The notes beneath the pieces were generated by a model, which had not been told where the DNA came from, searched no databases, and worked only from the letters and a program-made list of their open reading frames with translations. Source: Candidatus Excrementavichristensenella intestinipullorum (GTDB lineage: Bacteria > Bacillota > Clostridia > Christensenellales > Aristaeellaceae). From it: DNA of 41,753 nt. The DNA lies in assembly GCA_018711685.1 (NCBI GenBank), contig DVHZ01000148.1:1-41753 (forward strand). Reading direction: 5' to 3'. Below are positions 1 through 41,753 of this stretch, piece by piece. Each line of letters opens with the position of its first letter. The stretch's first letter is position 1. The translations under genes were made by a program, and so were the position numbers.

Positions 1-455
1 ATGTTGGTTTCCAGATTGAACAGGCTGCGCAGCACGATGTTGATGGTGCCCACGTTTTTGTTCAGCAGCCTGAGCCAGGCCATGGCCCCCACGTAGGGCG
101 GCACCATGTAGGTGAGCACAAACAGGCTGCGGAAGAATTTTTTGCCGTACAGGTTGGTACGCCCCACCAGCCAGGCCAGGGGAAAGGCCAGCAGGGTTCC
201 GAATATCATGGTCATGGTGGCGGCGATCAGGGTATTGGTCAGCGCGCCCCAGTTCATTTCGTAGGTGTATATGCGCTCGAAAGTGCTCAGGGAAAAGCTG
301 CCCTCGGGAAAGAAGGCTTTAAATACCAAATAGAGCAAGGGGAATACCTGAAATACCAGCATAAAGGCCACGATGGCCACGATGATGACCCATTTGGGAT
401 CGAAGCGCGCACCCAGTTTTCCGGCGGCGCTAGGAGCGGGGGCGGTATTGTTCAT
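1..455 (-). CDS. ABC transporter permease, Fe3+/spermidine-type (partial, cut by window edge)
   Basis: The open frame runs from an ATG at 455 off the left end of the window (about 151 codons visible). The N-terminus is short and hydrophilic, then a membrane segment (about residues 23-50, WVIIVAIVAFMLVFQVF), an extracytoplasmic stretch, and two more segments (about 75-100 and 110-135), the last holding MVPPYVGAMAWLRLLN. This is the layout of binding-protein-dependent permeases of the FbpB/PotB class. It lies downstream of the iron-type binding protein gene (577-1599) in the same orientation, so it is probably the membrane component of that importer. The 121-base gap holds a strong hairpin. The substrate is inferred only from the neighbour. 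Confidence 0.85.
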   Translation of the reverse strand, partial: MNNTAPAPSAAGKLGARFDPKWVIIVAIVAFMLVFQVFPLLYLVFKAFFPEGSFSLSTFERIYTYEMNWGALTNTLIAATMTMIFGTLLAFPLAWLVGRTNLYGKKFFRSLFVLTYMVPPYVGAMAWLRLLNKNVGTINIVLRSLFNLETN

Positions 456-516
456 GCGCTCGCACTTCCTTGGATAGTGATGATCAGGCCTTCCCTGACG
501 GGTTGTCCACGGGAGC

Positions 517-545
517 GGGGCGCCGGAGCCAAGCCCCGGCGCCCC
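517..545 (-). promoter_or_regulatory. Intercistronic stem-loop between binding protein and permease genes
   Basis: GGGGCGCCGG (517-526) pairs with CCGGCGCCCC (536-545), a perfect 10-bp stem with a 9-base loop and no T-run after it on the minus strand. In importer operons such a hairpin after the binding-protein gene usually protects the upstream message, so more binding protein than permease is made. That role is inferred. Confidence 0.6.
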
Positions 546-576
546 GAAAGAAGCGGTTACTGCGTATGTGCCCGTA

Positions 577-1599
577 TTATTCCACGGTCACCTTTTCCTG
601 GAACATGGTGCGGATAGCATCCCGCTCGGTATAGCAGCGGACCCAGTCCACGCCGATGTCCTTCTCCATCAGCTCGGTGGTGGCGGCTCCGTCATAGGGC
701 TCCTCCGGATAGTCGGTCAGTACCGAGTGCATCCAGCCCTTGACGATGTAGCTCTGGCCTTCCTCGCCCAGCAGCCACTCGGTAATCTTCTCGCAGGCGG
801 CAATGTTCTTGTTGGCGGACTTGTCCTCGGCCACGGTCATCACCGTGGAGGGAATCAGCACGTTGCCGTCCTCAGGGCAGAACCACTCCAGGGTGGAGCC
901 TTCCTCCTCGCGCTTTTTCAGCACGGACTCTTCCAGGATCATGATCACCTTGCACTCGCCGGTCTCCAGCTTGGCCAGGGCCGAGGAGCCGCTCTCGATC
1001 ATCACGTCTTGGCCGCCCAGGGCGTCAAAGTACTCGTCGCCGTACTTATCCTGCAGGCCCACGATGGTGGCCATGGCGGTGCCCGAGGTCAGGGGGTTGG
1101 ACATGGAAATCATGCCAGCCGCGCTGGTATCATAGGCGAAATCGTAGAAGGTGGTGGGGATATCTTCGTAGGCATACATGTCCGGATTGTAGGCCAGACC
1201 CATGCTGCACACCCGTACCGGATACCAATAGCCCTCTTCGTCGTACTCAAAGCGCAGGTTGGCCGCCTGCTCCGTGATGTACTGATGCAGCCAGCCGCCT
1301 TCCTTCAGCTCCAGAGAATAGGCAGGCTCCGCCACCAGCATCATGTCGCAGCCCAGCACGCCGGTTTCCATTTCGCCCGCCAGCTTGGTCTGCAGCGTAC
1401 CCGTGCCGCCGTAGAAGAACTCCACGTCGCAGTTGGGGAATTCCTCAGCCAGCGCCGCGTCCATCATGTCGATGATGTCCTGATACATGGAGGTGTAGAT
1501 GACAACCTTGCCCGTTACGTCCTCATTTTGGGCCGAGGCCATGGGCGCTAGGGTCAACAGCATCAACAGACACAGCATCAACGCGGACAGTTTCTTCAT
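577..1599 (-). CDS. ABC transporter substrate-binding protein, Fe3+ (AfuA/FbpA, COG1840) type
   Basis: 340 residues. It should capture a substrate outside the membrane and deliver it to the permease encoded downstream. A signal peptide is clear (MKKLSALMLCLLMLLTLAP, then MASAQ), followed by VTGKVVIYTSMYQDII and FYGGTGTLQTKLAGE, typical of the iron/thiamine/phosphonate binding-protein fold family. The C-terminal half has the usual family spacing. The ATG at 1599 is preceded by an AAGGAGG ribosome site. The signal peptide ends in an AXA-like site and has no lipobox cysteine, unlike most Gram-positive binding proteins. Ferric iron is the family default; a phosphonate or other anion is also possible. 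Confidence 0.85.
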   Translation of the reverse strand: MKKLSALMLCLLMLLTLAPMASAQNEDVTGKVVIYTSMYQDIIDMMDAALAEEFPNCDVEFFYGGTGTLQTKLAGEMETGVLGCDMMLVAEPAYSLELKEGGWLHQYITEQAANLRFEYDEEGYWYPVRVCSMGLAYNPDMYAYEDIPTTFYDFAYDTSAAGMISMSNPLTSGTAMATIVGLQDKYGDEYFDALGGQDVMIESGSSALAKLETGECKVIMILEESVLKKREEEGSTLEWFCPEDGNVLIPSTVMTVAEDKSANKNIAACEKITEWLLGEEGQSYIVKGWMHSVLTDYPEEPYDGAATTELMEKDIGVDWVRCYTERDAIRTMFQEKVTVE

Positions 1600-1770
1600 G
1601 GGTAAACCTCCTTTTCTTTCTTTGCATGGTCCTGTTCAACCCGGTATGCTTTTTGCCGGGAAAAACTTCAAATAAGGTGGGTAAAGGTTAAAATCACGGA
1701 CGTTTATATTACAATACACAGCTATTATAATGCAGCAACAAGGCGTGATGTGTTATGGAATAATCTGATA

Positions 1771-1790
1771 AACGTGGCAAAAACGTGGCA
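1771..1790. repeat. Direct repeat AACGTGGCA x2, 11-base period
   Basis: AACGTGGCA occurs at 1771-1779 and again at 1782-1790, one helical turn apart. It lies about 45 bases upstream of the TATAAT-like -10 for the minus-strand importer gene, where an activator could bind. That role is inferred from position. Confidence 0.5.
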
Positions 1791-1878
1791 GTCTATAAAT
1801 GAAAACTATGCACTTAGGAAAAAAAGAAATGTTCCGCCGCTGAGCGTCCCTAAAAAGGTGCGGCGGGCCGCGCAAAAA

Positions 1879-1899
1879 CCGGGGGGCTCCGCCCCCCGG
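1879..1899. repeat. GC-rich palindromic repeat, copy 1
   Basis: CCGGGGGGC / GCCCCCCGG form a perfect 9-bp stem around a 3-base loop (tcc). Read on the minus strand, it and the preceding AGGGAGTCC match the copy at 3576-3598, so the two copies are inverted relative to each other. It lies 77 bases beyond the end of the HAD gene and could also act in transcript termination. Confidence 0.7.
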
Positions 1900-1975
1900 A
1901 CTCCCTGGCCAGGGGGCGTTTCCCCTGGACCCCCCGGCGCATCGCCTGGCCCCTGAGACAGGAGCACAGAAAAGG

Positions 1976-2656
1976 TCAATCCTTCAAAGCATCCAGCCAA
2001 CGCTGGGCTTGGGTAAAATCCTGAACCCATACGTCCACATAGGGATTATCCCGCAGCAGGCGAGTGCCCGGCGGTACGATACCCACCACCCGTCCAACGC
2101 CCGCGTTATGGGCGGCCAACACGCCGATGGGAGCGTCTTCCACCACGGCGCACTCCTGCGGTGGCAGCCCAATTGCCTGAGCGGCGGCCTGGTAAAAATC
2201 CGGATGGGGCTTGCCCGGGCGGCTATGGTCGTTGAACACCACACACCGCCGCTCAAAATACCGGCTCAGGCCCATGTGCTGGAAGTAGAAATCCACATTG
2301 CCGATTTCTGCCGAAGTGGCGATCCCGTGGGGGATATGGCGGCTCTGCAATTCCCTCAGTAGCGCCCCAGCGCCGGGAGCCAGGCAAAAACCCTGAGGGT
2401 CCCTGAGGCACATCTCCCGGTAAATCTCTTCCTTTTCCTCGGCCAATGCCAGCACGTCCGCCGGATCGGCAGGGATATAGCCCAGCAAAAAGCCGATGAA
2501 CTCCCGATTAGGCCTGCCGTGAAGATCCAAAAACTCCTGATCGGTGATGGTACGGCCTGCATGGCGCAGGGCGAAGGCACGCCATGCCGCCTCGTTCTTA
2601 TCCCCATCCCAAAACAGGGTTCCATTGAAATCGAATATTACGCCCCGTATGGCCAT
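1976..2656 (-). CDS. HAD-superfamily hydrolase, beta-phosphoglucomutase/phosphatase-like
   Basis: 226 residues. The first HAD motif FDFNGTLFWDG (residues 7-17) has Asn where the second catalytic Asp of DxD phosphatases usually sits (D-F-N). Other motifs follow: ATSAE near 110, K in RPGKPHPDFY near 150, and VEDAPIGVLAAHNAG near 170. The size and alpha-helical cap fit the PGM/phosphatase subfamily. The ATG at 2656 is chosen because it begins directly before the first motif and has GGGGGTGGG upstream; the longer frame overlaps the spo0A-like gene. It lies 76 bases after that gene and may be co-transcribed, but it also has its own promoter candidate at 2688-2716. The substrate is unknown. Confidence 0.85.
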   Translation of the reverse strand: MAIRGVIFDFNGTLFWDGDKNEAAWRAFALRHAGRTITDQEFLDLHGRPNREFIGFLLGYIPADPADVLALAEEKEEIYREMCLRDPQGFCLAPGAGALLRELQSRHIPHGIATSAEIGNVDFYFQHMGLSRYFERRCVVFNDHSRPGKPHPDFYQAAAQAIGLPPQECAVVEDAPIGVLAAHNAGVGRVVGIVPPGTRLLRDNPYVDVWVQDFTQAQRWLDALKD

Positions 2657-2687
2657 TTGCCCACCCCCGCATCTTTCGTACCCGTTC

Positions 2688-2716
2688 AGTGTATCAGCGG
2701 CTGACGGCGAGGACAA
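2688..2716 (-). promoter_or_regulatory. Sigma-A-type promoter candidate for the HAD gene
   Basis: On the minus strand, TTGTCC (2711-2716) is separated by 17 bases from TACACT (2688-2693); each box has 4 of 6 consensus bases. The start codon at 2656 lies about 25 bases beyond the expected transcription start. Confidence 0.4.
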
Positions 2717-2732
2717 GCGCGGTGGTATTAAT

Positions 2733-3245
2733 TCATCCCCAGGGGCAGGAAAGTGGGCGGCGCAAGCGATAGGCCAATTCAGCGATGAACTCTCCGCTGG
2801 TCGGCTTACCCCGCTGAGGGTGAACGATGCCACCGAAATATTTGGCCGCCACTTGGGGGCTACACCGAGCAAACGCCTGTTCTATCGCATAGCGGATACT
2901 TCGCTCCACAGTCGCGGGACTCACTCCCAGTTGACTGGCCACAGCGGGATATAGCTCTTTGGTCAACGCTCTGCACAGCAGGGGCTGCCGGGCGGCCAAG
3001 ACGATGGCCTGGACCAGGCATGGATAGCCTACAAGGCGGTTGGACACGCCCAATTCCCGCAGCATTTCCCTCGCTTGTAGAAGGGCCTGAGCTTCATCCA
3101 AAGGCTCCTGACATCCGGGTTCTACCTTTGTCACCCGATAGACACAGGTTTTAGCACGATTCAGAGCACCCGCAAAATCGGTGCATCCCCTGGGCATTAC
3201 CAGATACATTCGCATCGGTTCGCCAGCATAGGCAACGCTTTCCAT
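2733..3245 (-). CDS. Stand-alone Spo0A C-terminal DNA-binding domain protein
   Basis: 170 residues. The second half matches the sporulation response regulator Spo0A effector domain: LGVSNRLVGYPCLVQAIVLA, then LYPAVASQLGVSPATVERSIR (recognition-helix region), YFGG and GKPTSGEFIAELAYRLR near the C-terminus. The first 55 residues are not a receiver domain: there is no phosphorylated-Asp pocket and the segment is too short. The ATG at 3245 is chosen for its AAAGGAG site 7 bases upstream; an ATG at 3269 is less likely. The upstream region is AT-rich, with TATAAT on the minus strand at 3281-3286. It probably binds DNA without phosphorelay control; targets are unknown. A HAD phosphatase follows in the same direction. 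Confidence 0.85.
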   Translation of the reverse strand: MESVAYAGEPMRMYLVMPRGCTDFAGALNRAKTCVYRVTKVEPGCQEPLDEAQALLQAREMLRELGVSNRLVGYPCLVQAIVLAARQPLLCRALTKELYPAVASQLGVSPATVERSIRYAIEQAFARCSPQVAAKYFGGIVHPQRGKPTSGEFIAELAYRLRRPLSCPWG

Positions 3246-3575
3246 GGCCGTACTCCTTTCATTTCTCATTGGATATTTCTATTATAATTCGTAATTGTTT
3301 CAAATATATTACGTATCATCATAAAAATGTCATTTTTTCAAGGAAATATAGCCCATATAACCCGCATGAGGGAAATTTCGGCTCCTGAGTAGACCAATTC
3401 CGCCGGCCTCACGCTTCGCCGCAGAGAGCGGCATTGGGGGACCGCCAGAACCCCACATCTCCGATAACCCACGCCCCAAAAAGCCCCGCACCCACCATAA
3501 CCCTACCACTCCCCACACCGCAGCAACTACCGCCGCATCAGAACGGCAAAAGCAGCGCCCATCGCGTCAGGGGGT

Positions 3576-3598
3576 CCCGGGGGGCGGAGCCCCCCGGG
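3576..3598. repeat. GC-rich palindromic repeat, copy 2 (inverted relative to copy 1)
   Basis: CCCGGGGGGC / GCCCCCCGGG pair perfectly (10 bp) around gga. With the preceding AGGGGGTC it matches the minus-strand reading of 1879-1899 almost base for base. Confidence 0.7.
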
Positions 3599-3805
3599 GG
3601 GGTCAGGGCCGCCGCGGTCGAGCGGCGGCCCTGACTAGGCGATGCTCTCGCCTTTATTGACTAGGCTGTTTGCTCCATGGGGTGACTCCAGCGGATAAAA
3701 CCCGTGCGCTGGGCCTGCGGCGCACCTGCCAAAGGATAAGGCCCGTGCGCTATGGCCGCGGCTTTCCTCGTCAAAGAGTAAGCCTGGTGGCCGGGCAGAG
3801 CGCAC

Positions 3806-3838
3806 AAAAGGGCCCGGGCGTTGGAAACACCCGGGCCG
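3806..3838 (-). terminator. Rho-independent terminator of the purine operon
   Basis: On the minus strand, GGCCCGGG (3830-3837) pairs with CCCGGGCC (3811-3818), extended by G-U/A-U pairs towards the loop, and is followed by CTTTTG. It lies about 50 bases after the purL stop codon. Confidence 0.8.
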
Positions 3839-3888
3839 AAGCTATATCTTTTCAAGGTTCACCGGATAAGTGCCGTCAGGCGCAGGCC

Positions 3889-6800
3889 TCAATCGGCAAA
3901 ATAGGCCACCGCGCTTTCGAACATGCCCAACTGGTAATCGCCGGGCACGTTCTTGTACAGCTGGCCGCCCACGCGCTCGGCGTGGGCCATCTTGCCGAAC
4001 ACCCGCCCGTCGGGGGAGGTGATGCCCTCGATGGCGTCCACCGAGCCGTTGGGGTTGTGCAGCACGTCCATGGTCACATGTCCCGCCAAATCCACGTACT
4101 GGGTGGCGATCTGGCCGTTCTCCGCCAAGCGGCGCAGCACCTCCGGGCTGGCCACAAAGCGGCCCTCGCCGTGGGAAACCGGGGCCATATACACCCCGCC
4201 CTGCCTGGCCTTCATGAGCCAGGGGGATTTCACCGAGCTCACCCGCACCGCCACCAGCCGGGACTGATGCCGTCCGATGTGGTTGAAGGTCAGGGTGGGG
4301 GCGTCCGGCTCCTGGTCCCGAATCTCTCCCCAGGGGGTGAGCCCCAGCTTGATGAGGGCCTGGAAGCCGTTGCAGATGCCGCCGATGAGGCCGTCCCGCG
4401 CCTTGAGCAATGCCATCACCTGATCCCGCACCTGGGGACTGCGCAGGAAGGCGGTGATGAACTTGCCCGAGCCGTCGGGCTCGTCGCCGCCGGAGAAGCC
4501 GCCGGGGATGAACAAAATCTGGGAATCCGCCAGGGCGGCGGCGAACTGCTCCACCGACTGGGCCACGTCCTGGGCGGTCAGGTTGCGCACCACCATCACC
4601 TGGGGCCGGGCGCCCGCCGCCTCAAAGGCGCGAGCGGTGTCGTATTCGCAGTTGGTGCCGGGGAAGGCGGGAATCAGCACCTTGGGCTTGGCCACCCGGA
4701 CCTTGGCGCTGCGGGGACCGGGCTGGGTCCAGTCGTAGGCGCGGGGCTGGGGATACTGCCTGTCCACGGTGGCGGGGAACACCTTGTCCAGCCGCCCCTC
4801 GTAGAGCTTTTCCAGGCCCTCCATGGGCACCCCGCCCAGGGTATATTCCCCGGTGGTATGGCCGATGACGCCCTGGGCCTGGTCCTCCCCGGCGTATTCC
4901 ACCAGGAAGCCGCCGTAATGGCGCTGGAACAGGGCGAGGGGATCGCAGCACAGCGCCACGCCCAGCCGGTTGCCCAGGCCCATCTTGAACAGGCCCTCCG
5001 CCGCGCCGCCGTAGCCCAGCGCCCAAGCGGAAAGGATCTTGCCCTGGGCCAGGCCCTGGCGCACCTGGCGGAACAGCGCCTTCTGGCTGTCGGGTTGGGG
5101 AAGGCCGTTTTCCCTGTATTCGGGCAGCAGCAGCCCCACGGGCGAACCCGCCTTCTGGAAGGCGTTGCCCCGGATATCCTTGGCGGGGCAGGCGGTGACG
5201 GCAAAGCACACCAGGGTGGGGGGCACGTGCATCTTTTCAAAGGAGCCGCTCATGGAGTCCTTGCCGCCGATGGCCGCCACGCCGAAATCCAGCTGGGCGT
5301 CCAAAGCGCCCAGCAGGGCGGCCATGGGCCGGCCCCACACCTGGGGTTCGCTGGTCATGCGCTGGAAGTATTCCTGCAGGGTCAAATGGGCATTGTCCAC
5401 GGTAGCGCCCATGGCGGTCAGGCGGCTCAGCGCCTCCACCACTGCCAGGTACGCGCCCCGGTAGGGGCTCTTTTCGCTGACGTAGGGGTTGAACCCGTAG
5501 GCCATGGCCGAGCAGGTGGCGCTCTCCCCCTCCAGGGCTGGGATCAGGGAGGCCATGCCCTGGGCCGGGGTGAGCTGCCGCCGTCCGCCAAAGGGCATCA
5601 GCAGGGCGCTGGCGCCATTGGTGGCGTCGAACCGCTCCACCAGGCCCCGGCGGGAGCACACGTTCAAATCCTGGACCAGCTGGGTGAGGGCCTGGGCAAA
5701 ACCGGCGGGCTTCTCCTGCTCCAGGGGCAGCTGGGGCTCCACCAAAGCGCTGGCCGACTTGCTGGCCCCGTTGCTGTTCAGGAAGTCCCGGCTGATGTCC
5801 ACGATCACCCGGCCGTTCCAGCGCATGGTGAGCCGGGGTTCTTCCGTGACCCGGGCCACCACCGTGGCCTCCAGGTTCTCCTCGTGGGCCAGGGCCAGGA
5901 AGGCGTCCACGTCCTGGGGGGCCAGCACCACCGCCATGCGCTCCTGGGATTCGGAGATGGCCAGCTCGGTGCCGTCCAGGCCCTCGTACTTGCGGGGCAC
6001 CTTGTTGAGGTCGATGTCCAGCCCGTCGGCCAATTCGCCGATGGCTACCGACACGCCCCCCGCGCCAAAGTCGTTGCAGCGCTTAATCAGTTTGGCCGCC
6101 CGGGGGTCCCGGAACAGGCGCTGGAGCTTGCGCTCCTCGGGGGCGTTGCCCTTCTGCACCTCGGCCCCGCAGGTTTCCAGGGAGCTGAGGGTGTGGCTCT
6201 TGCTGGAGCCGGTGGCGCCGCCGCAGCCGTCCCGGCCGGTGCGCCCACCCAGCAGCACCACCTGATCCCCGGGGACGGGGCGCAGGCGGCGCACGTTTTC
6301 CACCGGCGCCGCGCCCACCACCGCGCCGATCTCCATGCGCTTGGCGGCGTAGCCTGGGTGATAGATCTCATCCACGTAGGAGGTGGCCAGGCCGATCTGG
6401 TTGCCGTAGGCGCTGTAGCCTGCGGCGGCGGAGGTGACCAACTGGCGCTGGGGCAGCTTGCCGGGCAAGGTATCCTCCACCGGGCGGGTGGGGTCCGCCG
6501 CACCGGTGACCCGCATGGCCTGGTACACGTAGCCCCGGCCGGACAGGGGGTCCCGGATGGCGCCGCCGATACAGGTGGCCGCGCCGCCGAAGGGCTCGAT
6601 CTCGGTGGGGTGGTTGTGGGTTTCGTTCTTAAACAGCAGGAGCCACTGTTCCCGGCTGCCGTCCAGCTTGTCCACCGCCAATTTGACGGTGCAGGCGTTG
6701 ATCTCCTCGGACTCGTCCAGGTCGTTGAGCAGCCCCTTGGCCTTCAGCGCCTTGGCGCCGATGGTGGCCAAATCCATCAGGGTGACCGGCCGGTCCCCCC

Positions 6801-7569
6801 GGCCCAGGGCCTGCCGCTCCAGCTGGTAGCGGCGGTAAGCGGCCTCCACGTCGGCGTCCTCAAAGCGCACCTGGTCGATGTGGGTGAGGAAGGTGGTGTG
6901 GCGGCAGTGATCGGACCAATAGGTATCGATCATCCTCAGCTCGGTGAGGGTGGGGTCCCGCTTTTCCCCCTGGAAATAGCGCTGGCAGAAGGCGATGTCC
7001 GCCTGGTCCATGGCCAGGCCGTACTGGCGGATCATGCCGGCCAAGCCCTGGGCGTCCAGGGCGGTAAAGCCGGTGAGGGTGGGCACGGTTTCGGGCCGGT
7101 CGTAGGCCATGCGCAGGGTCTGGACCCGGTCCAAGGAGGCTTCCCGCTTTTCCACCGGGTTGATCAGATGCTTTTTGATGGCCGCCATCTGGTCCCGGTC
7201 CACCTGTCCGTAGAACAGGTAGACCTGGGCGGTGCGCACCGTGGGCCTGTCGCACTGGGCCATGAGCTGCACGCACTGGGCGGCGGAGTCCGCCCGCTGG
7301 TCAAACTGGCCGGGCAGGTATTCGCTGGCCAGCACGCAATCGGCATCCTGGGGCAGGTGCTCCAGCACCTGGTCCAGGGGGGGCTCTGAAAAGATGGTGG
7401 GCACGGCAGCCTCGAACAGGGCCGGGTCGATGTCCTCCACGTCGTAGCGGTTGATCACCCGCACCCGCTTCAACCCTTCGATGCGCAAAAAGTCCCGCAG
7501 CTCCTCCAGCAGGGAGCTGGCCTCATGATCGAAACCCGGCTTTTTTTCCACGTATACCCGATAGACCAT
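3889..7569 (-). CDS. purL: Phosphoribosylformylglycinamidine synthase, single-chain
   Basis: 1226 residues, catalysing FGAR + Gln + ATP to FGAM. This is the large fused form: an N-terminal PurS-like region (about 1-150), the ATP-grasp-like synthetase core with HNHPTEIEPFGGAATCIGGA (about 316-335) and GRTGRDGCGGATGSSKSH, and a glutamine amidotransferase domain from about residue 963. The amidotransferase has the nucleophile Cys1066 in GGICNGFQAL and its His in SHGEGRF (about 1133). B. subtilis uses three proteins (PurS, PurQ, PurL) for the same reaction. The ATG at 7569 has GGAGGG upstream. Last gene of the operon, 18 bases after purD. Confidence 0.97.
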   Translation of the reverse strand: MVYRVYVEKKPGFDHEASSLLEELRDFLRIEGLKRVRVINRYDVEDIDPALFEAAVPTIFSEPPLDQVLEHLPQDADCVLASEYLPGQFDQRADSAAQCVQLMAQCDRPTVRTAQVYLFYGQVDRDQMAAIKKHLINPVEKREASLDRVQTLRMAYDRPETVPTLTGFTALDAQGLAGMIRQYGLAMDQADIAFCQRYFQGEKRDPTLTELRMIDTYWSDHCRHTTFLTHIDQVRFEDADVEAAYRRYQLERQALGRGDRPVTLMDLATIGAKALKAKGLLNDLDESEEINACTVKLAVDKLDGSREQWLLLFKNETHNHPTEIEPFGGAATCIGGAIRDPLSGRGYVYQAMRVTGAADPTRPVEDTLPGKLPQRQLVTSAAAGYSAYGNQIGLATSYVDEIYHPGYAAKRMEIGAVVGAAPVENVRRLRPVPGDQVVLLGGRTGRDGCGGATGSSKSHTLSSLETCGAEVQKGNAPEERKLQRLFRDPRAAKLIKRCNDFGAGGVSVAIGELADGLDIDLNKVPRKYEGLDGTELAISESQERMAVVLAPQDVDAFLALAHEENLEATVVARVTEEPRLTMRWNGRVIVDISRDFLNSNGASKSASALVEPQLPLEQEKPAGFAQALTQLVQDLNVCSRRGLVERFDATNGASALLMPFGGRRQLTPAQGMASLIPALEGESATCSAMAYGFNPYVSEKSPYRGAYLAVVEALSRLTAMGATVDNAHLTLQEYFQRMTSEPQVWGRPMAALLGALDAQLDFGVAAIGGKDSMSGSFEKMHVPPTLVCFAVTACPAKDIRGNAFQKAGSPVGLLLPEYRENGLPQPDSQKALFRQVRQGLAQGKILSAWALGYGGAAEGLFKMGLGNRLGVALCCDPLALFQRHYGGFLVEYAGEDQAQGVIGHTTGEYTLGGVPMEGLEKLYEGRLDKVFPATVDRQYPQPRAYDWTQPGPRSAKVRVAKPKVLIPAFPGTNCEYDTARAFEAAGARPQVMVVRNLTAQDVAQSVEQFAAALADSQILFIPGGFSGGDEPDGSGKFITAFLRSPQVRDQVMALLKARDGLIGGICNGFQALIKLGLTPWGEIRDQEPDAPTLTFNHIGRHQSRLVAVRVSSVKSPWLMKARQGGVYMAPVSHGEGRFVASPEVLRRLAENGQIATQYVDLAGHVTMDVLHNPNGSVDAIEGITSPDGRVFGKMAHAERVGGQLYKNVPGDYQLGMFESAVAYFAD

Positions 7570-7587
7570 AGCGCTCTGCCCTCCTCT

Positions 7588-8874
7588 TTATGCCTGAAGC
7601 CGCGCCAGTTCCAGCGCCTTCTTGCCGATGTCCCTGCGCATGAACGCGCCCTGGAAGCGAATTTGCTCCGCCGCCTGATAGGCGGTATGGATGGCCTGCT
7701 CCAGGGTAGGACCTACGCCGCAGGCGCCCAGCACCCGTCCCCCGGCGGTGACCAGCCGGCCCTGGGCGTCCAGGGCGGTGCCGCTGTGGTAGAGGGTTGC
7801 GCCGGGTACCTGCTCCGCGCCGCCCACATCGATGGCCTTCCCCTTGGCGTAAGCGCCGGGATAGCCCCCGGACACCACCATCACGCAGCAGGCCGCCCCT
7901 TTGGAAAATTCCACCGGGGTATCCGCCAGGTTCCCCGCCGCCACCGCCTGCATAACGCTGAGCAGGTCGCTGGTCATCAGGGGCAGCACCACCTGGGTTT
8001 CCGGGTCGCCGAAGCGGCAGTTGTACTCGATCACCTTGGGCCCGTCCTGGGTGAGCATCAGCCCAAAGTACAGGCATCCCTTAAAGGGGCAGCCCTCCTG
8101 GGCCATGGCCCGGATGGTGGGCAGGAAGATCTCCTCCATGCACCGCTGGGCGATCTCAGGGGTATACAGGGGATTGGGGGCGATGGTGCCCATGCCCCCG
8201 GTGTTCAGGCCGGTATCCCCGTCCCCCGCCCGCTTATGGTCCATGCTGGACACCATGGGCTTGATGGTCTTGCCGTCGGTAAAGGCCAGCACCGACACCT
8301 CCGGGCCCTGGAGGAACTCCTCCACCACCACCCGGCTGCCGCTGTCGCCGAAGCGCTTGTCCACCATCATGGCCTGAACCGCCTCCCGGGCTTCTTCCCG
8401 GGTCTGGCAGATCAGCACGCCCTTGCCCAGGGCCAGCCCGTCTGCCTTTACCACCGTGGGCAGGGGACAGCTGTCCACGTAGTTCAGGGCCTCCTGGGCC
8501 TGGTGAAACACCCGGCACTTGGCCGTGGGAATGTGGTATTTCTCCATCAGCCCCTTGGCGAACACCTTGCTGGCCTCGATGCGGGCCGCCGCCTTGTTGG
8601 GGCCGAAGCAGGGAATGCCCAGGGCCTCCAGCCGGTCCACCGCCCCCAGGGCCAGGGGATCGTCCGGGGCCACCACGGCGAAGTCCACCTTGTGGCTCTG
8701 GGCAAAGCCCACGATGCCCTCGATGTCGGTGGCCTTGATGTCCACGCACTGGGCCTGAGCGGCGATGCCCCCATTGCCGGGCAGCGCGTAAATGGTTTCA
8801 ACCTCCGGGTTCTGGCGCAGCTTTTCCACGATGGCGTGCTCCCGGCCGCCGCCGCCGATCACCAGGATATCCAT
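7588..8874 (-). CDS. purD: Phosphoribosylamine-glycine ligase (GAR synthetase)
   Basis: 428 residues, joining glycine to phosphoribosylamine with ATP. The N-domain opens with VIGGGGREHAI. The ATP-grasp region has VVKADGLALGKGVLIC, GLNTGGMGTIAPNP and the metal-binding segment IEYNCRFGDPE (Cys where many homologues have Ala). Length is normal. GAGGAGG precedes the ATG at 8874. It follows an unusually long 280-base operon gap that carries tandem repeats (8889-9023), and is followed after 18 bases by purL. Confidence 0.97.
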   Translation of the reverse strand: MDILVIGGGGREHAIVEKLRQNPEVETIYALPGNGGIAAQAQCVDIKATDIEGIVGFAQSHKVDFAVVAPDDPLALGAVDRLEALGIPCFGPNKAAARIEASKVFAKGLMEKYHIPTAKCRVFHQAQEALNYVDSCPLPTVVKADGLALGKGVLICQTREEAREAVQAMMVDKRFGDSGSRVVVEEFLQGPEVSVLAFTDGKTIKPMVSSMDHKRAGDGDTGLNTGGMGTIAPNPLYTPEIAQRCMEEIFLPTIRAMAQEGCPFKGCLYFGLMLTQDGPKVIEYNCRFGDPETQVVLPLMTSDLLSVMQAVAAGNLADTPVEFSKGAACCVMVVSGGYPGAYAKGKAIDVGGAEQVPGATLYHSGTALDAQGRLVTAGGRVLGACGVGPTLEQAIHTAYQAAEQIRFQGAFMRRDIGKKALELARLQA

Positions 8875-8888
8875 ACCATAGCCTCCTC

Positions 8889-9023
8889 GCCGGGCGGTTT
8901 CGCCCGTTCTTTTTTCCGGACGGCTGGCGTCCGGCCCGATTTCATGCCGGGCGGCCTCGCCCGGCCTTTTCCGGACGGCTGGCGTCCGGCCCGATTTCGT
9001 GCCGGGCGGTTTCGTCCGGCCGT
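8889..9023. repeat. 55-base tandem repeat between the AICAR transformylase gene and purD
   Basis: A unit beginning TTTTCCGGACGGCTGGCGTC starts at 8912 and again at 8967 (55-base period); a partial unit (GCCGGGCGGTTTCG) lies at 8889-8909 and matches 9001-9014. Each unit contains two short stems, CCGGAC/GTCCGG and CCGGGCG/CGCCCGG, so the transcript would fold into a row of hairpins. The rest of the gap (9025-9150) is also GC-rich with self-complementary blocks. Confidence 0.75.
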
Positions 9024-9154
9024 TTCTGCCCCGGCCTTTGGGGGGAAAAGCGGCGGGGGCTCAAGGGCCCCGGCGGCAGGGCGCCGCCCTGCTCCGGGAC
9101 AAAGGCGCCGGAGCCCCTGGGGCGTACCGCCCAAGGCCCCGGCGCGGTTCTGCC

Positions 9155-10336
9155 TTAATGGTGGAACAAGCGCAGTCCGGTAAAGGCCATCACCATGCCG
9201 TACTGGTCGCAGGTGGCGATGACGTTGTCATCCCGAATGGAGCCGCCGGGCTGGGCGATGTAGCTTACCCCGCTGCGGTGGGCCCGCTGGATGTTGTCGC
9301 CGAAGGGGAAGAAGGCGTCGCTGCCCAGGGCCACTCCGGTGATGCCCGCCAGGTAGCGGTCCTTTTCCTCCCGGGACAGGGGCTGGGGACGCTGGGTAAA
9401 GAAGTTCTGCCACACGTCCTCCCCCAGCACGTCCTGGCTCTCCTGGTCGGACAAATACAGGTCGATGGCGTTGTCCCGGTCCGGACGGCCTAAATCCTCC
9501 CGGAAGGGCAGCGCCAGCACCTGGGGATGCTGCCGCAGGTGCCACAGGTCCGCCTTGTTGCCCGCCAGGCGGGTGCAGTGGATGCGGCTCTGCTGCCCCG
9601 CGCCTACGCCGATTACCTGGCCGTCCTGGGCGTAGCACACCGAATTGGACTGGGTGTACTTGAGGGCGATGAGGGCGATGAGCAGGTCCCGGACGCCGCT
9701 CTGGGGCAGGTCCTTGTTCTGGGTGACGATGTTGGCCAGCATCTGGGGGCCGATCACCGCGTCGTTGCGGCCCTGCTCGAAGGTGATGCCGTAGCACATC
9801 TTGCGCTCCAGGGGCGCGGGCTGGTAGGCGGGATCGATCTCAATGACGGTATAGCCGCCCTTGCGCTTCTTGCTCAATATCTCCAGGGCTTCCGGGGAAT
9901 AGCCGGGGGCGATGATCCCGTCGGAGACCTCCCGGGCGATGAGCCGGGCGGTGGACTGGTCGCAGGGATCGCTCAGGGAGATGAAATCGCCGAAGGAGCT
10001 CATCCGGTCGGCGCCCCGGGCCCGGGCATAGGCGCAGGCCAGGGGGGTGAGCTCCTGGTCCAGGGGCACGAAGCAGGCCCGGCGCAGGGCGTCGCTAAGG
10101 GGCAGCCCCACGGCGGCCCCGGCGGGGCTCACGTGCTTAAAGGAAGCGGCGGCGGGCAGGCCCGTGGCCTCCTTCAGCTCCTTCACCAGCTGATAGCCGT
10201 TGAGGGCGTCCAGAAAATTGATGTACCCCGGCCTGCCGTTGAGCACCTTCAGGGGCAGTTCGCCCTGCTCCATAAAGATGCGGGCGGGCTTCTGGTTGGG
10301 GTTGCAGCCGTATTTCAGTTGAATTTCCTGGGGCAT
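9155..10336 (-). CDS. AICAR transformylase, stand-alone (C-terminal domain of PurH only)
   Basis: 393 residues, formylating AICAR to FAICAR with 10-formyl-THF. Family motifs are clear: LKYGCNPNQKPA, PAAASFKHVSPAGAAVG (with the Lys-His pair), SSFGDFISLSDP, SDGIIAPGYSPEAL, GAGQQSRIHCTRLAGNKADLW, and DAFFPFGDNI near the end. The N-terminal IMP cyclohydrolase domain of bifunctional PurH (about 200 residues) is absent; the ATG at 10336 with AAAGGAGG upstream starts directly at the transformylase domain. The missing activity is supplied by the neighbouring PurO-type gene (10395-11114), 58 bases upstream. Confidence 0.93.
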   Translation of the reverse strand: MPQEIQLKYGCNPNQKPARIFMEQGELPLKVLNGRPGYINFLDALNGYQLVKELKEATGLPAAASFKHVSPAGAAVGLPLSDALRRACFVPLDQELTPLACAYARARGADRMSSFGDFISLSDPCDQSTARLIAREVSDGIIAPGYSPEALEILSKKRKGGYTVIEIDPAYQPAPLERKMCYGITFEQGRNDAVIGPQMLANIVTQNKDLPQSGVRDLLIALIALKYTQSNSVCYAQDGQVIGVGAGQQSRIHCTRLAGNKADLWHLRQHPQVLALPFREDLGRPDRDNAIDLYLSDQESQDVLGEDVWQNFFTQRPQPLSREEKDRYLAGITGVALGSDAFFPFGDNIQRAHRSGVSYIAQPGGSIRDDNVIATCDQYGMVMAFTGLRLFHH

Positions 10337-10394
10337 GGGGCTTGACCTCCTTTGATCGGAAAGACAAGGCCGGGGCGGTCCCCGGCCCGGGGGC

Positions 10395-11114
10395 TCAATC
10401 GCCCAAGTGCTTGTTGTAGCACAGGGTTTCCACCTGGCCGGTGGTCAGGTGGATGGAGCGCACCCACAGGGAAACTTTGTTGTCCGCGTTCAGGCTGTTC
10501 CACAGGGCCTGGACGGTTTGCTGGGCGGTATCGGGCATCTCCACCCATTCCGGCTCCCCCTCAAAGGCGGGGATGGGGTTTCCGTCGCCCATATACGTGT
10601 GCAGGAACCAGCCCTGGCCCGGCAGCACCGGGCTGTACTCGAAGAAGAAGCGGCGGGCAGACTGTCCCTGAGGGTCCCCCGCCTTCAAGATGCTCATGGC
10701 CAACTCCATCCGGCCCTGATCCACGGCACACAGGCAGCTGATCCGGGGGGTGAAGTTGGGCGCGTCGGGCTCAAAGGTGCGGCTGCGCAGGGCCTGGGCA
10801 AAGCTCCTGCCCTGCTGCAAGTATTGGTAGATGGTATCGGTCTGGTCTCCGTTGGTCACGATGGTGCGCGTGCCCAGGGTGCGCACCGGATGGTAGATGA
10901 TGAGGGAGGGGTCGGTCATCTTGCTGGCATCGTGGGCCTGGGTGCGCAGGCCGTCCCCCTCCTCCACGAACACCCGGTTGCGGCTGTTCTGGCTGCGGCC
11001 CATGATGAAATAGGCCAGCAGCGCCCTTTCGCCGTCCCGGCTGCGCCCGGCCACGATGCCCCGGCCGGGATAGCTGGTGGCGCCCGCCGCCTGGGCAAGG
11101 CTTACGCTCTTCAT
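10395..11114 (-). CDS. purO: IMP cyclohydrolase, PurO type
   Basis: 239 residues, closing FAICAR to IMP. The start SYPGRGIVAGRS and the central FIMGRSQNSRNRVFVEEG, TDPSLIIYHPVR, TNGDQTDTIYQYL and FFEYSPVLPGQGWFLHTYMGDG are characteristic of the archaeal-type cyclohydrolase family (COG3363), which is unrelated to the PurH N-domain. The ATG at 11114 overlaps the purN stop by 4 bases (ATGA), so translation is probably coupled. It pairs with the separate AICAR transformylase that follows. Confidence 0.93.
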   Translation of the reverse strand: MKSVSLAQAAGATSYPGRGIVAGRSRDGERALLAYFIMGRSQNSRNRVFVEEGDGLRTQAHDASKMTDPSLIIYHPVRTLGTRTIVTNGDQTDTIYQYLQQGRSFAQALRSRTFEPDAPNFTPRISCLCAVDQGRMELAMSILKAGDPQGQSARRFFFEYSPVLPGQGWFLHTYMGDGNPIPAFEGEPEWVEMPDTAQQTVQALWNSLNADNKVSLWVRSIHLTTGQVETLCYNKHLGD

Positions 11115-11710
11115 ATCGACAACTCCTTTGCGATCATCTGCGCCGCCTGGGGCAGCAGCTTCCACTCCGCCTGCTCCATCACCCGGCGCTGGAGGATTTC
11201 CGGGGTGTCCCCCGGCTCCACAGCCACCGCCTTTTGCAGCAGGATGCGCCCGCCGTCGGGCACCTCGTTGACCAGGTGTACCGTGGCCCCGGTGACCTTG
11301 ACCCCGTAGTCCAGGGCGGCCTGGTGTACCTTCAGGCCGTAAAAGCCCTTGCCGCAGAACGAGGGGATCAGGGAAGGATGCACGTTGATGATGCGGTCCG
11401 GGTACCGGCGCACGAAATCCGCCGACAGGATGGTCATGAACCCGGCCAGGATCAGCATGTCCACCTGGTGCAGCGCCAGGATGTCCAGCAGCCGCGCTTC
11501 AAAGGATTCCCGGCTCTCCCCCTTCTCCCGCAGGCACAGCCGGCTTTCGATCCCCGCCCGCCGTGCCCGTTCCAGGGCGTAAGCGCCCCTCACGTTGCTC
11601 ACCACCAGCGCCAATTGGCAATCGGGCATTTCGCCCCGCCCGGCGGCGTCGATCAGCGCTTGCAGGTTGGTGCCGCCGCCGGACACCAGCACCGCCGCCC
11701 GGGCGCTCAT
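11111..11710 (-). CDS. purN: Phosphoribosylglycinamide formyltransferase (GART)
   Basis: 199 residues, transferring formyl from 10-formyl-THF to GAR. VLVSGGGTNLQALID forms the phosphate-binding start; the catalytic Asn and His are in INVHPSLIPSF and the catalytic Asp in NEVPDGGRIL. The SFCGKGFYG variant of the following loop is common in Clostridia. 4-base overlaps link it to purM upstream and purO downstream. Confidence 0.96.
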   Translation of the reverse strand: MSARAAVLVSGGGTNLQALIDAAGRGEMPDCQLALVVSNVRGAYALERARRAGIESRLCLREKGESRESFEARLLDILALHQVDMLILAGFMTILSADFVRRYPDRIINVHPSLIPSFCGKGFYGLKVHQAALDYGVKVTGATVHLVNEVPDGGRILLQKAVAVEPGDTPEILQRRVMEQAEWKLLPQAAQMIAKELSI

Positions 11711-12741
11711 ACCAGGCTCACGGGCTCTTCCCCCGCCTGGATCTCGCCCAGCAGATAGGCCCTTTCCCCCATGGCGTTTAGCAGGCGCAGCGCCTGATCC
11801 GCCTGGTCCCCGGCCACCACCAGCGTCATGCCCACCCCCATGTTGAAGGTGTTGAACATGTCTCGCCGGGGAATATCTCCGGTCCTTTGCAGCAGGTCGA
11901 ACAGGGGCGGCGTGCGCACCGCCTTTTCCTCAATGCGCGCGCACATGCCCTGGGGCAGGCTGCGGGGGATATTCTCGTAAAAGCCGCCGCCGGTGATGTG
12001 GGCCACCGATTTCACCAGCCCCTTTTCCACCAAAGCCAGCACCGGCTTGACGTAGATGCGGGTGGGCGTGAGCAGCGCCTCCCCCAGGGAGCAGCCCAGC
12101 TCCTCCTGATAGGCGCTCAGGTCCCGCCGCTCCACGTCGAACACCTTGCGCACCAGGGAGTAGCCGTTGGAATGCAGCCCGGAGGAGGGCAGCGCCAGGA
12201 TGGCGTCCCCGGGAACCACCCGGGTCTTGTCCAGTATCTTGGCCTTGTCCACCACGCCTACGCAGAAGCCCGCCAGGTCGTACTCGTCCTCGGGGTAGAA
12301 GCCGGGCATTTCGGCGGTCTCCCCGCCGATGAGGGCGCAGCCCGCCTGGACGCAGCCCTCCGCCACCCCGGACACGATCTGGGCCACCCGCTGGGGCAGG
12401 TTCTTGCCCACCGCCACGTAGTCCAGGAAAATCTGGGGCTTGGCCCCGCAGCACACCACGTCGTTGACGCACATGGCCACGCAGTCGATGCCCACGGTAT
12501 CGTGCTTGTCCATCAGGAAGGCCAGCTTCAGCTTGGTGCCCACTCCGTCGGTACCGCTGACCAGCACCGGCCTTTCCAGCCCGGTCAGGTCCAGCTCAAA
12601 CAGGCCGCCGAAATCGCCGATGCCGCTGACCACCCCGGGAATCAGGGTGCGCTGGACGTGCTCCTTCATCAGCTCCACCGCCTTATACCCGGCGGTGATG
12701 TCCACCCCGGCCTGGCGGTAGCTCTCCGATTGGCTTTTCAA
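11707..12741 (-). CDS. purM: Phosphoribosylaminoimidazole synthetase (AIR synthase)
   Basis: 344 residues, converting FGAM to AIR. Motifs seen: YRQAGVDITAGYKAVELMK at the N-terminus, LVSGTDGVGTKLKLAF, DCVAMCVNDVVCCGA, GGETAEMPGFY, LPSSGLHSNGYSLVRK and HITGGGFYENIPR. Length is typical. The ATG at 12741 overlaps the end of purF and its stop overlaps the start of purN, each by 4 bases. Confidence 0.97.
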   Translation of the reverse strand: MKSQSESYRQAGVDITAGYKAVELMKEHVQRTLIPGVVSGIGDFGGLFELDLTGLERPVLVSGTDGVGTKLKLAFLMDKHDTVGIDCVAMCVNDVVCCGAKPQIFLDYVAVGKNLPQRVAQIVSGVAEGCVQAGCALIGGETAEMPGFYPEDEYDLAGFCVGVVDKAKILDKTRVVPGDAILALPSSGLHSNGYSLVRKVFDVERRDLSAYQEELGCSLGEALLTPTRIYVKPVLALVEKGLVKSVAHITGGGFYENIPRSLPQGMCARIEEKAVRTPPLFDLLQRTGDIPRRDMFNTFNMGVGMTLVVAGDQADQALRLLNAMGERAYLLGEIQAGEEPVSLV

Positions 12742-14165
12742 CCTTCTCCCTCCCTGATCTTTCGCTCGAAACGGTTCTTCCCCGGGTTGCTGGGCGGCGG
12801 GCAGGGATAGTTGCCGTCAAAGCAAGCGGTGCAGAAGCCCGCGCTGTTGTCGCACAGCCGCAGCACGTTTTCGCAGCTCAGATAGCCCAGGGAATCCACC
12901 CCCAGGATTTGGCGGATCTCCTCCAAGCTGTGCTTGCAGGCGATGAGCTTGTCCCGGCTGTCGATGTCGGTGCCGAAGTAGCAGGGGTTCATGAAGGGGG
13001 GCGCGCTGGAGCGCATGTGTACCTCCACCGCTCCGGCCTCCCGCAAAAGCCGCACGATGCGGGCGCTGGTGGTGCCCCGGACGATGGAATCGTCCACCAA
13101 GACCACCCGCTTGCCCTTCACCACCGCAGACACCGGGTTCAGCTTGATGCGCACCTTGTCCTCCCGGTCCGATTGCAGGGGCTGGATAAAGGTGCGGCCG
13201 ATGTACTTGTTCTTGATAAAGCCGATGCCGTAGGGAATGCCCGACTGCCGGGCGTAGCCGATGGCCGCGTCCAACCCCGAATCGGGTACGCCGATGACCA
13301 CGTCGGCCTGCACCGGGTGCTCCAGGGCCAGGAAGCTGCCCGCCCGCTGCCGGGCGATGTGCACGCTGGTGCCGTCGATCACCGAGTCGGGCCGGGCGAA
13401 ATAGATATACTCAAATACGCAGCTGGCCTTGGGCCGGATCCCGATATGGCGCTCGTCGGAGCGGATGCCGTCCTTGTCGATGATGACGATCTCGCCGGGC
13501 TTCACGTCCCGCACGAAGGTGGCGCCGATGGAGTCCAGGGCGCAGCTCTCGCTGGCCAGAATGGTGCTGTCGCCCAGCTGGCCGATGCACAGGGGGCGGA
13601 AGCCGTAGGGGTCCCGCACCCCCATCAGCTTGGTGGGGGACATGATGATGAGGGAATAGGCCCCCTCCACCAGGTCCATCATCCGGCTCACCGCTTCCTC
13701 GATGGAGTCGCTGTTCAGCCGCTGGCGGATGATCTCATAGGTGATTACCTCGGTGTCGCTGGTGGTGTGGAAGATGGCCCCGTTGAGCTCCAGGGCCTCC
13801 CGCAGCTCCGCCGCGTTGGTCAGCGCCCCGTTGTGGGCCAACGCCATGGTGCCCTTGATGTGGTTTACCACCAGGGGCTGGGCGTTGCGCCGGGGATAGG
13901 TGCCCGTGGTGCCGTAGCGCACGTGGGCTACCGCCATGCTGCCATGGCCCAGTTCGCTCAACCTGTCCTTAGTAAATACCTCGTTGACCAGCCCTACGTC
14001 CTTCATGCAGCGGATCAACCCGTCGTCGTTCACCGCGATGCCGCAGCTCTCCTGTCCCCGGTGCTGCAGGGCGTACAGCCCATAATAGCAGGCGCTGGCC
14101 ACGTTCAGCCCGTCCCGGCTGTAGACGCCGAACACGCCGCATTCCTCGTGTATACTGCCTGTCAT
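12738..14165 (-). CDS. purF: Amidophosphoribosyltransferase
   Basis: 475 residues, the first committed step from PRPP and glutamine. The N-terminal nucleophile is Cys9 in IHEECGVFGVYS, so a short propeptide must be removed as in the B. subtilis enzyme. The glutaminase part shows LQHRGQESCGIA and HVRYGTTGTYP; the phosphoribosyltransferase loop is VVLVDDSIVRGTTSARIV. Cysteines at KASCVFEY, LIACKHS and GFCTACFDG match the ligands of the [4Fe-4S] cluster of the Bacillus-type enzyme. It overlaps purM by 4 bases and lies 16 bases after purC. Confidence 0.97.
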   Translation of the reverse strand: MTGSIHEECGVFGVYSRDGLNVASACYYGLYALQHRGQESCGIAVNDDGLIRCMKDVGLVNEVFTKDRLSELGHGSMAVAHVRYGTTGTYPRRNAQPLVVNHIKGTMALAHNGALTNAAELREALELNGAIFHTTSDTEVITYEIIRQRLNSDSIEEAVSRMMDLVEGAYSLIIMSPTKLMGVRDPYGFRPLCIGQLGDSTILASESCALDSIGATFVRDVKPGEIVIIDKDGIRSDERHIGIRPKASCVFEYIYFARPDSVIDGTSVHIARQRAGSFLALEHPVQADVVIGVPDSGLDAAIGYARQSGIPYGIGFIKNKYIGRTFIQPLQSDREDKVRIKLNPVSAVVKGKRVVLVDDSIVRGTTSARIVRLLREAGAVEVHMRSSAPPFMNPCYFGTDIDSRDKLIACKHSLEEIRQILGVDSLGYLSCENVLRLCDNSAGFCTACFDGNYPCPPPSNPGKNRFERKIREGEG

Positions 14166-14181
14166 GACGCTCTCCCCATCC

Positions 14182-14892
14182 TTACTCGCCCAGCAGCCTG
14201 CGCAGAATTTCCTTGTAGGCGTCCTCTACGCCGCCCAGGTCCCGGCGGAACCGGTCCTTGTCCAGCTTCTCGTGGGTCTTGATGTCCCAGAAGCGGCAGG
14301 TGTCGGGGGAGATCTCGTCGGCCAGCACGATGGTGCCGTCGTCGGTCTTGCCGAACTCCAGCTTGAAGTCGATGAGCTCGATGCCCGCCTCAGCCAGGTA
14401 ATCCGACAGCACCTGGTTGATCTTCAGGGAGTAATCGCTGATCAGCTTGAGCTCCGCCTCGGTGGCCCAGCCCATGGCCAGGATGTGGTAGTCGTTGACC
14501 ATGGGATCGCCCAGCTCGTCGTTCTTGTAGCAGAACTCCAGCACCGTGCGGCCCAGCTTGGTGCCCTCCTCCAGGCCCAGGCGCTTGGCCAGGGAACCGG
14601 CGGCGATGTTGCGCACGATGACCTCCAGGGGCACGATGGCTACTTTCTTGACCAGGGTCTCCCGGGGAGAGAGCTCCCGCACCAAATGGGTGGGCACCCC
14701 GTTTTTCTCCAGCAGGCCCATCAGGTGGTTGGTCACCCGGTTGTTGATCTCGCCCTTGCCCTGGATGGTGCCCTTCTTCAAGCCGTTGAAGGCGGTGGCG
14801 TCGTCCTTGTAGTCCACGATGTAGTAAGCCGGATCGGTGGTGGCGAATACCTTCTTGGCCTTGCCCTCATAGAGCTGAACCGTCTTTTCCAT
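14182..14892 (-). CDS. purC: SAICAR synthetase
   Basis: 236 residues, ligating aspartate to CAIR with ATP. Family motifs: [72 protein letters not shown] and [14 protein letters not shown]. The frame extends far upstream into purE without meaning; the ATG at 14892 with GGAGGAAA upstream is the start. It lies 14 bases after purE. Confidence 0.97.
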
Positions 14893-14906
14893 GGTTTGTT
14901 TCCTCC

Positions 14907-15407
14907 TTACGCGTTGTGCGCCGCTTCCTTGCCCAGCGCCTCGTCCTTTTCCAGTACCTTGCGGGTGGTCTCCTGCCGGTAGGCGGCGTATTTTTCCGCC
15001 AGCGCCCCGTCCTCGATCGCCAGCATCTGCACCGCCAGCAGCGCCGCGTTGGCCGCCCCGTCGATGGCCACCGTGGCTACCGGCATCCCGGTGGGCATCT
15101 GCACCGTGGACAGCAGCGCGTCCAGCCCGTCCAGGGTGCTGGACTTGATGGGCACGCCGATGACCGGCAGGGTGGTGCTGGCGGCCAGGGCCCCCGCCAG
15201 GTGGGCCGCCTTGCCCGCCCCGGCGATGATGGCCCCGTATCCCTCCTCCCGGGCCGACAGGGCGAAGGCCCGGCAGGCGTCGGGCGTGCGGTGGGCCGAC
15301 AAAATGCGCAGGCGGTAGGGCACCTGGAACTTCTCCAACATGTCCGCCGCCGCCTGCATGGTCTTCAGGTCCGAATCGCTGCCCATGACGATGGCAACCT
15401 TGCGCAT
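14907..15407 (-). CDS. purE: N5-CAIR mutase, class I PurE
   Basis: 166 residues and first gene of the operon. [15 protein letters not shown] opens the phosphate-binding fold; [10 protein letters not shown] and [13 protein letters not shown] are the active-site loops; [16 protein letters not shown] and [10 protein letters not shown] follow. These loops fit class I PurE, which uses N5-CAIR made by PurK; no purK is in the window. The ATG at 15407 is chosen for the GGAGGG site 10 bases upstream. A sigma-A promoter lies at 15454-15483 and PurBox-like motifs flank it. Confidence 0.95.
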
Positions 15408-15422
15408 AGCAATACCCTCCAG

Positions 15423-15435
15423 AAATACGAACATT
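15423..15435 (+). promoter_or_regulatory. PurBox-like motif 1
   Basis: AAATACGAACATT matches 12 of 13 positions of the B. subtilis PurR operator consensus (AWWWCCGAACWWT). It lies just upstream of the purE ribosome site, downstream of the predicted transcription start. Confidence 0.4.
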
Positions 15436-15453
15436 CAAAACGGATACTCTTAA

Positions 15454-15483
15454 ATCATACACTTTTTCTCCCTGGGGAGTCAA
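15454..15483 (-). promoter_or_regulatory. Sigma-A promoter of the purine operon
   Basis: On the minus strand, TTGACT (15478-15483) and TATGAT (15454-15459) are 18 bases apart. An inverted repeat CTCCC-CA-GGGAG begins at the -35 and fills the first part of the spacer, a possible operator. The purE start codon is about 47 bases downstream of the -10. Confidence 0.75.
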
Positions 15484-15496
15484 TCAAACAATCGAA

Positions 15497-15509
15497 AACA
15501 TTCGGATTA
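15497..15509 (-). promoter_or_regulatory. PurBox-like motif 2, inverted relative to motif 1
   Basis: On the minus strand, TAATCCGAATGTT matches about 10 of 13 positions of the PurR operator consensus, including the CCGAA core. It lies 14 bases upstream of the -35 of the purine promoter. The 61-base gap from motif 1 is longer than the 16-17 bases usual in Bacillus. Confidence 0.35.
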
Positions 15510-15539
15510 AATCTGTGAGACAGCCCGCCGGCCGCCGCC

Positions 15540-15568
15540 TTGACAGCCGGGAAAAGTGCTTCTATAAT
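15540..15568 (+). promoter_or_regulatory. Consensus sigma-A promoter of mscL
   Basis: TTGACA (15540-15545) and TATAAT (15563-15568) are separated by exactly 17 bases, a full consensus match. It fires away from the purE promoter; the mscL start codon lies about 52 bases beyond the expected start site. Confidence 0.85.
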
Positions 15569-15626
15569 ATGGAAGTACGCTGTGGATTCTGAAAGCACGT
15601 CGCGGAAAGCGGGGGAACGGTGCCCC

Positions 15627-16043
15627 ATGAAGAAGCTGTGGGAAGATTTTAAAAAATTCGCCTTTAAGGGCAACGTCATCGATATGGCGGTAGGCGTGAT
15701 GATCGCCACCGCCTTCAGCGCCATCGTCAACTCCCTGGTGAACGACCTGTTCATGCCCCTCCTGTCCCTGCTGGTGGGGCGCATCGACTTCAGCAACCTG
15801 AAGTGGGTGCTGGGGGAGGGCGAGGGGGCGGCCTCCATCAATTACGGGGCCTTTTTGCAGGCGGTGATCAATTTTCTGGTCATCGCGGTATGCGTGTTCG
15901 CCTTCGTGAAGCTGATCGGACGGCTGTACCGCCGCCAGGCCCAGGAACCGGCCCAGCCGGCCCGGCTGTGCCCCTACTGCCGGATGGAGGTGGCTCCGGA
16001 TGCCACCCGCTGCCCCCACTGCACCAGTCAATTGACCGAGTAA
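15627..16043 (+). CDS. mscL: Large-conductance mechanosensitive channel with C-terminal zinc ribbon
   Basis: 138 residues. MscL opens under membrane tension to release solutes during hypo-osmotic shock. The N-terminus WEDFKKFAFKGNVIDMAVGVM and first membrane segment with AFSAIVNSLVNDLFMP are diagnostic; the second segment is AVINFLVIAVCVFAFVKLI (about 75-95). The last 25 residues are CPYCRMEVAPDATRCPHC, a two-knuckle zinc ribbon in place of the usual C-terminal helical bundle end. The ATG at 15627 replaces an upstream in-frame start without ribosome site. It lies 15 bases before the kinase gene. Confidence 0.93.
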   Translation: MKKLWEDFKKFAFKGNVIDMAVGVMIATAFSAIVNSLVNDLFMPLLSLLVGRIDFSNLKWVLGEGEGAASINYGAFLQAVINFLVIAVCVFAFVKLIGRLYRRQAQEPAQPARLCPYCRMEVAPDATRCPHCTSQLTE

Positions 16044-16058
16044 GGAGCGCACGCGCCC

Positions 16059-17159
16059 ATGCTGTACAACGATATCAAGCACATCCTGCCCGAGTTTGCC
16101 TTCCAGGGGAAATACCACGAGGTGCAGGAGATCAATTCCGGCATCATCAACAACACCTATCACCTGGTCTACCTGCTGGAGGACGGAACCGCCCGGCACT
16201 ATACTCTGCAGCACATCAACGGCTACGTGTTCAAGGACCCGGTGGCGGTGATGAACAACATCCAGCGGGTGACCGATTACCTGCGCCGCAGCCTGCGCGG
16301 CGAGGGGCTGGACCCCAGCCGCCGGGTGCTGCGGCTCAAGCCCACCCGGGGCGGCGCGGTGTTCTTCCGGGACCGGGAGGGGGGCGTGTGGCGGGCCTAC
16401 GACTTCATCGACAACGCCACCGCCTACGACCGGCCCCAGCGGCCGGAGGACTTCTACCAGGTGGGCCGGGCCTTTGGGGAATTTCAGCGGCGGCTGTGCG
16501 GCTTTCCCATGGACCAGCTGGCCGAAACCATCCCCGATTTTCACAACACCACCAAGCGCTTTTACGATTTCGTCCGGGCCCTGAGCCAGGATCGGGCGGG
16601 GCGGGCGCGGAGCGTGGAGGCGGAGATCGACGCCTTCTTCGACCGGCGCAAGATGATGGGGCAGATCGTCAAGGGGCTGGAGGAGGGCCGCCTGCCCCTG
16701 CGGGTGACCCACAACGACACCAAGATCAACAACGTAATGCTGGACGACGCCACCGGACAAGCCCTGTGCGTCATCGACCTGGACACGGTGATGCCCGGCT
16801 CCGCCCTGTACGACTTTGGGGACGCGGTGCGCTTCGGCGCTTCCACCGCCGACGAGGACGAGGCAGATACCCGCCTCATCCGCCTGGACATGGACAAGTA
16901 CGCCCTGTTCACCCGGGGTTTTCTGGAGGAAACCCGGGGCTTTCTGCAGCCGGAGGAACTCAAACTGCTGCCCTTGGGGGTCAAGGTGATCACCTGCGAG
17001 CTGGCCATGCGCTTCCTCACCGACTATCTGGACGGGGACCTCTACTTTAAAATCAAATCCCCGGACCACAACCTGATCCGGGCCCGGGCCCAATTGGCCC
17101 TCTTGCGGGACATTGAAGCGCAGGAAGACCGCATGGCGCAAATCGCCGCCTCCCTGTAG
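16059..17159 (+). CDS. Sugar kinase, aminoglycoside-phosphotransferase fold (NahK-like)
   Basis: 366 residues. The catalytic loop VTHNDTKINNVMLDD (about 223-237) and the metal-binding VIDLDTVMPGSALYDFGDAVR (about 247-267) are typical of the APH family and especially of N-acetylhexosamine 1-kinase (NahK/LnpB) relatives; the N-terminal INSGIINNTYHLVY is the nucleotide-binding strand-loop. NahK phosphorylates GlcNAc/GalNAc at C1, giving a substrate for a GalT-type enzyme; a galT gene lies 7.8 kb downstream, not adjacent. It is probably co-transcribed with mscL. Hexosamine specificity is inferred by similarity only. Confidence 0.8.
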   Translation: MLYNDIKHILPEFAFQGKYHEVQEINSGIINNTYHLVYLLEDGTARHYTLQHINGYVFKDPVAVMNNIQRVTDYLRRSLRGEGLDPSRRVLRLKPTRGGAVFFRDREGGVWRAYDFIDNATAYDRPQRPEDFYQVGRAFGEFQRRLCGFPMDQLAETIPDFHNTTKRFYDFVRALSQDRAGRARSVEAEIDAFFDRRKMMGQIVKGLEEGRLPLRVTHNDTKINNVMLDDATGQALCVIDLDTVMPGSALYDFGDAVRFGASTADEDEADTRLIRLDMDKYALFTRGFLEETRGFLQPEELKLLPLGVKVITCELAMRFLTDYLDGDLYFKIKSPDHNLIRARAQLALLRDIEAQEDRMAQIAASL

Positions 17160-17402
17160 TTCCCCGCCTTCCCATCCCATCTCTATCTCTATTCATGCCG
17201 GCGGTCCCGGTCGCGTCCGCGCTTGCTTTCCCCGGGGAATTTTATTCCGGGTTCCTCTTCCAGTCCATATTTCCCTCCGCATCTTGATCCCTTTTCCCGT
17301 TTGCTTTTCTGTCCGCGTCTTCATAGGATCTTTCATCCGCGCGCCTGTCCCCGCTTTCATCCCATTTCAGGATACGACCGGTCTCCTCCGGCGTCCGGGG
17401 GG

Positions 17403-17431
17403 AAATATTTGGGTTTCGCCCGTCATACCCT
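17403..17431 (+). promoter_or_regulatory. Sigma-E-type sporulation promoter candidate of yqfC
   Basis: AAATATT (17403-17409) and CATACCCT (17424-17431) are 14 bases apart. They match the mother-cell sigma-E pattern (KMATATT, N14-15, CATACAHT) at all but two positions. yqfC and yqfD belong to the sigma-E regulon in B. subtilis. The start codon is only 17 bases past the -10, so the leader would be very short. Confidence 0.55.
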
Positions 17432-17447
17432 TCCCTGGGGTGATGAC

Positions 17448-17741
17448 ATGTCCGGACGGCTGCGGGGACGAGGGGTTTTTCCGGCGCTGGAATGGGTGGA
17501 GGAGGCCGCAGGGCAGCAGCCCCGGCTGCTGCTGGCCGGGGGGTGCCGGGCCATGATTGAAAACCTGACCGGCATTCTGGAATTTCGGGAGGACCGCATT
17601 CGCCTGATGACCCGCTCCGGGCCCCTGACCCTGGAGGGGGAAGGACTGCTGCTCACCCAGGTGCGCCCCGACGCCCTCACCGTGCGGGGGCGCATCCGCC
17701 AGATTCATCTGCCCGAGGGCGGGGAGGATGGCTATGACTGA
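17448..17741 (+). CDS. yqfC: Sporulation protein YqfC
   Basis: 97 residues. The segment LLLAGGCRAMIENLTGILEF, then IRLMTRSGPLTLEGEGLLLT and a VRGRIRQIHL end, follows the YqfC family (YabP-like fold), found in endospore formers. Its biochemical role is not known; in the mother cell it is linked with YqfD. The ATG at 17448 follows GGGGTG. The frame overlaps yqfD by 14 bases. A sigma-E-type promoter precedes it. Confidence 0.85.
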   Translation: MSGRLRGRGVFPALEWVEEAAGQQPRLLLAGGCRAMIENLTGILEFREDRIRLMTRSGPLTLEGEGLLLTQVRPDALTVRGRIRQIHLPEGGEDGYD

Positions 17742-18888
17742 GCGGGTGACCTTGCGCTTTCAAGGACTGATGCTGGAAAAATTCCTGGAGCGGGCCCTGG
17801 AGCAGGGGGCGCACTTTGACAGCGTGCGCCGGACGGGGCGGCGGCGGGCGGTGCTGGTGACCGACGGGCAGGGCGCGGTGGTGCTGATGGCGTTGGCCCG
17901 GCAGTTTGCCCTGGACGTGAAGGAGGTATCCCGCCGGGGGCCCGGCGTCTGGGCCCGTAGGCTGGGGCGGCGGTGGACGCTGCCCGCCGCTCTGGCGCTG
18001 TGCGGCGCGCTGTCGCTTTCCTTTTTATCCCGGCTGTGGATCATCGACGTGGGGATGCTGGACGAGAGCGGCGGGGAGGCCCCCATCTTTTTGGCCCTGG
18101 AGCAGCTGGGCTACGTGCCCGGAGCGCCCCTGGGCCGGGTGGATACCCGGCAGCTGGCCCTATCCATTCAGTCGCTGTGCCCCGAATTTTCCTATGTGGG
18201 GGTGCGGGTGCAGGGGGTGCGCATGGTGGTGGAGGCCACCCGGGCCCAGGACGCTCCCGGCCTGTACGATCCCCAGGCCGCCCGAGACCTGGTGGCCGCC
18301 CAGGACGCCCTGCTGCTGTCCCTGGACGTGATGGCGGGCACCGCCGCCGCCAAGCCGGGGCAGGTGGTGAAGAAGGGGCAGGTGCTCATCCGGGGCGAAG
18401 AGCGAGACCAGCGGGACAGCACCCGGGGGGTGTGCGCTCTAGGCGTGGCCATCGGCCGGGTATGGCTCACCGGCCAGGCCCAAGCGCCCCTGACGCGCCA
18501 GGTTTTTCGAGACACGGGCCGGGTATCCTATACCCGCACCCTGTGCCTGCTGGACTGGCGCTGGCCCCTGACCCAGGGGGAGCGCTTTGCCCTGGAGCGC
18601 CTGGAGTCCCGGCGGCTGCCCATAGGCGGGCTGGCGCTGCCCCTGTACATCCTGGAGGAGGCCCGTTTCCAGCAACGAGAGGTCCTGGAAAGGGCCGACG
18701 AGGCGGCGCTGAAGGAGCAAATCGGAAAAATTGCCCTGGAAGAAGCCCTTTCCGCCCTGCCGGAGGGGGTTCAGCCCGTTGACAAATGGATAGAATATAG
18801 TATGATAGAAGGGGAAATTGTGCGCGCCCGGGCGGTGGTGGAAATACGGCCCAACATCGCCGTGGCGCGGGAGGCCCTGAATTCATAG
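17728..18888 (+). CDS. yqfD: Sporulation protein YqfD
   Basis: 386 residues. A cytoplasmic N-terminal part (about 1-85) with RFQGLMLEKFLERALEQG is followed by one membrane segment (about 88-110, LPAALALCGALSLSFLSRLW) and a large extracytoplasmic part including VKKGQVLIRGEE and RFQQREVLE, the YqfD family layout. It is a mother-cell sporulation membrane protein of unknown activity. The ATG at 17728 overlaps yqfC, indicating coupled translation. The last residues lie 17 bases before phoH. Confidence 0.9.
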   Translation: MAMTERVTLRFQGLMLEKFLERALEQGAHFDSVRRTGRRRAVLVTDGQGAVVLMALARQFALDVKEVSRRGPGVWARRLGRRWTLPAALALCGALSLSFLSRLWIIDVGMLDESGGEAPIFLALEQLGYVPGAPLGRVDTRQLALSIQSLCPEFSYVGVRVQGVRMVVEATRAQDAPGLYDPQAARDLVAAQDALLLSLDVMAGTAAAKPGQVVKKGQVLIRGEERDQRDSTRGVCALGVAIGRVWLTGQAQAPLTRQVFRDTGRVSYTRTLCLLDWRWPLTQGERFALERLESRRLPIGGLALPLYILEEARFQQREVLERADEAALKEQIGKIALEEALSALPEGVQPVDKWIEYSMIEGEIVRARAVVEIRPNIAVAREALNS

Positions 18889-18905
18889 CCAACGGAGGAA
18901 CGCAC

Positions 18906-19889
18906 TTGGAAACCACAGCATACAAAACCACCCTGCAGATCGATTCACCCGACGCCTTTATCAACCTGTTCGGGCTGCGGGATGAAAACGTGGACCTGCT
19001 CAAGCGGGAGTTGGGCGTGGAGCTGTTCGCCCATGGAGATGAGATCACCATCACCGGGGATATGGAAAAGGCGGAACTGTGCAAGCAGGTGCTGGAGAGC
19101 CTGAAGCAGATCGTGCAGCGGGGGGAGCGGGTGGACCGCAGCCGCCTGCGCTACGCCATCGAGCTGGCCGCCGAGGGCAACGCCGACCGCATTGGGGAGA
19201 TCATGCAGGGCGTCATCGCCATCACCTACCGGGGCCGGCAGGTGAAGTGCAAGACCCTGGGTCAAAAGCTATACGTGGACGCCATGAAGAAAAACGCCTG
19301 CGTGTTCGCCGTGGGCCCCGCGGGCACCGGCAAGACCTATCTGGCCATCGCCATGGCGGTGGTGGCGCTGAAGAATAAGGACGTGGAGCGCATCATCCTC
19401 ACACGGCCCGCAGTGGAGGCCGGGGAAAAGCTGGGCTTTCTGCCCGGCGATCTGCAGCAGAAGGTGGACCCCTACCTGCGCCCCCTGTACGACGCCCTGG
19501 GGGACATGATGGGGGGCGAGGGCTATCAGCGCTTGCTGGAGCGGGGGGCGGTGGAAGTGGCGCCCCTGGCCTACATGCGGGGGCGCACCCTGAACGACGC
19601 CTTCATCATCCTGGACGAGGCCCAGAACACCACCTCCGAGCAGATGAAGATGTTCCTCACCCGCATGGGCGAGGGCTCCAAGATGGTCATTACCGGCGAC
19701 ATCACCCAAATCGACCTGCCTGAGGGCAAGCGCAGCGGTTTGGTGGAGGCGCTGGAGGTGCTGCGGGGGGTAGAGGGGATAGGCATCTGCACCCTGACCC
19801 ACCGGGACGTGGTGCGCCACGAGCTGGTGCAGCAGATTGTGCGCGCCTACGAGCGCTACCACCAGAAATCCGGGGAACGAAAGCGTTAA
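18906..19889 (+). CDS. phoH: PhoH-like ATPase (YbeZ family)
   Basis: 327 residues, starting at TTG with GGAGG 8 bases upstream. Walker A is VGPAGTGKTYLAI (about 137-149) and Walker B FIILDEAQNTT (about 234-244); VVITGDITQIDLP is the sensor segment. PhoH proteins are ATPases related to helicases and act with YbeY in rRNA maturation, the gene for which lies one gene downstream. The name refers to phosphate starvation in E. coli but this clade is constitutive in many bacteria. Confidence 0.93.
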   Translation: METTAYKTTLQIDSPDAFINLFGLRDENVDLLKRELGVELFAHGDEITITGDMEKAELCKQVLESLKQIVQRGERVDRSRLRYAIELAAEGNADRIGEIMQGVIAITYRGRQVKCKTLGQKLYVDAMKKNACVFAVGPAGTGKTYLAIAMAVVALKNKDVERIILTRPAVEAGEKLGFLPGDLQQKVDPYLRPLYDALGDMMGGEGYQRLLERGAVEVAPLAYMRGRTLNDAFIILDEAQNTTSEQMKMFLTRMGEGSKMVITGDITQIDLPEGKRSGLVEALEVLRGVEGIGICTLTHRDVVRHELVQQIVRAYERYHQKSGERKR

Positions 19890-19905
19890 AGGGGGAACCC
19901 TGACC

Positions 19906-22317
19906 ATGAAGCTGATGAAGCGGCTCAGCCCCGCCCTCACCATGATCCTGGTGGTGGCGCTCACCTATATCACCCTGTTCGCGCTGCTGGCGGCCACCAT
20001 ATCGCCGGAGCGCTACGACCTGAGGGCGGGCGAGGTATCCCCCATCACCATCACCGCCACCAAGGACGTGGAGGACACGGTGACCACCGACCGCCTGCGG
20101 GAGGCCGCCGCCCGTGCCGTGCAGCCCTCTTACGTCAGCGACGCCAGCGTGCAGCCCCAGGTGCTGGCGGAACTGCAGGAGGCCTTTACCCGGCTGCTCC
20201 AATACCGGGCCAGTACCAGCCCCTTGGCCCTGGACGACCATCCCACCGAGGGGCAGAAGCTGGAGGCCCAAAGCGCCTTCGCCCCGGCCTCCGCCAGCGA
20301 CGAGGCGGTGCTGGCCCTGCTCACCATCGACGGCGACACCCTCACCTACCTCTATGAGCGAACCTACGCCCTGGTGCGGGAGACGCTGACGGCCAAGCTG
20401 GCCGAGGGCCAGGAGGAGGAGGCCATCCTCACCATCAGCCAGGACCTGGCCGAAACCGGGTTTGACGAAGGCGCGGTACAGATCGCCCAGGAGGTGGTGC
20501 GCAGCACCCTGCGGGCCAACATGCTGCTGGACGAGGCCACCACCCAGGCCAACCGGGACAAGGCGGTCAGCGAGGTGGAGCCCATCATCTACAAAAAGGG
20601 CCAAAACATCGTCCGGGCGGGAGAAGTGGTCAGCGCCAACCAGATCGAGGTGCTCAACAGCCTGGGTATGCTGAAGGACCGGCAGGTGGACCTTAACCTG
20701 TTCCTGGGGCTGGGGGTGCTGGAAGGGCTGCTGCTGCTCATGATGGTGGGCTACTCCCGGTGCTTCCCCTCCCCGGTCACCCGGGGGGTGCGCATGATCA
20801 GCCTGCAGTGCGTCATCGTGCTGCTCACCATGGGCATGTCCCTGCTGCTGAGCACCATCAATACCTTCCTGATGCCGGTGTGCCTGGGGGCCATGCTGGT
20901 CACCCTGCTCATGCGGCCCCGGCTGGCCATCGTCATCAATATCGTGCTGTCGGTGCTTACCGGCCTGCTGGCCTCCACCGACAGCGGCGGGCTCACCACC
21001 ACCATGTTCTCCCTGATGATTATTTCTTTGGTTTCCGGCACCTTGGCGGTGCCCATCCTCAGCCGCCGCCCCCAGCGCCTGAATATCTTGCTCACCGGCC
21101 TGTGCGTGTCGGCCATCAACGCCGCGGCTACCCTGGCCGTGGGGCTGATCAGCAGCGCCAGCTGGCAAAACGTGTGGCCCCTGTGCCTGTGGTCCGCCGG
21201 AAGCGGGATGCTCAGCGCCATCCTGTGCATCGGCCTACAGCCCGCCCTGGAATGGCTGTTCAACCTGGTCACCCCCTCCAAGCTGATGGACCTGTCCAAC
21301 CCCAACCAGCCCCTGCTGCGCAGGCTGCTGCTGGAGGCGCCGGGCACCTATCACCACTCCATCCTGGTAGCCAACCTGGCCGAGGCGGCGGCCAACGCGG
21401 TGGGCGCCGACGGCCTGCTGGCCCGGGTGGGCGCCTACTACCACGACATCGGCAAGCTGAAGCGGCCCCTGTACTTCAAGGAAAACCAGGTCACCGACAA
21501 CCCCCACGACCGCACGGACCCCAGGGTGTCCGCTGCCATCCTCACCGCCCATCCCCGGGACGGGGTGGAGCTGGCCCAGAAGGCCCGGCTCCCCGAAGCC
21601 ATCATCGACATCATCGCCCAGCATCACGGCGATACCCCGGTCTTGTACTTCTACGACCGGGCGGTCAAGCAGGGCGGCCCCGTGGATTTGGACGACTTCC
21701 GCTACGAGGGACCCCGCCCCCGCAGCAAGGAGGCCGCCATCGTCATGCTGGCCGATACCGTGGAGGCCGCCGCCCGGGCCGTGCCCGAGTCTACCCCGGA
21801 GAAGATCAGCCAGCTCATTGGCCGGCTGGTCCGCTCCAAGACCGAGGACGGCCAGCTGGACGACTGCGCCCTCACCTTCGCCGACCTGAGCAAGGCCTGC
21901 GAGGCCTTCCTCACCGTGCTCATCGGCGTATACCACGAGCGGGTAGAGTATCCCCAGGTGAAATTGCCCCAGCGCCAGCCCGAAATGAGGATCCCCGAAG
22001 GAAAGATGGAATCCGAGGCTAAGTCCGAGGCCAAGCCCAGGCCTGAGGCTAAATCCGAAATCAAGCCCGAGGCCAAGCCGGAGCCCAAGTCCGAGGCCAA
22101 ACCCGAGCCCAAGGGCGAGGCCAAGCCCGAAGCCAAGCCCGAGGTCAAACCCGAGGCCAAACCCGAGCCCAAGCCCGAGGCCAAGCCCGAGTCCAAGCCC
22201 GAGGTCAAACCCGAGGCCAAGCCCGAAGCCAAGCCGGAAGGCAAATCCGAGGAAAAGGGCCAGGCCGGCGTTCCGGGCAAGGCGCCTGTTGAGGGAGGCG
22301 GAGTCCATGCGGATTGA
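19906..22317 (+). CDS. yqfF: 7TM-HD cyclic-di-AMP phosphodiesterase, PgpH/YqfF family, with Lys-Pro-Glu-rich tail
   Basis: 803 residues. An N-terminal membrane anchor (about 12-32), an extracytoplasmic domain (about 33-260), a block of membrane segments (about 265-460), then an HD domain with [23 protein letters not shown] and QHHGDTPV (about 480-640). PgpH hydrolyses c-di-AMP, which controls K+ balance and wall metabolism. Residues about 700-785 are an extension built of KPEAKPE-like repeats that is not part of the family. The ATG at 19906 follows GGGGGAA. Its stop overlaps ybeY by 11 bases. Confidence 0.93.
22009..22260 (+). repeat. Coding repeat: KPEAKPE-type low-complexity tail of YqfF
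   Basis: About 84 codons made of variants of Lys-Pro-Glu-Ala and Lys-Ser-Glu-Ala (AAGCCCGAGGCC-like 12-base units), giving a polyampholyte with alternating charge. The DNA repeat also leaves the opposite strand open, which produces an artefactual Gly-Leu-rich frame. Confidence 0.85.
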
Positions 22318-22813
22318 TTTGGCCATCGAGGTGAGCGGCGCGCCCCAGGACCTGGAGGCGCTGCTGAGCCAGGTGGGGGACGCCTGCTGCCAGGTGGAGG
22401 GCGTAAACAACATGCACGCCGCAGGCCGCCTGGTAGACGACCAGGAAATCCGGCGGATCAACCGGACGTTCCGGGGGGTGGACCGGGCCACCGATGTGCT
22501 CAGCTTTCCCTCGGTGGCGTACGCGCCGGGGCGCACCGCCCGCACCAGTCCCAAGCGCCTGCGCCGGGAATACGACCCGGAACTGGGACTGATCCATTTG
22601 GGGGATTTCGTGCTGTCCCTGGACCGGGCCCGGGAGCAGGCCCAGGCCTACGGCCACAGCCTGGCCCGGGAGCTGGGCTATCTCACCGCCCATTCCCTGT
22701 TTCACCTGATGGGCTATGACCATGAGGAGCCCCAGCAGAAGAAGCAAATGCGGGCTCTGGAGGAACGGGCCATGGCCCTGGTCCATCTGAGCCGAGAGGA
22801 GGAGGAACCATGA
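22307..22813 (+). CDS. ybeY: Endoribonuclease YbeY, rRNA maturation factor
   Basis: 168 residues. The zinc site is [12 protein letters not shown], the H-x3-H-x5-H motif; DVLSFPS and [10 protein letters not shown] are the substrate-cleft strands. YbeY matures 16S rRNA 3' ends and takes part in ribosome quality control. The ATG at 22307 with GGGAGGCGG upstream is chosen over an in-frame ATG at 22289. It overlaps yqfF at the front and cdd by 4 bases at the end; a dgkA gene often found here is missing. Confidence 0.95.
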
Positions 22814-23211
22814 CCGACCGGGAGCTGTTCCAGCTGGCCGCAAGGGCCTTGGACAACGCCTACGCCCCCTACTCCCATTTCCAGGTGGGGGCCTGCCTGC
22901 TGAGCAAGGACGGGCGGACCTTTAGCGGCTGCAACATTGAGAACGCCTCCTACGGCGCAGCCATCTGCGCCGAGCGGTGCGCGGTGAGCTGCGCCGTGTC
23001 CCAGGGCGTGCGGGAATTTGAGGCCATCGCGGTGGCGGGGCGGGAGAGCTTCGCCTGGCCCTGCGGCATCTGCCGCCAGACGTTGAACGAATTCGCGCCG
23101 GAGCTGAAGGTGATCTGCGGAAACGCCAGCACCGGCGAATATACCGTGGCGACCCTGCCCCAGCTGCTGCCCCGGGCTTTCGGGCCCAAGGACCTGGCGG
23201 GGCGGGACTGA
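22810..23211 (+). CDS. cdd: Cytidine deaminase
   Basis: 133 residues, converting cytidine to uridine in pyrimidine salvage. The zinc site is visible as CAERCAV (Cys plus the proton-shuttling Glu) and PCGICRQ; YAPYSHFQVGA and GCNIENASY form the nucleoside pocket. This is the small tetrameric type with three Cys ligands. The ATG overlaps the ybeY stop. Confidence 0.96.
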   Translation: MTDRELFQLAARALDNAYAPYSHFQVGACLLSKDGRTFSGCNIENASYGAAICAERCAVSCAVSQGVREFEAIAVAGRESFAWPCGICRQTLNEFAPELKVICGNASTGEYTVATLPQLLPRAFGPKDLAGRD

Positions 23212-23224
23212 GGAGGAAAGACCG

Positions 23225-24109
23225 TTGAGCAATTTTCATTCCGGCTTTGTGGCCATCGTGGGCCGCCCCAACGTGGGCAAGTCCAGCCTGATGAACGCCT
23301 TTGTGGGGGAGAAGGTGGCCATCGTGTCCGACCGGCCCCAGACCACCCGCACCAAGATCTTGGGGGTAGCCACCCGGGCGGACTGGCAGATCGTGTTCGT
23401 GGATACCCCGGGCCTGCACAAGCCCCGCACCAAGCTGGGCCAGTACATGGTGAAGAGCGCCACCGAAGCCCGGGAAGGGGTGGACGCGGTGCTGGCCGTG
23501 GTGGACGCCCAGCACATCGGGGAGGGCGACCGGGCCATCCTGGCGGACATCGCGGCCATGGCCTGTCCCCGGTTCCTGGCGGTGAACAAGGTGGACCTGG
23601 TGGGACCGGAGCAGCTGCTGCCCCGGCTGGAGTCCATCAAGGAATTCGGCTTTGACCAGGTGGTCCCCACCTCGGCGGTCACCGGAAAGGGCCTGGATAC
23701 CCTGCTGGACCTGCTGTGCGCCGCCATGCCCCAGGGGCCCAAGTACTTCCCCGACGACATGATTACCGACCAGCCCGAGCGGGTGATCTGCGCCGAGATC
23801 ATCCGGGAAAAGGCGCTGCTCAACCTGCGGGAGGAAATCCCCCACGGGGTGGGGGTGGAGATGCTGTCCATGCGCAAGCTGTCCCCCACCCTCACCGAGA
23901 TTCACGCCAACCTGTACTGCGAGCGGGCCAGCCACAAGTCCATCATCATCGGCAAGCAGGGGGCCATGCTGGGCCGCATCGGAGCCCAGGCCCGGGCGGA
24001 CATTCAGCGGCTGCTGGACACCCAGGTGATGCTGCGGCTGTGGGTGAAGGTGCGGGAGGACTGGCGCAACCGCCAGAGCGATCTGCGCACCCTGGGCTAC
24101 GAGGACTGA
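23225..24109 (+). CDS. era: GTPase Era
   Basis: 294 residues, starting at TTG with AGGAGG upstream. G1 is VGRPNVGKSSLMN, G3 DTPGLHKP, G4 NKVD and G5 SAVTGKG; a C-terminal KH domain carries IIIGKQGAMLGRIG. Era binds the 16S rRNA 3' end during 30S assembly, in line with the neighbouring ybeY and phoH genes. Confidence 0.97.
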   Translation: MSNFHSGFVAIVGRPNVGKSSLMNAFVGEKVAIVSDRPQTTRTKILGVATRADWQIVFVDTPGLHKPRTKLGQYMVKSATEAREGVDAVLAVVDAQHIGEGDRAILADIAAMACPRFLAVNKVDLVGPEQLLPRLESIKEFGFDQVVPTSAVTGKGLDTLLDLLCAAMPQGPKYFPDDMITDQPERVICAEIIREKALLNLREEIPHGVGVEMLSMRKLSPTLTEIHANLYCERASHKSIIIGKQGAMLGRIGAQARADIQRLLDTQVMLRLWVKVREDWRNRQSDLRTLGYED

Positions 24110-24112
24110 GCC

Positions 24113-24871
24113 GTGCCCGTCGCCGACGCCCTGGTGCTCAACCACGTCAACTACCGGGATTACGACCGGATGGTCACCCTCTTGTCCCCCACCCTGGGGC
24201 GGGTGGACGCGGTGGCCCGGGGTTGCCGCAAGCCCAAGTCCCCCCTGATGAACGCCACGGAGCGCTTTTCGGCGGGGGAGTTCTCCCTGGTGGAGGCCGG
24301 GGGGCGCTATACCCTGTCCTCCTGCCGGATTACCGAGAGCTTTTATCCCCTGCGGGAGGATTTCGACCGGCTCACCGCAGGGGCCTACCTGCTGCACCTG
24401 CTGCTGCTGGCGGCCCAGCCCGGCCAGCCCTGCCAGGAGCTGTTTCTCACCGCCCTGCAGGCCCTGGCCTATCTGGCCTACGGCCAGTTGCCCATTCCCA
24501 TGGTGGTAATGGGCTTTGAGCTGCACTACCTGGCCCTTACCGGTCAGGCGCCCCGGGTGGATTCCTGCCTGCGTTGCAGCCGCCCCTTTGTCCAGGAGGC
24601 CAGCGTGCTGGACGTGGCCGGGGGCGGCGCGGTGTGCGCCGCCTGCGCCCGGGTGGGGCGGCCCCTGTCCCACGGCGCCCGGCGCATCCTGCTGCGGGTG
24701 CCCCAGACCCGGTTTCAGTCCCTGGAAAAGCTGCCCGGCCACCCGGACTGGCCCGAGGCCGCCCGCCACACCCGCCGTTTCATCCAGTACCGCCTGGACC
24801 GGCCGCCCCGGCTGTGGCCGGAGCTGCCCCAGGGCGGAGAAAGCCCTTCCCGCGATGATGGAAACGCCTGA
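24113..24871 (+). CDS. recO: DNA repair protein RecO
   Basis: 252 residues, GTG start 3 bases after the era stop. The N-terminal OB-fold shows ADALVLNHVNYRDYDRMVTL and GRVDAVARGCRKPKS; a zinc finger is formed by SCLRCSRPF and VCAACARVG. RecO loads RecA onto SSB-coated DNA with RecR. The end of the gene overlaps a small CGCCT/AGGCG hairpin (24865-24878) with a GAAA loop that contains the stop codon. Confidence 0.93.
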   Translation: MPVADALVLNHVNYRDYDRMVTLLSPTLGRVDAVARGCRKPKSPLMNATERFSAGEFSLVEAGGRYTLSSCRITESFYPLREDFDRLTAGAYLLHLLLLAAQPGQPCQELFLTALQALAYLAYGQLPIPMVVMGFELHYLALTGQAPRVDSCLRCSRPFVQEASVLDVAGGGAVCAACARVGRPLSHGARRILLRVPQTRFQSLEKLPGHPDWPEAARHTRRFIQYRLDRPPRLWPELPQGGESPSRDDGNA

Positions 24872-24919
24872 AAAGGCGATAAGAACACGCTACATGAGTC
24901 CTATGGAGGTGCGCCCACA

Positions 24920-26461
24920 ATGAAGAACCCGGAGAAGGCCACCGTTTTGGTGGAGAAGATGCTGGACTTTGCCCAGGTCCACGGCCTGATGGAGGCGGAG
25001 GACCGCTGCTACACCCGCAACCTGCTGCTGGACGCCCTGGGCATGGCCGCCCCCGAGGGGACGGTAGGAACCGAGCCGGGCGAGCTGCCCCCCACCCTGA
25101 CCCCCATCCTGGAGGAACTGACCCGGATGGCGGCGGAGGCGGGGCTGGTGGACGAAGGGGCCGAGGCGCGGGAGCACTTCGGCGTGCGCCTGTGCGGCCT
25201 GATTACGCCCCATCCCCAGGCAGTGCGGGAGCGGTTCGAAGCCCTGTACCGGCAGGAAGGGCCCCAGGCGGCCACCGATTGGTTCTACCAGATGTGTCGG
25301 GACTGCGACTACATCAAGGTGGATCACATCGCCAAGAACCTGCTCTTTGAGCGGGATACCCCCGCCGGGCGGCTGGAGATCACCATCAACCTGTCCAAGC
25401 CGGAGAAGGACCCCCGGGACATCGCCAAGGCCCTCACCGCCAAGCAGGTGTCCTATCCCCCCTGTATGCTGTGCGTGGAAAACCCGGGCTACGCCGGCCG
25501 CCCCGGCTTCCCGGCCCGGCAGAACCACCGGGTGGTGCCCATCGACCTGGCGGGCGCGCCCTTCTACCTGCAATATTCCCCCTACCTGTACTACGGGGAG
25601 CACTGCATCGTGTTCAACCGGGTACACCGGCCCATGGCCATCGATCACGACGCCTTCTGCCGCCTGTTCGCCTTTGTGGAAAAGTTCCCCCACTACTTCC
25701 TGGGCTCCAACGCGGACCTGCCCATCGTAGGGGGCTCCATCCTCAGTCACGACCACTTCCAGGGCGGCAACCACCTGTTCCCCATGGACAGAGCCGGGGT
25801 GCGCATGGAGCTGCAGGCCCCCGACCAGCGCATTCAGGCCTGGGTGGCCGATTGGCCCATGACCTGCGTGCGGCTGGTCTGCCCGGAGAAGGAGCCCCTG
25901 ATCCAGGCGGCGGACGATATGCTGGCGGCCTGGCGGGGCTATTCCGACCCGGAACTGGGCATCCTGGCCCATACCGACGCCCCCCACAACACCATCACCC
26001 CCATCGTGCGCCGCCAGGGCGCTCAGTGGGTGATGAACCTGGTGCTGCGCAACAACCGCACCGACGAAGAACACCCCCTGGGCATCTTCCACCCCCACAG
26101 CGGCCTGCACCACATCAAGAAGGAGAACATCGGCCTCATCGAGGTGATGGGCCTGTTCATCCTGCCCGGGCGGCTGCTCAAGGAGATGGACCTGTGCCGG
26201 GACTACCTCACCGGACACCGGCCCATAGAGGACGCGCCCGACCCGGAGGAAGCGGTGTTCAAGCACTACGAATGGGTGAAAGAGCTGTACGCCCGGGCGG
26301 GACGCCCCCTGAGCCGGGAGGCGGCCTGGGAATTGCTCCAGCAGGGCATCGGGGAAAAGTGCGCCCAGGTGCTGGCCGACGCGGGGGTATACAAGGCCGA
26401 CGCGGCGGGCGCCGCCGGGCTGCTGCGCTTCCTGAACACCCTGGGCTACCAGCGGCGGTAG
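24920..26461 (+). CDS. galT: UDP-glucose (or UTP) hexose-1-phosphate uridylyltransferase, Firmicutes type
   Basis: 513 residues, the long GalT2 family found in Firmicutes, not the 350-residue E. coli type. Motifs: YPPCMLCVENPGYAGR, YYGEHCIVFNRVHRPMAI, and GSNADLPIVGGSILSHDHFQGG with the catalytic histidine region. It exchanges UMP between UDP-glucose and galactose-1-phosphate in the Leloir pathway; relatives accept GalNAc-1-P. ATGGAGG precedes the ATG at 24920, 48 bases after recO. No galK or galE is near; the NahK-like kinase 7.8 kb upstream could supply a sugar-1-phosphate, which is an inference. Confidence 0.93.
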   Translation: MKNPEKATVLVEKMLDFAQVHGLMEAEDRCYTRNLLLDALGMAAPEGTVGTEPGELPPTLTPILEELTRMAAEAGLVDEGAEAREHFGVRLCGLITPHPQAVRERFEALYRQEGPQAATDWFYQMCRDCDYIKVDHIAKNLLFERDTPAGRLEITINLSKPEKDPRDIAKALTAKQVSYPPCMLCVENPGYAGRPGFPARQNHRVVPIDLAGAPFYLQYSPYLYYGEHCIVFNRVHRPMAIDHDAFCRLFAFVEKFPHYFLGSNADLPIVGGSILSHDHFQGGNHLFPMDRAGVRMELQAPDQRIQAWVADWPMTCVRLVCPEKEPLIQAADDMLAAWRGYSDPELGILAHTDAPHNTITPIVRRQGAQWVMNLVLRNNRTDEEHPLGIFHPHSGLHHIKKENIGLIEVMGLFILPGRLLKEMDLCRDYLTGHRPIEDAPDPEEAVFKHYEWVKELYARAGRPLSREAAWELLQQGIGEKCAQVLADAGVYKADAAGAAGLLRFLNTLGYQRR

Positions 26462-26572
26462 CCCTTCCCCGAAGCCCGCGCCGCCTCCTGGCAGCGCAGG
26501 ATGGACCCGGACTGCTGGCGGAACCCTTCGCTGAAGCCCCAAGAGGGCTCCGGCAGCAGCCCCTTTCCCAGC

Positions 26573-26610
26573 CCGGCGGGGAGGCCATTTCCGCAGCGCT
26601 GCCCCGCCGG
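26573..26610. other. GC-rich stem-loop downstream of galT
   Basis: CCGGCGGGG (26573-26581) pairs with CCCCGCCGG (26602-26610) around a 20-base loop. There is no T-run, so termination would have to be factor-assisted. The remaining gap to 26678 shows a weak TATATT at 26668 but no convincing -35. Confidence 0.4.
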
Positions 26611-26677
26611 AACCCGGGGGCGCAGGCCGCCGGAGGAAAAAGCTGATTAAACGAGGACGAAACGGGGTATATTGCGT

Positions 26678-27061
26678 ATGGACACCATAGCAAAAGTTGT
26701 GCGGGTAAACGGCCAGTTGATGGGAGAAGTGCTGCGCAGCGAGGCCTGCGCCAAGTGCGGGGCCTGCAGCCACGGCCTGGAGGAAAAGCGCTACTATCCC
26801 CTGCCCGAAGGGGAATGGCACGAGGGCGACCAGGTGACCATCTCCCTGCCCGACACCAGCGCCTTCGCCGCCAGCGTCCTGGCCTACGGCATTCCCCTGG
26901 CCGGGCTGCTGATGGGGCTATTGATCGGGGCGTTGCTGGGGCTGGCGGACCTGTGGCAGGGCGCGGCCGCCCTGGCGGGGCTGGCCCTGGGCTGGTTGGC
27001 GCTGAAGCTGCTGGAACCCCGGTTGAAGCGCAGCGGGCGGTTCTGCCCCAAGGTGCGCTGA
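26678..27061 (+). CDS. SoxR-reducing system protein RseC family
   Basis: 127 residues. The N-terminus carries [12 protein letters not shown] (Cys-x2-Cys-x2-Cys), followed by a small beta domain and two membrane segments (about 65-87 and 90-108). RseC-like proteins are associated with Rnf/Rsx electron-transport complexes, although no rnf genes are near. The start may be the ATG at 26678 or a TTG at 26672; the ATG is favoured by spacing to GGGG at 26664. It is followed by thioredoxin, again a redox function. Confidence 0.8.
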
Positions 27062-27179
27062 GGGCCGGGCCCGCCGAATCCTGCCGATAGCCGTTTGTCC
27101 GCACCCAGACCGGCGAACCGGTTGGCGCTGCTGCCGGCGGGCCGGCGGATTGAAAGCGCGAAGCGAGGAGGCGGAAAGT

Positions 27180-27506
27180 ATGGAATATGTAAAGCATCTC
27201 ACCTCTCAGGAGGCAGCCCCTCAGGCCCTTCGGGATAAAGGGGTCGTCCTGGTGGATTTCTGGGCGCCCTGGTGCGGCCCCTGCCGCATGGTGGGGCCGG
27301 TGGTGGAGGCGCTGGCCCAGCAGTATCAGGGCAAAGCCCTGGTGGCCAAGGTCAACGTGGACGAGGAACCCGAGGCGGCAGCGGCCTATCGGGTGGCCAG
27401 TATTCCCACCCTGATTTTGTTCCAGGACGGCCAGGAGCGGGAGCGCCTGGTAGGGGCCCGGGGCAAGGAGACCCTGGAGGCGCTGCTGGACAAGTACCTC
27501 GTGTAA
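27180..27506 (+). CDS. trxA: Thioredoxin
   Basis: 108 residues with the active site [11 protein letters not shown] (about 24-34) and the cis-Pro loop [10 protein letters not shown]. It reduces disulfides in cytosolic proteins. The ATG at 27180 is chosen for GAGGAGG upstream. The 118-base gap from the RseC-like gene holds only GC-rich DNA. Confidence 0.96.
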
Positions 27507-27523
27507 AAAATGCGGTATACCGC

Positions 27524-27552
27524 TTAAAATCCTTACATTGACGTGGTATACT
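27524..27552 (+). promoter_or_regulatory. Promoter candidate of rnj
   Basis: TTAAAA (27524-27529) and TATACT (27547-27552) are 17 bases apart. The 12-bp palindrome at 27512-27523 abuts the -35 and could be an operator. A start near 27559 would give a 260-base leader. Confidence 0.4.
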
Positions 27553-27587
27553 AGGGATTAGTAGATTGCGGTAGACCCGGGGATGTA

Positions 27588-27620
27588 GAGCGCCTGCAAC
27601 TGCGGGCGCTCCTTTCTTTG
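27588..27620 (+). terminator. Terminator-like hairpin after trxA / early in the rnj leader
   Basis: GAGCGCC (27588-27594) pairs with GGCGCTC (27605-27611), followed by CTTTCTTTG. It may end trxA transcripts or act inside the rnj leader. Confidence 0.6.
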
Positions 27621-27673
27621 CGGGCGGGCTTGCGCGCCCGCCTCATCCTGGGGCCTGCGCGTGAAAAACGGCG

Positions 27674-27746
27674 GGATTTCCGGGCCCAAGGCGTCGCACG
27701 TTGCCGGAAAGCAGGGCTTTCCGGGGTCGCCCCACGGCGGAAATCC
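27674..27746 (+). ncRNA. Candidate structured RNA in the rnj leader
   Basis: An outer stem GGATTTCC (27674-27681) / GGAAATCC (27739-27746) encloses a perfect 9-bp hairpin CCGGAAAGC (27704-27712) / GCTTTCCGG (27716-27724) with loop AGG, and a possible small GGC/GCC arm. I do not recognise a known riboswitch class. It is followed 11 bases later by a terminator-like hairpin, a typical riboswitch or attenuator layout. Confidence 0.4.
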
Positions 27747-27757
27747 AGATAGCGAGT

Positions 27758-27784
27758 AAGGGTTTTGAAGAAACCCCTTGTTTT
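27758..27784 (+). terminator. Terminator-like hairpin just upstream of rnj
   Basis: AAGGGTTT (27758-27765) pairs with AAACCCCTT (27771-27779, one bulged C), followed by GTTTTCG. Lying 24 bases before the ribosome site, it could attenuate rnj expression. Confidence 0.5.
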
Positions 27785-27821
27785 CGTGCGTTTTCGTAAG
27801 TCTACAGAAAGGAGGCCGTTT

Positions 27822-29525
27822 ATGGCGGCAAAACGAGGACATCAAGGAAAAGGCCAGCGGCGGGAGGACGAAAAGCGGCTGCGCATCATTCCCCTGGGCG
27901 GCCTGGGGGAAATCGGAAAAAATATGACGGTGCTGGAATACGGCGAGGATATCATGGTGGTGGACATGGGCTCGGTGTTCCCCCGGGAGGACATGCCCGG
28001 CGTGGACCTGGTGATCCCCGACGTGACCTACCTGACCAAAAATGCGTCCAGGGTGCGGGCCTTTGTCATCACCCACGGCCACGAGGACCATATCGGGGCC
28101 TCGCCCTACATCCTGCGCAACCTGCCCTGCCCGGTGTACGGCACCCGGCTCACCCTGGCGCTGATCGAGCACAAGCTAAAGGAGCACCACGTCAACGGCA
28201 TTCCCCTCAACGTGGTCAAGCCGGGGGACAGCATCCGCATCGGGGAGAGCTTTGAGGTGGAATTCCTCAAGGCCAGCCACTCCATCGCGGGGGCGGTGAT
28301 GCTGGCCATTAAAACGCCCGTGGGCACGGTGATTCACACCGGCGACTTCAAGGTGGACTATACCCCCATCGACGGAAAGATCATGGACCTGGGCCGGCTG
28401 GGCGAGCTGGGCCGGGAGGGCGTTCTGCTGCTGCTGGCCGATTCCACCAACGTGGAGCGGCCGGGCTACACCATGAGCGAGCGCACCGTGGGGGAGACCT
28501 TCGTCAACCTGTTCGGCCGGGCGGAGGGCCGGGTCATCGTGGCCATGTTCGCCAGCAACGTGCACCGCATTCAGCAGGTAGTGGACGCGGCGGTGCGGTA
28601 TAACCGCAAGGTGTGCCTGATTGGGCGCAGCATGGTGAACGTGAGCAAAGTAGCCATTCAGCTGGGGGAACTGCGTATTCCCGAAGGCCGGTTGGTGGCG
28701 GTGGACGACCTGGACCGCTACGACGACGACGAGCTGGTGGTGATCACCACCGGCAGCCAGGGCGAACCCATGAGCGGTTTGGCCCGAATGGCCTTCGCCG
28801 AGCACAAAAAATTGGAGATCAAGGGCACCGACATGGTCATCGTGTCGGCCACGCCCATTCCGGGCAACGAAAAATCGGTGTCCCGGGTGATCAACCAGCT
28901 GGTGCGCACCGGGGCCAACGTGATCTACGAGGCCATCGAGGAGGTCCACGTGTCGGGACACGCCTGCCAGGAGGAGCTCAAGCTGATCCACGCCCTGGCC
29001 GATCCCCGCTTCTTCATTCCGGTGCACGGCGAGTACCGCCACCTGCACCACCACGCCAACCTGGCCCTGTCCATGGGTATGGACCAGGACCACGTGCGCA
29101 TCGTGGATACCGGAGACATCGTGGAGGTCAGCCCCAACCGGCTCAGCGTGGTGGGCTCGGTGCCCAGCGGCGAGGTGCTCATCGACGGGCTGGGCGTGGG
29201 CGACGTGGGCGCCGTGGTGCTGCGGGACAGAAAGCATTTAAGCCAGGACGGCCTGCTGGTGGTCATCATGGCGGTGGAACACGACAGCGGCATGGTGGTA
29301 TCCGGTCCGGACATCATCAGCCGGGGCTTCGTGTACATGCGGGAGGCGGACCAGCTGGTGGAGGGCACCCGAGCCGCCGCCCGGTCGGTGCTGCAGTCCT
29401 TCGGCCGCATTGACCCCAGCGACTGGAACCGGGTAAAGAACGACGTGCGGGACACCGTGCAAAAGTATATCTACGACCAGATCAAGCGCTCGCCCATGAT
29501 CCTGCCGGTTATCGTAGAAGTTTGA
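27822..29525 (+). CDS. rnj: Ribonuclease J
   Basis: 567 residues, a metallo-beta-lactamase/beta-CASP RNase with 5'-3' exo- and endonuclease activity that degrades mRNA. The zinc-binding HGHEDHIGA (about 84-92), SHSIAGA, HTGDFK and the later HVSGHA are present; RIIPLGGLGEIGKNM starts the catalytic domain. The basic N-terminus KRGHQGKGQRRE is longer than in B. subtilis RNase J1. The ATG at 27822 has AAAGGAGG 6 bases upstream; the open frame extends further but is the leader. It lies upstream of ylbF. Confidence 0.96.
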   Translation: MAAKRGHQGKGQRREDEKRLRIIPLGGLGEIGKNMTVLEYGEDIMVVDMGSVFPREDMPGVDLVIPDVTYLTKNASRVRAFVITHGHEDHIGASPYILRNLPCPVYGTRLTLALIEHKLKEHHVNGIPLNVVKPGDSIRIGESFEVEFLKASHSIAGAVMLAIKTPVGTVIHTGDFKVDYTPIDGKIMDLGRLGELGREGVLLLLADSTNVERPGYTMSERTVGETFVNLFGRAEGRVIVAMFASNVHRIQQVVDAAVRYNRKVCLIGRSMVNVSKVAIQLGELRIPEGRLVAVDDLDRYDDDELVVITTGSQGEPMSGLARMAFAEHKKLEIKGTDMVIVSATPIPGNEKSVSRVINQLVRTGANVIYEAIEEVHVSGHACQEELKLIHALADPRFFIPVHGEYRHLHHHANLALSMGMDQDHVRIVDTGDIVEVSPNRLSVVGSVPSGEVLIDGLGVGDVGAVVLRDRKHLSQDGLLVVIMAVEHDSGMVVSGPDIISRGFVYMREADQLVEGTRAAARSVLQSFGRIDPSDWNRVKNDVRDTVQKYIYDQIKRSPMILPVIVEV

Positions 29526-29575
29526 ACCGACGGGGGTCCAAGCGCGTCAAAACCCTAAGGGGGGAAAGCATATCC

Positions 29576-29932
29576 ATGAACGTGTACGACCAGGCCCATC
29601 AGCTGGCCCGTTCCCTGCGGGAGTCGGAGGAATATAAGGAGTATACCCGGCTGAAGGAAACCGCCTATCAGGATAGCACCAACAAGGCGCTACTGGACGA
29701 ATACAAGCGCCTGCAATACCGGATGCAGGCCCTGGTGGCTGCTGGGCGGGGCGGAGATGCGGCGGGGGAGGACTTTCAGCGGATGCAGAAGATCGCCCAG
29801 GTGCTGCAGTTCAACCCGGACTGCTCCGCCTACCTGTTGGCGGAATTCCGCTTTCAGAAGATGCTGGCGGACATCTATAAAATTCTGGCCGACGTGGCGG
29901 GCATCGATCTGGACATGCTCGCCCAGAACTGA
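29576..29932 (+). CDS. ylbF: YlbF/YmcA family regulator
   Basis: 118 residues, all-helical. VYDQAHQLARSLRESEEYKEY and the C-terminal FRFQKMLADIYKILADVAGI match the family (Com_YlbF). In B. subtilis YlbF, YmcA and YaaT form an Fe-S complex that directs RNase Y and influences competence, biofilm and sporulation. Here it follows the RNase J gene, again linking it with RNA decay. The ATG at 29576 follows AAGGGGGG. Confidence 0.9.
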   Translation: MNVYDQAHQLARSLRESEEYKEYTRLKETAYQDSTNKALLDEYKRLQYRMQALVAAGRGGDAAGEDFQRMQKIAQVLQFNPDCSAYLLAEFRFQKMLADIYKILADVAGIDLDMLAQN

Positions 29933-29944
29933 CGGGAGGCGGCT

Positions 29945-31243
29945 ATGGCAAGACATCCCATGACCCGGTCCCGGCGGCGTGAAGCGCCGGAGGTGGCGCG
30001 TTATACCCAAAAGACGCTGCACCGGGACCGGGAGTACGGCTTTTTCTGGTACAGCGCCTTGTGGCGGGTGGTTCGCCCCCTGCTGGTGCTGCTGTGCGCC
30101 CTGATCATCGTAGCGGGCCTGGTGTTTACCGGGGTTAACAAGATCAACGAAACCTTCTTCATGGCGGTGGAGCCGGGCAATACCCAGCGGGTGGATTTCG
30201 TCATCGAAAGCGGCAGCAGCATCACCACCATCGGCCGCAACCTGGAGGAAGCGGGGCTCATCCGCAACCAGGCGGTGTTCCGCTACATCATCCAGTTCAA
30301 GGGCCTGACCAGCCAGATCCAGTACGGCAGCTACCCCCTGAGCCGGGATATGGACGTCAATCAGGTCATTGAGGTCCTGTGCCAGGGCAGCGCCACCAAC
30401 GAACGCACCATCACCATCATCCCCGGCTGGACGGTGGAGGATATCGCTGAGTACCTGAAAAACCAGGGCGCCCTGGAGGATACGGAGGAATTCCTCACCC
30501 TGTGCAACGACTTCGACCGGTTTGTGGATTCCTGTTACACCCTGCAAACCGCTCAAGAGCAGGGCCAGCTGGAGGGCCGGCGCTATCAGCTGGAGGGCTA
30601 TCTGGCCCCGGATACCTACCGGGTGTACATGAACGCCAGCGCGGAATCCATCATCCAGACCCTGCTCAAGCAGACCGAAACGGTGATGGACAGCGTGTTC
30701 AACGCCGAGCCCACCCAGCAGGTGGTGCGGGACGAGTTCGGCCAGATCATCACCGACCAGGAAGAGGCGGAGAGCCAGCAGGAAGTGCGCTTCGTCACCA
30801 CCCTGAATCAGGACGAAACGCTGGTATTGGCCTCCATCATCGAGAAGGAAGCGGCCAAGCGGGAGGACTACGCCAAGGTATCCGCGGTGTTCCACAACCG
30901 CCTGGAACGGGGAATGCGCCTGGAATCCGACGCCACCACCGCCTACCCCTTAGGGGTCAAGCGCATGGTGCTCACGGCGGAGGAGCTGTCCACGGTGAAC
31001 GGCTACAACACCTATACCCGGGACGGGTTGCCGGTAGGCCCCATCTGCAATCCCTCCAAGGCGGCCATTCAGGCGGCCCTGTACCCGGATACCGACTACA
31101 TCTACGACGGCTACCTGTACTTCTGCGCGGGCGATCCCTCCACCGGCGAACTGGTCTTTAGCAAGACCCAGGAGGAGCACCAGGCCAACGTGGACAAGTA
31201 CCGGCCCCTGTGGGTCGCCTTTGACCAGCAGAGCGGCCAATAA
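29945..31243 (+). CDS. mltG: Endolytic murein transglycosylase MltG
   Basis: 432 residues. A basic cytoplasmic start (about 1-43), one membrane segment (about 46-68), a LysM-like region and the YceG catalytic domain with LASIIEKEAA, in which Glu300 is the catalytic acid, and VFHNRLERGMRLESD, ATTAYPLG, YNTYTRDGLPVGPICNP. MltG cuts nascent glycan strands and sets their length. It lies 12 bases after ylbF with its own GGGAGG site and ends at a long terminator. Confidence 0.95.
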   Translation: MARHPMTRSRRREAPEVARYTQKTLHRDREYGFFWYSALWRVVRPLLVLLCALIIVAGLVFTGVNKINETFFMAVEPGNTQRVDFVIESGSSITTIGRNLEEAGLIRNQAVFRYIIQFKGLTSQIQYGSYPLSRDMDVNQVIEVLCQGSATNERTITIIPGWTVEDIAEYLKNQGALEDTEEFLTLCNDFDRFVDSCYTLQTAQEQGQLEGRRYQLEGYLAPDTYRVYMNASAESIIQTLLKQTETVMDSVFNAEPTQQVVRDEFGQIITDQEEAESQQEVRFVTTLNQDETLVLASIIEKEAAKREDYAKVSAVFHNRLERGMRLESDATTAYPLGVKRMVLTAEELSTVNGYNTYTRDGLPVGPICNPSKAAIQAALYPDTDYIYDGYLYFCAGDPSTGELVFSKTQEEHQANVDKYRPLWVAFDQQSGQ

Positions 31244-31384
31244 CCGCCGCCAGCCGCCGGACCCCAAAGGCGCTCCCGGCAGCGCCTCCGGCCCGGGCAG
31301 CCGCCAGCTCCCGGCATCCGCCGGCCTCGCGGCCCCTCCGCCGTTCCGCTCTTCAAAGGCTGAACGCTTTCGGCCATAACCATG

Positions 31385-31430
31385 AAAAGGGCTTGCCCTG
31401 CGCACCGCGCAGGGCAAGCCCTTTTATCTT
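31385..31430. terminator. Bidirectional terminator of mltG, 19-bp perfect stem
   Basis: 31385-31403 is fully complementary to 31407-31425 with a 3-base loop (acc). The stem ends in AAAA on one side and TTTT on the other, followed by ATCTT, so it can work for both strands. Confidence 0.9.
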
Positions 31431-31565
31431 CACCCCCAATCCCCGCCGCCTGGGAAGGGCTTTCGGGTCCCTGCGAGGGGCGGTGCGGCCATCCCGTCCC
31501 CGCAGGGCAAAGCCCGGCCAAAGCGTTCCCGGCGGTGGAAGGATGGAGCAGGGCCATTCACGCGA

Positions 31566-31601
31566 AAAGCCCGGTCCCAGCGGCTGCCGGAACCGGGCTT
31601 T
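31566..31601 (-). terminator. Terminator of the minus-strand repeat-protein operon
   Basis: Read on the minus strand, AAAGCCCGGT pairs with ACCGGGCTTT and is followed by TCGCG. It lies about 50 bases beyond the stop codon at 31651. Confidence 0.75.
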
Positions 31602-31650
31602 CTGCGGCCGGAAGGCGTGGCCTATCGGCCGGGCCTTCCGGCGGCGCGTA

Positions 31651-32907
31651 TTAACTTAGAGTGGGCGTGGGGTCCACCGGCTCCCAGACGGAGACCGGCT
31701 GGCTCACCGAACCGGTTTCCCCTGAGGAGTCCGTTTGCCCCAAAGCAGCCGTTTCCTCTGAGGCATCCGCTTCGCTCTGGGCGGAGGCAGATTGTCCATC
31801 CTGGGCGAGAAGGGCCTGGTAAGCCTGCAGCAGTTCCAAATCCCCGGTGCTGTCGTACCCTACCTTCAGGGCGTTTGCGGCCCGGTCCAGGTCGCCCATT
31901 TGCTGGTAGATCTGGGCCACCGCCTGGTAGGGTTCAGGCCGGCCGGGGTCCAGGCTCAAGCACTTGGCGTAGGCAGCCAGGGCGGTTTCCCGATCGCCCA
32001 GCATCTCTTGGGTCTGGGCCACCTGCAGGGCGTAGTCGTAGTTGTCCGGGTCCAGTCGCAGGGCGTCGTAGTAGGCGTCGGCGGCCCGCTTCATGCTGCC
32101 CTCGGACAGATACTGTTGCCCCAGGGCGGCATAGGCGCTGGCAGGGGCTCCAACGCCCATCTTGGCCCGGAGCATCTGTCCTCCCGGCAGCACCAGCAGC
32201 CAGAACACGAAGCCCAGTACCGCCAACAGGCACAGGGCGGCTATGGCGGATTTTATCCGCCGCCCCATCAGGTCGTCGTCCTCTTCGAAATCATCCCCCG
32301 GCTCCACGTCCTCAAAGAACAGGTCGTCCGCCGGGCGCTTGCGGCGCTTGGGCACCAGGGTGCTGGGTGCTTCCCAGTCCGCCTTTTTCCGGGGCGGCAC
32401 CGGGGACTTGCGCTCCGGCACCGCACGGCCTGCGGCATCCCTGGCGGCGCCGTGGCGGGTCGTGTCCGGGCCCCCGGCGGCGCCGTGGCGGGCCGCCGTC
32501 TCCCGTCGGGCGGCGGCAGCCTGAGAAGGCGCCTCCCGCTGGAGAGAAGCGCTTTTGTAGGAGGACGGTTCCCGGCGGGCGCCGTTGCCGGCGGCCTGGG
32601 CGGGCTGCTCCGGCGCTTCCAGGTCCTGGGGTTGCGCCGCCTGAGCGCTGCGGGCCTTGCGCATCTCGCTGCGCCGGGCAGGCTGGGCCGGGTTGTCCGC
32701 CATGGGAGTGACCAGCCGGGAGGGGTCGGGCCGCATATAGGGCTGATGGCTGGCGGGGGGAGCCTGATGGCTCTCCTGGTCCGGGACCAGCAGTTCGCCC
32801 TCGATAAAGGTCTGGCTCTCTTCTTGGGGCGCCGTCATCTTCTTGCCGCAGAAGGCGCAGAAGGCCGCGCCCTCCGGGTTTTGCTTGCCGCAACTCGAAC
32901 AGTACAT
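31651..32907 (-). CDS. Zinc-ribbon / transmembrane / TPR protein, uncharacterised
   Basis: 418 residues. It starts with a zinc ribbon, MYCSSCGKQNP and FCAFCGKKM (two Cys-x2-Cys knuckles), then about 185 residues of disordered Ala/Arg/Pro-rich linker ending in an acidic stretch, one membrane segment (about 217-241, AIAALCLLAVLGFVFWLLV) and a TPR array (about 258-360) with AYYDALRLDPDNYDYAL and YAKCLSLDPGRPEPY. The tail is Ser/Glu-rich. The TPRs would lie outside if the ribbon is inside. The ATG at 32907 has GGAGG upstream. It is the last of three repeat-protein genes and probably a scaffold; no enzyme domain is seen. Confidence 0.8.
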   Translation of the reverse strand: MYCSSCGKQNPEGAAFCAFCGKKMTAPQEESQTFIEGELLVPDQESHQAPPASHQPYMRPDPSRLVTPMADNPAQPARRSEMRKARSAQAAQPQDLEAPEQPAQAAGNGARREPSSYKSASLQREAPSQAAAARRETAARHGAAGGPDTTRHGAARDAAGRAVPERKSPVPPRKKADWEAPSTLVPKRRKRPADDLFFEDVEPGDDFEEDDDLMGRRIKSAIAALCLLAVLGFVFWLLVLPGGQMLRAKMGVGAPASAYAALGQQYLSEGSMKRAADAYYDALRLDPDNYDYALQVAQTQEMLGDRETALAAYAKCLSLDPGRPEPYQAVAQIYQQMGDLDRAANALKVGYDSTGDLELLQAYQALLAQDGQSASAQSEADASEETAALGQTDSSGETGSVSQPVSVWEPVDPTPTLS

Positions 32908-32938
32908 GGCATCCTCCGTCCTTCCTCTATGGCAGCGG

Positions 32939-33769
32939 TTACAGCTGCCGCAGCGATTCGTAATAGGGGTCCCCGGAAAAATCCCGGTCCCGGTTTCCCG
33001 CCTCTCCGCCCAGCATTTCGATGGCGTTGGCAATCTCCAGGTAATCCAGGTAGTTGATGTCATCCATGGACATGGCCTGGCGCAGCGGCTCTATGGCCCG
33101 CTGATCCCCCAGCTTGCCCAGGAAGGAAGCGAACATGGCCCGCTGGGCCGGGCGCTTGAGAAATTCGCCCATGGTATATTCATAGATGCGTTCGTCCCCC
33201 GGAAAGTTGCACAGCAGGTCTAAATAGGTCGCCAAAGCGCTGGGGGAGGCGCCGGGCAGGCGCTTCAGCATCTGGGGCACCGGCTTGGGGCCCAGCGCCT
33301 GGAGCAATTCCGCCGCCACGTCGGCCAAGTCGTCGTCCTCCTCCCTGGCGTCCACCAGGGCCAAGCAGTCCGCCATGGGTGCGTCGCTGCCCAGTTCAAT
33401 GAGCAAATTGAGGGCGGCGGCCCGCAGATCCTCCGGGGCGTCCTGGTCCCGGACCAGCGCCATCAGCGGCGGCACGGAAGCCGGGCCCAAGTCCACCAGC
33501 CGTTCCAGCAGCAGGTCCGGGATGGGCACTCCCTGGCGCTGGTATTCCCGCAGCAGGGCTACTGCCTGCTCCGGGTCGTTGATGGCGGCAAAGTATTCCC
33601 CCGGCGACCGGCCCTCCAGCCAATCGGCCCGCTGGTTCACGAAATCCAGGTAGACCTGGGGCATCTGGGCTTCCATGTCCTCCACCTTGGGATAGCGGGC
33701 CGCGTTTTGCTCCATCCAACGATGCAGGTACTGGTGAAAGCGCTGGTCGAAATCAATCAGTTTGGTCAT
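32939..33769 (-). CDS. HEAT-like repeat protein, uncharacterised
   Basis: 276 residues, all-helical. Repeats such as LVDLGPASVPPLMALVRDQD, RAAALNLLIELG and AELLQALGPKPVPQML resemble HEAT repeats (about 85-250); FLGKLGDQRAIEPLRQAM is another. The N-terminus FDQRFHQYLHRWMEQNAARYP is distinct. No signal or membrane segment is present. The ATG at 33769 lies inside the end of the upstream TPR gene (17-base overlap), with GGAAG upstream, so translation is probably coupled. Function unknown. Confidence 0.75.
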   Translation of the reverse strand: MTKLIDFDQRFHQYLHRWMEQNAARYPKVEDMEAQMPQVYLDFVNQRADWLEGRSPGEYFAAINDPEQAVALLREYQRQGVPIPDLLLERLVDLGPASVPPLMALVRDQDAPEDLRAAALNLLIELGSDAPMADCLALVDAREEDDDLADVAAELLQALGPKPVPQMLKRLPGASPSALATYLDLLCNFPGDERIYEYTMGEFLKRPAQRAMFASFLGKLGDQRAIEPLRQAMSMDDINYLDYLEIANAIEMLGGEAGNRDRDFSGDPYYESLRQL

Positions 33770-35363
33770 GTTTTTCTTCCGTCTCCTTTTCTCCCCCCAG
33801 CAGCAGGGCGCAACGGGCAGCGCGGCGAGGGCAGACGTCAAAGAGGGCCGCCGCCTGGTTCAGGGTGGGCGCATCTTCCTGATCGCCTACAGCCAGAAAA
33901 TATAGCGCCGCGGCCACGGCCCTGCCGTCCCGAGGCATACGGTTTTTGCCTTGGGTAAGAAACATCATTACCAGATGCACCACTCGGTGGGTCAGGTTGC
34001 CATGACGCCGTTGCACCTCCCAGAGGGCGTCCTTCATGGGCCGGCGCAGGGCGGGGGGTACCGTTACGGTATTGACGTCCGGACTCACCCAGCCGTTTTC
34101 CGACGCCTGGATGGCGGTCACGGGCAAGGCCATGCTTTCGTGGAGCAGCCGCCGGGCCGCCGGATCGTTAATCCGTGCCAGTAGGCGCCGGGCCATCAGC
34201 TGCGCCTGATAGTCCATCCCGAAAAGGGCCCAGCGGCACCGGTCCTCCAGGGCGTGGGAGCGCTGAAACCGCTCCTCCAAGGCGGCATCATCCAGCCACA
34301 GTGCTTGGCACAGCTGATGCTTCCACCGGCGGGCCTCCTCTGGTGGCAGGTCGTAATCGTAGGACATGGACCGGTCCAGCTTGCCCAGGGCGGCCTGGCG
34401 CAAGTTCCATCGAGCCACCACATCCTGGGGGTCGATGCGCAGAATGCGGGTCCAAAAGCTCACGGCCTGCTCTACCGGCCGGCCCTCCCGCACTCGGTTG
34501 ACCGCGCATTGGTGCAGCAGCTTGCGGTCATAAGGCGATTCCCCCAGCGCCCGGGGCGCCAACAGACGCACCCGCTCGTCATCCTTTACGTCGCAGCAGG
34601 CGTCCAGCAGCACCCGAAGGCCTTTGCCCCGGGGCTTACGCCCCTCCAGCCGTTGCAGGGCGGAGCGGGCCTTGTCCCATTGCCCCGCCCGGCCATAGAC
34701 CCGCGCCGCCGCGCCCAATACCTCGTCGGGCGCTTGGGGCTGAGCCAGGGCCCGATCCATCTGGACCGCAGCTGCCTCCGGCATCCCCCGTTGGACCAGC
34801 ACCTGAGCCAATTGGGCGCGCACCGGGCCGGTCTGCCTCCCCTTCAGCGCCCTCAGCGCCCGCGTCAGTAGGCGTTGGGCCAGGGCCTCCTCCCCCCGGG
34901 CGTTTCGCAGCCAGGCCGCCTCAACCAGCAGGGAGCTCCGATAGGCACCTCGGTTGCCGGGCCGCCGCATCTGGATAAAGCGAATACGCAACAGGTCCCG
35001 GAAGATTCGCGACACCTCGGGTCGCCCCGTGGCGCTGGGGTCCTGGGACAAAAACTGTACCATGGACCGATAGGCCAGTTCGTGCTGACCCATACCCATA
35101 TAGTTGCAGCACAGGCCGAAATAACAATCGTTGGGCGGATCACCCATGCCCAGTATACCGGCCAGAATGCGGTTGGATTCCTCATAGCAGCCCATCTGGC
35201 ACAGGATCTGGGCCAGGTCCATGCGGCAGGCAGGGGTATCCTCCTGCTCCAGCGCCCGGCGCTGAAGGGCCAAGGCGTCCAGCAGCCGTCCGGCCCGGCG
35301 GTTGATCCGCACGCGATGCAGCAAGTACTCGCTGCCACGCTCAAAGGGCACTACCTTGCTCAA
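33753..35363 (-). CDS. TPR-repeat protein, uncharacterised
   Basis: 536 residues, starting at TTG (35363) with GGAGG 8 bases upstream and 13 bases after hslO. Residues about 5-310 are TPR-like (RAGRLLDALALQRRAL, MGCYEESNRILAGILGMG, GQWDKARSALQRLEG). The C-terminal half (about 325-500) is helical and includes RRWKHQLCQALWLDDAALEE and HRVVHLVMMFLTQGKN; I do not recognise it. Cytosolic, no signal. It is coupled to the HEAT-like gene. Confidence 0.75.
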   Translation of the reverse strand: MSKVVPFERGSEYLLHRVRINRRAGRLLDALALQRRALEQEDTPACRMDLAQILCQMGCYEESNRILAGILGMGDPPNDCYFGLCCNYMGMGQHELAYRSMVQFLSQDPSATGRPEVSRIFRDLLRIRFIQMRRPGNRGAYRSSLLVEAAWLRNARGEEALAQRLLTRALRALKGRQTGPVRAQLAQVLVQRGMPEAAAVQMDRALAQPQAPDEVLGAAARVYGRAGQWDKARSALQRLEGRKPRGKGLRVLLDACCDVKDDERVRLLAPRALGESPYDRKLLHQCAVNRVREGRPVEQAVSFWTRILRIDPQDVVARWNLRQAALGKLDRSMSYDYDLPPEEARRWKHQLCQALWLDDAALEERFQRSHALEDRCRWALFGMDYQAQLMARRLLARINDPAARRLLHESMALPVTAIQASENGWVSPDVNTVTVPPALRRPMKDALWEVQRRHGNLTHRVVHLVMMFLTQGKNRMPRDGRAVAAALYFLAVGDQEDAPTLNQAAALFDVCPRRAARCALLLGGEKETEEKHDQTD

Positions 35364-35376
35364 TGAAAAGCCTCCC

Positions 35377-36261
35377 CTAAGGCCGCGTCGCCTTTTCCAG
35401 CAGGGCGGCCAGTTCTTCTCCCGTAAAGCTCTGCCGGCCGCCGCAGAACTGACAGTCCACCGTGCAGCCGTGCTGTTCCTCAATGATCTTCGTAAGCTCG
35501 CTCCGGCCCAGGGAGATCAGCGCCCGCTCCACCCGAGCCCGGGTACAGTCGCAGGCATAGCGCAGGGGCATCTCCTTGAGCACTTTGGGGGCCAATCCCT
35601 CCAGCAATTGGGCGATGGCCTGCTGGTCATCATACTGGTCCAGGGTGGCCGATATTCCGGCAAAGGCGCCGGCCCTGGCCTCGATGGCGGCCACCGCTTC
35701 CTCCTGGGCGCCGGGCAGCATCTGCACCACCAGCCCTCCGGCGCACAGCACCTGCTGGCCGGTGAGCACCCCCACCGATACCAGGGAAGGGGTCTGCTCC
35801 GAGGCGGTGAAGTACAGGGCGAAATCCTCCCCCAGCTCCCCGGACACCAGGTTCACCCGTCCCGAATAGGGCTCGCCGAACCCCAGGTCCTTCACCACCG
35901 TCAGGGTGCCGTGACGGCCCACCGCGTCCCCCACCGGCAGCTTGCCCTTCACCCGGGGCAGGTCCACCTGAGGTTCCTGTACGTATCCCTTTACGTCGCC
36001 CCAGGGCCGGCCCACGGCGATTAAAGAGCCCAAGGGCCCGTCGCCCCGCACCACGCAGCTCACCGAGCCCTTCTCCTCCTTGAGCATGGCCCCCAGGATG
36101 GCGGTCATGGTGAGCAACCGGCCCAGGGCGGCGGTGGCCACCCGGCCCAGGTCATGGACCCGGCGGGCCTCCTCCACCAGGCCGGTGGAGCGGGCCAGCA
36201 GCGCCCGGGCCTGCCCCTCCAGCAAATCGATATGATACAGCTTGTCTTGGCCCATCTCCAT
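35377..36261 (-). CDS. hslO: Redox-regulated chaperone Hsp33
   Basis: 294 residues. The redox switch Cys237-x-Cys239 (CDC) and Cys270-x2-Cys273 (CQFC) bind zinc when reduced; oxidation activates the holdase. LGRLLTMTAILGAMLK, VRGDGPLGSL and YVQEPQVDLP are family motifs. The start is the ATG at 36261 or an in-frame ATG at 36255. It lies 6 bases after the methyltransferase gene. Confidence 0.96.
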   Translation of the reverse strand: MEMGQDKLYHIDLLEGQARALLARSTGLVEEARRVHDLGRVATAALGRLLTMTAILGAMLKEEKGSVSCVVRGDGPLGSLIAVGRPWGDVKGYVQEPQVDLPRVKGKLPVGDAVGRHGTLTVVKDLGFGEPYSGRVNLVSGELGEDFALYFTASEQTPSLVSVGVLTGQQVLCAGGLVVQMLPGAQEEAVAAIEARAGAFAGISATLDQYDDQQAIAQLLEGLAPKVLKEMPLRYACDCTRARVERALISLGRSELTKIIEEQHGCTVDCQFCGGRQSFTGEELAALLEKATRP

Positions 36262-36267
36262 GATCTT

Positions 36268-37017
36268 CTATCCTTCCCGCGGCCTGACCGCCGTCACGTG
36301 CCAGCGGCTCTGCGCCGGCTGGGGCGGCGCGAAGGTCCGGTCGCCGTAAAATGTAATCCCCTCAAAGCCCGCTTTTTCCAGCTGCGCCCGCAACTCCTCC
36401 TGGGTATGGGCCCGCTGGCACTGAACCTCGTCGAAGCGGCGGTACAGCCCGCCCCCCTGGCGAAGAAAAAAAGTGAGAGACATGTCTACCAAGTTGCCCC
36501 GGCGGGCGCTGACCCATAGGTAGGTGAGCTCCTCCCGGTCCTCGTAGCAAGGCGCCTGCTCCAGGGCGAACAGCTTGCCGGGGGTGGACACGTCAAAGGC
36601 CAGCGCTCCCCCCGGCTTGAGCAGGGCGTAGGCCCGCCGGAAAAAGGCGGCCACCTGGCTGTCCTCCACCAGGTAATTGACCCCGTCGCAGGGGCAGACC
36701 AGGGCATCCACCGGCCTGTGCAGCTGAAGGCGGCACATGTCCTGGCACACCAGGGGCGCCGATACGCCGGCCCGGCGGAGCTTGTCCCCGGCGATTTCCA
36801 GCATGGGGGCGGACAGGTCCACCCCCACCACCTCCAGCCCGGCCCGAGCCAGCTCCACGGTCATGGAGCCGGTTCCGCAGCCGCACTCGCACACCTTGCG
36901 CACCGGCGCGCCGTCCCTAGCCCGGCTGAGCAGCGCCCTGTAATAGGCGGCCCAAGCCGGGTAATCCACATCGTCCATCAGGCGGTCGTACACCGCCGCA
37001 AATTGGGCCGGATACAA
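36268..37017 (-). CDS. Class I SAM-dependent methyltransferase
   Basis: 249 residues, TTG start with GGAGGGG upstream; the ribosome site overlaps the SASP stop codon. Motif I is VCECGCGTGSMTVELA (about 42-57) and motif II VVGVDLSAPMLEIA; VCPCDGVNYL and LLKPGGALAFDVSTPG complete the core. It resembles small-molecule methyltransferases of unknown target, often found next to hslO-type or ylbF-type genes in Clostridia. The target is unknown. Confidence 0.88.
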   Translation of the reverse strand: MYPAQFAAVYDRLMDDVDYPAWAAYYRALLSRARDGAPVRKVCECGCGTGSMTVELARAGLEVVGVDLSAPMLEIAGDKLRRAGVSAPLVCQDMCRLQLHRPVDALVCPCDGVNYLVEDSQVAAFFRRAYALLKPGGALAFDVSTPGKLFALEQAPCYEDREELTYLWVSARRGNLVDMSLTFFLRQGGGLYRRFDEVQCQRAHTQEELRAQLEKAGFEGITFYGDRTFAPPQPAQSRWHVTAVRPREG

Positions 37018-37020
37018 CGT

Positions 37021-37182
37021 CTATCCCCTCCGTCCGGCCACCCGCGCACCGATCAGGCCGGTTTCCCGGGCCGACAGGCCGCCCCAGCCCACCTCCATGA
37101 GCTTGTCCAGCAGCCCCAGTTCCTCGGCAGCCTCGTATTTGAGCCGCTCGCCGGGGGCCAGCGGCTTCCACGCCAGGTTCAT
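37021..37182 (-). CDS. Small acid-soluble spore protein, alpha/beta type
   Basis: 53 residues. YEAAEELGLLDKL matches the first SASP helix with the GPR protease site region, and LSARETGLIGARVAGRRG the second, DNA-contacting half. SASPs coat and protect spore DNA. The ATG at 37182 with GGAGGGGAAGG upstream is chosen; an upstream ATG adds 20 residues without a ribosome site. It is inside a larger same-strand gene group, and a CATACTA box at 37216-37222 may give it its own forespore promoter. Confidence 0.8.
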   Translation of the reverse strand: MNLAWKPLAPGERLKYEAAEELGLLDKLMEVGWGGLSARETGLIGARVAGRRG

Positions 37183-37215
37183 GCCTTCCCCTCCCTTCCC
37201 ATACCGCGTTAACGC

Positions 37216-37222
37216 TAGTATG
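37216..37222 (-). promoter_or_regulatory. Possible forespore (sigma-F/G) -10 box of the SASP gene
   Basis: CATACTA on the minus strand fits the sigma-G -10 (CATNHTA), 34 bases before the start codon. No clear -35 was found. A 10-bp palindrome GCGTTAACGC (37206-37215) follows. Confidence 0.3.
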
Positions 37223-37238
37223 CGCGGGAGGGGATATC

Positions 37239-38156
37239 TCAAATCAAGGGATTAGGGTCCTCCACCTGGTCCAGGTCCTCGTCCTCGTCCGCCTGGCGCA
37301 GCCCGCGGCCCACCTGCGCACCCTCGATGCGGGGGTTCAGGTACTTGTCAAAGCAGCTGTTGGCGTAGGAGGCGTAGATGAAGCCGGTGAGGGCGAAGCC
37401 GATCACCAGATAAATTATCGTGATACCCAGCGCCCCGTAGGGGAAGAACAGCAGCGCCACCGCCACCGGCACCCCCACCGTCCCCGCCAGGAACAGAATG
37501 GACCAGGGCAGGCGGGCCACCACGATGATGGCGCTGTTGCGGATCAAATGCCCCAGCTTCATGTCGTAGGTCACCATCATGGGGAAAATGACCATGTTCA
37601 TCATCCACCACACGCCGCACAGGGTCAGGGACAACATTTGGGGGACCAGCCACAGGGGCGACTGGGCGGCCATCTGCCCATAGAACATATAGCAGATGTA
37701 GCCCAGGAACAGGGACAGCCCGTTGATTAGCCCCACCGCCAGGCCGCAGCGCCAATTGCCCTTGACCGCGTCCTTAAAATCGCTGAGCACAAAGGCATGC
37801 TGGTCCCGAGCCCAGTTTCGCAGCACGTACATTTCGCCCGTGGCCCCCACCCCCGCCAGGGTCAGGCAGGGAATCATGCCCAACAGATACCAGCTCAGCA
37901 TCCCGCTCAGCGCCGACAAGGACGTCTGCTCCTCGGTTTGCAGGGCATATACCAGTACCTGTAGATTGATGAAGGACCAGATCAGGGCGGGCAGGCAAAA
38001 CGCCAGATAGAGCAGATTCACCCCCACCAACCCCCCCAGGCGCACCCGGAGCATTTCAAAAAACAGGGCGCGCCGGTTGGCGGGCAGCCGGTCGGGGGTA
38101 TAGTCGGCCTGTCCCGCCTTTCCATAATAAAACCGATTGAAAAAATTAAATGCCAC
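37239..38156 (-). CDS. DUF624 (YesL-like) membrane protein
   Basis: 305 residues, GTG start with AAAGGTG upstream. The N-terminus FNFFNRFYYGKAG is followed by about six membrane segments (for example LVGVNLLYLAFCLPALIWSF, LLGMIPCLTLAGVGATGEM, VGVPVAVALLFFPYG). The hydrophilic C-terminus is acidic (ADEDEDLDQVEDPN). YesL proteins often occur with sugar-use genes; the function is unknown. It is the first gene of the minus-strand group. Confidence 0.85.
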   Translation of the reverse strand: MAFNFFNRFYYGKAGQADYTPDRLPANRRALFFEMLRVRLGGLVGVNLLYLAFCLPALIWSFINLQVLVYALQTEEQTSLSALSGMLSWYLLGMIPCLTLAGVGATGEMYVLRNWARDQHAFVLSDFKDAVKGNWRCGLAVGLINGLSLFLGYICYMFYGQMAAQSPLWLVPQMLSLTLCGVWWMMNMVIFPMMVTYDMKLGHLIRNSAIIVVARLPWSILFLAGTVGVPVAVALLFFPYGALGITIIYLVIGFALTGFIYASYANSCFDKYLNPRIEGAQVGRGLRQADEDEDLDQVEDPNPLI

Positions 38157-38505
38157 CGCTTTTCACCTTTCTTTGAGGACATTGCGCCATAGTCTATGAT
38201 AACACAAAGCGGCCCAAAAGAAAAGCGTCCTTTCGCCCTAGCTCCGCGCCCCCTGTGAACAAATCCCGACAAATCTCCTTCCAATGTAAACCCTTTTCCG
38301 CCGCGCCGCCCCCGTGCTTTGGGCCTCGTGCCCCGCTCATCCCCTGCCGCCGACAATTCGGCCCCGCAAAGTATGCCCCACCGTTGCCTTACAAACATCA
38401 AAAATATTTTTTACCAAAAAGAATATTGACTCCGAAGCCTGCTTTTGCTACAATATCACACGTCGATTGGATGCGGCTGTATCAGCAGCGTCCGGTTGAC
38501 AACAT
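38157..38505. other. Divergent intergenic region between the DUF624 gene and tRNA-Gln
   Basis: 349 bases. The tRNA promoter lies at 38426-38454. A minus-strand TATCAT near 38195 could be a -10 for the DUF624 gene, but no good -35 is seen. 38220-38390 shows nothing else I can support. Confidence 0.5.
38426..38454 (+). promoter_or_regulatory. Sigma-A promoter of the tRNA pair
   Basis: TTGACT (38426-38431) and TACAAT (38449-38454) are 17 bases apart, 5/6 consensus each. An A/T-rich tract (38398-38425) lies immediately upstream, like an UP element. Confidence 0.75.
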
Positions 38506-38579
38506 TGCCGAATGGTGTAACGGTAGCACCTACGACTCTGACTCGTATTGTCTAGGTTCGAATCCTAGTTCGGCAGCCA
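38506..38579 (+). tRNA. tRNA-Gln (CTG)
   Basis: Acceptor TGCCGAA / TTCGGCA, discriminator G, CCA encoded (38577-38579). The anticodon stem TACGA/TCGTA holds the loop CTCTGAC with anticodon CTG. The T arm is CTAGG-TTCGAAT-CCTAG. Confidence 0.97.
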
Positions 38580-38582
38580 TAA

Positions 38583-38657
38583 GCCTCCATGGTCAAGCGG
38601 TTAAGACGTCGCCCTCTCACGGCGAAAACTGGGGTTCGAGTCCCCATGGAGGTGCCA
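38583..38657 (+). tRNA. tRNA-Glu (CTC)
   Basis: Acceptor GCCTCCA / TGGAGGT with a G-U first pair, discriminator G, CCA encoded (38655-38657). The anticodon stem TCGCC/GGCGA holds the loop CTCTCAC with anticodon CTC. It lies 3 bases after tRNA-Gln and shares its transcript. Confidence 0.97.
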
Positions 38658-38661
38658 CAAG

Positions 38662-38698
38662 TATCCACCGGCAGCAAAGCAGCGGGTGGATATTTTTG
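38662..38698 (+). terminator. Terminator of the tRNA pair
   Basis: TATCCACC (38662-38669) pairs with GGTGGATA (38685-38692), followed by TTTTTG. Confidence 0.85.
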
Positions 38699-39108
38699 TG
38701 CCTTGCGCGAGCCTTTTCCCCGCCATCCTGTCCCCCGGCGCCTTTTTCACGGCGAATCGCAGGAGGATAGGGGATTCCGCTTCCTTTCTCCCTGCCGGGA
38801 AATTTTTCCTCCGCCGGATTACCCGGACGGGTCTGCCTTGGTACCCCTATATTTTCCCTTTGCCAGCTGCGGAAAATGCGGCCGCCTTGGGCATTTGACA
38901 AAACTTTCCACGGCACAGTCCCGGCAGCGCACCCCTTGCTATGGTAGACTGGCGGCCCTATGGCTTGTGAAATTAACCATTCTCCACATTATATTTTTGG
39001 GGAAAACCGCCATATATTGCCCAATATCTCTTAAATGCGTGCGTCCGGAGGACGAGAGCGTCCCTTGCCTCCATGGTCGTCGGGCTCGAGCACGATGCCT
39101 ATAGCGGC

Positions 39109-39138
39109 TTGACGGAAACGGCAGGCTGGTGGTAGAAT
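39109..39138 (+). promoter_or_regulatory. Promoter candidate of glpK
   Basis: TTGACG (39109-39114) and TAGAAT (39133-39138) are 18 bases apart, 5/6 consensus each. The leader to glpK would be about 255 bases and includes a small CGCAC-TTTTT-GTGCG hairpin near 39200. Confidence 0.5.
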
Positions 39139-39400
39139 AAAGGGGTAGTTGTAAAGTATGAGTGTCCATTTTTAAACTCGCCGGCTGGTTGCCGGGCGGG
39201 CGCACTTTTTGTGCGGCAGGCAGCCATGTATCCCAAACATCCCGATGGCAGGACTTATCCCTTCGCGGAGCAATCCTATCGGCGCGGCCCCCTCTTTTCA
39301 CCGGCGAAAGGGCACAAGAGCGGGCCCGGCCCGCCTATGGCGGAGGCGCCGCGACGCAGGAACGCGCCGCCCAGGACCCGGACGATGAGGAGGACAAAAG

Positions 39401-40885
39401 GTGAAATACGTCATTGCGCTGGATCAGGGAACCACCAGTTCCCGAGCCGTACTCTTCGATCAGCAGGGCCGCCTAACGGCTTCCTGCGCCATGGAATTCA
39501 AACAAATCTACCCCCACCCCGGTTGGGTGGAACATGATCCGTCGGATATCCTGCACACCCAAATATCCACCCTGAAGGGCGTAGTGGAAAAGGCCGGGAT
39601 AGACCCCAAAGATGTGCAAGCCATCGGCATTACCAACCAGCGGGAAACCACGCTGCTGTGGGACAAGCAGAGCGGAAAACCGGTGTATAACGCCATCGTA
39701 TGGCAGTGCCGGCGCACCGCGCCCCTCATCGAGAGGCTCAAGGCGGACGGTCTGTCCAACGTGATCCGGGACAAAACCGGATTGATTCCCGACGCCTACT
39801 TCTCCGGCACCAAGCTGCAATGGCTGCTGGACAACGTGGAGGGGGCCAGAGCCCGGGCGGAAAAGGGGGAGTTGTGCTTCGGTACGGTGGACAGCTTCTT
39901 GGCCTATAACCTAACCAAAGAAAAAGCCCACGTCACCGATGCCACCAACGCCGCCCGCACCATGCTGTTCAACCTGCGGGCCCAGCAATGGGACGAAATG
40001 CTGCTGCGCATCCTGGATATTCCCCCGTCGGTGCTACCCCATGTGGTGGACAGCGCCCAGGTAGTGGGGATGCTGGATAAAGCAATCTTAGGGGTAGAAA
40101 TCCCCATTGCAGCCCTGGCGGGCGACCAGCACGCCGCCCTGTTCGGCCAGGCCTGTTTTGCCTCTGGCATGGTGAAAAATACCTATGGGACCGGCTGCTT
40201 TATGTTGATGAATACCGGAAGCACCCCGGTAGTCTCTCAGAATAGCCTGCTCACTACCCTGGCTTGGCGGGTGGACGGCACACCCACCTATGCCCTGGAG
40301 GGCAGCGTGTTTATCGGCGGCGCGGTGGTTCAGTGGCTCCGCGACGAAATGCATTTGATCCAGACCGCCCCTGAATCGGAAAAGGTGGCCTTGTCTGTGA
40401 ACGACAACGCCGGGGTATACCTGGTGCCGGCCTTTACCGGACTGGGCGCTCCCCACTGGGATATGTACGCCCGGGGCACCATCGTGGGGCTGACCCGGGG
40501 CACGGGACGGGCCCACATCGTGCGCGCCGCCCTGGAATCCATCGCCCTGCAAACCCGGGACGTGCTGGAAGCCATGGCTCGAGATAGCGGCCTGAAGCCC
40601 AGCGCACTGCGGGCCGACGGCGGCGCTTCCGCCAACAATTTCCTGATGCAGTTTCAGGCCGACGTGGCCGATTTGGGCGTGGTCCGGCCCCGGATTACGG
40701 AAACCACCGCTTTGGGCGCCGCTATGCTGGCAGGGCGCGCCGTAGGGCTCTGGTCCGATGTGGACCTCAACCGCATCTGGCAAAGCGATTGCGCCTTTAC
40801 CCCCTCCATGGCTCCGGCGGTTCGGGAACAGCTGCTGGCCGGTTGGCAAAAAGCCGTTAGCCGGGCCAAGGGCTGGATTGAATAG
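39401..40885 (+). CDS. glpK: Glycerol kinase
   Basis: 494 residues, phosphorylating glycerol with ATP to glycerol-3-phosphate. GTG start with AGGAGG 7 bases upstream. [18 protein letters not shown] is the phosphate-binding start; [42 protein letters not shown] and [12 protein letters not shown] are family motifs. No glpF or glpD is adjacent, so it stands as a single gene with its own terminator. Confidence 0.97.
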
Positions 40886-40906
40886 CCCCATTCTCTTCCG
40901 GACCTA

Positions 40907-40942
40907 CCGCCGCCTTACTGCCAAGGCGGCGGTCGTTTTTTG
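40907..40942 (+). terminator. Terminator of glpK
   Basis: CCGCCGCCTT (40907-40916) pairs with AAGGCGGCGG (40923-40932), followed by TCGTTTTTT. Confidence 0.92.
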
Positions 40943-41041
40943 CCGTCATGGGGAACGCCGCCTGCCGGAACAACCGCCGTGGGCCGGTCCCCGCCGCCGG
41001 CCTTGGCCGGCGGCGGGCGCGTTGCAAAACACCCCCGCAAA

Positions 41042-41089
41042 AAAAGACGAGGCAAGGAACCCCAAAGGGGTATCCAAACCTCGTCTTTT
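41042..41089. repeat. Imperfect inverted repeat upstream of the transposase fragment
   Basis: AAAAGACGAGG (41042-41052) pairs with CCTCGTCTTTT (41079-41089), with an inner ACCCC-AAA-GGGGT stem. It is either a terminator shielding the insertion sequence from outside transcription or part of its end. Confidence 0.6.
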
Positions 41090-41105
41090 CGCTTATGATA
41101 GAGGT

Positions 41106-41609
41106 ATGAAACAAACTTATCAAAAGCAAGACCAGTATAAAATATTTGAGCGACACGGTCAACTGGTTTTTGCGCTGAATTCGGAAATTATCATACCGCA
41201 CAACGCACCTGTCCGCCTGTTAAGCGCCCAGCTTGAGGAACTGGAGTACGGGAAACTGTACAAAGCGTATTCGCCCAAAGGGAGAAAATCGGCAGCGGAT
41301 CCACGGGTGTTGTTCAAGGTCATGGTACATGGATATCTGTGCGGGATCTATTCCAGCCGGAAGCTGGAGGAGGCCTGTCAATATCGGATCGACTTCAGAT
41401 GGCTGCTGGAGGATCAAAAGGCGCCGGATCACACGACATTTGCACGCTTCCCCACGGGCCGCTGCCGGGAAGTGGTGGAGGATCTGTTCTATCAGTTTGT
41501 GAAGAAGCTGGAGGACATGCGCGAAACAGACCACCAAACGGTATACATTGGAGTTGTCAAGAATTGTTTAGTCCCCGTGTGCAAGGATACCAAATATAAG
41601 GCGGCTTAA
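41106..41609 (+). pseudogene. IS1182-family transposase, 5' fragment
   Basis: 167 residues before a stop, of the more than 400 expected. The DUF772-type N-terminus is present: SAADPRVLFKVMVHGYLCGI, SSRKLEEACQYRIDFRWLL, and DHTTFARF. After HQTVYI (to 41549), the family continues with a DGTK-type catalytic segment; here unrelated residues follow and the frame ends at 41609. The ATG at 41106 follows GAGGT with very short spacing, and a TATGAT -10-like box lies at 41094-41099. The sequence is less GC-rich than its neighbours, as expected for a mobile gene. It is non-functional as seen. Confidence 0.85.
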
Positions 41610-41753
41610 GCCGCCTTGGCTACCACATGGCACGCTGGCGGAGGCAGGTCAAGGGCGGCGATAGCCGTGGCGAAGCCAATCCCCTTGACGTGGCTCCGAC
41701 AGTGTGCTACCCGCTGCCTCAGGCCGCTTGTGCCTTGGCCTGCTCCAGATAGC
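41550..41753. mobile_element. Possible end of a second insertion element, inserted in the IS1182 transposase gene
   Basis: From 41550 the sequence (GGAGTTGTCAAGAATTG onward) no longer encodes transposase. A 20-bp perfect palindrome at 41598-41617, followed on the minus strand by TATATTT, looks like the terminator of a minus-strand gene; a minus-strand frame ending YLEQAKAQAA-stop (about 41721) lies at the window edge. The other end is not in the window, so the element type cannot be named. Confidence 0.35.
41598..41617. repeat. 20-bp perfect palindrome
   Basis: AAGGCGGCTT followed by its complement AAGCCGCCTT. It supplies the stop codon of the broken transposase frame and can form a hairpin on either strand. 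Confidence 0.8.

Follow-up and report, generated by a model that had tools for sequence, protein, structure and literature searches.

The leader of the rnj-ylbF-mltG array is probably a gene-specific attenuator-like cis-regulatory element, with a predicted termination event and a putative effector, and the best explanation we can offer is that it acts at least partly by transcription attenuation at T1, a promoter-proximal hairpin with a U tract (probability of about 0.55). T1 and a second structure further downstream, element II, are almost certainly real and under selection. As a whole, the leader folds at -135.4 kcal/mol, against -118.5 +/- 5.3 kcal/mol for its shuffles (z -3.2, 0/100 as low), and the palindrome, the promoter, the two terminator-like hairpins and the nested structure with a 9-bp hairpin described in the original prediction were all recovered at their positions. 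Since a terminator scanner finds 2 terminators where shuffles of the 1.2-kb stretch give 1.4 +/- 1.4, their number is meaningless by itself, and it is the comparative evidence that carries weight. The prediction had also recognised no known riboswitch class, which agrees with the Rfam search at the gathering cut-off, where neither the leader nor the loci of 18 relatives were assigned to a family; in a relaxed search of the leader, the best scores were 18.2 bits against a cut-off of 55 and 14.5 against 34. Two adjacent tRNA genes (38506-38654) were the sole Rfam hits in the window, i.e., the whole stretch of 41,753 nucleotides analysed here.

The rnj locus and its promoter

The genome (G000) belongs to the Clostridia, comprises 2.68 Mb at 90% completeness and shares its genus with one other genome (congener G001, whose rnj leader is L033). 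Between the stop of trx at 27506 and the ATG of rnj at 27822 there is a gap of 315 bases, and the genes around it are the following:

27180-27506, + strand: trx, thioredoxin (TIGR01068), upstream neighbour of rnj
27822-29525, + strand: rnj, RNase J, 567 aa (NCBIfam TIGR00649, 606 bits, cut-off 400; Pfam PF22505, PF17770, PF07521)
29522-29932, + strand: ylbF-like gene (Com_YlbF; PF06133, 79.7 bits), whose start overlaps the rnj stop
29945-31243, + strand: mltG/yceG (TIGR00247, PF02618), third gene of the rnj-ylbF-mltG array

The identity of RNase J is secure by its NCBIfam and Pfam matches, and the spacing of the three genes points to their co-transcription. In 59 of the 66 relatives whose sequence extends 450 nt or more downstream, rnj is directly followed by a ylbF match, so the rnj leader is expected to serve the ylbF-like gene as well. 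YlbF of B. subtilis belongs to the complex that acts together with RNase Y (PMC10470536), and G000 also encodes an RNase Y gene; taken together with the gene order, this places the leader in front of an RNA-decay operon.

Relatives of RNase J were gathered from 250 and then from all 308 genomes of the family, and 75 named loci and 27 further stretches served as additional sources of leaders. Removal of duplicates gave 92 leaders, 81 of them with an RNase J of at least 55% identity (identities are approximate for loci present only in part). Matches to RNase J below 55% identity (kept only in the 92-leader count), same-contig duplicates, loci with less than 150 nt upstream and partial matches beginning after residue 40 were dropped before counting. 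The first features of the leader are:

27544-27552, + strand: extended -10 promoter TGGTATACT, with the -10 TATACT at 27547-27552 and the extended TG
27564-27569, + strand: GATTGC, at the predicted 5' end of the transcript

The promoter pattern TGnTATA[ACT]T was found, by pattern search and alignment, at most 450 nt upstream of rnj in the leaders of 68 of the 81 relatives. From the usual distance to the -10, transcription would start around 27559, which gives a leader of about 260 nt before rnj. The promoter scan detected no + strand promoter-like site downstream of T1 up to rnj, and the only two others in the leader both overlap the place at 27544-27552; because of this conserved upstream promoter and the lack of any later site, a start downstream of 27784, named in the original prediction as an observation that would speak against it, is unlikely. 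In 8/68 leaders, GATTGC is located 7-11 nt downstream of the -10, where chance alone would yield about 0.35 occurrences. Between trx and the promoter there is also a perfect 12-base palindrome, GCGGTATACCGC (27512-27523), which is absent from the congener leader L033.

T1 and the sequence in front of it

27588-27619, + strand: T1, intrinsic-terminator hairpin (stem 27588-27611) with U tract CTTTCTTT, from terminator scan, folding and comparison

With its GC-rich hairpin and U tract placed after the promoter and ahead of the gene, T1 has the form of an attenuator, and its fold energy is far below that of its shuffles (z -5.6, 0/200 as low). Its end lies 68 nt from the TG and some 52 nt from the predicted start, in keeping with a GraL-type leader, defined here by a terminator in roughly the first 50 nt of the gene's transcript. 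A terminator of -12 kcal/mol or lower ending 60-79 nt after the TG was found in 10/68 rnj leaders, where dinucleotide shuffles would give 0.27, and is absent from the other 58 at this setting; with a wider range (+50 to +95), the count is 13/68 against 0.87 expected. The ten leaders span six genera of the family (g1, g40, g24, g4, g6 and g47) and are non-independent, with g6 alone contributing four of them. Promoter-like sites nearby that do not belong to rnj, a small and imperfect control, have a terminator at a like distance in 1/24 cases. The position of the predicted early terminator is therefore conserved relative to the promoter. The T1 sequences can be aligned as homologues, with changes on both sides in six of the nine pairs, in an alignment whose ten rows were selected for having a terminator hairpin, which favours pairing (L014 is included and L114 omitted). 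Model R3, which combines GATTGC with T1, behaves mostly as a general terminator model, matching 200/308 genomes at E <= 1, most of them weakly; all four rnj leaders of g6 are among its matches, L011 at no better than E 0.32 and the other three between 2.6e-4 and 6.6e-3.

Three other readings of T1 can be considered. It could simply be the terminator of trx, overlapping the rnj promoter region for reasons of space and allowing constant read-through with no regulation; trx ends 17 nt upstream of the -35-like hexamer, the terminator scan reveals no evident terminator for it ahead of the rnj promoter, and some g17 loci that lack T1 (L037, L041 and L055) have terminator-like hairpins upstream of the promoter. 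We find this quite improbable, considering that the distance of T1 to the rnj promoter is kept, that T1 occurs in L007, L012 and L014, where no upstream trx match was found, and that rnj transcripts must cross a hairpin which lies downstream of their promoter. It is also possible, though unlikely, that the hairpins are gates of mRNA stability and not terminators. As a 5'-3' exonuclease, RNase J prefers 5' ends that are free and monophosphorylated; strong hairpins placed behind a brief unpaired 5' stretch might restrict its access to its own mRNA, or cutting by RNase Y, with the level of RNase J setting the life of the messenger. The available text on B. subtilis rny has RNase J1 trimming the rny leader (PMC10303841), and relatives devoid of T1 keep other leader hairpins, which would suit such gates; a mere barrier, however, would not need the U tract that T1 carries at a fixed promoter distance in ten leaders. 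Finally, promoter and T1 might constitute mainly the gene of a trans-acting small RNA, rnj being reached by read-through, an architecture that resembles GraL of E. coli greA as far as the accessible text describes it (PMC6829880). Conservation of the 5' end GATTGC in the eight leaders mentioned is consistent with this idea, but the segment from GATTGC to T1 varies in length and sequence, and we consider a small-RNA gene to be highly doubtful. Attenuation by T1 in the cell, as predicted from its form and position, is in our view fairly likely.

The folding models add a candidate antiterminator. Nascent folds were computed for the window, L033, L007, L008 and L012, and with the last 5-7 nt of T1 missing, GAUUGC pairs with the arm and loop of T1 in 5/5 lineages, in the window only at 7 nt missing. 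At this last setting, its pairing with T1 exceeds that of random hexamers (combined P 1.7e-4) and of its own permutations (3e-3), in a post hoc comparison of non-independent lineages. The total pairing gain was no better than that of shuffled 5' segments (combined P 0.35-0.44, for five lineages of shared ancestry and a test chosen post hoc). Taken as a whole, these models are no more than suggestive of GAUUGC acting as an antiterminator against T1. A leader peptide before T1 was also considered and rejected: by eye, the window has only an AUG immediately followed by UAG (27583-27588, just before T1), L033 differs in having a 15-codon frame that runs through T1, and L007 and L008 have none, so that the arrangement is not conserved.

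Element II, T2 and the leaders of related genera

The remainder of the leader, from T1 to rnj, contains the following features:

27620-27641, + strand: GC-rich hairpin between T1 and element II, from folding; not seen in the congener L033
27674-27746, + strand: element II, from the covariance model and covariation in the congener
27674-27681/27739-27746, + strand: P1, outer helix of element II
27690-27693/27728-27731, + strand: P2 of element II
27704-27724, + strand: P3 of element II, the 9-bp hairpin
27760-27784, + strand: T2, weak terminator-like hairpin (27760-27776) with U tract CTTGTTTT, from the terminator scan
27806-27815, + strand: ribosome site AGAAAGGAGG, from sequence

MAFFT alone gave no alignment of element II, whereas a covariance model built from the window (P1-P2-P3) did, matching the congener leader at E 5.4e-5 in a search of 86 sources (431,541 bases) in which everything else, the element itself aside, scored an E of at least 0.34. 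Within the model alignment of the two species, 97.5% of cells are paired (28-61% after sliding the partner) and five pairs show two-sided changes, three in P1, one in P2 and one in P3, with one P1 pair broken; this alignment was fitted to the model and so leans towards structure, and its covariation comes from one congener only. The structured cis element anticipated by the original prediction is thus real, in that its stems covary in the congener, and the search of related rnj leaders for covarying pairs that had been proposed with it found them, for element II, in L033 only. The joining strands UCGCRCGUUG and GGU are conserved in sequence between the window and the congener, and they resemble a putative binding site. 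Folded alone, element II reaches a z of -1.7, with 11/200 shuffles as low.

As for its distribution, the two-sequence model is convincing only at the rnj leaders of G000 and G001 among the 308 genomes (three others gave E 0.26-0.92), so that by model search element II stands solely before rnj, in a single copy per genome, in 2/308 genomes. Model R2 was expected to match L034 and L035, and no score was obtained for L005/L034 or L035 at E 10. A looser descriptor (P2, GCRCGU, hairpin, GG, P2') is found in 4/92 leaders, which are exactly those of the four closest lineages (the window, L033, L005/L034 and L035), against 5/1840 in shuffles; because it was written after all four had been seen, and the model gives no confirmation of the last two, L005/L034 and L035 are to be taken as a lead only. 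The core string is not enriched in its own genome (35 matches, allowing two mismatches at most, whereas its reversed form, used as a control, gives 49). Complementarity between CGUGCG in the tail of T2 and CGCACG in element II holds in the window; by eye, none was seen in L007 or L036, and this candidate was dropped.

The energy of T2 does not go beyond chance (z -0.97, 34/200 shuffles as low), and a hairpin with a U tract is found at a like place in L033, L007 and L008, as well as in L035, where it is differently built. A string resembling GUUUU-GUGCG follows T2 in 4/81 leaders (shuffle rate of 0.3%), and T2 may be a second terminator or an element of another role. The string UUUUCGUGCG after T2 (27777-27790) is also present in L007 and L036, and L033 and L008 contain similar ones. 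Regarding the order of structured domain, terminator and gene that had been put forward for this leader, the domain and the terminators were found, but the strong T1 precedes the domain and the T2 that follows it is weak.

A metabolite riboswitch, with element II as an aptamer switching T2 or the ribosome site, would fit a covarying structure with conserved joining strands followed by a terminator-like hairpin. We hold it to be very improbable, for element II belongs to a single gene in a single copy, has no Rfam family and is followed by a weak T2, and its covarying structure, observed in two species, does not recur across pathway genes or many species. Furthermore, T1 and element II are tied to rnj and are replaced by other leaders in related genera, which makes a metabolite sensor unlikely and control by a product of the operon or by the decay enzymes the most economical guess.

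Most relatives have neither T1 nor element II, and related genera carry other structured leaders. For the g17 genus, RNAalifold on 16 leaders (three further g17 leaders being outside the alignment) gave a different small hairpin, not element II. The g17 loci (L037, L039, L041, L044, L046, L054 and others) share, downstream of the -10, a highly conserved string resembling TTGGTATGCTGTG; this string in turn looks like another extended -10, and in the same leaders a small hairpin precedes a TATAATATA run. Leaders L065, L066, L075 and L077, and L064 in part, share GGATCGT a short way downstream of the -10, and most of them have CATTCC further on. Nine others (L016, L021, L060, L061, L062, L072, L079, L080 and L093) have a small stem with GG...CC as its closing pairs, a loop that resembles ACGUCGCG or GCGCUGCG and, in many cases, TATA(GA) after it, which is possibly a further shared element. 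Such a rapid turnover of leader types within one family makes it a tractable case for the evolution of autoregulatory leaders.

Proposed mechanism and comparison with known systems

Under attenuation at T1, transcription would start near 27559 from the conserved extended -10 promoter, and RNA polymerase would reach T1 after about 50 nt, where a fraction is predicted to stop and release a leader RNA of about 60 nt. The polymerases that pass T1 would then make the three-helix element II, with binding presumably at its joining strands, followed by the weak T2 and the ribosome site. The signal would most likely be the amount or the load of the RNA-decay machinery, be it RNase J itself or RNase Y together with YlbF, since the elements were found in front of no other operon and change between genera, as leaders that are read by their own product do; feedback by the decay machinery is nevertheless a tentative proposal, which we consider possible rather than probable. 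If T1 attenuates, a single control point at the RNA level would govern both the 5'-3' exonuclease of this Gram-positive-type decay system and a YlbF partner of RNase Y, and one reporter would suffice for a direct test of how RNA decay is balanced. The most complete version, that RNase J and YlbF are under one self-sensing RNA switch, in which GAUUGC antiterminates the nascent T1 and the state of the decay machinery, read through the 5' end or element II, decides passage, is improbable as a whole; if true, it would be a case of RNase feedback through transcription termination rather than mRNA decay.

Attenuators and riboswitch expression platforms combine a terminator hairpin with a U tract in the 5' leader and a structured domain. 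Both features are present in the rnj leader, but here the strong terminator precedes the domain and the antiterminator is only a candidate. The rne 5' UTR has its own Rfam entry, unlike the rnj leader, which has no Rfam match. Our literature search, which covered few subscription papers and did not extend to bioRxiv, found no RNase J attenuator or conserved leader element in titles or abstract openings; the words RNase, ribonuclease, rnj and ykqC are absent from the text of a paper on premature terminators (PMC2965389), and the available text of a paper on Streptomyces RNases mentions no RNase J attenuator or leader element (PMC10126417).

Self-control has precedents among RNases, and rne, pnp and rnc are those given in the accessible portion of PMC3997798. 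The 5' UTR of E. coli rne resembles the rnj leader in being the structured leader of a gene for a decay-initiating RNase, with plausible feedback; it differs in that RNase E binds a leader hairpin and mRNA decay follows, not termination (PMC3997798, in the part available). The rny gene of B. subtilis, which encodes a decay enzyme of Gram-positive type, also controls itself, with involvement of its own leader, on which RNase J1 acts; that system is cleavage-based, and the available text describes no attenuator and does not contain the string 'attenuat' (PMC10303841). The nearest architecture that we found is that of GraL before greA in E. coli, where 19 nt precede the terminator and roughly two thirds of the greA transcripts are stopped (PMC6829880). 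As in the rnj leader, a terminator stands a few tens of nucleotides after the start and before a gene of the RNA machinery; GraL yields a terminated leader RNA and a read-through messenger, and the sequence before its hairpin matters, as the partly conserved one may do here. The two differ in that the effect of GraL on its own gene needs GreA (PMC6829880) and in that the rnj leader has a further conserved domain, element II, after T1; no sequence relation between them is expected. On these likenesses, the rnj leader would belong with the structured attenuator-like leaders of RNA-machinery genes.
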